A stretch of DNA of 36,366 nucleotides from Treponema sp. (GTDB lineage Bacteria > Spirochaetota > Spirochaetia > Treponematales > Breznakiellaceae), in assembly GCA_009781915.1 (NCBI GenBank), contig WQUW01000012.1, positions 1 to 36,366 on the forward strand, read 5' to 3'. The notes beneath the pieces were generated by a model. The model saw only the letters and a list, made by a program, of their open reading frames with translations. It searched no databases and had not been told where the DNA came from. Positions 1 through 36,366 of the stretch are shown here, in pieces. Both the position numbers and the translations under genes were made by a program. Position 1 is the first letter of the stretch; each line of letters starts with the position of its first letter.

Positions 1-108
1 GACTATACCGTCGGCGCCGGAATTTCACCGGTTCAGTCCGAGCCGTCTGTGGCTACGGAGTCGCGGGCTTTACCGCCGGTCGGGAGTTGCACCCCGCCCT
101 GAAAATCT
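1..108 (-). promoter_or_regulatory. FMN riboswitch (RFN element), 3' edge cut by window start
   Basis: Read on the minus strand, the sequence carries the conserved RFN blocks in order: an AGGGCGGGGTG-type start near 108-95, CCCGACCGGCGGT near 88-72, AAAGCCCGCGA, then GGTGAAATTCC and GCCGACGGTATAGTC running to position 1. These match the known FMN aptamer consensus almost base for base. The aptamer binds flavin mononucleotide and normally shuts off a riboflavin synthesis or uptake gene just downstream. That gene lies to the left of the window and cannot be named here. The last bases of the closing stem are outside the window. Confidence 0.93.
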
Positions 109-154
109 GGTTCACAGTGTAGCTTGGATTGGCGGGTGTGTCAAGGGGCCGAAG

Positions 155-408
155 TGCCTCATACACGTCAGTCTAATTTAGGCTGGCATAGATATGATAC
201 AAACAGTCATAGAACGATATTTGCCTTTTTTAGTGTTTCCTCCAACTGTTTACGTGCGAAAAAGGCTATTTTTTACCTCAAATACTGCCATCGGCTCACA
301 GGCTGACAACCGTGACAATGTTTCTGACCCAAATTAGACTGACGTGTTGCCTCATAAGTAATCTAGCCCAAAAGGGTGTGTGCCTCAAAACTAAAAATCT
401 AGCCCAAA
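155..408 (+). repeat. Three direct copies of a TGCCTCA...TCTAGCCCAAA motif at an IS end
   Basis: The motif TGCCTCA followed about 10-14 bases later by TCTAGCCCAAA occurs at 348-372 and 381-408, only 33 bp apart. A more diverged copy starts at 155 (TGCCTCATAC, then GTCTAATTTAGG). All lie directly upstream of the transposase at 460. The likeliest reading is repeated IS termini left by nested insertions, or transposase-binding repeats. Apart from these repeats the stretch 109-459 holds no convincing gene. Confidence 0.6.
164..346. repeat. 16-bp perfect inverted repeat in the IS flank
   Basis: CACGTCAGTCTAATTT at 164-179 is the exact reverse complement of AAATTAGACTGACGTG at 331-346. The two arms enclose about 150 bp with no coding signal. 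This resembles the termini of a short non-autonomous element, or an end of the neighbouring IS copied in inverse orientation. The function is inferred; only the repeat itself is certain. Confidence 0.6.
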
Positions 409-459
409 TAAAACGTAGCCATATGGGTACGATGGTTCCTACCGGGTTTGGAGGAACAA

Positions 460-1428
460 ATGGGGTTAGACATGAAAACCAGAAAAAAGATTTGCACAAG
501 AATTTTCAGGCGGTATCAGAAAGCGGGGAAAAAAGGAAAAGCCAAAATCCTTGAAGAGTATACCCAAACCCTCGGATATAATCGCGATTATTTGGCCTAC
601 CTGCTGACGAACTGGGGGAAAACACGATATGCCCTTTCAAAGGGCAAACCGGTCAAATTTGTTACAAAAGAGCGCCGCCAAAAGCCTTGTGGAGGAAAAA
701 AAACATGCCGGCCGGATAAATATCACAAAGCCTTTGTTAAAGCCCTAAAAGCCATTTGGGAACTTTTCGATTTCCAATGCGGAAAGCTGCTGGCCCCTCT
801 GATAAGAGGGATGCTTTCTTCCTTAGTCCTTGAGTTCAAGCTCAGCAAAGAACTGACTGCGCTGCTTAAATCGGTTAGCCCGGCAACAATCGGCCGCAAG
901 CTCAAAAATGAAAAAGCCCGTTACCGGCTTAAGGGTATACGGACAACCAAATCTGGAAGCCTGTTGAAAACCCAGATTCCTATAAGGGTTTGTTTTGGCA
1001 GGGATCAAAAGCGGCCCGGTCTTTTCGAGGTTGACACCTTAAGCCACTACGGCGCGCGAGCATCCGGTCAATTTCTCCAGACCTTAACCTTAACCGATGC
1101 AGGTTCCGGCTGGACAGAGGAACGCGCGCTTCTAAACAACGCCCACCGCTGGGTCAAGGAACAGATTGCGCGGACAAAAGAAAACGTACCGTTCCCCATG
1201 CCCGGTATCGACAGCGACAACGGCGGAGAGTTCATTAACCATCAGGTTCTTGATTGGCGCGTCAAGAACAATGTTACGTTTATAAGGGCGCGCCCCTATC
1301 GCAAAAATGATAATTGTTTCGTTGAACAGAAAAACGGCGATGTTGCGCGGAAAACTGTCGGGTATGCGCGCTTTGAAGACCAAGATGCGCTAAACGCGCT
1401 TGCGCAGGTGTACAAACATGTAACATAA
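460..1428 (+). pseudogene. Integrase-core (DDE) transposase, 3'-truncated
   Basis: Encodes an N-terminal helix-turn-helix-like region rich in Lys/Arg, then an rve-type integrase core. The DDE residues are visible: Asp in FEVDTLSHYG, Asp in GIDSDNGGEF and Glu in CFVEQKNGD. The arrangement resembles the ISNCY/IS481-like integrase transposases common in spirochetes; the exact family is an inference. The start is set at ATG 460 because GGAGG at 450-454 lies 5 bases upstream; a TTG at 448 is also in frame. The frame ends at QVYKHVT, soon after the catalytic core. Relatives normally continue for roughly another hundred residues, so the C-terminus is missing. The break coincides with the start of the IS256-type sequence, which suggests disruption by that insertion. 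Confidence 0.8.
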
Positions 1429-1464
1429 ATTGTGTAAACGGCTATACTACAATAAGGAGTAAGT

Positions 1465-2439
1465 ATGGCCTTTTCGAAAGAAGTTCTTGATGAAATTCTG
1501 AAAGACTATCACGGACCTGATGATTTCTACGGCCCAGACGGGATCATGAAACAGCTCACAAAGGCGCTTGTCGAGCGCGCAATGCAAGCAGAACTGACAG
1601 AACATCTGGGGTATAAGAAAAATGACTCAGGGTAAAAAACTGATTGAAAACCGCCGTAACGGCAAAACAACCAAAGCGCTGAGAACCAGCCAGGGACCAA
1701 TGACAGTAGAAGTCCCCCGGGACCGCGAAGGCAGTTTTGAGCCGCAGATAGTACCCAAACACCAAAGAGAGTTCCGTAGTTTCGATGATAAAATCCTGTC
1801 GATGTACGCGCTTGGGCTTACCACCGGTCAGATACAGGATCACCTTAAAGACATCTACGCCGTAGAAGTATCGCCTGAATTACTCAGCCGGGTAACGGAC
1901 GAAGTGAAAGAACTGGTCAGCGAATGGAGGGGCCGGGCCCTTGAAGCATTTTACCCGGCGCTGTTTCTTGACGCTTTACGGGTAAATATCCGTGACGGAG
2001 CCACGGTTGTCAAAAAACCGGTTTACTTGGCCCTAGCAATCGTATAGACGGCCGCAAAGAGCCGTTGGGGCTGTGGATAGAGCAAAACGAAGGGGCCAAG
2101 TTTTGGCTTGGCATCATCAATGAGCTTAAAACCCGCGGCCTTCAGGCTATTCTCCTTGCCGCTGTTGATGGGCTGACTGATTTTCCCGATGCCATTGCCG
2201 CGGTGTTCCCCAAAACAGAAGTCCAGCTCTGTATAGCGCGCATGGTTCGTAACTCTGTACGCTTCGTTCCGTACAAGGACCGCAAGGTAGTAACCACAGG
2301 CTTAAAAACGATTTACCTTGCTCCATCAGCGGAATTAGCCTTTATTGCCCTGGATGAGTTCGCTCAAGTCTGGGATAAAAAATATCCGATGATTTCAAAA
2401 TCCTGGCGCAACCGGTGGAATGAGGTTATTCCTTTTTTT
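1465..2439 (+). pseudogene. IS256-family transposase (mutator type), two frameshifts and 3' truncation
   Basis: Three reading frames together read as one IS256 transposase. Frame one starts at ATG 1465 with AAGGAG 5 bases upstream and runs through LTEHLGYKKNDSG to a stop near 1635. Frame two carries RNGKTTKAL...FDDKILSMYALG...SPELLSRVTDEV and the first Asp (LDALRV), ending at 2047. Frame three resumes near 2045 with DGRKEPLGLWIEQNEGAKFWL, the second Asp (AAVDGLTDFPDAI), and runs to WNEVIPFF at 2439. The segment that should follow, with the catalytic Glu in the AIESLN block, is absent, so the product cannot be active. About 120 residues are missing. The bases 1424-1450 (ATAAATTGTGTAAACGGCTAT) look like the left terminus; no matching right end is visible. 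The bases 2440-2640 hold unrelated AT-rich sequence with no gene I can recognise. Confidence 0.88.
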
Positions 2440-2639
2440 CTGTCATCTCCCGTTGTTTTTATGATTTCATTTTCAACTTTGTCGGTTACCACTTTACCGC
2501 CCAAAAGTTTACAAACACTGTAAATTCCTTTTTTCAATCATTTCTGGTAAAATCGTTAGCAATACGTTCAAAACAATTGAAAATGATGCATCTTGCCACA
2601 TCAAATTTGAGAAATTTGAGGTAATAAGTAGTTTTTGCG

Positions 2640-2760
2640 CAGTCTGAGGCGAAGAAGACCGAGGCTCCGTAGCCGTGTTCCTTGGGCGGGATTCTTAAAC
2701 CTGACTCTCCTTCCCTGCCGGGGCTTTTGGCGGAAATACTCATCTCACGCGCGGCGGGGG
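2640..2760. repeat. Half copy of the palindromic intergenic element
   Basis: Holds only the right half of the family described at 35488: a degenerate loop (GCTCCGTAGC at 2664-2673), then the right arm with TTCTTAAACCTGACTCTC, CCCTGCCGGGGCTTTTGGCG and the terminal GCGCGGCGGGGG ending at 2760. The left arm is missing and replaced by AT-rich sequence. The loop reads in the same direction as the copies at 6977 and 25557, although the inner arm matches those at 21953 and 35488. The end abuts the stop codon of the radical SAM gene at 2762. Confidence 0.85.
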
Positions 2761-2761
2761 C

Positions 2762-4162
2762 CTAACCCAACTGCTCCCCTAGCTCCTTCCGGTCTATGCC
2801 CCAGTTTCTGCCAAAATTCTCAAGCAGCCTGTCGGAAAGAAGCATGAAATTGTCGAACACCGGCTGGCCGGGCGGAAGAAGGCGGGGAAGCATATCCGGA
2901 AAGGGATTGCGGTTCACGATAATTTCCCAAAACCGGGCAAAGTTTTTTATCCGCCCAAGCTCTGCGGCGGAAAGCGAAGCCGTTTCCATTACCTCGTAGG
3001 GCGGCTGTGGCGCATAACGCATCCCGTGGGTCTCGTTGTGCCGGGCAATAGCGGTTCCCGGAAGGCATTTAAGTATGCCTGGCTGAATCTCGAACGGGGC
3101 GCTTGGGGGCAGGCCGGGGGGAAACTCTGTCCCCGGCGGGCTTTGGCGGCGGACGGCGGACAGGGCCTGCCAGAGCCGGTCAAAGCCCGCTCCAAAGGAG
3201 GCAAGGTCTTCACCCGGCAGGCCCGCGATAAGATCAGCGTGGACTATCGCGCAGGTTTCCCGGCGCAGGAATTCCAGCGTTTCCATTTCCCCGCCGGATC
3301 CGCCCGCGCGGTTAATCAGGGCGGCGGTTTGGGGGTTAAACGTCTGGATTCCTACTTCTAGCCTAAGACTCCCGGCAGGAAAGCGGCGGAGAGGTTTGCG
3401 GAGTTCTTCGGGGAACCGGAAAGGAACCATCTCGAAGTGTACGCAAAAGGGCCGCTCTTGTTTTGCCGTCTCAAGACGCTCCAGAAAAAACTCCATGATC
3501 CTTTTTGCCCGCGCTATATTCAGGTTAAAACTCCGGTCAAGAAACTTGAATGTCCGCGCACCCCGGTCTATCAGAGTTCCCATCTGCGCCAAAAAAGGCT
3601 CCAGCGGGAATTCCCGTACCCCCTTGCCAGATAGCGGCCCCTGACAGAACTCGCACGAATAGGCGCAGCCGCGGGAAGCTTCCACGTAGACAAGCTTTTT
3701 TTTCAGGTCTTCGTCCGTGTACAGATGATACGCCGGAGCGATTGCGCCTACGTCAGACACAGCGCCGGGTTCGCAAAATATCCGGTAACAAAGCGCGCGA
3801 AAGCTCTCTTCCCCTTCGCCGCGAATCACATAATCGGCGTAACGAAAAATCTCCGCGCCGGATGGCAGCCACGAAACTTCCGGCCCGCCCAGAACGACAA
3901 TGGGTTTTTCTTCCCATTCCCGCGACAGAGATTCAAGCAGTTCCAGCGTGGCTTTGTGGTTCCAGATAGAAACCGAAAGCCCGAGGAGCCGGGGACGGGC
4001 CGCGAGGATTGGGCCGGTTTTTTCCCCAAGGGGCTGGCGAATGGCGAACTCCAAAATCTCGCAAGACGCTTGGAGCCTGCCAAGGTTCGCCTTTAAAAGC
4101 CGCAAGGCAAGGGAGGGGTGAATCCACTTGGCGTTGATGGTAGCAAGGACAATATCAGGCAT
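2762..4162 (-). CDS. B12-binding-domain radical SAM protein (DUF4080-like)
   Basis: Protein of 466 residues. The N-terminal third (about 1-130) has the cobalamin-binding Rossmann pattern (LGLSVSIWNHKATLELLESL and VVLGGPEVSW). A radical SAM core follows with Cys166, Cys170 and Cys173 in GCAYSCEFCQ, which would hold the 4Fe-4S cluster that splits S-adenosylmethionine. Residues from about 370 resemble the DUF4080 C-terminal region. The substrate is unknown; relatives are usually labelled as anaerobic methyl- or alkyl-transfer enzymes. The ATG directly follows the TAG of the upstream nucleotidase gene, so it is probably cotranscribed with glgX. Relatives I recall are longer at the C-terminus, and the stop sits 2 bp from a palindromic element, so the tail may have been trimmed by that insertion. 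Confidence 0.85.
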   Translation of the reverse strand: MPDIVLATINAKWIHPSLALRLLKANLGRLQASCEILEFAIRQPLGEKTGPILAARPRLLGLSVSIWNHKATLELLESLSREWEEKPIVVLGGPEVSWLPSGAEIFRYADYVIRGEGEESFRALCYRIFCEPGAVSDVGAIAPAYHLYTDEDLKKKLVYVEASRGCAYSCEFCQGPLSGKGVREFPLEPFLAQMGTLIDRGARTFKFLDRSFNLNIARAKRIMEFFLERLETAKQERPFCVHFEMVPFRFPEELRKPLRRFPAGSLRLEVGIQTFNPQTAALINRAGGSGGEMETLEFLRRETCAIVHADLIAGLPGEDLASFGAGFDRLWQALSAVRRQSPPGTEFPPGLPPSAPFEIQPGILKCLPGTAIARHNETHGMRYAPQPPYEVMETASLSAAELGRIKNFARFWEIIVNRNPFPDMLPRLLPPGQPVFDNFMLLSDRLLENFGRNWGIDRKELGEQLG

Positions 4163-4783
4163 CTAGACAAAAATATTTCTGGTTCCGGTCTGCCATTCTT
4201 CCCGTGCTTCCAGCACAAGGCGTTCCACATCCTGCCACGTTTCGGCTCTGGGCCGGGGAAATTCCCGGTTTGTGGAATTGGAAAAAACTATCGTGTTGCA
4301 GCCCTGATTTCTAAGGCGTGTGATGTTAGCTGGCGAGTCATCAATATACACATGCGCGCCCACCGCCCCCTTATCCGCCATAAAACAAAGATCCCAGTAG
4401 GGAATGTCCCAAGAATCAAGCCATGCCACAGTTTGAGTGATAGAGGCTTGGTGAAAATATTTGATGAACAGCCGGTGGGTGATGATGCGAATCCTGATGT
4501 CAAGGTTTGACAGCTTTCGCAATATCGCGGGAGCATCCTTAATGGGCTCCATGTCCCGGAACAGGTTCCGCTGTGTTACAGCGAAACGGTGAAGCCGCTC
4601 GTAGCCGCCGTACTCCGCAAGGCCCCATTCGTCAAGGCCAAAGGCGACCTCCGTGGTAAGCGATTCAAGGGGCTTGTTCAGCCACTCGGCGGCGATTTTC
4701 CGCATAGCGCCGTAAAAATCCCCAACCACGCCGTCAAGGTCTACGCCAAAAATAAAACTGCTTTTGTCCATACTGCCGCTCAT
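4163..4783 (-). CDS. HAD-superfamily 5'-nucleotidase / deoxyribonucleotidase-like protein
   Basis: Protein of 206 residues of the HAD phosphatase fold. Motif I is DLDGV, with nucleophile Asp15 and acid/base Asp17. Motif II is the Thr in IRIITHR, and motif IV is the Asp pair in HVYIDDSPAN. The cap layout and length fit the 5'(3')-deoxyribonucleotidase group (NT5C type), which removes phosphate from (deoxy)nucleoside monophosphates; the substrate is inferred from family only. Its ATG overlaps the glgX stop in an ATGA (4780-4783), and its stop touches the radical SAM start, so the three genes form a translationally coupled operon. A second ATG four codons in (4771) is an alternative start. The protein is probably cytosolic, since no signal peptide is seen. 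Confidence 0.8.
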   Translation of the reverse strand: MSGSMDKSSFIFGVDLDGVVGDFYGAMRKIAAEWLNKPLESLTTEVAFGLDEWGLAEYGGYERLHRFAVTQRNLFRDMEPIKDAPAILRKLSNLDIRIRIITHRLFIKYFHQASITQTVAWLDSWDIPYWDLCFMADKGAVGAHVYIDDSPANITRLRNQGCNTIVFSNSTNREFPRPRAETWQDVERLVLEAREEWQTGTRNIFV

Positions 4784-6939
4784 TGCTGCACCATCCTTGA
4801 TATAAGCACTGCCATGCTGTGCTCTCCGGCTGTGTAAAACGAAGCGTTATCCAGCGCCGCCTCGCTTCCCGAAGGCAGTATGTCATCGGGGGAAGAAAGC
4901 CCCGTATCAACCGCTCTGACCCATTCTTTGCCGTCCAAGGGGTCGCAGATTTTGAAAGTTGCGGCGGCGCTTCCCGCGTTAAACATGATAAAAAAGTCGT
5001 TTGAGTCCTTGTCTGCCAGAACCTCCGCCTTGCTGCCGTCCACCCTCATGGCAAGGCAGGGGCCGATCTTGTCCCAATCCGGAGTGTTCCCGTGTTCATC
5101 AAACCAAGCGATGTCGGGAATGGCGTTGTAGCTTCCATCCCTGCCGGTGTAGAACTCAGGCCGCATAAACCCCGGATGGCGGCGGCGGAAGGAAATCATC
5201 TCTTTTACAAAACGGTAAAGGCTTGCGTTCTTTGACACGAGCGACCAGTCGTACCATGAAATTTCGTTGTCCTGACAGTAGGCGTTGTTGTTTCCCCTTT
5301 GGGTGCGGCCTATTTCATCCCCCCCAAGGAGCATGGGGGTTCCCAAAGAAACCATCATAGAGGCGATGAAGTTTTTCATTTGCCTGAAACGCAGCGCCTG
5401 AATTTTGGCGTCTGCGGAGGGCCCTTCAACGCCGTAATTGGCGCTGAGGTTGTTGTTCCCTCCGTCCCGGTTATTTTCGCCATTTTCCTTGTTGCGCTTT
5501 TTTTCGTAGGAAACAAGGTCTTTCAGGGTAAACCCATCGTGGCTTGTAACAAAGTTTACCGAGTGAAAGGGCTTGCGTCCGTCCCGCAAATACAGGTCGC
5601 TGGAGCCCGAAAGCCGGGTTGCCAAGTGCCGGGTCTGTTTCGCGTCTCCCCGCCAGTAGCGGCGCATATCGTCCCGGAAGCGGTCGTTCCATTCCGCCCA
5701 GCGTCCGCCGGGAAACCAGCCCACCTGATACGCCCCGCCTGCGTCCCACGCTTCCGCGATGATTTTTGTGTTCCGCAAAACGGGGTCTTCGGCAATGCGC
5801 TGCAGCATTGGGGGGTTTTCCATGAGGTGGCCGTTTTCGTCCCTGCCAAGAATCGAGCCAAGGTCGAAGCGGAAGCCGTCTACGTGCATTTCCACAACCC
5901 AGTACCGCAGGCAGTCTATGATAAATGTGCGGACTACGGGGTGGTTACAGTTCACGGTATTGCCGCAGCCGGAATAGTTTTTATAGTAACGCCGGTTATT
6001 ATCCAGCATATAGTAGATGGTGTTATCCAAGCCCCTAAAAGAAAAGGTCGGCCCCCACTCGTTGCCTTCCGCGGTGTGGTTAAAGACAATATCAAGAATT
6101 ACCTCTATTCCCGCTTTGTGCAGTTCCCGCACCATTTCCTTGAACTCCCGCACCTGTCCGCCGGGGCTGCGGTCATACGCATAAGAACCTTTGGGTGCGA
6201 AAAAGGCTACGGTGGAATAGCCCCAATAATTTTTCAAGGGCTGTCCGGCAAGAGGGTTTACCGAAAATAATTCGTTCTCGCTGAATTCCTGAAGGGGAAG
6301 AAATTCCAGACTGGTAATGCCTAAGTCCTTAAAGTAGGGGATTTTTTCGATTACGCCCCGGTATGTTCCCGGCGCGGAAACGCCGGAATTGGGGTGCTGG
6401 GTAAGGCCCCTTACGTGGGTTTCGTACAGGACGCTAAAACGCAGCGGGTAATTCAGGGGAAGGTCGCCTTGCCAGTCAAAATCGTCATCCACAACAACGC
6501 ATCTGGGCTGAGTAAATATGTCGTTGACATACGAATAGGAAAGGTCTTTCGATTCCGCATGAAGGTCGTAGCCCACGCAGGCTTTGATATCCCAGAGCGA
6601 AAGGTCTGTCAGGGCTTTTGCGTAGGGGTCGATTAGGGTCTTGTTGGAATTAAACCGGAACCCCTTTTCGGGAATGTACGGCCCGGCGGCCCGGTACAGG
6701 TAACAGGCCCCTGCTTTAAGGCCGGGTATGTGGCAGTGCCAGATATCGCCGGTGCGGTTGTTTTTGCCGCTTAACGTAATCTCTTTGAAAAGGCTTTTGC
6801 CCTCTGCCGATTCAAACAGGACGAGGGTTACTTCCGTGGCATGGCGGGAAAAGACGGAAAAGTTGACGCCCCTGTCTGTCAGGGTTGCGCCCATAGGAAG
6901 GGCTTTTCCGTTTTCGACCGCGAATTCACCGAATGCCAT
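4780..6939 (-). CDS. glgX: Glycogen debranching enzyme GlgX (GH13 isoamylase type)
   Basis: Protein of about 719 residues, the size expected of GlgX/isoamylase. An N-terminal CBM48-like domain (GVNFSVFSRHATEVTLVLFE) precedes the GH13 barrel. The four conserved regions are present: VILDIVFNH (about 280-288), GFRFD with nucleophile Asp359, IIAEAWD with acid Glu396, and VTSHDGF (about 464-470). The enzyme cleaves alpha-1,6 branches in glycogen. The start is ATG 6939, where homology begins; an upstream ATG at 7011 would translate part of the palindromic element and is rejected. No Shine-Dalgarno is visible, and a possible extended -10 sits right before the ATG. It is the first gene of the operon with the HAD and radical SAM genes. 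glgA at 31606 supplies the opposite activity. Confidence 0.95.
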   Translation of the reverse strand: MAFGEFAVENGKALPMGATLTDRGVNFSVFSRHATEVTLVLFESAEGKSLFKEITLSGKNNRTGDIWHCHIPGLKAGACYLYRAAGPYIPEKGFRFNSNKTLIDPYAKALTDLSLWDIKACVGYDLHAESKDLSYSYVNDIFTQPRCVVVDDDFDWQGDLPLNYPLRFSVLYETHVRGLTQHPNSGVSAPGTYRGVIEKIPYFKDLGITSLEFLPLQEFSENELFSVNPLAGQPLKNYWGYSTVAFFAPKGSYAYDRSPGGQVREFKEMVRELHKAGIEVILDIVFNHTAEGNEWGPTFSFRGLDNTIYYMLDNNRRYYKNYSGCGNTVNCNHPVVRTFIIDCLRYWVVEMHVDGFRFDLGSILGRDENGHLMENPPMLQRIAEDPVLRNTKIIAEAWDAGGAYQVGWFPGGRWAEWNDRFRDDMRRYWRGDAKQTRHLATRLSGSSDLYLRDGRKPFHSVNFVTSHDGFTLKDLVSYEKKRNKENGENNRDGGNNNLSANYGVEGPSADAKIQALRFRQMKNFIASMMVSLGTPMLLGGDEIGRTQRGNNNAYCQDNEISWYDWSLVSKNASLYRFVKEMISFRRRHPGFMRPEFYTGRDGSYNAIPDIAWFDEHGNTPDWDKIGPCLAMRVDGSKAEVLADKDSNDFFIMFNAGSAAATFKICDPLDGKEWVRAVDTGLSSPDDILPSGSEAALDNASFYTAGEHSMAVLISRMVQQ

Positions 6940-6945
6940 AAGACA

Positions 6946-6954
6946 AGTGTAGCA
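6946..6954 (-). promoter_or_regulatory. Possible extended -10 for a leaderless glgX transcript
   Basis: On the minus strand TGCTACACT (TGN plus TACACT) ends 6 bases before the glgX ATG, so transcription would begin at or next to the start codon. There is no Shine-Dalgarno and no good -35. The palindromic element starts about 20 bp further upstream. This is inference from spacing only. Confidence 0.35.
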
Positions 6955-6976
6955 CAAACGGGCGGTATTTGCAGAG

Positions 6977-7176
6977 CCCCCCGCCGCGCGTGAGGTGAGC
7001 ATTCCCGCCAAAAGCTCCGGCAGGGGAGGATGTACGGTTTAAGAAGCCATTTGCCCAGGCTCTTTAGCGTAGGAGACCGTGGCTCCGGAGCGGGTTCCCT
7101 GGGCGGGATTCTTAAAGCGTATATCCTCCCCTGCCGGAGCTTTTGACGGAACTGTTGGCTCATGCGCGGCGGGGGG
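6977..7176. repeat. Full palindromic intergenic element, reversed-loop type
   Basis: Lies between divergent glgX and aspS. The outer arms (CCGCCGCGCG near 6981; GCGCGGCGGGG ending 7176), the GCCAAAAGCTCCGGCAGGGG block and its complement, and the TTTAAGAA/TTCTTAAA inner ends are all present. The inner arms (GGATGTACGG versus GCGTATATCC) are imperfectly paired, so this copy is partly decayed. The loop has GCTCCGGAGC at 7082-7091 and reads opposite to the loops at 21953 and 35488. Confidence 0.9.
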
Positions 7177-7222
7177 CGTCAGCCTACTTGCGCCAAAAGC
7201 CCCCGGCGGCTACTATTACAGC

Positions 7223-9025
7223 ATGGAAACAATGAAGCGTACCAATACATGCGGGGAACTCAGGAATTCCGACGCCGGAAAAAAGGTCATTCTTAACGGG
7301 TGGGTACACCGCAAGCGGGATCATGGGGGGATCTCCTTTATCAACCTTAGGGATCGCTACGGCACAACGCAAGCCGTCGTTGACCCCGGCACGTTCCCCG
7401 GCGGGCAGGTTCCGGCGGAACTGGCGGACATAACCTCGGAGCTTCGCAGCGAGTTCTGTCTGGCTGTTCAGGGCACTGTCCGCCCCCGTCCGGATGCCAT
7501 GATAAACCCCGATATGCCCACGGGCGGGGTCGAGGTCGCCTTGGAAAAAATTGTTGTCCTTAGCCGTAGCGAGACGCCTCCCTTTCAAATCGATGAAAAG
7601 TCCGACGCGCGCGAGGAACTGCGCCTGAAGTACCGTTATCTGGACTTGCGTTCCGCCGCCATGCAGCGGCGCATCAAGCTACGCAACGATGTTACCTTTG
7701 CGGTGCGGGAATACATGATAGGCAAGGGTTTTTACGAAATAGAAACCCCCACCTTTATCCGTTCCACGCCGGAAGGCGCGAGGGATTACGTGGTTCCTTC
7801 CCGGCTGTATCCCGGCAAGTTTTACGCCCTGCCCCAGTCGCCGCAGTTGTTCAAACAGATACTCATGGTTTCCGGCTTTGACAAATATTTCCAGATCGCC
7901 CGCTGTTACCGGGACGAAGATTCCCGCGGCGACAGACAGCCGGAGTTCACCCAAATCGATATTGAAATGTCCTTTGTGGGCCGGGACGATGTGCTGTCTC
8001 TGGTCGAAGGACTCATGGCCTATGCGTTTAAGAAGGGCATTGGCCTTGATATACCAACCCCTTTCAGGCGGCTCTCTTACGAAGAGGCGATGGACGTTTA
8101 CGGCACGGACAAGCCCGACCTCCGTTTCGATATGACCCTGAAAGATTTTTCCCCTTGGGTTACGGCGGGCGAGTTTCAGGCGTTTAAGGATGCTCTGGCA
8201 TCGGGAAGCGGGGCGGTCAAGGCCCTTGTGGTTCCCGGCAACATGGGCGGTCGTTCAATTGAGTTTTCCCGGAAGCAGATAGACGACCTTGAAGCTCAGG
8301 CCAAAATCTACCGTGCCCGCGGGCTTGCCTGGATGAAGGCAGGTGCGGGCGGTACGCTGGAAGGCGGGGTGTCAAAGTTTTTCACGGCTCAGGCGGCGGA
8401 TATTACCAGCGGCCTTGGGGCAGCACCCGGCGACCTTATCCTGATTGTTGCGGACACTAAGCGGGACACGGCAAATACCGCCCTTGGAGCCGTGCGCTCA
8501 AAGCTGGGCCGGGACTTGGGCCTTTGCGACCCTCAAAAGTTTGAGTTTGCCTGGATTATCGACTTTCCCCTTTTCGAGTTCAACGAAGACCGGGGCCGGT
8601 GGGAAGCGTCCCACCACATGTTCAGTTTCCCGCAGGAACAATACCACAGTATTCTTGAAACAGACCCCGGGGCCGTCAAGGGAGACCTTTACGACTTGGT
8701 GCTGAACGGCTTTGAACTTGCATCCGGCTCCATAAGAGTCCACGACCCCGAATTGCAAAAACGGATATTCAGTATCGTGGGCTTTGATCCCAAAGAGGCG
8801 GAGTCGAAGTTCGGCTTCCTTACCGAAGCGTTTAAGTACGGGCCGCCCCCTCATGGCGGGATCGCCCCGGGCCTTGACCGGCTGGTGATGATAATGGCGG
8901 GCGAAACTTCCATTAAAGAAGTTATCGCCTTCCCGAAAAACTCCTTTGCCGTAAGCCCTTTGGATGACAGCCCCAGCGCCATAAGCGCGGAGCAGTTAAA
9001 GGAGCTGCACCTTACAATAGTGTAA
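7223..9025 (+). CDS. aspS: Aspartyl-tRNA synthetase
   Basis: Protein of 600 residues, the bacterial AspRS length; it charges tRNA-Asp with aspartate. The N-terminal OB-fold anticodon domain (CGELRNSD...LNGWVHRKRDHGGISF) is followed by the class II core. Motif 2 is ARCYRDEDSRGDRQPEFTQ, a GAD-type insertion domain lies near 320-430, and motif 3 is the GIAPGLDRL segment. The start is either ATG 7223 or ATG 7232; 7232 gives the classic MKRT beginning and has a weak GGA upstream. An in-frame extension back to 7079 runs through the palindromic element and is not accepted. There is no clear Shine-Dalgarno. The gene stands alone, with glgX divergent and larA convergent. Confidence 0.97.
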   Translation: METMKRTNTCGELRNSDAGKKVILNGWVHRKRDHGGISFINLRDRYGTTQAVVDPGTFPGGQVPAELADITSELRSEFCLAVQGTVRPRPDAMINPDMPTGGVEVALEKIVVLSRSETPPFQIDEKSDAREELRLKYRYLDLRSAAMQRRIKLRNDVTFAVREYMIGKGFYEIETPTFIRSTPEGARDYVVPSRLYPGKFYALPQSPQLFKQILMVSGFDKYFQIARCYRDEDSRGDRQPEFTQIDIEMSFVGRDDVLSLVEGLMAYAFKKGIGLDIPTPFRRLSYEEAMDVYGTDKPDLRFDMTLKDFSPWVTAGEFQAFKDALASGSGAVKALVVPGNMGGRSIEFSRKQIDDLEAQAKIYRARGLAWMKAGAGGTLEGGVSKFFTAQAADITSGLGAAPGDLILIVADTKRDTANTALGAVRSKLGRDLGLCDPQKFEFAWIIDFPLFEFNEDRGRWEASHHMFSFPQEQYHSILETDPGAVKGDLYDLVLNGFELASGSIRVHDPELQKRIFSIVGFDPKEAESKFGFLTEAFKYGPPPHGGIAPGLDRLVMIMAGETSIKEVIAFPKNSFAVSPLDDSPSAISAEQLKELHLTIV

Positions 9026-9027
9026 GG

Positions 9028-9050
9028 ACTCACACACGGCGGCGGGGGTG
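9028..9050. repeat. Terminal scrap of the palindromic element
   Basis: The 23 bases here match the right end of the copy at 25557 (25731-25753) at all but about two positions, including CGGCGGCGGGGGTG. No other part of the element is present. It fills the gap between the aspS and larA stop codons, as a leftover of an older insertion. Confidence 0.65.
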
Positions 9051-10325
9051 CTATTCAACGACCATAACGGCAATCCCGTCCGGAATTGCCGTTATGGTGG
9101 CGTTAGGGTTACCCAGCAGTTCTTCAGCCATCTTGACGGCTTCTTCGAGCGACTTTGCCGGAATCATGTGCAGATCACGCACCATCTCATCCGGGGCTTG
9201 TGAGACATAGATAACTTTGGCGCGCTGCAAAACCCGCGCGAATATCTGCGACTGCCACTGGTCAACAATTGTGTCTTCCTTTGGAGTATCAAGGAATTTT
9301 TTGAGCATACGGTCAAGGTCTTTTTCTTCCTTGAAAGTTTTGTGGAACATTTCCCCGCCGTGCCCGTCGTTACTACTGGCCAGCATTATGATAACGCCAC
9401 CCTTGCGAACAGTGGCTTCCGCAGCCGTCATACCCTTAACAGCCTGATAAATATTCTGATCCAGCGGGTATCCGCCGTTGGTGGAAATTACAATATCCGC
9501 CGGGACAGCCTTGACCTGGCATTTTCCTGCCAAAAATTCAGCGCCCGCAATATGGGCCCTGTCAAGGTCTCCTGAAACCGCAAAAATCGCTTCCTTACTG
9601 GAATTAATTACAACATTGCAGATAAAATCCAGTCTGGCAATACGCGCGGCATAGAGCATATCAATATGCACCGGGTTGCCTTCCAGAATACCTGTCCTTG
9701 CGCACGGATGCGCGACAAATTCAGCGTTGTGGTTGTACGTTACAGTCTTGCGGCTTGCTACGCCGGGGAATACGCTTTTTCTGCCGCCGGAAAAGCCCGC
9801 GAAAAAATGCGGTTCAATAAAGCCCTCGGCACAAAGCAAATCAGCTTCCATCGCTAGCTTGTTGATTATCATCGTCCCGCCGGAGGGGAGCTTTCCAACA
9901 TTGACCATCTCGGAGTTGTCGCAGTCGTGAACCACTATCCTCTCGTTCTTGATGATTTCCGGGCCAAACTTCCCCTCTAGCTCCTCGTCTGTTGTCAAGC
10001 GGTGGCAGCCTGTAGAAACAAGGAGCGTTATCTGCGCGCCGGGACTGCCCTTTCTGATTTCGGCAAGCATTGGCGGGATGATCACTTTACTGGGAACAGG
10101 GCGAGTGTGGTCGCTGCAAATTATTACAACATTTTTTTTACCTTCGGCCATTACGCTAAGTTTAGGTGTACCGATTGGGTTTTCCAGGGCACGGATTACG
10201 ATGTCTTGCGGCGAATGTTCCGGCCTGTAATGGTGCATCTGCGACACAAGCTCCGCCTTAAAGCGTGACTGCGGAATGTCGTACTCAACGTGCTGTGTCC
10301 CGTAGGGAAATTGTACGAGCGGCAT
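9051..10325 (-). CDS. larA: Nickel-pincer lactate racemase LarA family protein
   Basis: Protein of 424 residues, the same length as Lactobacillus plantarum LarA. The cofactor and catalytic residues fall in register: DHTRP at 72-76, His108 in STGCHR, His173 in EPHFFAGFSGG, Lys183 in GRKS (the lysine that anchors the nickel-pincer nucleotide) and His199 in YNHN. Family members interconvert D- and L-lactate or related 2-hydroxy acids. The adjoining KdgT permease hints at another hydroxy or sugar acid as substrate, which is inference. AGGAGG lies 7 bases before the ATG. The maturation genes larB, larC and larE are not in the window. The gene is downstream of the permease on the same strand. Its last codons carry a perfect 14-bp hairpin. 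Confidence 0.9.
   Translation of the reverse strand: MPLVQFPYGTQHVEYDIPQSRFKAELVSQMHHYRPEHSPQDIVIRALENPIGTPKLSVMAEGKKNVVIICSDHTRPVPSKVIIPPMLAEIRKGSPGAQITLLVSTGCHRLTTDEELEGKFGPEIIKNERIVVHDCDNSEMVNVGKLPSGGTMIINKLAMEADLLCAEGFIEPHFFAGFSGGRKSVFPGVASRKTVTYNHNAEFVAHPCARTGILEGNPVHIDMLYAARIARLDFICNVVINSSKEAIFAVSGDLDRAHIAGAEFLAGKCQVKAVPADIVISTNGGYPLDQNIYQAVKGMTAAEATVRKGGVIIMLASSNDGHGGEMFHKTFKEEKDLDRMLKKFLDTPKEDTIVDQWQSQIFARVLQRAKVIYVSQAPDEMVRDLHMIPAKSLEEAVKMAEELLGNPNATITAIPDGIAVMVVE
9061..9098. terminator. Perfect 14-bp stem-loop inside the larA 3' end
   Basis: ACCATAACGGCAAT (9061-9074) pairs exactly with ATTGCCGTTATGGT (9085-9098) across a 10-base loop. It lies in the last codons of larA, 36 bp past the aspS stop. 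It could end or stabilise both convergent transcripts. There is no U-tract on either strand, so intrinsic termination is unproven. Confidence 0.5.
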
Positions 10326-10357
10326 ACTGTTGCCTCCTGAGGCTAAATAAATACAAT

Positions 10358-10394
10358 CAACAAGCCCGCCCCAAAAGGGAACGGGGGCCTGTTG
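10358..10394 (-). terminator. Hairpin between the kdgT-like gene and larA
   Basis: On the minus strand CAACAGGCCCCCG pairs with a complementary GGGGCGGGCTTGTTG across a short loop, with one bulge, and ATTGTATTTATT follows. It lies between the permease stop and the larA ribosome site, so it could partly end transcription or protect the upstream message. Weak T-tract. Confidence 0.5.
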
Positions 10395-10405
10395 CTTTTC
10401 CGCTA

Positions 10406-11422
10406 TTACGCAGACGCCGCATCAGATGCGGACGCTGGCGGGACATCCTCGTTGATCAGCCCCCTCTTTTGCTCCCACTTGTAAAGGAAATCCACAACGA
10501 ACGGACAAAGAAGCGCAGTTACCATAATGGAAGTGGCTACCTGAGCTGTCGCTGCCTCGGCAAAAGGCAGCCACGAGGGATCAACCGCCGCTATTGCCGC
10601 AGGTGTGGCAATAGCGTTTCCGGCAGTGGTTCCTACCGCAGCGCCGGCAACACCGGTGCGCCTGTTTTTCCTGGGAACCAGAAGCTTGTACAGGAAGTAG
10701 GAGATAATGCCGGTTGTAAGGGCCAGAAAGGCAAGCAGAATACCCGGAGCCCCGGTTACAATCAGAGTTCGCAAACTAAGCCCCGCACCCAAAGGGAACG
10801 CAAAGAAGAAGATGGAAATTGTCATACCGGGCTTTAGGAAGATTCTGATTTTGTCGTCAAGGTTGCCAAGAATCATACCAAGAAGAATGGGCAATATGGT
10901 GGCAAAAAGAGTCATACCGGGAATAGCGGCAACGCCTACAGCGCCCATGAGCGCCATTTCGAAGAACGGGCCGTCTGTGGATGAAAGAACCGCTATCCCG
11001 CCAACGTCGGATTTGTCGCCGTACTTTGCGGCTAACGCAGTGTACAAGCCGCCGTTGTTGTTGCCAAGCGCACTAATCAGGGCGAGCGGGGTAATTCCCA
11101 GCAACGCTGTTTCAGGGCCGAATATCCTTGCAAAGAGGACGCCGAACCCGGTTCCAATAAGAACCTTCGAAGCGGTGAGCAGGGAGCCTTTGTACACTGC
11201 CATACCGGCAACCCTGACGTTAATCTGTGCGCCGCTGCAAAATAACAATACGGCGATCAGAGGCATAGCGCCATTTCTGAAAAGCGCAGTTGTAAAGGCG
11301 CCAATATTCAGGGCTTCGGGAGCGAATGTATTAAACAACACCCCCAGAAACAACGGGACTACCATGATTCCTCCCGGAATCCTGTTAATGGTGTCCCAAA
11401 TAGGAATTTGGCCTAACCTCAT
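10406..11422 (-). CDS. 2-keto-3-deoxygluconate permease (KdgT family)
   Basis: Protein of 338 residues with about ten hydrophobic segments, close to the length of KdgT. Recognisable family stretches are IPGGIMVVPLFLGVLFNTF near the N-terminus, ALGNNNGGLYTALAAKYGD, and AVGTTAGNAIATPAA late in the chain. KdgT proteins import 2-keto-3-deoxygluconate with protons across the inner membrane; the true substrate here could be another sugar or hydroxy acid. A Shine-Dalgarno AAGGAGA lies 8 bases before the ATG, and a TTGACA/TAGCAT promoter lies upstream. It is the first gene of a two-gene operon with larA. The C-terminal tail is rich in Ala, Ser and Asp, which is unremarkable. The divergent neighbour is a second permease. 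Confidence 0.88.
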   Translation of the reverse strand: MRLGQIPIWDTINRIPGGIMVVPLFLGVLFNTFAPEALNIGAFTTALFRNGAMPLIAVLLFCSGAQINVRVAGMAVYKGSLLTASKVLIGTGFGVLFARIFGPETALLGITPLALISALGNNNGGLYTALAAKYGDKSDVGGIAVLSSTDGPFFEMALMGAVGVAAIPGMTLFATILPILLGMILGNLDDKIRIFLKPGMTISIFFFAFPLGAGLSLRTLIVTGAPGILLAFLALTTGIISYFLYKLLVPRKNRRTGVAGAAVGTTAGNAIATPAAIAAVDPSWLPFAEAATAQVATSIMVTALLCPFVVDFLYKWEQKRGLINEDVPPASASDAASA

Positions 11423-11460
11423 AAAATAAGTCTCCTTATATTAAAATACTACCATATTAG

Positions 11461-11490
11461 ATGCTACCACGGGCCGGAAAGTGGTGTCAA
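11461..11490 (-). promoter_or_regulatory. Promoter for the kdgT-like / larA operon
   Basis: On the minus strand the -35 TTGACA (11485-11490) and the -10 TAGCAT (11461-11466) are separated by 18 bases. The start codon is about 40 bases downstream. It lies back to back with the promoter at 11523, leaving about 32 bp between the -35 boxes for a shared regulator. Confidence 0.65.
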
Positions 11491-11522
11491 GCGGCACATT
11501 ACAATCGAGGCAACACGGGCTA

Positions 11523-11552
11523 TTGACAATAAGACGCAGAGTGTGTTATTTT
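11523..11552 (+). promoter_or_regulatory. Promoter for the divergent permease gene
   Basis: A consensus -35 TTGACA (11523-11528) is followed after 18 bases by TATTTT (11547-11552). GGAGG at 11560-11564 lies 8 bases before the ATG at 11573, so the leader would be very short. Confidence 0.65.
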
Positions 11553-11572
11553 AGTCTCCGGAGGACTAATAT

Positions 11573-12823
11573 ATGGAAATGTTGATTCCACGGATCATTA
11601 TGCTTATGACGCTGATACTAATGCTCAGCGGCAAGGCGCCGATCTACCTGACAGCGATTGTCGGGGCAACGGTGGCGGCTCTATCTGCGGGTTTCCCGCT
11701 AAGAGGCGCCGATGTAAATATTGTAGGCTTACTTTCTGCGGGCCTGCATGGCGTTATCATCGATATGCTGGGCGTTCTCTTGTTTATTGGTGTTATGGAA
11801 AAGGCGGGGTTCCTTAACGCTATCATCATCAGGATAATGCATTTCGGCAGAAAAGTGGGCGGAGGCCCCGGCGTTTGTACGGTTGGGGGTATTGCCGCCG
11901 GCGTTATTGGCGGTATGTCAGGTTTTACCCAGCCCGCCATAACAGCCGTTATCACAGGCCCGCCGGCAATTGAGCTGGGCGTTGATAAAAACAAAGTCGC
12001 CGGAACCATAGCCCATGCGGGAACTCTTGGCAATTTCGGCGGCTTTACCCACCCGACATTGGTTGCGGTTATGGCTACGGCAGGCATAACCTTTGGTTTA
12101 ATCAATGTTATCGGCGCTGTTGTCGGCCTGTCGATATTCGCCGCAAGCTACTTCCGCTTGACCCGTGAAATGAAGAAGAACAAGGTGCTTGCGTCCGGGA
12201 ACGCCAAAGAGTTTGTTATGGAAACCACCAACATACCGTTTCTGAAGGCTATTCTCCCCTTCATTATTCTTATTGTAGGCTTTATTGCCGGTATTCCCAT
12301 TGTCATGGTTGGTATATTTTCTTCCATACTCGTAATTTTGATGACCGACAGAAATTTTATTACCGGCGAAAAGGCCATGATGGAAGGTCTTACCAGAATA
12401 ACAGTACCGCTTCTTGCGACAGTCGCGTTCCTATATATGTCGGCTGTTATTCACGCAATCGGGATGGTCGCCATAGTCTCCAACTTGCTTGAACCGTATC
12501 TGGCGGTAGCTCCTATATTTATGATGCTGTTGGTTTCCTCGGTTGCCGGATTAATAACCCAGTCTAACGCGGCGTCTGCGGCTATCGTGGTTCCCTTTTT
12601 GGCGGTTGTTCTGGCTTCCGGCGCCAATCCTTTTGCCGCCGCCATTGCCGCTGCGGGAGGCCCGGCGATTATGCAGTATTATCTGACCGGCGGGCCGATT
12701 GCCGCTTTGTCTACAGTTATTCCCGTTATACCCGGCTCGGACCTTAAAACGGCTAACCGTTTTCAAAGGCCGTCAATTCTGGTTGGGCTATTGGTGTTGT
12801 TCATTATCACGATTTTCCTTTAG
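11573..12823 (+). CDS. Carboxylate/gluconate-type permease (GntP/CitMHS-like ion transporter)
   Basis: Protein of 416 residues, almost wholly hydrophobic, with some 11-12 predicted membrane spans. Two Gly/Thr/Pro-rich hairpin-like stretches, GGMSGFTQPAITAVITGP and GNFGGFTHPTLVAVM, and a second pair near the C-terminus (LITQSNAASAAIVVPF; GGPAIMQYYLTGGP) look like the inverted re-entrant repeats of the ion transporter superfamily. I could not fix the exact family: GntP, LctP-like or a DcuC relative are all possible. The gene is divergent from the kdgT-like/larA operon, which suggests transport of a related organic acid. Start ATG 11573 is supported by GGAGG 8 bases upstream. Confidence 0.7.
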   Translation: MEMLIPRIIMLMTLILMLSGKAPIYLTAIVGATVAALSAGFPLRGADVNIVGLLSAGLHGVIIDMLGVLLFIGVMEKAGFLNAIIIRIMHFGRKVGGGPGVCTVGGIAAGVIGGMSGFTQPAITAVITGPPAIELGVDKNKVAGTIAHAGTLGNFGGFTHPTLVAVMATAGITFGLINVIGAVVGLSIFAASYFRLTREMKKNKVLASGNAKEFVMETTNIPFLKAILPFIILIVGFIAGIPIVMVGIFSSILVILMTDRNFITGEKAMMEGLTRITVPLLATVAFLYMSAVIHAIGMVAIVSNLLEPYLAVAPIFMMLLVSSVAGLITQSNAASAAIVVPFLAVVLASGANPFAAAIAAAGGPAIMQYYLTGGPIAALSTVIPVIPGSDLKTANRFQRPSILVGLLVLFIITIFL

Positions 12824-12837
12824 CACATAGCGTAAAA

Positions 12838-12864
12838 GCTGTCCGGGAACCAAGCCCGGACAGC
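12838..12864 (+). terminator. Stem-loop after the permease gene
   Basis: GCTGTCCGGG (12838-12847) pairs perfectly with CCCGGACAGC (12855-12864) across a 7-base loop, 15 bp past the stop codon. There is no run of T after it, so it may be a Rho-assisted end or an mRNA-stabilising hairpin. Confidence 0.55.
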
Positions 12865-12894
12865 CAAACATTCCCGCAAGTTCCCACGGGGCGG

Positions 12895-13001
12895 GCGCGG
12901 CGGGAGGGCGTATCACGGAAATCAATTTTCATCAGCAATCAAAACCGGGATGATTTTTTCGCTCTTTTGAAAATTGATTTTCGTTCCGCCGCGCGTGAGC
13001 C
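12895..13001. repeat. Inverted repeat with palindromic-element-like ends
   Basis: ACGGAAATCAATTTTCA (12915-12931) pairs with TGAAAATTGATTTTCGT (12968-12984) at 16 of 17 positions. The outer sequences GCGCGGCGGG (left) and CCGCCGCGCG (12986-12995) also pair. CCGCCGCGCGTGAGC (12987-13001) equals the terminal motif of the element at 35488 but points outward. The interior differs, so this is either a distant cousin or a separate palindrome bearing the same end. Confidence 0.65.
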
Positions 13002-13012
13002 AACGCCAAATA

Positions 13013-13041
13013 TTGCATATAAACAATCGAACTGCTATAAT
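13013..13041 (+). promoter_or_regulatory. Promoter for the PepT-like peptidase
   Basis: TTGCAT (13013-13018), a 17-base spacer and TATAAT (13036-13041) with an extended TGC in front. AGGAG at 13056-13060 precedes the ATG at 13068 by 7 bases. The promoter begins just beyond the inverted repeat at 12895. Confidence 0.75.
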
Positions 13042-13067
13042 CCACCCATGACATTAGGAGCGCCCGC

Positions 13068-14201
13068 ATGGTTGTAGAAAAAAGACTGGTAGACGAGCTG
13101 TTCGAGCTTGTGCAAATTGACTCTGAAACACGGCATGAACGCAAGATAGCCGATGTTCTGCTGAAAAAGTTTAAAGAACTTGGGCTGGAAAATGTCCATG
13201 AAGACGATACCGCGCAGGCTTCGGGCTGTCAGGCCGGAAATGTTTTCGCCTGCTTGAAAGGCAATGTCCCCGGAGCCCCCGCCCTTTTTCTGAACGCCCA
13301 CATGGACACCGTAGCGCCGGGCATTGGTGTTAAGCCGTCCATTAACGCGGACGGAAATATTGTTTCCGATAGCAGCACCATTTTGGGCTCTGACGACAAA
13401 GCCGGAATTGCGGCAATGCTGGAAGCCATTCGTGTCATAAAAGAACACAACCTTCCGCACGGGGACATCGAATTCCTTATTACATCCGGGGAAGAGTCCG
13501 GTCTTTTGGGCGCGCGGGCGGTAGACCCCAAAAAACTAAAAGCCAAAATCGGCTACGCGCTGGATACCGGCGGCAAAGTCGGCAATATTAATGTACAGGC
13601 CCCGGCACGAAAACTCGTTACCGCCAATATTTACGGCACATCCGCCCACGCCGGAAGCGCCCCGGAAAAAGGCGTTTCCGCCATCACCATCGCCGCCAAA
13701 GCAATTGCTGCCATGCCTCTAGGGCGCATTGACAGCGAAACCACCGCCAATATCGGCACGTTTACCGCGCAGTCGCCTACAAACATCGTCTGCGACCACG
13801 CCTTTGTCGAAGGCGAAGCCCGCTCTCTGGACATCGGAAAATTGGACAGGCAGACAGAAGCCATGCGAAAAGCGTTTGAGGCGGCGGCAGCCGGGATGGG
13901 CGGAAAGGTCGAAGTCGTTATCAAGGACGACTGCGCCGCCTTTAAGCTGAACGAAACAGATCGTGTCGTGGACGTGGCTAAACGGGCGGCGGCCAAAATC
14001 GGAAGGCCCTGCGGGCTTTTTGCCGCGGGCGGGGCCAGCGATGCCAACGTCTTTAACGGCTTTGGGCTTTCCACCGCTGTTTTGGCCTGCGGCTACGCGG
14101 ACGTTCACTCAAAAACCGAGTGGATGCCCGTTGCCGAACTGGTTAAGCTAGTCGAAATGACACTGGCTATAATTTCCGTTGTTGCCGGGGAAAAGGAATA
14201 G
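13068..14201 (+). CDS. M20-family metallopeptidase, PepT-like
   Basis: Protein of 377 residues. The zinc site of the M20 family is complete: His and Asp in NAHMDTVAPG, bridging Asp in GSDDKAGIAAML, the Glu pair in TSGEESGLLGA, Asp in YALDTGG and a late His in ADVHSKTEW. The central dimerisation (lid) domain, about residues 180-295, begins around ARKLVTANIYGTSAHAG. PepT-like enzymes trim the N-terminus of di- and tripeptides in the cytosol; no signal peptide is present. Its own promoter and Shine-Dalgarno are clear. leuS starts 78 bp downstream on the same strand and has its own ribosome site. The exact peptide specificity is not readable from sequence, so no gene symbol is given. Confidence 0.88.
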   Translation: MVVEKRLVDELFELVQIDSETRHERKIADVLLKKFKELGLENVHEDDTAQASGCQAGNVFACLKGNVPGAPALFLNAHMDTVAPGIGVKPSINADGNIVSDSSTILGSDDKAGIAAMLEAIRVIKEHNLPHGDIEFLITSGEESGLLGARAVDPKKLKAKIGYALDTGGKVGNINVQAPARKLVTANIYGTSAHAGSAPEKGVSAITIAAKAIAAMPLGRIDSETTANIGTFTAQSPTNIVCDHAFVEGEARSLDIGKLDRQTEAMRKAFEAAAAGMGGKVEVVIKDDCAAFKLNETDRVVDVAKRAAAKIGRPCGLFAAGGASDANVFNGFGLSTAVLACGYADVHSKTEWMPVAELVKLVEMTLAIISVVAGEKE

Positions 14202-14278
14202 CGCAAAAGGGAAAAGTCCGTAAAGCCAGCTAAGTTTTCAGCATTGAGCAATTTTTACTTTATAAGGAGCCCTGTTAC

Positions 14279-16804
14279 ATGGCCAAGTATCCCTTTCAGA
14301 CTATCGAACCCAAGTGGCAAGCTTATTGGGAAGACCGCAAAACATTCAAGACATTTGACGACCCCGCCTTTCCAAAAGAAAAGCGGCGCTACGTGCTTGA
14401 TATGTTCCCCTACCCCTCGGCGCAGGGCCTTCATGTGGGCCATCCCGAAGGATATACCGCGACGGACATTTACTGCCGCTACCTTAGAATGAACGGGTAC
14501 AATGTGCTTCATCCTATGGGCTTTGACTCCTTTGGGCTTCCCGCGGAAAATTACGCCATCAAAATGGGCGTGCATCCGGCAAAAACCACCGCCAGCAATA
14601 TCAGCCATTTCAGAAAGCAGATAAAGGCGCTGGGCTTTTCCTACGACTGGGATCGGGAACTGGCAACCTCTGACGAGGACTACTATAAGTGGACTCAATG
14701 GATATTCCTGAAACTTTTTGAGAGGGGCTTGGCATACGAGGCGGAAAGCCCCATAAACTGGTGTCCTTCCTGCAAGACCGGGCTTGCCAACGAGGAAGTC
14801 GTGGACGGCCTGTGCGAGCGCTGCAAGACTAGGGTTGTTCGCAAACGCATACGCCAGTGGATACTGAAAATTACCGCCTATGCCGAGCGGCTCCTTGAAG
14901 ACCTAGAGGGCCTTGACTGGCCGGAGCCGGTAAAGATGATGCAGCGGAACTGGATAGGCCGATCCGAAGGGGCAAATGTAATCTTCAAGCTTGACGGGCA
15001 TCCTGACTCTCTTGAAGTCTACACCACCCGCCCGGACACCCTTTTTGGGGCAACCTACATGGTTCTGTCCCCGGAACATCCCCTTTTGGAAAAAATCACC
15101 ACGGCACAGCAGAAGGCCGCCGTAGATTCCTACGTGGAAGACGCGGCGAAAAAAAGCGACCTTGAACGCACCGACCTGGCGAAAACCAAAACCGGCGTAT
15201 TTACCGGGGCATTTGCCGTAAACCCCGCGAACAACGAAAAAATTCCCGTCTGGGCCGCCGACTACGTTCTTGTCTCCTACGGCACGGGGGCCATCATGGC
15301 AGTTCCGGGCCATGATGAGCGGGACTGGGAGTTCGCCAAGGCGTTCAATCTGCCCATAGTCCAAGTTGTCCAAGCGCCCGCGCCAGCCAGCGCCGCAGAC
15401 TCCCCGTACACAGCCGACGGCATCTCCGTAAACTCCGGCCTTATCACCGGCCTTCCAACTGCTCAGGCCAAGGCGAAAATAACCGCATGGCTACAGGAGC
15501 AGGGGCTGGGGAAAAAAGCGGTGAACTACAAGCTCCGGGACTGGATATTCAGCCGCCAGCGCTACTGGGGCGAGCCCATTCCCGTGGTACACTGCGAAAA
15601 CTGCGGCATCGTTGCGCTTAGGGAAGAAGACCTGCCCCTGAAACTGCCCGATGTCCAGTCTTACACGCCCACAGGCACGGGCGAGTCCCCGCTGGCGGCG
15701 ATTTCCGGGTGGGTAAACACCGTCTGCCGCGTGTGTTCAGGCCCGGCAAGAAGGGAAACCAACACCATGCCCCAGTGGGCCGGCTCCTGCTGGTACTATT
15801 TGCGCTACCTTGACCCGCACAACTCAAACGCCTTTGCCGGAAGGGACAAGCAGGATTACTGGGCCCCGGTCGATCTGTACGTGGGCGGTGTGGAACACGC
15901 CGTGCTGCACCTTCTGTACAGCCGCTTCTGGCACAAAGTGCTTTACGACGCGGGCTTTGTCGGCACAAAAGAGCCCTTCATGCGCCTTGTCAATCAGGGG
16001 ATGATCGTTTCTTTTGCGTACCAGAGGAAGGACAAAACGCTCGTACCCACGGACAAGGTGGAAAAAACCCCCGGCGGCGGTTTTGCCGAAATGGAAACCG
16101 GCGAAGAAGTAACGGAAGTTGTCGCCAAGATGAGCAAAAGCCTAAAAAACGTCATTAACCCTGACGAGATAATCAGGGACTACGGCGCGGACTCGCTTAG
16201 AGTCTACGAAATGTTCATGGGCCCCTTGGAAGTAAGCAAACCTTGGAGCACCGCCGGCCTTGTCGGGGTATCCCGCTTTCTGGAAAGGGTCTGGGCCATA
16301 GGAAATAAACCCCTCGCCGCCCATTCCCCGCCTGCCGATCCGGGTTTGACAAAACTGCTCCACAAGACCATCAAAAAAGTAACTGCCGACACAGAAACGC
16401 TTAATTTCAACACCGCCATTAGCCAGATGATGATTTACTCTAACGAGCTTGCGCGGCTGGAAACCGTTCCCCTTTCGCTTTGGGAGCCGCTGGTTATCAT
16501 GCTTAGCGCCTACGCCCCCCATTTGGGGGAAGAACTGTGGGAAAAGCTGGGCCACGCCGAATCGGTTTCAAAAAGCCGCTGGCCGGCATACGATGAAAGC
16601 CTAGCGGCGGACAGCGAGGTTACCATCGTTGTTCAGGTAAACGGCAAAATCCGGGACAAGTTCAGCGTAACGGCGGGAACGGGCAGGGAAGAGCTTGAGA
16701 AGGCTGCCAGAAACCTGCCGGGCGTTCAGAAATGGATTGAAGGAAAAAGCATCGCCAAGGTTATCGCCGTGGTGGACAAGCTGGTGAATATTGTAGTTGC
16801 GTAA
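14279..16804 (+). CDS. leuS: Leucyl-tRNA synthetase
   Basis: Protein of 841 residues, class I LeuRS that charges tRNA-Leu. The HIGH motif is HVGH (residues 52-55) and KMSKS is at 617-621. The zinc-type Cys pairs (CPSCKTGL...CERC) and an editing domain with [21 protein letters not shown] and the [15 protein letters not shown] signature are present. The C-terminal domain ends [17 protein letters not shown] at 14262 or nearby precedes the ATG by about 10 bases. The oddity is at the 3' end: bases 16664-16803 recur at 19184-19323, with an unrelated 2.4-kb gene cassette between. So the present C-terminus may have come with that cassette, and the distal copy may be the original end. Confidence 0.98.
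16664..16803 (+). repeat. Proximal copy of the leuS 3'-end direct repeat
   Basis: These 140 bases, the last 46 codons of leuS, match 19184-19323 at 137 positions, in the same orientation and exactly 2520 bp apart. Two of the three differences change the amino acid (Arg/Gly and Ala/Thr). It forms the left boundary of the islet at 16804-19183. Confidence 0.97.
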
Positions 16805-16923
16805 GTGCCCGGCTATGGGCGGCGCATAGGGGCCCACTGGTGATATTGACCCCGGTGGGAGTAGTCACAGCTCCTTCTTTTTGAATTTTTAGTGCCAGGA
16901 TAAGGGCTGTCCAAGGGCGGCTT

Positions 16924-17595
16924 TCACTCCCTAGTCGGTCTACCCCTTCTTTGTGTCCCGTAACTATTAAACCCAATGCTAATGTATGGGCTTATTCCGA
17001 GCTTAAAGTAATTTTCTACCCAGCCATCGCTTATTCTTACCGTGGTTCCCCAATTGTCATCTGTCCGGTCTAACCGCCTGTTGTTTGCGAAATAATAGGA
17101 CACATTGGCACCAACCCTCACGTGGACGGCATCTGTAAAGCTGTACTTAAAGCCAATATCGCCGCCTATGCCAAACAGCCATCTACTGTCGTGATATATC
17201 ACCGACCCACTGCCCGAATTGCTTAAAAGCAGCCATTGGAAAGAAAGCCCAAGGCCGGAATGGAAAGCCAGATTTTCGTTTATATCCCGCCTGAACCCTG
17301 GGCCTATAACAAGGCTTCTACGAAACCCCAAGGCGTAACCGCCTCCATGGTTTCCGGCTACAGAAAAAGAAATAAAACCAATAGCGGCAAATAAGCCTAT
17401 ATTGCTGTTATTGGTAAAGCTGTACAAGCTAAAATTAACCCCAAGAGAACCAACATACGTGTTCTCCAACCCTACGCCGTTTTCAAAATAATTTTCAAAA
17501 GAAAGGCCAAACGATTGCCACACTTCAGACTGTCTGGCAAACACAGATGAGCCAATGCCGAATATAAGCAATAGTATTAAGGTAACTCTATTCAT
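16924..17595 (-). CDS. Predicted outer-membrane beta-barrel protein
   Basis: Protein of 223 residues. A signal peptide is clear (MNRVTLILLLIFGIGSSVFA, cleavage after Ala20). The mature part consists of alternating polar/hydrophobic strands rich in Gly and aromatic residues (VNFSLYSFTNNSNIGLFAAIGFISFSV; GIGGDIGFKYSF; VRVGANVSYYFA), typical of a small barrel of about 8-10 strands. The chain ends with a basic tail rather than the usual aromatic residue. GGAGG lies 10 bases before the ATG, inside the end of the preceding small ORF. It is the last gene of the islet cassette. I do not recognise a family beyond outer-membrane barrel. Confidence 0.7.
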   Translation of the reverse strand: MNRVTLILLLIFGIGSSVFARQSEVWQSFGLSFENYFENGVGLENTYVGSLGVNFSLYSFTNNSNIGLFAAIGFISFSVAGNHGGGYALGFRRSLVIGPGFRRDINENLAFHSGLGLSFQWLLLSNSGSGSVIYHDSRWLFGIGGDIGFKYSFTDAVHVRVGANVSYYFANNRRLDRTDDNWGTTVRISDGWVENYFKLGISPYISIGFNSYGTQRRGRPTRE

Positions 17596-17596
17596 A

Positions 17597-17878
17597 CTAA
17601 CTTTGCCTCCGAAAAAATTCGATCGTAAACCAACGCTCTGCTGGTTTCAACATCTTACCGAAAAACGCTTTATAGGATACTTTTACGCTAAACTCAAGGC
17701 AAACCGTTCCAAAACCTAATACCTTGGAACGGCTAACCCTGCCAATCCTTTTGAAATAGTCTTGTTCCACATCAATGTTACAAAAATGCAACTTGATTGA
17801 TTGCACAACACCTGACCCACGCCATACAGACATTAAAAAGATATGAGCATTGAGAGCAGCATGATACCCATTTACCAC
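17597..17878 (-). CDS. Hypothetical 93-residue protein
   Basis: A 93-codon frame starting with GTG 6 bases after the stop of the lipoprotein gene and ending 1 base before the barrel gene's ATG. The tight fit supports translational coupling, but it has no Shine-Dalgarno of its own. The product is Lys/Arg-rich at its C-terminal half, with alternating hydrophobic stretches (VLGFGTVCLEFSVKVSYKAFFG), and has no signal peptide. No family is recognised. It may be a remnant of a larger gene. The case for coding rests on position alone. Confidence 0.4.
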   Translation of the reverse strand: MVNGYHAALNAHIFLMSVWRGSGVVQSIKLHFCNIDVEQDYFKRIGRVSRSKVLGFGTVCLEFSVKVSYKAFFGKMLKPAERWFTIEFFRRQS

Positions 17879-17884
17879 AAAACT

Positions 17885-18784
17885 TCATCTACTTCTAATG
17901 TCGTTCTCAATCTGGGTCAAGGGAATAACAATAGACAGCCGTCCTGTTCGCCAACCTGCTTCTGATGAAGCTGCTCCTGCTATTACTGCGCCAATTGAAG
18001 CCCCTACCGCTGTACCAACTGCAGGTACAGACGAGCCTATCGCCGCACCTATTCCCGCACCCGCTGCTGCGCCCGCTGCATCTGATGCGGCAGACATAGC
18101 TATTCTTGCTACGTTTTCCCTCCACCATCTTCTAACGTTACTAAAAATACGGGCGTTTGCGAATGTTGTATCTGGGTTTATAACATTGGCAAATTCCATG
18201 TTATCCAGCGCTTCAATGTTAACGGTCCAAAATAGTAGAGATGATTTTGCTGTTTCTGCAAATGCCATGAATTTATCCAGTTCAATACCAGTAAGGGTAT
18301 TAAGTGATTGGTGTTGTATGACCGTAATGGCGGCTATCATCTCATCGAAATCGTCGAGAGGGTTATCCAGCAATTCCTCTATTAAGAACATATATCTTGC
18401 TGATGGATCGCATACCAAATCGTTGTCTATCATAACAGAAACTAAGGTGTCAGGGTTATTCTGTGATCTTGCAATGCGACCCGTAACTGGGAGTTTAAAT
18501 ATTATAGCATTGTCCAGACAGCCGAAGAATTGGTAAAAAACATCCGTTTCTGTTAAACTGCGTGGGGCAATCTGCCCTACAGCATTATAAAATGCGGTTA
18601 GTAAAACATTGTGTTCCAGTCCTATATGTCTGAAAGTTGCAACGATCTCATCTTTTTCTTCAGTAGAAAGGTACCTACTGGGAGAAAAGTCCCCTCTGCC
18701 GTCCATTGGACACGAAGCCACTATAATCGCAAAAAACACCATCAAAAAACCGAAGATTGTTTTACCGAAAAAAGTTCTTTTCAT
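17885..18784 (-). CDS. Lipoprotein with C-terminal glycine-zipper segment
   Basis: Protein of 299 residues from ATG 18784, chosen because GGAGAG lies 4-5 bases upstream; an ATG 14 codons further up lacks one. The signal peptide ends in the lipobox VASC (Cys25), so the protein should be lipid-anchored. The middle is helical with no recognised domain. Residues about 231-277 form a glycine zipper (AAGAGIGAAIG and AVGTAVGASIGAVIAG), a pattern that packs membrane helices and is found in pore-forming or membrane-inserting proteins. It is the first gene of the islet, followed by a 93-residue ORF and a barrel protein. A joint envelope role is inference. Confidence 0.7.
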   Translation of the reverse strand: MKRTFFGKTIFGFLMVFFAIIVASCPMDGRGDFSPSRYLSTEEKDEIVATFRHIGLEHNVLLTAFYNAVGQIAPRSLTETDVFYQFFGCLDNAIIFKLPVTGRIARSQNNPDTLVSVMIDNDLVCDPSARYMFLIEELLDNPLDDFDEMIAAITVIQHQSLNTLTGIELDKFMAFAETAKSSLLFWTVNIEALDNMEFANVINPDTTFANARIFSNVRRWWRENVARIAMSAASDAAGAAAGAGIGAAIGSSVPAVGTAVGASIGAVIAGAASSEAGWRTGRLSIVIPLTQIENDIRSR

Positions 18785-19091
18785 TGTTCTCTCCGTACTT
18801 GGAAATTTGTATTTTGCAGTTCGCAAAAACAGAAAGCTATGTTCTCCACTAGAAAAGCATAACCGCTGACAACGTCAGCCCAAGATGTCCTACACAGAAA
18901 ACCCGACCAAAGATACATTTCAAAAACGAATTTTAAAATACACCTTAGGTGTAAAGTAATATTTTCTCTGCCCTGACCCTCCTCTCTGTATTTTGCATCA
19001 TTACAAACTACGACAGTAATCCTCGTTTCAAAATACAGAAACTATCAAAATGTTGTAGTTGAAGAACATCGAAGCGCTCCGGCTATCGGTC
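18785..19091 (-). other. Long AT-rich leader upstream of the islet lipoprotein gene
   Basis: About 300 bases between the promoter and the start codon hold no gene. Two symmetric features stand out: TACACCTTAGGTGTA (18939-18953, 6-bp arms) and CTGTATTTTG (18986-18995) pairing with CAAAATACAG (19029-19038). TGTATTTTG recurs near 18807. A leader this long may carry a regulatory structure or protein-binding sites. Confidence 0.45.
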
Positions 19092-19120
19092 AGTATATAC
19101 TAAAGTTAATTGGTTGTCAA
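19092..19120 (-). promoter_or_regulatory. Strong promoter of the islet cassette
   Basis: On the minus strand TTGACA (19115-19120), exactly 17 bases, then TATACT (19092-19097). It is near-consensus for the main sigma factor. It sits within about 65 bp of the distal leuS repeat, so the islet brings its own expression signal. Confidence 0.75.
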
Positions 19121-19160
19121 ATTTTATTTTTTACGGCTATTGCAGAGCTGGAGCATTCCA

Positions 19161-19187
19161 CGCTTGTCCGCAACAGAAAGACAAGCG
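19161..19187. other. Hairpin spanning the islet/leuS-repeat junction
   Basis: CGCTTGTC (19161-19168) and GACAAGCG (19180-19187) form a perfect 8-bp stem with an 11-base loop. The right arm straddles position 19184, where homology to leuS begins. It may mark the recombination site. Confidence 0.6.
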
Positions 19188-19323
19188 TAACGGCGGGAAC
19201 GGGCAGGGAAGAGCTTGAGAAGGCCGCCGGAAACCTGCCGGGCGTTCAGAAATGGATTGAAGGAAAAAGCATCACCAAGGTTATCGCCGTGGTGGACAAG
19301 CTGGTGAATATTGTAGTTGCGTA
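19184..19323 (+). repeat. Distal copy of the leuS 3' end (orphan gene fragment)
   Basis: It matches 16664-16803 with three substitutions and keeps the leuS frame to a TAG stop (19322-19324), where the intact gene has TAA. There is no start codon or ribosome site linked to it, so it is not expressed as a gene. It forms the right boundary of the islet and most likely represents the original leuS end. Confidence 0.95.
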
Positions 19324-19332
19324 GCGCCAGCG

Positions 19333-20583
19333 TTACGGCGTAAGTATCCTAGTGTTTCCGGTAAAGTTTATGGGAACGTCTAGTTTTCCCTTGCCCGGAA
19401 ATTCGGGGACAAAGCTTACCTTTCCGGTACCGCTGTAGGTTACAGCTTCGCCCCGGCTTATAACGGTTACCAGTTCTGTAACAACGGGAAGAGCGCTGAC
19501 AACGGCGGGGATGGAAATGACGGTTCTGCCGTTGGCCTGTATCCGTGGGGGGTTGTCCATCCGGCCCCCGGCCCAGAGGTTGCTGTTTACCCGGAATTCG
19601 TAGTTAAGCTCGTCAATGTCCAAAGGAAAGACATTCCTGTTCTCCACTATCAGGTTAAGCGCAAACTCCATTCTCTGAAAGCCCAAGGCCCTTCTGGTAA
19701 TTCCCTGAAAAGAAACCACCGGCATCTGGAATATGGGGATATTTGCGGGCACGCTCAGAGCGGTTTGAACCGGGCCGCCGCCAGCCAAGGCAGACTGGGG
19801 AAAGCCAATGCCGGCGGGGGTAATGCCAAGGGAAAGATTCCCCGCCACTTCGCCAGTGTTTATCGTGGAGCCAAGGGCGCTGAAAATATCCGCGTAGACA
19901 AAGCTTGCGCAAATAGCCGCAACCGAGGCGGAGCCTGCGGCAATGGTTCCCGTGCCGGGGAAATTGCCGGAAATCACCGGCACACCGCCAACATTGTAGC
20001 CCCACGTAAGGCTGGGGAAAGGAATGGGAAACATATTGGGGTTTTCTACGATAATGTCCCAAGCCAGTTCTATTCCCGAAATATCAATGCTTGAAACCCT
20101 CATCTGCCCAAGGCTCAGCACAGGAAGCTGCGGCAGGGGAAAGGTTCCCGAAAATTCAAAGTCGAAAACTTTGTCCGCCATAAGGGGAATGGGAAAGGAA
20201 ACCCCAAGGGCAATGTTGTAGGCGGCTTCTCTTAGGCCGACAAGGGACGCAAACGACCTGTACAGCCCTTCGAAAGTAAAGCTTACCGGAAGCGCCACGG
20301 TAACAGTCTGCCATCGCCTAACGGAACGGCGGCCCCGCTGACTGCCCTGAAGAAAGGAAGCCTCGTTTACCCGAAGTTCCCAGTCAATATCCGGCATGGG
20401 TATGGAAAAGCTGTTGGGGTTTTCCACGTCCACGGCAACAATCAGGTCAACACCGCTAAAACTGATTCCCGCAATGGTTACCGAATTAAGGGAAACAGCG
20501 GGTTCCTGCGTTGTGTGGTCAAAAGACCGGCAACTCCAGAAAACGAAAACAAGCACCGGCAGAAAAAAAATACGGTTTTTCAT
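19333..20583 (-). CDS. Lipoprotein with three LEA type 2 (WHy) domains
   Basis: Protein of 416 residues. The signal peptide ends in a lipobox with Cys18 (VFVFWSC). Three repeats follow, each opening with a strand and then a conserved core: VAVDVENPNSFSIPMPDIDWELRVN (about 50), DIIVENPNMFPIPFPSLTWGYNV (about 185) and NLIVENRNVFPLDIDELNYEFRVN (about 320). The VENPN-phi-P core is the hallmark of the WHy/LEA14 fold, a beta-sandwich first known from desiccation proteins and common in bacterial envelope lipoproteins. The role is unknown. The gene follows serS by 37 bp on the same strand and is probably cotranscribed. Its stop faces the distal leuS fragment. Confidence 0.85.
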   Translation of the reverse strand: MKNRIFFLPVLVFVFWSCRSFDHTTQEPAVSLNSVTIAGISFSGVDLIVAVDVENPNSFSIPMPDIDWELRVNEASFLQGSQRGRRSVRRWQTVTVALPVSFTFEGLYRSFASLVGLREAAYNIALGVSFPIPLMADKVFDFEFSGTFPLPQLPVLSLGQMRVSSIDISGIELAWDIIVENPNMFPIPFPSLTWGYNVGGVPVISGNFPGTGTIAAGSASVAAICASFVYADIFSALGSTINTGEVAGNLSLGITPAGIGFPQSALAGGGPVQTALSVPANIPIFQMPVVSFQGITRRALGFQRMEFALNLIVENRNVFPLDIDELNYEFRVNSNLWAGGRMDNPPRIQANGRTVISIPAVVSALPVVTELVTVISRGEAVTYSGTGKVSFVPEFPGKGKLDVPINFTGNTRILTP

Positions 20584-20620
20584 TGCTTCCTCTCTTCAAT
20601 TCCTTCATTTCACCCATATT

Positions 20621-21901
20621 TCACTCTCGCGCTTTTTTTATATATTCGAACCCGCAGTATGGAACCAATGCTTTTGGAAGCCGCACCGATCCATCGCTTT
20701 GCTGGAAATTTTCTAGTATGGCGATGATGGCCCGTGAAACCGCCACGGCTGTGCCGTTCAGCATATGAACGAACTTATTTTTCCCGTCATCGTCTTTATA
20801 TCTTACATTCAGCCGCCGGGCCTGATAGTCCGTACAGTTGGAGGTGGAGGTTATCTCCCCCCAATCGCCAGAACCACGGCCGGGCATCCACGCTTCCAAG
20901 TCCCACTTGCGGTAGGCTGGCGCGCCGAGGTCGCCGGTACAGGTATCCACCACCCGGAAGGGGATTTCAAGGCTGGAAAAAATCTCTTCTTCAACGGAGC
21001 GGAGTTCCTGATGGAAGCTTTCCGATTCTTCGGGCAGGCAGTACACAAACATTTCAAGCTTGGTAAACTGATGCACCCGGAAAAGTCCCTTGGAAAACTG
21101 CCCTGCGGCCCCGGCCTCACGGCGGAAACAGTGGGAAAGCCCCGCCATGCGCAGGGGGAGTTTTTCTTTGGGAATGATTGTGTTGGAATAGTAGCCGCCC
21201 AAGGTTATTTCGGCAGTACCCACAAGGCACGTGCCTTCCCCTTCCAGAGTATAGACGTTGGATTCTGGCCCGCGGGGAACAAAGCCTATTCCTTCAAGGA
21301 TTTCCTCTCTGGCTATGTCTGGGGTGATAAAGGGGGTAAAGCCCTTTTTCTGCAGAAGGTCTAGCGCATAACGCACAAGGCCCAGTTCCAGATACACCCC
21401 TTCGTTTTTAAGGTAGTAAAATTTGGTTCCCGACACCTTGGTGGCGGAATCAAAGTCAATAATGTCCAAATCTTGGCCCAGCTTGACATGATCCTGCGGC
21501 TCAAAATCGAACGTTGTCGGCTCACCGACACGCTTTACTTCAAGGTTATCTTTGTCTTCCTTACCCACGGGCGCGTCCGGATGGGCCATATTGGGAATTT
21601 TTCTGGCTTCCTTATCCAGTTCCGCTTCGGCGGCGGTCAGTTCCGCTTCGGCGGCGGCAATGGAGTCTTTTAGTTTTTTCCCTTCTTCCACAAGGGCCGC
21701 ACGGGCGGAATCTTCAAGCTTGCCCTTCATGGCGGCGGCGTTGACATTCCGCTGCTGCTGAAGCCCCTGAAGGCTCGTAGAAAGTTCGGTGCGCCGGGCA
21801 AAAAGCCGCGCCACTGCCCCGGCATCGGCCTTCATGTGCCTGTCCGCGATGTTTTTTTCCACAGCCTGAAGGTTTTCGGCTATAAAACGATAATCCAGCA
21901 T
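20621..21901 (-). CDS. serS: Seryl-tRNA synthetase
   Basis: Protein of 426 residues, the usual SerRS length; it charges tRNA-Ser (and tRNA-Sec where present). The N-terminal coiled-coil arm that grips the tRNA long variable loop spans about residues 30-105 (Glu/Lys/Ala-rich). Class II motif 2 is CFRREAGAAGQFSKGLFRVHQF and motif 3 lies in ITSTSNCTDYQARRLNVRY. The start is ATG 21901 (MLDYRFIAENLQAV), the normal SerRS beginning, with GGAG very close upstream; ATGs at 21922 and 21940 add residues without homology. A palindromic element lies about 50 bp upstream. The lipoprotein gene at 19333 follows on the same strand. Confidence 0.97.
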   Translation of the reverse strand: MLDYRFIAENLQAVEKNIADRHMKADAGAVARLFARRTELSTSLQGLQQQRNVNAAAMKGKLEDSARAALVEEGKKLKDSIAAAEAELTAAEAELDKEARKIPNMAHPDAPVGKEDKDNLEVKRVGEPTTFDFEPQDHVKLGQDLDIIDFDSATKVSGTKFYYLKNEGVYLELGLVRYALDLLQKKGFTPFITPDIAREEILEGIGFVPRGPESNVYTLEGEGTCLVGTAEITLGGYYSNTIIPKEKLPLRMAGLSHCFRREAGAAGQFSKGLFRVHQFTKLEMFVYCLPEESESFHQELRSVEEEIFSSLEIPFRVVDTCTGDLGAPAYRKWDLEAWMPGRGSGDWGEITSTSNCTDYQARRLNVRYKDDDGKNKFVHMLNGTAVAVSRAIIAILENFQQSDGSVRLPKALVPYCGFEYIKKARE

Positions 21902-21952
21902 ATCTCCGCTATTGTACGACATTTGTGAAAAAAAGTCCATGCCTCGAATAAG

Positions 21953-22140
21953 CCCCCGCCGCGCGTGAGCATTTCCGCATAAAGCTCCGGCAGGAGAGGA
22001 GAATCAGGTTTAAGAAGCCCGCATGGGGAACCCGCTCCGGAGCCACGGTCTCCTACGCGGAGATGCCATGCAAATGGCTTCTTAAACCTGACTCTCCTCC
22101 CCTGCCGGGCATTGTACTGGTGGCTCGTGCGCAACGGGGG
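21953..22140. repeat. Full palindromic intergenic element, forward-loop type
   Basis: The left arm starts CCCCCGCCGCGCGTGAGC at 21953. The inner arms GAATCAGGTTTAAGAAG and CTTCTTAAACCTGACTC pair with one mismatch. The loop contains GCTCCGGAGC at 22034-22043 and reads as in the copy at 35488. The right outer arm has drifted (GCATTGTACTGGTGGCTCGTGCG). It lies between serS and the small gene at 22234, both on the minus strand. Confidence 0.92.
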
Positions 22141-22151
22141 CATTGGCGGGG

Positions 22152-22176
22152 GCCTTCCCGGCGGAGCCGGGAAGGC
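22152..22176. repeat. Satellite hairpin next to the palindromic element (copy 1)
   Basis: GCCTTCCCGG (22152-22161) pairs with CCGGGAAGGC (22167-22176). The same hairpin followed by TGTGCGA recurs at 35713-35737, in both cases just right of a palindromic element. A further hairpin (GGCGGCTGG 22188-22196 with CCAGCCGCC 22218-22226) follows here and may end the small gene's transcript. Confidence 0.75.
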
Positions 22177-22233
22177 TGTGCGAAGCGGGCGGCTGGTTCG
22201 CTGGCTTTTGCCAACTGCCAGCCGCCCCCGCTG

Positions 22234-22395
22234 TTACTTTTTGGGCGGCGCGTTGTTCCTTCCGGGGCCCGTCTTGTTACCGGGACCTTGCGGATTGTTG
22301 TTTGGCCACCCCGCGGGGTTAGACCCATTGTTTGGCGGGATTGGCGCGGGGCGCCCTCCGCCACCACCTTTTGAACCGCTGTTTCCTTTTGCCAT
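22234..22395 (-). CDS. Small Gly/Pro/Asn-rich basic protein, 53 residues
   Basis: A short frame from ATG 22395 to TAA 22234, preceded by AAGGAG with a 6-7-base spacer, one of the clearest ribosome sites in the window. The product begins MAKGNSGSKGGGGG, continues with Pro/Asn/Gly repeats (IPPNNGSNPAG, WPNNNPQGPG) and ends in NNAPPKK. It is low-complexity, basic and has no signal peptide or membrane segment, so it is probably disordered. It lies downstream of the large propeller lipoprotein gene, from which it is separated by a GC-rich hairpin. I recognise no family. Coding is supported by the ribosome site and an intact frame; the function is unknown. Confidence 0.6.
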   Translation of the reverse strand: MAKGNSGSKGGGGGRPAPIPPNNGSNPAGWPNNNPQGPGNKTGPGRNNAPPKK

Positions 22396-22421
22396 GCTAA
22401 ACTCCTTAAATTCTAATTTTT

Positions 22422-22442
22422 ACCCGGCCCTACAGGCCGGGT
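22422..22442. other. GC-rich hairpin between the propeller gene and the small gene
   Basis: ACCCGGCC (22422-22429) pairs with GGCCGGGT (22435-22442) across 5 bases. T-rich sequence follows only on the plus strand, so as a terminator it would act on plus-strand transcription; on the minus strand it may simply separate the two cistrons. Confidence 0.5.
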
Positions 22443-22449
22443 TTTTACC

Positions 22450-25138
22450 CTAAGGAAGCGTTACCTGAATCGGTGTGGCGCTGTTGCTGGTGGTTCCAGT
22501 GCCGACCTGCCCGAAGCCATTGCCGCCCCATGCCCACAGCGAACCGTCCTGCCTGATGCCGGCGGTGTGTTCCCCGCCTGCGGAAATGGCTTGCCATGCC
22601 GTGCCGGCCTGTATCGCCACGGGGCTTGTCCGTGTGGTCGTAGTTCCATCTCCAAGTCTGCCCTCCCCGTTGAATCCCCACGCCCACAGTGAATCATCCC
22701 GCCTAATGCCAGCGGTATGATTATCCCAGCTTGCAGAGACGGATTCCCATTCCGTGCCAACCTGTATCGGAACAGGGCTGACCCTCTGGGTCTGTGTACC
22801 ATCGCCAAGTCTGCCGAAGCCGTTGTTCCCCCATGCCCACAGCGAGCCGTCCGCTCTGGTTGCCATGCTGTGCCAGTTGCTTGCGGATACGGACTCCCAA
22901 GTCGTAACATCTCCTATCGGCACAGGGCTGTTTCGGGCGGTTTCTGTGCCATCACCTAGCCGCCCAAACAGGTTGCTCCCCCAAGCCCAAAGCGATCCAT
23001 CTTGCCTTACGCCCAAGGTATGGCTACTGCCCGCAGATACGGATTCCCATGTTGTGCCAGCCTGTATCGGAACAGGCGCGTTTCGGGTAGCTGCGGTGCC
23101 ATCGCCAAGTCTGCCAGAACCATTGTTCCCCCATGCCCACAGCGAACCGTTGGTTCTGATTGCCATCGTGTGGGCATCGCCCGCAGACACATATCGCCAG
23201 TTCGTATCCGTGCCAACTTGAACGGGGCTGTTCCTTTGCAGTGTCGTGCCATCTCCGAGCCTACCCGAGCCGTTGTTCCCCCATGCCCACAGGGTTCCGT
23301 CCGTCCTTGTTGCCATGGTGTGGGCCGTGCCTGCGGAAACGGAGGCCCATGTGCTGATGCTCCCTATCTGAACCGGAGCGGCGCGGCCGGTCGTGGTGCC
23401 GTCCCCAAGCTGGCCGTTGGCGTTGCTTCCCCACGCCCACAACGTTCCGTCCTGCCTTACCGCCACGGTGTGGAACTCGCCTGCGGAAATGTCCTGCCAT
23501 ACCGTGCCGGGCAGTATCGCCGTGGGGGTGTTGGTGGGGATAAAGCCGTCGCCAAGCTGCCCTGCTCGTCCGTCTCCCCAAACCCATACCGTGCCGTTAG
23601 CCATAACTGCCACGGTGTGGCTTCCGCCCGCGGCGGCAAAGGCCCAGTCCGTTCCGGTTCCTATGCGTGTGGGTGTGTTGCGGTTGGTGGTTGTGCCATC
23701 GCCAAGCCGTCCCTGTCCGTTGTTTCCCCATGCCCAGATCGAGCCGTCGGTTCTGATGCCAACAGTGTGAGGGCTTATCGCGTTGCCTGCGGATACGGAT
23801 TCCCATGTCGTACCCGGCTGTATTGGGACAGGCGCGTTTCGAAGGGTAGTGGTACCGTCGCCAAGCCGCCCGCTTCCATTGCTTCCCCATGCCCATAGGG
23901 AACCATCATTCATCATTGCCACGGTATAAAAGTCACCGGCAGAAACGGAAGCCCATGTCGTCAACGTCCCTATACGTATCGGGGCATTCTCCTGGCCGAA
24001 AAGCACATTCGTGCCGTCACCAAGCTGGCCGCTACTATTACCTCCCCATGCCCACAGGGAACCATCGCTTCTTACGGCCACGGTGTGATTATCACCCGCA
24101 GAGGCCGAAAGCCATGTCTGCCCGGGCTGTATCTGCGCGGGGCTTGTGGTGTTCCCAGCGGTTACCCCCTGGCCTGTTCTGCCGTTCGCGTTGCTTCCCC
24201 ATATCCAAAGCGTGCCATCCGCCCTAATCGCCGTGGTGTGGTTTGATCCGGCGGAAACGGAAGTCCATCGCTCGTGCGCCTGTATCGCAACCGGAGCGTT
24301 TCGGGCGGTGGTGGTGCCGTCGCCAATTCTGCCGTTTGCGTTGCTCCCCCACGCCCAAAGGGTTCCGTCGGTTCTAATGCCCATGCTGTGGGTGTTGCCC
24401 GCCGAAACCGCCGCCCACACCGTGCCGGGCTGTACCTGAACCGGGGTGTTTTGGTTTACGGTATTGCCGTTGCCAAGCCTGCCCTGCCCATTGTTCCCCC
24501 ACGCCCACAGCGATCCATCCGCCGTAATAACCAGCGTGTGCGAAGTACCCGCCGCCGCGCGCCTGCCATCTATTTCCAGCCCCGCGAATACCCGTACCGT
24601 GGCCTCCCCGTAAACAGCCGGGTACCCTGCCGCCGTTGCCGTAATGGTCGCGTCCCCCACAGGCGCGCCCACAGGGACGGTAAGCACGTTGCCCGCGAAC
24701 GTTCCCGCCTCAGCCGGAGTGATGCTCCACGTAACCGTTTGGGACGCGCCCACAGGCCCCACCGCCGCGGTAAAGGTCTGCGTTTCGCCCCATAACAGTG
24801 TCATTACGGGCGGCGTTACCGTAACGGTCTGCGGCCCCCAACGGCGCGCCCGCCGGGACGGTAAGCACGTTGCCCGCAAACGTTCCCGCCCCGGCCGGGG
24901 TGATGCTCCACGTAACCGCCTGTGACGCGCCCTCCGGACCCACCGTTGCGGTGAATGTCATTTCTCCACGCTGTCCAATCGTCGCCGTACCCGGCGTTAC
25001 GGTAACGTCCACAGGCGCTACCCCTTGCGTACCGCCGCCCGCGGGGTTGTCGCAGGCGGCAAGGGATACCGCCAGCCCAAACGCCGCCAGAAGTACCGCC
25101 AGCGCTGCCGGGATGTTAAAAAATCCTCTCTTCCTCAT
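22450..25138 (-). pseudogene. RCC1-repeat lipoprotein with 14 propeller units, frameshifted in the Ig-like region
   Basis: The gene starts at ATG 25138 (AGAGG upstream). A lipoprotein signal peptide (SLAAC, Cys29) is followed by a bacterial Ig-like (Big) domain. The frame then changes near 24835-24840; the downstream frame carries a second Big domain and 14 RCC1-type units of about 50 residues with the core DGSLWAWGNNGxGRLGDGT...W.SVSAG.HT. Seven units make one RCC1 propeller, so 14 suggest two. Near-identical DNA in the two Big domains lies 181 bp apart, one base more than a multiple of three, and the first Big domain lacks its last strands. The break therefore looks like an out-of-frame recombination between repeats, or a lost base in the C5 tract. 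If the shift is real, the propeller has no export signal. The role is unknown, presumably surface binding. Confidence 0.85.
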
Positions 25139-25556
25139 CTTTTTCCTCTCTTTGCGAATAACAATGATGGCAAAGCCCAACGTTCAAAACACGCCCGGAT
25201 AACATCCGGGGACTTGTGGGTCTGGTTCTGATCCGTGAGGTTTTGCCGCAGGTGCATTGCTGTGAATGTGCCGCTGCCCGGAGTACCGTGCGAATTTCGG
25301 GTACACCATATATTGTGGTGAAGGAAAAGATATTGGGAGAAACTACACTACATATGGGGGGGGGTAACTTGCCTGCGTTCTGCCGCTTTAAGCGGCAGTT
25401 TCACGGGCGGGGAAATAATGCTGTTTTCGGCAACATGAGTCATCAAAAGAGAGTATATCTAGCTATCAGCGAAACGTCAACGTTTTTGCGATTTTTTTTA
25501 AAAATTTTTATGCGTTTCCAGAAATGCCTTCATAAATGCGTTTTCCCCCAGCAATG
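25139..25556. other. Intergenic region with G9 tract and palindrome
   Basis: Between the minus-strand propeller gene and the palindromic element at 25557. No convincing gene. It contains a run of nine G (25356-25364) and a near-perfect palindrome CTGCCGCTTTAAGCGGCAG (25380-25398, 9-bp arms around one base). CACCA/TGGTG arms flank an AT core near 25301-25319. These are candidate control sites for the gene starting at 25138. Confidence 0.55.
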
Positions 25557-25751
25557 CCCCCGCCGCGTGTGAGCCTCAGGCCTAATGCCCGGCAGGGGAG
25601 GATAAACGGTTTAAGAAGCCATTTTGCCCAGGCTCTTTAGCGTAGGAGACCGAGGCTCCGGAGCGGGTTCCCTGGGCGGCTTCTTAAACCGTTTATCCTC
25701 CCCTGCCGGAGCTTTTGGCGGGAATGCATGGCTCACGCACGGCGGCGGGGG
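25557..25751. repeat. Full palindromic intergenic element, reversed-loop type
   Basis: The inner arms 25591-25617 and 25681-25707 are perfect complements over 27 bp and contain GGATAAACGG/CCGTTTATCC, where the copy at 35488 has GAGAGTCAGG/CCTGACTCTC. Both strands thus changed together. The loop holds GCTCCGGAGC at 25665-25674 and reads opposite to that of the 35488 copy. The outer left arm is diverged (CCTCAGGCCTAATG). It lies between the divergent propeller lipoprotein genes. Confidence 0.93.
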
Positions 25752-25911
25752 TGTTTTTCCAAAAGATGCTCCACCGTTTTCGCATTTTCTCCAAAATGTC
25801 TATTGAAACAATCCGGGCAATACATACACATTTAATAGACAGGGCGCAGAAGGTGTTTTTTCTTGCGTTGCTGTTGTTTTAACCCTACGTGATATTGAAG
25901 GAGAGCGCAGT

Positions 25912-28863
25912 ATGGTTTCATTGAAAAAGCGTGCGGGCAGGCTTCTTGTCTTGCCTTGTCTAATTTTGTTTTGTCTTGTTTTGTCGTCTTGTCCTGCAAG
26001 TCCTGACATACCGGTTCCCAGCGTGCGTATCGAAGCGGACGGAGCCACTGTAAACAGGGGCGGTATGCGGCCTTTGCGCGCCGCCACGCAGAACCTGGAT
26101 CATGTCGAAAACCGTGATGTTTTTGCCTGGACTGTGGCCTCGTCCGAGGCTGACCCGCCCGGTCTTGGCCTTCCCGGTCAGCAAACTTTTGTCAACGCCG
26201 AAGGGCATCTGCACGTGTGGCGGGGCGATAGCCGAAGCTACCTTGACGTGCAGGCTACCATGCTGTTCGGCCCCCAGATAGCAAGCGAACCCTTTAGGGT
26301 AACCTTAAGCGATCCCAAGGCGGCGGTAGAGGCGATAACGTTTACCCTTGACCCGCCTTCAGTCCACCGGGGCGGCTTTGTTGGAATACAGGCCCAAGTC
26401 CACTGGGGGGATGGGCCGGACGGAGATGCCGGCGGCATTCCGCCAACGAATGGGGCCACGGGCATTGTGTTTACCCTTCTTAGCGGACACGAGGAGAACG
26501 AGATTATCCTCCCCGGCGGCGGCCTTGACGCGGATCACAACACCGGAATGACCCTTCATGTCTTCCGCGACCAGATGCCGGGCCTTGGCGCAGGCGCTAA
26601 CGGGCAGGGCATTGTTGTCCGGGCTGCGTCGATCTACGACAACTTTTACATTGACATCCCCATACCCGTTCTACAGCCTGTTGTAACAGGAATAACCGTA
26701 ACGCCGCCCGTTTTCCGGGAAGGAGCTAACGGCGAGCGGGAGACCGGCGTGTTTCGCGGGGAAGAAAACACCTTTAGCGCTGAAGTGCATGGACTCGGGT
26801 ATCCCTTTCAGCAGGTCGAGTGGGAAATTGTAACAGGCGCGGGCCACCCGAATTTTGACGAAGGCTCCAGTATTGACAGCTCCGGCACGCTTGTGCTAAA
26901 CGAGCATTGCCCATCCTTCCGGTCCGGGCTGCCGGTTACGGTGCGGGCGACGTCGAACTTTGTTTTTAACGATGGGGATACCCAAAGCGCCACCGCCGCC
27001 GTTACCATTCTGGAGCCGGTAATTACGGGCATCCAGATAGAAGGCGGCGACACGACCATGCAGAGGGACACTACCCGCAGGTTCCAGGCCTCCATTACAA
27101 GCCGGGGAAACCCCGCGAACTTTGTTATTGAATGGGAAACGAGGGGAACCAGTACCGACCAGACCGAAGTTACCCGCATGGGCTTTGGTCACACCGGAGA
27201 CCTCTTTTTGCCGCCCAACGAGGAAGCGCCCAGTTTCACCCTGCGCGCGTATGTGCGGGGTAACTCCGGTATAGCGCACGCTATTACTGTTTTCGCTCCC
27301 GATGTGGAAAACATTGTCCCCGGCGACTGGCGGGCGGTGGCTATTGGCGTTGACCATATGTTAGCCCTGAGCTGGAACAACACCATGTACAGCTGGGGAA
27401 GAAACCAGTGGGGCAGGCTTGGCGACAGCGCCATCATCCCGCAAGGAGGCATGGACCGTAACGTTAGATGGCCCACAGCGATACCCAATCACCATAACCT
27501 GTGGAGGGAAATAAGCGGGGGGAGCCACCACAGCATAGGAATACGGCAGGACGGAACGCTGTGGGCATGGGGAAGCAACCAGCATGGTCAGCTTGGTGTC
27601 CGGCCCGGCACGATGGATAACAGCGTGCCAACAATAACGAACATCACCGGCGGCCCACAAGTACAGTCCGCTCCCATGCCCGTAGCGGCGGCCCGCAGGT
27701 TTACCTGGATGAGCATTTCGGCGGGCATGGAGCATAACGTGGGCATAAAGGTGGACGGTACGCTGTACTCGTTTGGCCGCAATAATTTCATGCAGTTAGG
27801 CCGCGAGCTTGCTCCCTATGACAGCGAAATTCTGGGTACGCCCGGAGAAATCCGCCCCCATTGGGCTCCGGGCAGGATAACGATAGAAGGCGTCCCCGAT
27901 ACCGGCTGGCGGATGGCCGCCGCCGGCGGAGCGCACGGCGCCGCTATCAGGTGGGACGGAAGGCTGTATACGTGGGGAAGGAACAATCATGGACAGGTTG
28001 GGCTTGGCGGTACTGTCGGTACAAATCAGGAGTTGCCGGTACAGGTAGTGCATCCGGGGGGCCTAGAATGGGTATATGTTGCGGCGAACGATCTTTCGAC
28101 CCTTGCTATCGACCGGGCTGGCATTGTGTGGACGTGGGGCAATAATGCCAGTGGCGCCCTTGGGCGTATGAAAAACCTGTTTGGCATGCCGCTTGATAAT
28201 CCAGAGCATCTTACTAATGGCAACATTCCCGTTCCCGAACCCGGCCCAATGAATCATCCTGTGCTGGGCCGTGTGTGGCGTTCCATCGTTACCTCAAGCG
28301 GTTCCCAGCACGCCGCCGCCATAGACGACTTGGGCCACCTGTATACATGGGGCCGCAACCACGTGGGCCAATTGGGATGGGGCATGGCGTACCGTAGGTT
28401 TGACACGAGTCCGGCTCCCAATACTGTTAGAGAAGACGGCACTTTTACTATTACGGTACTGCCGGGCAGCTCGGCTGTTGGGGGATTTCTTACCCCTGAA
28501 GACCGCGAGATGCTTGCGACACCCCGCCAGCCAATGCCCGATGTCCGGTTTATGACTGCTCTGGCCGGACGCTGGTTTACTATGGCTATTACCGAAGGCG
28601 GCGAACTGTGGGGATGGGGTGACAACCGGTGGGGACAGATTGGCAACGGACAGAGCTTTGGCAACCCCAACGGAAATACCCCCGGCAACGCTCCCAACCA
28701 CGGCCCATTCCCCCCCATTGGCCCAGGATCGGTGGAGTTGGGGCTGCCCCCTGTGCCTGCCCGTCCATCCGGAATCGGTACTTCTGGCGGAAGCGCCAGT
28801 CAATCCCAGCTTGAAGCGAACAACCGGGGAGTGTTTTACCCCGTGCAAATATTCAGACCGTAA
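25912..28863 (+). CDS. Ig-like plus RCC1-propeller lipoprotein, 983 residues
   Basis: AAGGAGAG precedes ATG 25912. The signal peptide ends in a lipobox with Cys27 (VLSSC). Residues about 30-460 hold four Ig-like/Big-type units, beginning near SVRIEADGATVNRGG, AITFTLDPPSVHRGG, GITVTPPVFREG and GIQIEGGDTTMQRD. From about 465 come seven RCC1 units with cores such as GTLWAWGSNQHGQLG, GRLYTWGRNNHGQVG and GHLYTWGRNHVGQLG, enough for one seven-bladed propeller. The C-terminus is Pro/Gly/Asn-rich. It should be a lipid-anchored, surface or periplasmic binding protein; the ligand is unknown. It pairs with the paralogue at 28873, 9 bp downstream, and lies divergent from the 14-unit gene. The eukaryotic RCC1 role in Ran exchange does not transfer. 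Confidence 0.85.
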   Translation: MVSLKKRAGRLLVLPCLILFCLVLSSCPASPDIPVPSVRIEADGATVNRGGMRPLRAATQNLDHVENRDVFAWTVASSEADPPGLGLPGQQTFVNAEGHLHVWRGDSRSYLDVQATMLFGPQIASEPFRVTLSDPKAAVEAITFTLDPPSVHRGGFVGIQAQVHWGDGPDGDAGGIPPTNGATGIVFTLLSGHEENEIILPGGGLDADHNTGMTLHVFRDQMPGLGAGANGQGIVVRAASIYDNFYIDIPIPVLQPVVTGITVTPPVFREGANGERETGVFRGEENTFSAEVHGLGYPFQQVEWEIVTGAGHPNFDEGSSIDSSGTLVLNEHCPSFRSGLPVTVRATSNFVFNDGDTQSATAAVTILEPVITGIQIEGGDTTMQRDTTRRFQASITSRGNPANFVIEWETRGTSTDQTEVTRMGFGHTGDLFLPPNEEAPSFTLRAYVRGNSGIAHAITVFAPDVENIVPGDWRAVAIGVDHMLALSWNNTMYSWGRNQWGRLGDSAIIPQGGMDRNVRWPTAIPNHHNLWREISGGSHHSIGIRQDGTLWAWGSNQHGQLGVRPGTMDNSVPTITNITGGPQVQSAPMPVAAARRFTWMSISAGMEHNVGIKVDGTLYSFGRNNFMQLGRELAPYDSEILGTPGEIRPHWAPGRITIEGVPDTGWRMAAAGGAHGAAIRWDGRLYTWGRNNHGQVGLGGTVGTNQELPVQVVHPGGLEWVYVAANDLSTLAIDRAGIVWTWGNNASGALGRMKNLFGMPLDNPEHLTNGNIPVPEPGPMNHPVLGRVWRSIVTSSGSQHAAAIDDLGHLYTWGRNHVGQLGWGMAYRRFDTSPAPNTVREDGTFTITVLPGSSAVGGFLTPEDREMLATPRQPMPDVRFMTALAGRWFTMAITEGGELWGWGDNRWGQIGNGQSFGNPNGNTPGNAPNHGPFPPIGPGSVELGLPPVPARPSGIGTSGGSASQSQLEANNRGVFYPVQIFRP

Positions 28864-28872
28864 GGAGCGCGT

Positions 28873-31434
28873 ATGAAGAAGCGTATTGCTATAGCAGCAA
28901 CTGTTGCCCTGTGCCTCGCCCTTTTCGCGGCGTGCCCGAACAGGATTACCTTTCCTCCGCCCCAGATAGAAATCTTTATTGACGGGCCGGCGGATCATGT
29001 TACCCGCGGCGGTTCTTTGCCGCTGCGCGCCCAAGTGCGCAATCTAGAGGGCGTGTTTAAAACGAACACGATAGAGTGGATGATTGTGGAACACGAACGG
29101 GACGACGCCATTAACGGGGTGGCCGAGCGGGAAACGTTCATCGAACATACCCCAGGCTACCACACCTCGCGTCTTGTGGTAGACCGCTACGAATCCCCCG
29201 CCTATTCCACCTTTACTGTCCGGGCGCGGCTGGCTGAACTGCCGGGCCTGTACGGCACGGTGTCGGTTGTTGTCAGTGACCCCGTCTCTGTTGTGAGCGC
29301 TATCCAGATTACCAGCCACACCCCCAGCGTTCACCGCAACGCCACCACCGGCCCGCTTACCGCCCGCATTGATTGGGAAAACGACCTTCCGCCCCTGCGG
29401 GGAGACAGTGGCGTGTTCTTTAGAATCGCCAGTGGCGGCTCGCCGGGCACAATCGCTTCTCCGGTTCCCGGAGAGGAACTTCAGGGTTCCATCCTTGTGG
29501 GCCCGAATCAGGAGTGGGGGAGCGACGTTCTTACGGTTCAGGCGGTGTCCCATTACGACAATAGCAAGGTTTCGCCTGCCTTCCCCATTAACGTTTTAAC
29601 GCCCGTGGTGCAGGCGATAACCATAATCCCGGCGGCCCGTGTCATTGAAGACGGGGGCTTATTCCGGGACGAGTATAACCTGTTTACCGCCGAGGTTACG
29701 GGCCTTGGCAACCCCCCTAACGACATTGTGTGGTCTGCCTCCACGCTGGCGGAGGTTGAATTTAACCCCGATGTTCCCGGCGAGCTTGCCATTGGAGCCA
29801 ACGCCCCAACCAGCGTTGCTGTCGCGGTAACGGCAGCCGCCGCCCCGCAGTTCGGCTCGGCATACGCAACGAGTTCCTTTCCTATTCTGCATCCCGTGAT
29901 AACCGAGGTGGTGATATCCGGGCCCGACAGGGTAGAGCGGGGACAGACGGAAACCTTTACCGCCGTAGCCAATGGCCGGGGCAACCCCAGCGCCGCCGAC
30001 ATGGCTCATATATACTGGTCGATCCCGACTCCGGGCACAAACCACCAAACCAGAGTTACCCCCGGCTGGGGCGGCGCGGGCGGCACGCTTACCGTGTCGG
30101 CGAATGAGTTTTTGGGCAAAATCCGTGTGCGGGCAACCAGCGGCGTAAGCCCCAAGACGCTGGCTAACCACTATGTTGATATTGACGGGGCCATTTCCAC
30201 TGACGGCTGGCGGGCGGTCAGCGTGGGCGAATACCATGTCTTGGCCCTTACCGCCGACCACCGGCTCTTTAGCTGGGGCAGGCGCACCGGGGGCATCTTG
30301 GGCCAAGGTCAGGCGGCGGGGGCAGACCTTACCAGCCCTCAGCGAATCGCAACCCCCGCTCACAACTGGCGGATGGTCAGCGCGGGCTCCAGCCACAATA
30401 TCGCCATAACGGACGATAACCGCCTGTTCGGCTGGGGCAGCAACAGCGAAGGCCAGCTCGGACGCCCGCCCACATCGGCGGCTGAAGCCATACCCGGCAA
30501 CATTGTAGGGGCGGTTGGCCACTTCTGGATAAACGCGGACGCGGGCCCCCGGCACACGGTGGGCGTAAAGGAGATGGGCACGCTGTACACCTTCGGGGCC
30601 AACGAGGCCACGCTGATAGGCCGGCAGCACGTTAACCAAGAGGGAGCGGGCCTTGACGGCGAAGACCGCCCCCACTGGCAGCCGGGCAGGGTGCAGGTGC
30701 TTGGCCTTCCCGACTACGGCTGGAGAATCGCCAGCGCGGGCACAGACCACTCGGCGGCTATCCGTGTAGACGGCAGCCTGTGGGTATGGGGCCGCAACGA
30801 GTGGGGCCAGCTTGGCCTTGGCCGGGGCAACTCAGGTCTTTCGACCCGTCCGGTACGGATACACCACCCGCAGGCCGCCAGAGGCACCCGCTGGGAGTCG
30901 GTAAACGCCGGCGACCGGTTTACGATTGCCATAGACAGCGCGGGCCAATTGTGGGTGTGGGGCCGCAACGAACTGGGCCAGCTTGGGCAGAGCAGCCCCC
31001 TGCACGAGGAAGCGCCAGTAACACCGTATCAGGGACAGGGCGCTGGAAACCGCTGGAATTACATAAACAGCATGACAAACCACTCTGTCGTTATGAGCCG
31101 CGAAGGCCGCCTGTTTGTGTTTGGCAGTAACGCCCTTGGCCAGTTTGGCAATGGGTTTGCCGTTGCCGACCACGTACCGGGGATCATGATGGTGTCCGTA
31201 ATGGAAGACCGCAGTTTCCTGTTCGCCAATGTCGGAGGCCGCTCCAGCATGGCGGTTGACGCTAGCGGTATGCTGTATGCGTGGGGGGACAACGAGTTCC
31301 ACCAGCTCGGTCTTGGCACAAGACGCATGGGCAAAGATGCCCTGCCACCCAGTCTTAACCTGCCCGAAGAAGTCAACGTAGACCGCTACTTTGAACCTAC
31401 GCCCCAGCAGGTGGGGCTGCCGCCGGCTAACTAG
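28873..31434 (+). CDS. Ig-like plus RCC1-propeller lipoprotein, 853 residues (paralogue)
   Basis: AAGGAG lies 6 bases before ATG 28873, which follows the upstream stop by 9 bp, so the two are cotranscribed. The lipobox is LFAAC (Cys21). The same plan as the neighbour is visible: four Ig-like units (IEIFIDGPADHVTRGG, AIQITSHTPSVHRN, AITIIPAARVIEDGG, EVVISGPDRVERGQ) and then seven RCC1 units (for example GSLWVWGRNEWGQLG, GQLWVWGRNELGQLG, GMLYAWGDNEFHQLG). Unit-by-unit similarity to the upstream protein points to duplication of the whole gene followed by divergence. A clear terminator follows at 31447. The ligand and partner are unknown. Confidence 0.85.
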   Translation: MKKRIAIAATVALCLALFAACPNRITFPPPQIEIFIDGPADHVTRGGSLPLRAQVRNLEGVFKTNTIEWMIVEHERDDAINGVAERETFIEHTPGYHTSRLVVDRYESPAYSTFTVRARLAELPGLYGTVSVVVSDPVSVVSAIQITSHTPSVHRNATTGPLTARIDWENDLPPLRGDSGVFFRIASGGSPGTIASPVPGEELQGSILVGPNQEWGSDVLTVQAVSHYDNSKVSPAFPINVLTPVVQAITIIPAARVIEDGGLFRDEYNLFTAEVTGLGNPPNDIVWSASTLAEVEFNPDVPGELAIGANAPTSVAVAVTAAAAPQFGSAYATSSFPILHPVITEVVISGPDRVERGQTETFTAVANGRGNPSAADMAHIYWSIPTPGTNHQTRVTPGWGGAGGTLTVSANEFLGKIRVRATSGVSPKTLANHYVDIDGAISTDGWRAVSVGEYHVLALTADHRLFSWGRRTGGILGQGQAAGADLTSPQRIATPAHNWRMVSAGSSHNIAITDDNRLFGWGSNSEGQLGRPPTSAAEAIPGNIVGAVGHFWINADAGPRHTVGVKEMGTLYTFGANEATLIGRQHVNQEGAGLDGEDRPHWQPGRVQVLGLPDYGWRIASAGTDHSAAIRVDGSLWVWGRNEWGQLGLGRGNSGLSTRPVRIHHPQAARGTRWESVNAGDRFTIAIDSAGQLWVWGRNELGQLGQSSPLHEEAPVTPYQGQGAGNRWNYINSMTNHSVVMSREGRLFVFGSNALGQFGNGFAVADHVPGIMMVSVMEDRSFLFANVGGRSSMAVDASGMLYAWGDNEFHQLGLGTRRMGKDALPPSLNLPEEVNVDRYFEPTPQQVGLPPAN

Positions 31435-31446
31435 GCGGCTGGAGAG

Positions 31447-31491
31447 CGGCTGGTGGTTTGGGTTTCGCCCGGACTACCAGCCGTTTTTTTT
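31447..31491 (+). terminator. Intrinsic terminator after the propeller lipoprotein operon
   Basis: CGGCTGG (31447-31453) pairs with CCAGCCG (31477-31483), with further imperfect pairing inside, and is followed at once by eight T residues. It ends the 25912-31434 transcription unit and insulates glgA. Confidence 0.88.
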
Positions 31492-31542
31492 GCTTTGCTA
31501 GGGGGAAGATCGCCAGCCTCCCATTTTCCTTGAAAATTTTGG

Positions 31543-31570
31543 TTGCCAATTACGGAGTATCGTATATACT
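31543..31570 (+). promoter_or_regulatory. Promoter for glgA
   Basis: TTGCCA (31543-31548), 16 bases, TATACT (31565-31570). The glgA ribosome site GGAG follows about 25 bases later. Together with the terminator upstream it makes glgA the start of a new transcription unit. Confidence 0.65.
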
Positions 31571-31605
31571 ATAGAGAGACTCAACTATTTTGACAGGAGA
31601 AACAA

Positions 31606-33093
31606 TTGAAGATTCTTATGGCAGCCAGCGAAGCCTTCCCCTATGCAAAGAACGGGGGGCTTGCGGATATGGTGTCGGCGCTTTCACTGGCCCTTGCGAA
31701 ACAGGGGCACGAGATACGCATGGTTCTCCCAAGGTATTACGTCATTAACAGAGCGGAACTGAAATTGGAGGCTCTGGAAGGCCCTATGGGAGTTCCTGCC
31801 GGCGGCACGGAAGAGTGGAGCGAGGTTTGCACGGGCCTGCTTCCGGGAAGCCCTCCGGAAAACCCCGTCCGTGTTTACTTTATAGACCACGAAAATTTCT
31901 TCGGCAGGGACGGCATTTACGGCGTCCCCGCAGAGCCGGATTTTCTTGACAACCCCCGGCGCTTTACCTTCTTTTGCCGCGCGGTGTTCCAGCTTTGCAA
32001 GAAGCTAAACTGGTATCCCGATGTGCTTCACGCCCACGACTGGCCGGGGGCCCTTATTCCAGTCTTTCTTAAATTCGAAGAAAGACAAAAGAAATTCGCA
32101 AAGACCGTTTCGGCGCTGACCATCCACAACTTGGGGTATCAGGGCATCTACGGCAAGGAAAACTTTTACCATACCGGCCTTGGCTGGGATGTGTTTTACA
32201 ACGGCGGCTTCGAGGACTGGAACATGATGAACCTCCTTAAAGCCGGAATCTGCTCGGCGGACATCCTGAACACCGTGTCCCCCAACTACGCGCGGGAGAC
32301 GCAAACCAGCGCCTACGGCTGCAGACTAGACGGAATACTCCGTGACCGGGCCGCCGACTACCGGGGTATCCTTAACGGCATAGACACCGAAATATGGAAC
32401 CCCCAAAACGACCCCGCCATCCCCATGCCCTACAGCGCGCAAGACATGACCGGAAAAGCCAGGGCCAAGGAACTGCTTCAACAGGAGTTTGGCCTTCCTC
32501 CATCCCCGGATACCCCGGTAATAGGCTTTATTTCCCGGCTTGTTGGCCAGAAAGGGGTGGGGGAGCTTTTCGGGCCGGCCTACGGTTCAGCCTACCCCAT
32601 CTGCCGGGATATGAACCTCCAGTTTGTCGTTCTTGGAACCGGGGAAGCGTGGTGCGAAAACGAAATCCGCAGCCTTGCGGGTAAGCTCTCCAACTTCAAG
32701 GCCAAGATAACCCATAACGAAGCGCTAAGCCACCTTATAGAAGCCGGAAGCGACTTTTTCCTTATGCCCAGCCGCTACGAGCCGTCCGGTCTTAACCAGA
32801 TGTATTCGCTTGCCTACGGCACAATTCCCATCGTGCGAAACACCGGAGGGCTTGCCGACACGGTAGAAAACTTTGACCCCCAGACAGGCGGCGGCACGGG
32901 CTTCATGTTCGACGACCTGACCCCGCAGGCGATCTACAACACCGTGGCGTGGGCTGTCGGGGCATACCACAACCGCCGCCCCCAGATAGAGGCCATGCGG
33001 AAGCGGGGCATGGAAAAGGATTTTTCGTGGGACAATTCCGCTAAAAAATACATCGAAATGTACGAAGACGCATTGAAAAAAATCCGGAAATGA
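31606..33093 (+). CDS. glgA: Glycogen synthase GlgA
   Basis: Protein of 495 residues that adds glucose from ADP-glucose to the non-reducing end of glycogen (GT5, GT-B fold). The N-terminal MKILMAASEAFPYAKNGGLADM carries the substrate-binding Lys15 in K-x-G-G-L; Asn replaces the more usual Thr or Val at position 16. The C-terminal half has the conserved MPSRYEPSGLNQMYSLAYGTIPIVRNTGGLADTV segment with the catalytic Glu. The start is TTG 31606, with GGAG 6 bases upstream, because homology begins exactly there; the first internal ATG is four codons in. The PASTA gene follows 38 bp downstream. glgX is 25 kb away, so glycogen genes are dispersed. Confidence 0.96.
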   Translation: MKILMAASEAFPYAKNGGLADMVSALSLALAKQGHEIRMVLPRYYVINRAELKLEALEGPMGVPAGGTEEWSEVCTGLLPGSPPENPVRVYFIDHENFFGRDGIYGVPAEPDFLDNPRRFTFFCRAVFQLCKKLNWYPDVLHAHDWPGALIPVFLKFEERQKKFAKTVSALTIHNLGYQGIYGKENFYHTGLGWDVFYNGGFEDWNMMNLLKAGICSADILNTVSPNYARETQTSAYGCRLDGILRDRAADYRGILNGIDTEIWNPQNDPAIPMPYSAQDMTGKARAKELLQQEFGLPPSPDTPVIGFISRLVGQKGVGELFGPAYGSAYPICRDMNLQFVVLGTGEAWCENEIRSLAGKLSNFKAKITHNEALSHLIEAGSDFFLMPSRYEPSGLNQMYSLAYGTIPIVRNTGGLADTVENFDPQTGGGTGFMFDDLTPQAIYNTVAWAVGAYHNRRPQIEAMRKRGMEKDFSWDNSAKKYIEMYEDALKKIRK

Positions 33094-33131
33094 TGTAAGA
33101 AAGTAGGTGGTGACGGAGGATATGTATCTGT

Positions 33132-34169
33132 ATGGGATTTTTCAATTTTGATATTGGCGCGGTAGAAGAACACGTATCGAGCAATTTGCGGGTCTTTATT
33201 TTTATGGCGGCGGGGCTTGTCTTTTTCGTGGGTCTTATCGCCGCGGCGGTGTTCTTTTTCAGCGTCCGCGGGGCGGAACAAACGATGGTTCCCAATGTTC
33301 AGGGCAAAGAGTTAACCGCCGCCCTTCTGGAGCTTCAGGCGAAGGAACTGTACCCCAGAATCCAGCTTCGCCACACCCAGACTTCTGCCGACAGGGGTCT
33401 TATTCTGGAACAGTCCCCCGCTCCGGGAGCCATTACAAGGGCGGGCCGCAGAATCCAGCTTGTGATAAGCCTTGGGGCGATGCTCAACACGGTCGAAAAT
33501 TTTGTTGGACGGAATTTGGAAGATGTCCGCATGGACATTCAGATGATATCCCTGGCCCAAGGCGTTACCAACGGGCTTACTCCGGCACAGCAGCTCCTTA
33601 CCATACGGGAACCTGTGATGTACGAGTTTTCCCCTCAGCCGGCGGGGACGGTGTTACAGCAAAGGCCGGAGCCGGGCACGGCGATTTCCGGCCCTACCAT
33701 GCTGGAACTGGTGGTAAGCCGGGGGCTTGAACACACGATGATCCGTCTGCCGAACCTTGTGGGTTTGAGCATCGCCGACACTCTGGAACAGATAGGCCGC
33801 ACTGGCATTGATTTTGAGTTCTCCATGCGTCCGCTGGGGGCCGGGGAAATGCCCGGAACGGTTGTGGCCCAAACCCCCGCTGGCGACACCCTTGCCAGCC
33901 TGAATACCCGTATCGCCATTACCGTGGTTCCCCCCGCCGGGATCGCCGCAGGCGAGGTCTTTGATCTTTTCAGGTTTGGCATGGCCCCGAACCCGCACCC
34001 GCTGTTGACACGGCTGGACGCCATACTTCCCAACGGCGACCGCCAGCGGATTCTGACGGTGCAGTACGCGGGGGGGCCGCTGTCGGTTCCCTACCAGCTT
34101 CCGGTGGGATCGGTGCTGGTGCTTTATATGCTTAACCGGGAGATACACCGGGAAACGGTCTTGAATTAG
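33132..34169 (+). CDS. Membrane-anchored protein with three PASTA domains
   Basis: Protein of 345 residues: a short cytosolic N-terminus, one membrane helix at about 22-45, then PASTA domains at about 53-115, 119-197 and 203-268 (cores VPNVQGKELTAALLEL, FVGRNLEDVRMDI, LPNLVGLSIADTLEQIG, each ending in a QxPxxGT-like strand). A C-terminal region of unknown fold follows. PASTA domains bind peptidoglycan fragments or beta-lactams in PknB-type kinases and some penicillin-binding proteins. Here neither a kinase nor a transpeptidase domain is present, so it is probably a wall-sensing or scaffold protein in the periplasm. GGAGGA lies 11 bases before the ATG. It is likely cotranscribed with glgA. Confidence 0.88.
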   Translation: MGFFNFDIGAVEEHVSSNLRVFIFMAAGLVFFVGLIAAAVFFFSVRGAEQTMVPNVQGKELTAALLELQAKELYPRIQLRHTQTSADRGLILEQSPAPGAITRAGRRIQLVISLGAMLNTVENFVGRNLEDVRMDIQMISLAQGVTNGLTPAQQLLTIREPVMYEFSPQPAGTVLQQRPEPGTAISGPTMLELVVSRGLEHTMIRLPNLVGLSIADTLEQIGRTGIDFEFSMRPLGAGEMPGTVVAQTPAGDTLASLNTRIAITVVPPAGIAAGEVFDLFRFGMAPNPHPLLTRLDAILPNGDRQRILTVQYAGGPLSVPYQLPVGSVLVLYMLNREIHRETVLN

Positions 34170-34193
34170 CCGCGCGCGCACCAATTCGCCCAG

Positions 34194-34222
34194 TTGACAA
34201 ACATGAGAAATAATGGTTTATT
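34194..34222 (+). promoter_or_regulatory. Promoter for the phosphatidyltransferase gene
   Basis: TTGACA (34194-34199), 17 bases, TTTATT (34217-34222) with TG one base before it. The predicted start of transcription falls at the direct repeat described at 34229. Confidence 0.6.
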
Positions 34223-34228
34223 TGTACG

Positions 34229-34267
34229 GAAAGGATTACTATACCAAACTGAAAGGACTACTTTACC
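34229..34267 (+). repeat. Two 17-bp direct repeats with 22-bp period
   Basis: GAAAGGATTACTATACC (34229-34245) and GAAAGGACTACTTTACC (34251-34267) agree at 15 of 17 positions and are spaced two helical turns apart. They begin right after the promoter at 34194 and lie in the leader of the CDP-alcohol phosphatidyltransferase gene. This fits an operator bound by a dimeric repressor, but the binder is unknown. Confidence 0.6.
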
Positions 34268-34327
34268 GGAAAAGCTAATGCGCCATTCGTGTTTGGGTAC
34301 GCAAGAAAGGTATTCGCTGTGGAAAAT

Positions 34328-34951
34328 ATGAGAGCTACTGGGATTAAAAAATACCTGCCGAACATTGCAACTATCACTCGCCTTTTCGGCTCCTTTTCGC
34401 TTCTATTTCTGATGAATTTGGAAAGAGACATTGGCCCATTCAAGGCAGTTCCCTGGGTTTGGCTGATCGTGTACATCTTTTTTGTGTTGACAGATTCCGT
34501 TGACGGCATGATTGCCCGAAAATTCAACGCAAAGAGCGACCTCGGCGCTGCTTTGGACGCCCTTGGCGACACTGCCCTGCTGGTAATCGGCGCGGCAACC
34601 GTCTTTGTCGTATTCGCGTCCGATAACCTTACTGACTTCCAAACACGCCTTTACATCGGCCTGTTGATTTTCTGCGCCGTCAATAAGCTAGGCATGAACC
34701 TTGTTTCAAAATTTTTCTTTGGTATTGCCAATATGCTGCACTCTTACCCGCAAAAGGCTTTTGCCGTGGGCTGTTACATCGGGGTAGGGTTCTGGGCATT
34801 CCTTCGTGATGTACCGTGGTGGTCTATAGTTATCCTTGTTGCGTTAAACCTGTACGCCGCCATAGACGAGATTGTCTACTGTTCCCGGGCCGCCAAGTAC
34901 AATGTTGATTTTAAGGGCCACCTGTTCGAGAAATACGAACTACGGAAATAG
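34328..34951 (+). CDS. CDP-alcohol phosphatidyltransferase
   Basis: Protein of about 207 residues with five to six membrane spans. The family motif is complete: D-x2-D-G-x2-A-R-x8-G-x3-D-x3-D in TDSVDGMIARKF through LDALGD (Asp56, Asp59, Asp77, Asp81), which binds the metal and CDP-diacylglycerol. Members make phosphatidylglycerol phosphate, cardiolipin, phosphatidylserine or phosphatidylcholine by swapping CMP for an alcohol; which one cannot be read here. The start is ATG 34328 (MRATGIKKYLPNIATITR), with a weak GGA upstream, matching the usual beginning. A GTG at 34289 would add 13 residues without homology. It has its own promoter and a possible operator. It acts in the inner membrane. Confidence 0.87.
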   Translation: MRATGIKKYLPNIATITRLFGSFSLLFLMNLERDIGPFKAVPWVWLIVYIFFVLTDSVDGMIARKFNAKSDLGAALDALGDTALLVIGAATVFVVFASDNLTDFQTRLYIGLLIFCAVNKLGMNLVSKFFFGIANMLHSYPQKAFAVGCYIGVGFWAFLRDVPWWSIVILVALNLYAAIDEIVYCSRAAKYNVDFKGHLFEKYELRK

Positions 34952-34994
34952 GCGGCATTTTAACTTGTTGTTGACACTTTTTGGTGAAAAGTCA

Positions 34995-35023
34995 TTGACT
35001 TGTTCTCTTAGTTAAAGTATACT
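34995..35023 (+). promoter_or_regulatory. Promoter for the TRL-like lipoprotein gene
   Basis: TTGACT (34995-35000), exactly 17 bases, TATACT (35018-35023). A second TTGACA occurs 25 bp upstream. The leader of about 80 bases ends in AAGGAGG before ATG 35111. Confidence 0.75.
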
Positions 35024-35110
35024 CCTCCTATTCGTACCACTCATAAGGGTGGGCAAATCTTGTGTGGTTATCTGCCAAAGAAGGCAAGAATCACTAAGGA
35101 GGAGTTCTTT

Positions 35111-35419
35111 ATGAAGAACTTGATCAAACTTTTCGGGATTATCGCACTGGTGGCGATAATCGGATTTTCGATGACGAGTTGTATGACCGTCAGCTCCATT
35201 GGCGGCACAGTTGATGCTCACGGGCTTATTTCCGGGGCCAGCGCAGCTGCAGAAGGCGCCACAGAGATAGCGTCATTCAATGTTTTCCTTGGGCTTTTTA
35301 CTGCCGGATACGCTGAGTATGCCGCTGCGGTAAGGGCAGCCATTGATCAGGGGAGCCAAATTAGCTCGATAACAACTTGGTTTATTTTCTTCACGAGAAC
35401 CACAGCATTTGCGAGATAA
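35111..35419 (+). CDS. Small TRL-like lipoprotein
   Basis: Protein of 102 residues from ATG 35111, which has a strong AAGGAGG site; an ATG-less upstream extension is not needed. The signal peptide MKNLIKLFGIIALVAIIGF ends in a lipobox with Cys24 (SMTSC). It is of a type repeated many times in termite-gut treponemes. The mature part has an early Gly/Ser/Ala stretch (LISGASAAAEGATEIASFN) and then FLGLFTAGYAEYAAAVRAAIDQGSQISSI. This resembles the TRL family pattern (a conserved serine stretch, LGL..GDAS...A and GGI.KI), though loosely. The function of TRL proteins is unknown. It is a single-gene unit with its own promoter and terminator. Confidence 0.75.
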   Translation: MKNLIKLFGIIALVAIIGFSMTSCMTVSSIGGTVDAHGLISGASAAAEGATEIASFNVFLGLFTAGYAEYAAAVRAAIDQGSQISSITTWFIFFTRTTAFAR

Positions 35420-35442
35420 GTTGTTACAGCTCTAGTCTTAGA

Positions 35443-35482
35443 AACCGTACGGTCAGGCGTTTGCCGGGCTGTGCGGTTTTTT
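35443..35482 (+). terminator. Intrinsic terminator after the small lipoprotein gene
   Basis: AACCGTAC at 35443 onward pairs with GTGCGGTT ending at 35478, with inner GC-rich pairing (CAGGC/GCCGG region), and six T residues (35477-35482) follow. It is placed 23 bp after the stop. Confidence 0.8.
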
Positions 35483-35487
35483 AAATT

Positions 35488-35677
35488 CCCCCGCCGCGCA
35501 TGAGCATTTCCGCCAAAAGCCCCGGCAGGGGAGGAGAGTCAGGTTTAAGAATCCCGCATGGGGAACCCGCTCCGGAGCCACGGTCTCCTACGCGGAGAGG
35601 CCATGCAAATGGCTTCTTAAACCTGACTCTCCTCCCCTGCCGGGGCTTTTGGCGGAAATGCTCATGCGCGGCGGGGG
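35488..35677. repeat. Palindromic intergenic element, best-preserved copy (64-bp perfect arms)
   Basis: The left arm 35488-35551 and right arm 35614-35677 are exact reverse complements over all 64 bases; the loop is 62 bp (35552-35613). Order in the left arm: CCCCCGCCGCGCATGAGC end, CATTTCCGCCAAAAGCCCCGG, CAGGGGAGGA, GAGTCAGGTTTAAGAA. The loop contains GCTCCGGAGC (35569-35578) and GGTCTCCTACGC, conserved in every copy. No transposase or ribosome site is inside; translated forms are chance. As RNA it would make a 64-bp duplex; as DNA, a cruciform. It resembles a MITE or REPIN by layout, but I know no named family that fits. Confidence 0.97.
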
Positions 35678-35712
35678 CATTGCTGGGGGGCTCCGCAGAG
35701 CATTAGCCCCCG

Positions 35713-35737
35713 GCCTTCCCGGCGGAACCGGGAAGGC
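35713..35737. repeat. Satellite hairpin next to the palindromic element (copy 2)
   Basis: GCCTTCCCGG (35713-35722) pairs with CCGGGAAGGC (35728-35737); TGTGCGA follows, as at 22152. Here it lies between the element and the 3' end of the leucine-rich-repeat gene. Confidence 0.75.
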
Positions 35738-35764
35738 TGTGCGAGGCGGGGCGGGGTTAGGGGC

Positions 35765-36246
35765 CTACTGGCGCGACCAGCCGCCGCCGGGGCCGGGGGT
35801 GAAGATGAATGTACCCCCCTGCCGGAAGCCGCCACCTTGGGTTTGGCTGTTGTACATTAACAAGAAAGCCTGTCCATGCGTACCCATAGTAGGATGGGTG
35901 ATCCAGGACTGGTAAATTTCTACGCCGTTGCCAATGGTAATACTTGTCAGGGCGTTATTTCCAAATGCCCAATCGTCGATGGTGGTAACGGTTGGGGGTA
36001 TGATAATGCTGGTAAGCCGGTTATCCGAAAATGCCTCTGTGCTGATTTCGGTAATGCCAGAACCAATGGTTACGCTGGTCAGGTGATTGTTATCAAATGC
36101 CTGAGCCCCGATGTTAATAACGCTGTCGGGGATGTCAACGCTGGCTAGGTGATTCTCCCGAAATGCCCCCCATCCAATGCTGGTAACGGTGTCCAGAAGT
36201 ATTAGGCTAGTCAGCGGGGCGTTAATGGCTCCGGGGCCAAAAAGGG
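35765..36246 (-). pseudogene. BspA/TpLRR-type leucine-rich-repeat protein, 3' part, split by an IS
   Basis: On the minus strand about 160 codons are open to TAG at 35765-35767. They encode LRR_5-type repeats of about 23 residues with the core LTSVTIGSGITEISTEAFSDN, LTSIIIPPTVTTIDDWAFGNN and LTSITIGNGV. A Gly-rich tail then ends GGGWSRQ. Such repeats occur in surface proteins of treponemes and oral bacteria, where they mediate adhesion. The frame enters IS3-type sequence at 36247 and meets a stop just beyond it, near 36290, so the 5' part of the gene has been cut off. Whether that part survives beyond the IS is outside the window. Confidence 0.85.
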
Positions 36247-36366
36247 TGGAGTTCCCCCGATTTTTTGGACAGTGAATTAAGCCGCTAAATTATTTGTTAA
36301 TGCTAAAGGTGTAGCATATCCGATTGCCGAATGTCTACGGCGTCTGTTGTAATACATTTCGATGTA
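36247..36366 (-). mobile_element. IS3-family insertion sequence, one end only
   Basis: The terminal inverted repeat reads TGGAGTTCCCCCGATTTTTT from 36247, then GGACA, a form typical of IS3-family ends (5' TG). The transposase 3' end lies 30 bp inside. The element interrupts the leucine-rich-repeat gene and continues past the right edge of the window, so its other end and target duplication cannot be seen. Confidence 0.85.
36277..36366 (-). CDS. IS3-family transposase (OrfB), C-terminal 29 residues
   Basis: The visible end of the protein reads YIEMYYNRRRRHSAIGYATP followed by nine residues and TAA at 36277. The Y-I-E-x-Y-Y-N-x-R-R-x-H-S-x-x-G-Y-x-x-P signature is the standard tail of IS3/IS150-type integrase-core transposases. 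The catalytic core lies outside the window, so activity cannot be judged. The gene is on the same strand as the leucine-rich-repeat fragment it splits. Confidence 0.9.
   Translation of the reverse strand, partial: YIEMYYNRRRRHSAIGYATPLALTNNLAA

What the first reader, a model, noticed from the sequence alone, without database searches (positions are those of the whole stretch)
25591..25707. Compensatory changes between copies of the palindromic element
In the copy at 35488 the inner arms read GAGAGTCAGG and CCTGACTCTC; in that at 25557 they read GGATAAACGG and CCGTTTATCC. Both arms changed together, so pairing is kept over 27 bp. Either the folded form (RNA hairpin or DNA cruciform) is selected, or one arm is copied onto the other by gene conversion. 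The copy at 6977 has the second type but is partly unpaired.
Basis: partly seen in the sequence, partly recalled or inferred. Interest (0 to 1): 0.72.

Follow-up and report, generated by a model that had tools for sequence, protein, structure and literature searches.

The report
Hairpin repeat family with covarying arms
The paired changes are real: the element belongs to an apparently uncatalogued family of scattered hairpin sequences in termite-gut spirochaetes and their relatives, whose inner core is conserved while the arms change freely as long as they still pair.

Summary
Window copies at 25591-25707 and 35524-35641 have inner arms with 0 and 1 mismatches in 30, and different sequences. 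The genome holds about 190 copies. In 51 non-redundant copies 22 of 41 pairs change on both sides; 0/500 shuffles are as high. A covariance model from another genus hits 30 of 145 family genomes, 18 of 56 genera; one matches Treponema primitia ZAS-2 in length. Across 54 copies from 13 genomes, arms are 90% complementary within a copy but 39% alike between copies, while the core is conserved. No Rfam match.

Mismatches on the core strand are G·T rather than A·C, 86 to 29: one strand folds, as RNA or ssDNA. Five of 18 same-class outer-arm pairs are identical (0.57 expected), two with haplotypes found nowhere else: arms are sometimes copied from each other.

Best reading: a REPIN-like dispersed structured repeat, recognised single-stranded through its core. 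No RAYT and no target duplication were found; mover and function are unknown.

The parts
25557..25750 (+). full palindromic element, core on + strand
25591..25707 (+). inner hairpin (30-bp stem plus structured core); GATAAACGG type on both arms
   Evidence: covariance model hit 128.9 bits at exactly these coordinates; 0 mismatches in 30
25621..25677 (+). core (about 57 nt) with internal loops; the conserved part across genera
35484..35681 (-). full element; core read on - strand; arms alike over 71 nt, including the outer modules
35524..35641 (-). inner hairpin, AGAGTCA type on both arms, 1 mismatch in 30
21953..22144 (-). full element, AGAGTCA type (inner hairpin 21989-22106), two one-sided changes
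6977..7172 (+). full element between divergent isoamylase-like (glgX-like) and aspS-like genes (inner hairpin 7019-7135), 3 mismatches in 30
2632..2763 (+). right half of an element, AGAGTCA type, cut inside the core next to a Mutator-type transposase remnant

Best explanation
The palindromes are copies of a dispersed, intergenic, structured repeat found across one bacterial family (inferred Breznakiellaceae). Each copy is a long hairpin: two arms of about 20-70 bp around a core of conserved internal loops. Shown: arms covary strongly, arm sequence is nearly free, the core is conserved across genera, and mismatches on the core strand favour G-T over A-C. Inferred: the core strand is folded as a single strand (RNA more likely than ssDNA) and is recognised through the core's internal loops, while the arms only need to pair. 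Two-sided changes arise by ordinary compensation plus, in some copies, by copying one arm onto the other (template switching in the hairpin). The element spreads as a non-autonomous repeat by an unidentified mover; no benefit to the host is shown.
For: Own genome: 374 hits of the arm motif and 203 of the core motif, 199 unique hits in the fetched loci, 144 spanning both inner arms. Covariation. A model from G000 copies alone hits G009, another genus, at E 8e-8 per genome. A model from 8 G009 copies alone hits 30 of 145 family genomes and, given 8 sources of G000 sequence, gives 7 hits in 5 of them (E 4e-7 to 0.08). In G009, 19 of 34 pairs change on both sides, 0/500; over 50 matches aligned to the model, 28 of 34, 97.1% paired, shuffled 69.7%. 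Arms 90% complementary within a copy, 39% alike between copies, 52 distinct left 20-mers in 54 copies. In G041 pairwise identity is 0.86/0.80 for the two core segments, 0.55/0.53 for the arms. G-T 86 against A-C 29, p 1e-7; 57 to 28 when each genome x position x pair is counted once, p 0.002. Intergenic in 20 of 20 G041 loci, neighbouring genes 10 codirectional, 5 divergent, 5 convergent. Arm copying. All 17 opposite-strand close pairs seen (5 G000, 8 G041, 3 G009, 1 G049) have the same relative orientation, -+.
Against: The G-T bias is not uniform: G049 1:5 and G022 2:5 run the other way. In G000 the inner arms give 29:11 but the outer stems 74:53; the difference is not significant (p 0.14), and counted as distinct variants the inner ratio is 15:9. 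Outer stems covary only weakly (22 matched, 144 one-sided, 13.5 expected). The whole-genome search with R2 found no G000 copy under its strict filters. No transcript data. No mover, no target duplication. ssDNA would also favour G-T. Most genomes are draft assemblies; G041 is one contig.
Confidence: 0.6

Rival explanations
1. Arm-to-arm copying alone: quasipalindrome template switching keeps the arms alike; pairing is a by-product and no fold is selected.
For: 5 of 18 same-class outer-module pairs identical against 0.57 expected; L033 and L034 carry haplotypes found only on their own two arms. Matched changes come all-or-none within a copy. Matched changes include a 1-nt deletion and many transversions. 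The mechanism is known in E. coli (PMC7202029, outline and abstract read) and has been proposed for RNA stems (PMC8794818, abstract and discussion read).
Against: Does not predict a G-T excess on one strand, nor a core with covarying stems and near-invariant internal loops. 99 of 119 G000 copies keep unlike outer modules, so whole-arm copying is not routine.
Confidence: 0.25
2. Ordinary MITE: a non-autonomous DNA transposon with long terminal inverted repeats moved as duplex DNA; complementarity is only the TIR.
For: Dispersed, about 190 bp, inverted arms, intergenic, high copy in one genome.
Against: TIR ends should be sequence-conserved; here the arms vary and the inside is conserved. No target duplication: best excess over chance 2.3 copies of 117.
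Confidence: 0.08
3. Cis-regulatory RNA (riboswitch, leader or terminator) of neighbouring genes.
For: Structured core with conserved internal loops.
Against: Neighbour gene orientation is random, 10/5/5 in 20 G041 loci; about 190 copies in one genome; no Rfam match.
Confidence: 0.04
4. Artefact: two unrelated palindromes, or short-read assembly of repeats.
For: Many G000 copies lie at contig ends; repeats may be chimeric in draft genomes.
Against: Shared core, outer arms and hybrids; the same pattern in single-contig G041.
Confidence: 0.03

Closest known systems
REPINs (REP doublets forming hairpins) of Pseudomonas fluorescens SBW25, PMC3116915 (abstract start seen in the search listing; passages read)
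   Same: Dispersed extragenic hairpins, inverted doublets, compensatory changes reported as common on either side of the hairpin.
   Different: REPINs have invariant 16-bp ends, a variable spacer and a RAYT; here the ends vary, the inside is conserved and G000 has no PF01797 hit.
GTAG/CGTC REPs and TIRYT-flanking TIR families, PMC3733652 (passages read)
   Same: Palindromic repeats with stem variants, dimers, some without a dedicated transposase.
   Different: 20-40 bp; a shared tag at the ends was not tested here; no tyrosine transposase found in G000.
Quasipalindrome template-switch correction, PMC7202029 and PMC8794818
   Same: Explains whole-arm identity and multi-base two-sided changes.
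   Different: A mutation process, not an element; does not explain strand bias or the conserved core.
Termite-flg and Termite-leu candidate RNAs, RF01729/RF01730 (PMC2864571, passages read)
   Same: Structured RNA candidates from termite hindgut DNA.
   Different: Both accessions are listed in that paper; Rfam release 15 gave no such match here.

Membership tests
REPIN / REP-RAYT | RAYT (Y1_Tnp, PF01797) in the genome | tested here: not met
   0 matches in G000 (97% complete); controls ring in 5 of 14; not tested in the other genomes
REPIN / REP-RAYT | sequence-conserved REP ends around a variable spacer | tested here: not met
   arms vary, core conserved
REPIN / REP-RAYT | inverted doublets forming hairpins, extragenic | tested here: met
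   17 of 17 opposite-strand close pairs are -+; 20 of 20 G041 loci intergenic; many copies are single
MITE | target site duplication | tested here: not met
   no excess in 117 copies; boundaries uncertain
MITE | autonomous partner with the same ends | not tested
Known Rfam RNA family | match above gathering score | tested here: not met
   no element matched; only sub-threshold hairpin matches
Structured RNA | covariation beyond shuffled and slid controls | tested here: met
Structured RNA | transcribed and folded | not testable with these tools
   no expression data

The most novel reading that the evidence does not exclude
A family-wide structured RNA that is itself the mobile unit (a bacterial SINE-like element, or a guide/substrate RNA of an unknown mobile system): the core is the recognised part, the arms are free stems, and replication through the hairpin rewrites one arm from the other, so arms change fast and in step.
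Probability: 0.15. Interest if true: 0.85.

Novelty: new variant of a known kind. Interest (0 to 1): 0.66.

Why it matters
It turns a curious pair of palindromes into a testable family with a cultured host (G041 equals T. primitia ZAS-2 in length). A core kept while the arms are nearly free, in many copies per genome, is a natural experiment on how stems stay paired: by selection, by template switching, or both. DNA similarity alone missed the family outside the species (3 of 117 genomes matched: the window's own genome, plus two short matches that look like chance); structure search found it in 30 of 145.

Tried and rejected
Stepwise compensation as the only cause: rejected for part of the copies because of private whole-arm haplotypes. 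Snap-back birth of every copy as a perfect palindrome: rejected, 99 of 119 copies keep unlike outer modules, always B left and A right with respect to the core; this also shows no inversion of the core. Target duplications: none. RAYT: none in G000. Phage, plasmid and viral collections: no match with the G000 element; no match with the core motif in viral contigs or with a G041 copy in plasmids. Four genome contigs with the 19-nt core pattern bear names of unrelated bacteria and were not followed up. The two short matches in G005 and G046 lack the other element motifs (single short strings apart) and are taken as chance. A gene-context count in G000 (12 of 45 copies under a long mechanical ORF) was not used because such ORFs can run through palindromes by chance. 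The idea that arms evolve faster than the outer flanks in G041 was not borne out: flanks are even more diverged. Literature searches for a prior report found none; the library is partial.

Full report
What was checked. The two inner-arm pairs are in the sequence as described, and pairing is longer than stated: 32 bp without mismatch at 25589-25709, and 71-nt arms 97% complementary at 35484-35681. The two types are a 6- versus 7-nt block swap on both arms.

Copies in the genome. The window lies in G000 (2.82 Mb, 180 contigs). The arm motif has 189+185 hits and the core motif 93+110. From 243 nhmmer hits in the fetched loci, 199 are unique, 144 span both inner arms and 140 were usable. The most common inner arm is GGATATACGG; the type at 25591 (GATAAACGG on both arms) is private to that copy among the 140, and the AGAGTCA type is on both arms in 5 of 140 copies (one of them with a further change on one arm) and on one arm in the hybrid L041.

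Covariation. In 131 main-type copies, 37 changes are on both arms and 71 on one; the permutation mean is 3.5, maximum 11. In the 51-sequence alignment, 22 of 41 pairs have a two-sided change and no shuffle of 500 reaches any of the five measures; sliding the partner destroys the signal. The core stem also covaries (C-G, U-A and U-G at one pair; A-U, G-C and G-U at the next). Five copies (L153, L025, L157, L156 and the second copy of L078) have clearly different arms that still pair, fully or nearly, around nearly the same core.

Selection or copying. Three results speak for copying. Of 119 copies with both outer stems, 99 have unlike outer modules, but of 18 same-class pairs 5 are identical against 0.57 expected, and in L033 and L034 the haplotype occurs on those two arms and nowhere else among 238. 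The window copy at 35484 is one of the five, with a common haplotype. Second, matched status is all-or-none within copies (concordant pairs 172 of 274, null 136, p 0.0004; with the three most divergent copies removed 43 of 54, null 29, p 0.0004). Third, hybrids L041 and L109 show arms of two types in one copy. Against copying alone: on the core strand, one-sided inner transitions give G-T 29 and A-C 11 (p 0.006), although outer stems give 74:53 and the two do not differ significantly; arm-only energies favour the core strand in 36 copies and the other in 18.

The wider family. A DNA search in 117 genomes found only short matches outside G000. The covariance model of G000 copies found two copies in G009, another genus. 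BLAST with one of these gave 12 matches there, and 9 copies could be read with their own arms and a shared core. A model from 8 of them hits 30 of 145 genomes of the family in 18 of 56 genera, with 13 matches in G002 of the window's own genus and 22 in G041, where 22 is the scoring limit. That search found none in G000 under strict filters, but the model finds G000 copies when given the loci, and the reverse search agrees. G041 has 4,059,867 bases, the size printed for Treponema primitia ZAS-2, CP001843 (PMC5039349, passage read); that the family is Breznakiellaceae is inferred from this and from PMC13067680 (passages read).

Anatomy. Consensus, core strand: variable arm; UCUCUGGAAUUC; CCGCC; GNAG; GGAGACC; variable apical part; GGGCUCC; GNAG; GGCGG; ACUCUACAGG; variable arm. 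In 50 aligned matches all 18 arm pairs change on both sides somewhere, many with four standard pair types, and 97.1% of cells pair (that alignment is fitted to the structure and so leans to it). Independent of that fit, plain arm-to-arm alignment gives 90% identity within a copy, 39% between copies and 49% between copies of one genome, and 86 G-T against 29 A-C. Because neighbouring genes are oriented at random and copies lie on both strands, a general replication or transcription bias is not expected to give this; it points to folding of the element's own strand.

Place and order. In G041, 20 of 20 loci are intergenic by mechanical ORFs, with random neighbour orientation. Close opposite-strand pairs are always -+ (17 of 17), like REPIN doublets.

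What it is not. No Rfam family, no RAYT in G000, no target duplication, no phage, plasmid or viral match. REPIN authors already called compensatory changes common (PMC3116915, passage), so covarying arms as such are not new; the conserved core with nearly free arms, spread through a bacterial family, is what I did not find in print.

Mechanism, marked. Shown: covariation, conserved core, free arms, G-T bias, some arm copying. Inferred: single-strand recognition through the core, RNA rather than ssDNA, mobility, absence of a host function. Unknown: the mover.

Noticed in passing
window 1622-2680: Mutator-family (IS256-like) transposase in two frames (PF00872) followed by a sequence ending ...AGTTTTTGCGCAGTCTG that lies inside the core of a palindromic element: apparently an insertion into the element.
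   Followed up: partly
L142 (G000:C39:10739-11639), about 374-695: A short insert with ends CAGACTGCGCAAAAACT / AGTTTTTGCACAGACT, like the end next to the Mutator-type transposase, splits the core of another copy; both arms of that copy carry GATAAACGTTTT.
   Followed up: partly
L023:518, L007:1502, L080:2883, L054:1398: Four full copies are fused to a second half-element starting at the same core position (GGAGACC), a repeated junction that suggests template switching or an old dimer.
   Followed up: no
L135, L163, L140, L178, L094 and others: Solo copies of the outer half (GCCGGGGCTTTTGGCGGGAATG...GCGCGGCGGGG), without core, as independent short repeats.
   Followed up: no
window 22450-24879 (-), 25912-28863 (+), 28873-31434 (+): Three large RCC1-repeat proteins (PF00415), one with a Big_2 domain, around the element at 25557.
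   Followed up: partly
window 1-110 (-): FMN riboswitch (RF00050, 81.8 bits), cut by the window start.
   Followed up: no
window 22151-22189 and 35712-35750: A separate short hairpin GGCCTTCCCGGCGGA(A/G)CCGGGAAGGC repeats next to several copies.
   Followed up: no

Follow-up and report, generated by a model that had tools for sequence, protein, structure and literature searches.

The palindrome at 35488-35677 of the window (the whole stretch of 36,366 nucleotides that was analysed) raises the question of what kind of element it is, how its two arms came to be identical and how it spreads. The recomputed sequence agrees with the earlier note in that the arms are exact reverse complements over 64 bp, the point at which perfect pairing stops, leaving a centre of 62 bp between them as read from a short-read assembly (Table 1). 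Folded as RNA the element reaches -171.8 kcal/mol with a z of -19 against shuffles, and folded as DNA the z is -21 against shuffles. The element had been described as a dispersed intergenic palindrome with a conserved centre and no ORF or transposase inside, and neither was found within it. The sequence to the right of 35677, starting CATTGCTGGGGGG, is part of the element unit and defines its inner side; this extension has a 95% match to 22151-22189. The elements are one family of non-coding hairpins, found so far in a single spirochete family that includes termite-gut species, and each unit is composed of a long near-perfect but hypervariable stem closed by a conserved tip cap.

All of the relatives named earlier in the window, comprising three full copies, a half copy and an end fragment, are present (Table 1). 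Several other features were observed in the window. An rve integrase-like ORF under the Pfam cut-off lies at 448-1428 (+), about 1.2 kb from the half copy, and an FMN riboswitch (RF00050, 81.8 bits) at 1-110 (-) is truncated by the contig end. The 3' end of leuS is present as a 140-bp direct repeat (16664-16803 and 19184-19323, 98%) placed around 2.4 kb of DNA with a weak DUF2715 match and a 313-amino acid secreted-looking ORF. The arrangement resembles an insertion by which the gene end was duplicated; a diversity-generating retroelement was rejected, with three differences between the repeats and no A bias. A promoter-like repeated stretch, TTGACGTTTCGCCAATAGCTGGATATACTC, occurs between the inner end of the element and differing accessory genes at seven other loci (L004, L010, L022, L023, L026, L056, and L061) and at about 25.4 kb (-) in the window.

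Table 1. Element copies, their parts and adjoining cargo in the window
Feature	Position	Strand	Basis
Type A outer arm, reported copy	35488..35551	+	Exact reverse complement of 35614-35677; arm typing
Conserved tip (GGGAACCCGCTNCGGAGCC...GGTCTCCTACGC)	35552..35613	+	146 genome matches; conserved in relatives
Inner arm, symmetrised to type A	35614..35677	+	100% identity with outer arm, though most copies are A/B
Inner extension CATTGCTGGGGGG with small G+C-rich hairpins	35678..35750	+	Inner side only, in nearly all copies
LRR (BspA-type) protein fragment, inner-side cargo; contig end cuts ORF	35768..36289	-	Repeated ITIGNGV/F..N.LTSI units
Full copy, left end of putative cassette, beside serS	21953..22152	+	Profile match; relatives-only model E 5.7e-18
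RCC1-repeat protein gene, cargo flanked by two facing copies	22453..24957	-	Pfam RCC1; ORF map
Full copy, right end of putative RCC1 cassette, inner side toward RCC1 gene	25545..25748	-	Profile match; relatives-only model
A/A solo copy lacking the inner extension, isoamylase on one side and aspS on the other	6978..7175	-	Arm typing; relatives-only model; neighbour Pfam
Half copy, outer arm and tip only	2625..2760	-	Model positions 2-129; partial hit of relatives-only model
End fragment between aspS and larA	9028..9050	.	CTCACACACGGCGGCGGGGG in sequence

The aspS gene of the window has its closest matches in metagenome-assembled spirochetes and Treponema species, several of them probably from termite-gut binning series. 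The own genome is a draft of 2.82 Mb in 180 contigs (97% complete), and the analysis sample was made up of stretches totalling about 0.92 Mb, part of them contigs picked for carrying copies. The tip pattern has 146 matches genome-wide at three or fewer mismatches compared with none for the reversed control pattern, so that the earlier count of six traces in 36 kb gives way to at least 146 tip matches across the genome. The copies are dispersed in both orientations with unrelated outer flanks, and the 92 distinct full copies define the unit as a polar hairpin of about 190 bp. The outer end begins CCCCCGCCGCGCGTGAG and adjoins unique DNA, and the inner end continues into the extension, which is carried by about 40 of the 45 copies examined. 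The usual arrangement of the arms is outer type A and inner type B (69 of 92 full copies) with the two on average 74% alike, and therefore the 64-bp perfect arms, although real at the reported copy, are not typical of the family. Sub-families with quite different stem sequences retain both the tip and the pairing.

The conservation of the fold is apparent within the genome, where 21 of 37 pairs have compensatory double changes among 15 diverse sequences, a level reached by none of 500 shuffles. Searching genome_contigs and IMG/VR for the exact tip, and plasmid and phage collections by distant blastn, gave no match, the exact sequence being too specific, and a structure model is needed. The covariance model suggested in the earlier note finds the element in 17 of 200 genomes of the own family (6 of 57 genera). 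In the relatives (24 copies) 91.8% of cells are paired, compared with 59.8% for shuffled and 36-49% for slid controls, and 33 of 37 pairs are double-changed; fitting this alignment to the model favours structure, but the relatives' raw sequences still have long perfect arms. The tip is conserved in these relatives, and a second covariance model built from relatives only recovers the four full copies of the window with E values from 8e-21 to 6e-18. A scan of 393 genomes from the phylum gave five positives, all in the own family, under strict filters with which absence elsewhere is no proof, and genomes of the same genus (64-86% complete) are without detectable copies. No Rfam family scores above gathering over the element, either in the window or at ten loci of relatives, in keeping with the earlier remark that no named family has this layout. 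Two observations concern single loci in relatives: a 6A RNA (RF02925) over the gathering score at L202 1395-1445 (-), and at L186 (about 1432-1694) a hairpin nested inside a second, outer palindrome with about 38 bp per arm.

Comparison of arm types indicates how the perfect arms arose. In A/A copies with the inner extension (n = 5) the arms are on average 96% alike, with three of the five at 100%, and in B/B copies (n = 4) they are 99% alike, whereas A arms compared between different copies are 84% alike. Because the arms within these copies are closer than those between copies, a few copies, among them the reported one, have had one arm overwritten by the other, A over B in some and B over A in others. 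Template switching at imperfect palindromes can equalise arms (PMC7202029), and a template-switch symmetrisation of an imperfect palindrome would produce perfect arms such as those at 35488-35677. Natural symmetrisation of this type, occurring in either direction within single copies, matches the predictions from laboratory quasipalindromes (PMC7202029). The A/A copies lacking the extension (n = 6) are of another kind, with arms 82% alike and a far end that is another outer end, as if the arms came from two separate copies. Recombination between two facing palindromes would delete the cargo and leave such a solo A/A copy. The earlier expectation that a palindrome of this length is either recent or maintained is right both ways, with perfect arms symmetrised within single copies and pairing maintained across genera.

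The elements sit directly at gene ends, as judged from gene calls made by in-house ORF scoring. Of the 41 copies with an outer gene directed toward the element, 30 have the stop codon of that gene inside the element or no more than 10 bp away, and 11 outer genes share one TGA inside the element that gives the protein tail APRRA. Of the 41 copies with an outer gene directed away, the start codon typically lies at a distance of 40-90 bp. This placement right after stop codons is what would be expected of a structured RNA, a hairpin cotranscribed at the 3' end and serving to terminate or protect the transcripts of both flanks, with RNA selection keeping the stem and tip and the spread by insertion being secondary or old. 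The compensatory changes in the stem and the conserved tip agree with such a role, and YPAL and ERIC are reported to be cotranscribed with effects on mRNA (PMC2229807). However, it leaves the polarity of the unit, the cargo-bearing arrays and the insertion of copy into copy unexplained, and no T run follows the stem in the copies read, making it a minority possibility as the main explanation. An RNA role at gene ends is possible and compatible with mobility.

The two sides of the unit differ substantially. In the own genome the sequence lying 450-950 bp beyond the inner end recurs elsewhere in 69% of cases, compared with 13% for the outer end and a background of 10% (p = 8e-10). The inner-side genes include, by Pfam, BspA-type LRR (LRR_5, the most frequent family), PDDEXK_2 (Rpn), RCC1, PIN and an IS1 transposase, and the outer-side genes fall into 100 families, mostly housekeeping, with outer flanks formed by single-copy core genes. 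Rpn proteins are reported to be anti-phage toxin-antitoxin systems (PMC10327210). Facing pairs lie 0.02-3.4 kb apart and back-to-back pairs 3.3-53 kb (p = 1.5e-5). Of the six facing pairs four enclose gene-sized DNA of 1.3-3.4 kb, examples being 21953-25748 in the window and C54:4611-6345, and long cassettes are hidden by the frequent contig breaks on the inner side. Repeated accessory genes are enclosed by units that face each other, and two such units with the DNA between them would behave as, or would have arisen as, one cassette. The polarity and the bounding of cassettes, neither of which was brought out in the earlier note, are unusual features compared with known hairpin elements. More tentatively, the hairpins may mark the ends by which gene cassettes are recognised in a dispersed system, where a putative folded-DNA enzyme shuttles accessory genes among more than 100 hairpin-marked core-gene sites.

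Integron attC cassettes are also folded palindromic sites, arranged in head-to-tail arrays with toxin genes. The spirochete palindromes resemble them in the fold and in having head-to-tail copies about 1 kb apart that carry Rpn and PIN genes, and the absence of target duplication would suit a scattered integron-like system with the palindromes as attC-like recombination sites. Against this, the spirochete sites are scattered over many chromosomal positions beside core genes and form facing inverted pairs, and no attC core motif was noticed, so that this reading is improbable.

The reading preferred here is that the elements are mobile by means of a putative enzyme acting on the folded hairpin, inserted by gene ends or into the tips of copies, with a facing pair forming a cassette; we regard the chances for and against it as evenly balanced. 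Such an enzyme, the most likely mover, would recognise the hairpin as single-stranded or cruciform DNA and would place the element at such sites. In three cases (C115, C82, and C137) an outer end runs directly into the tip of a different, older copy at nearly the same point. This points to hairpin tips as insertion sites and would agree with terminators being targets. Among 45 copies, for which mostly only outer and inner flanks could be compared, there is no excess of matching flanks indicative of target duplication. A comparison of filled and empty sites was limited to a gene pair with a 108-bp gap in G157 and 441 in G178, the intergenic DNA being too diverged for junctions at the level of bases.

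REPIN-like movement, through a RAYT (Y1) transposase that the draft lacks, is very unlikely. The high copy number, the hairpin and the repeated unit of the relative G178, a 365-bp inverted dimer with inner ends facing as in the own-genome cassettes, would all fit, as would the presence of Y1 genes in six of the nine element-bearing relatives searched. However, Y1 transposase PF01797 is absent from the 97%-complete own genome in a search that was positive in five control genomes, the approximately 1.5 kb flanking ten relatives' Y1 genes to left and right has no element model hit, and the unit of about 190 bp compares with 20-40 bp for REP (PMC3733652). The Y1 transposases observed in several relatives (L264-L273) are RAYT-like and have no element nearby. 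An assembly artefact of palindromic repeats is scarcely credible in spite of the fragmented draft and an element within 200 bp of 22 of 92 sampled contig ends, as many copies lie inside contigs rather than only at the joins considered in the earlier note, with unique and different flanks, long perfect arms occur in relatives too, and a single-contig relative of 4.06 Mb (G042; 4,059,867 bases) has nine model hits.

The hairpin, putatively mobile, is best read as a non-coding element that has spread through intergenic DNA, like YPAL, ERIC, and REPIN in kind and a member of neither YPAL nor REPIN. The original YPAL paper reportedly places YPAL close after stop codons, a position shared by the spirochete element. 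YPAL/RU-2 of Yersinia are likewise intergenic hairpin insertions, 168 bp long, not A+T-rich and located at or beside dyad-symmetric targets (PMC2229807). The sequences are unrelated, the YPAL target duplications of 3-26 bp (PMC2229807) have no counterpart among the spirochete copies, and, in a further difference, the spirochete unit has polarity and delimits accessory genes. REP/REPIN sequences are also high-copy extragenic palindromes with inverted doublets as units (PMC3116915), and inverted doublets of the spirochete hairpin occur in G178 and at cassette ends; the differences are the much larger stem (a hairpin of about 190 bp compared with paired palindromes of 20-40 bp), the lack of a RAYT in the own genome or linked in relatives, and hypervariable stems with a conserved tip. 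ERIC/IRU is a 127-bp intergenic imperfect palindrome (PMC2229807) of unrelated sequence that has short terminal repeats with TA and a target duplication, none of which were seen in the spirochete element. TIMEs resemble the facing pairs in that two miniature elements bound unrelated genes, but have 38-bp Tn3-type ends and 5-6-bp duplications (PMC4133298) in place of hairpins without duplication. In a difference from classical MITEs no transposase-bearing partner sharing ends was found among 47 inner genes, which include one IS1 only and no recurrent transposase. The small plasmid loops derived from IS605 also differ, the spirochete element being about 190 bp, located on chromosomal-type contigs and without an IS605 relation found. 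A match to a known MITE or REPIN family, raised earlier, is not borne out, and the absence of a linked RAYT, of target duplication as in YPAL and of a transposase-bearing MITE partner means the element is a separate variant of intergenic hairpin element.

With this family a structured hairpin element that covaries strongly across genera becomes known from bacteria with a central part in termite digestion, and the conserved tip and covariance model provide a means of finding it. Through its polarity the unit is connected with the dissemination of genes for surface proteins and toxins. If the dispersed cassette system is real, it would give termite-gut spirochetes a scattered equivalent of the integron, moving BspA/LRR, RCC1, and lipoprotein genes and Rpn/PIN toxins.
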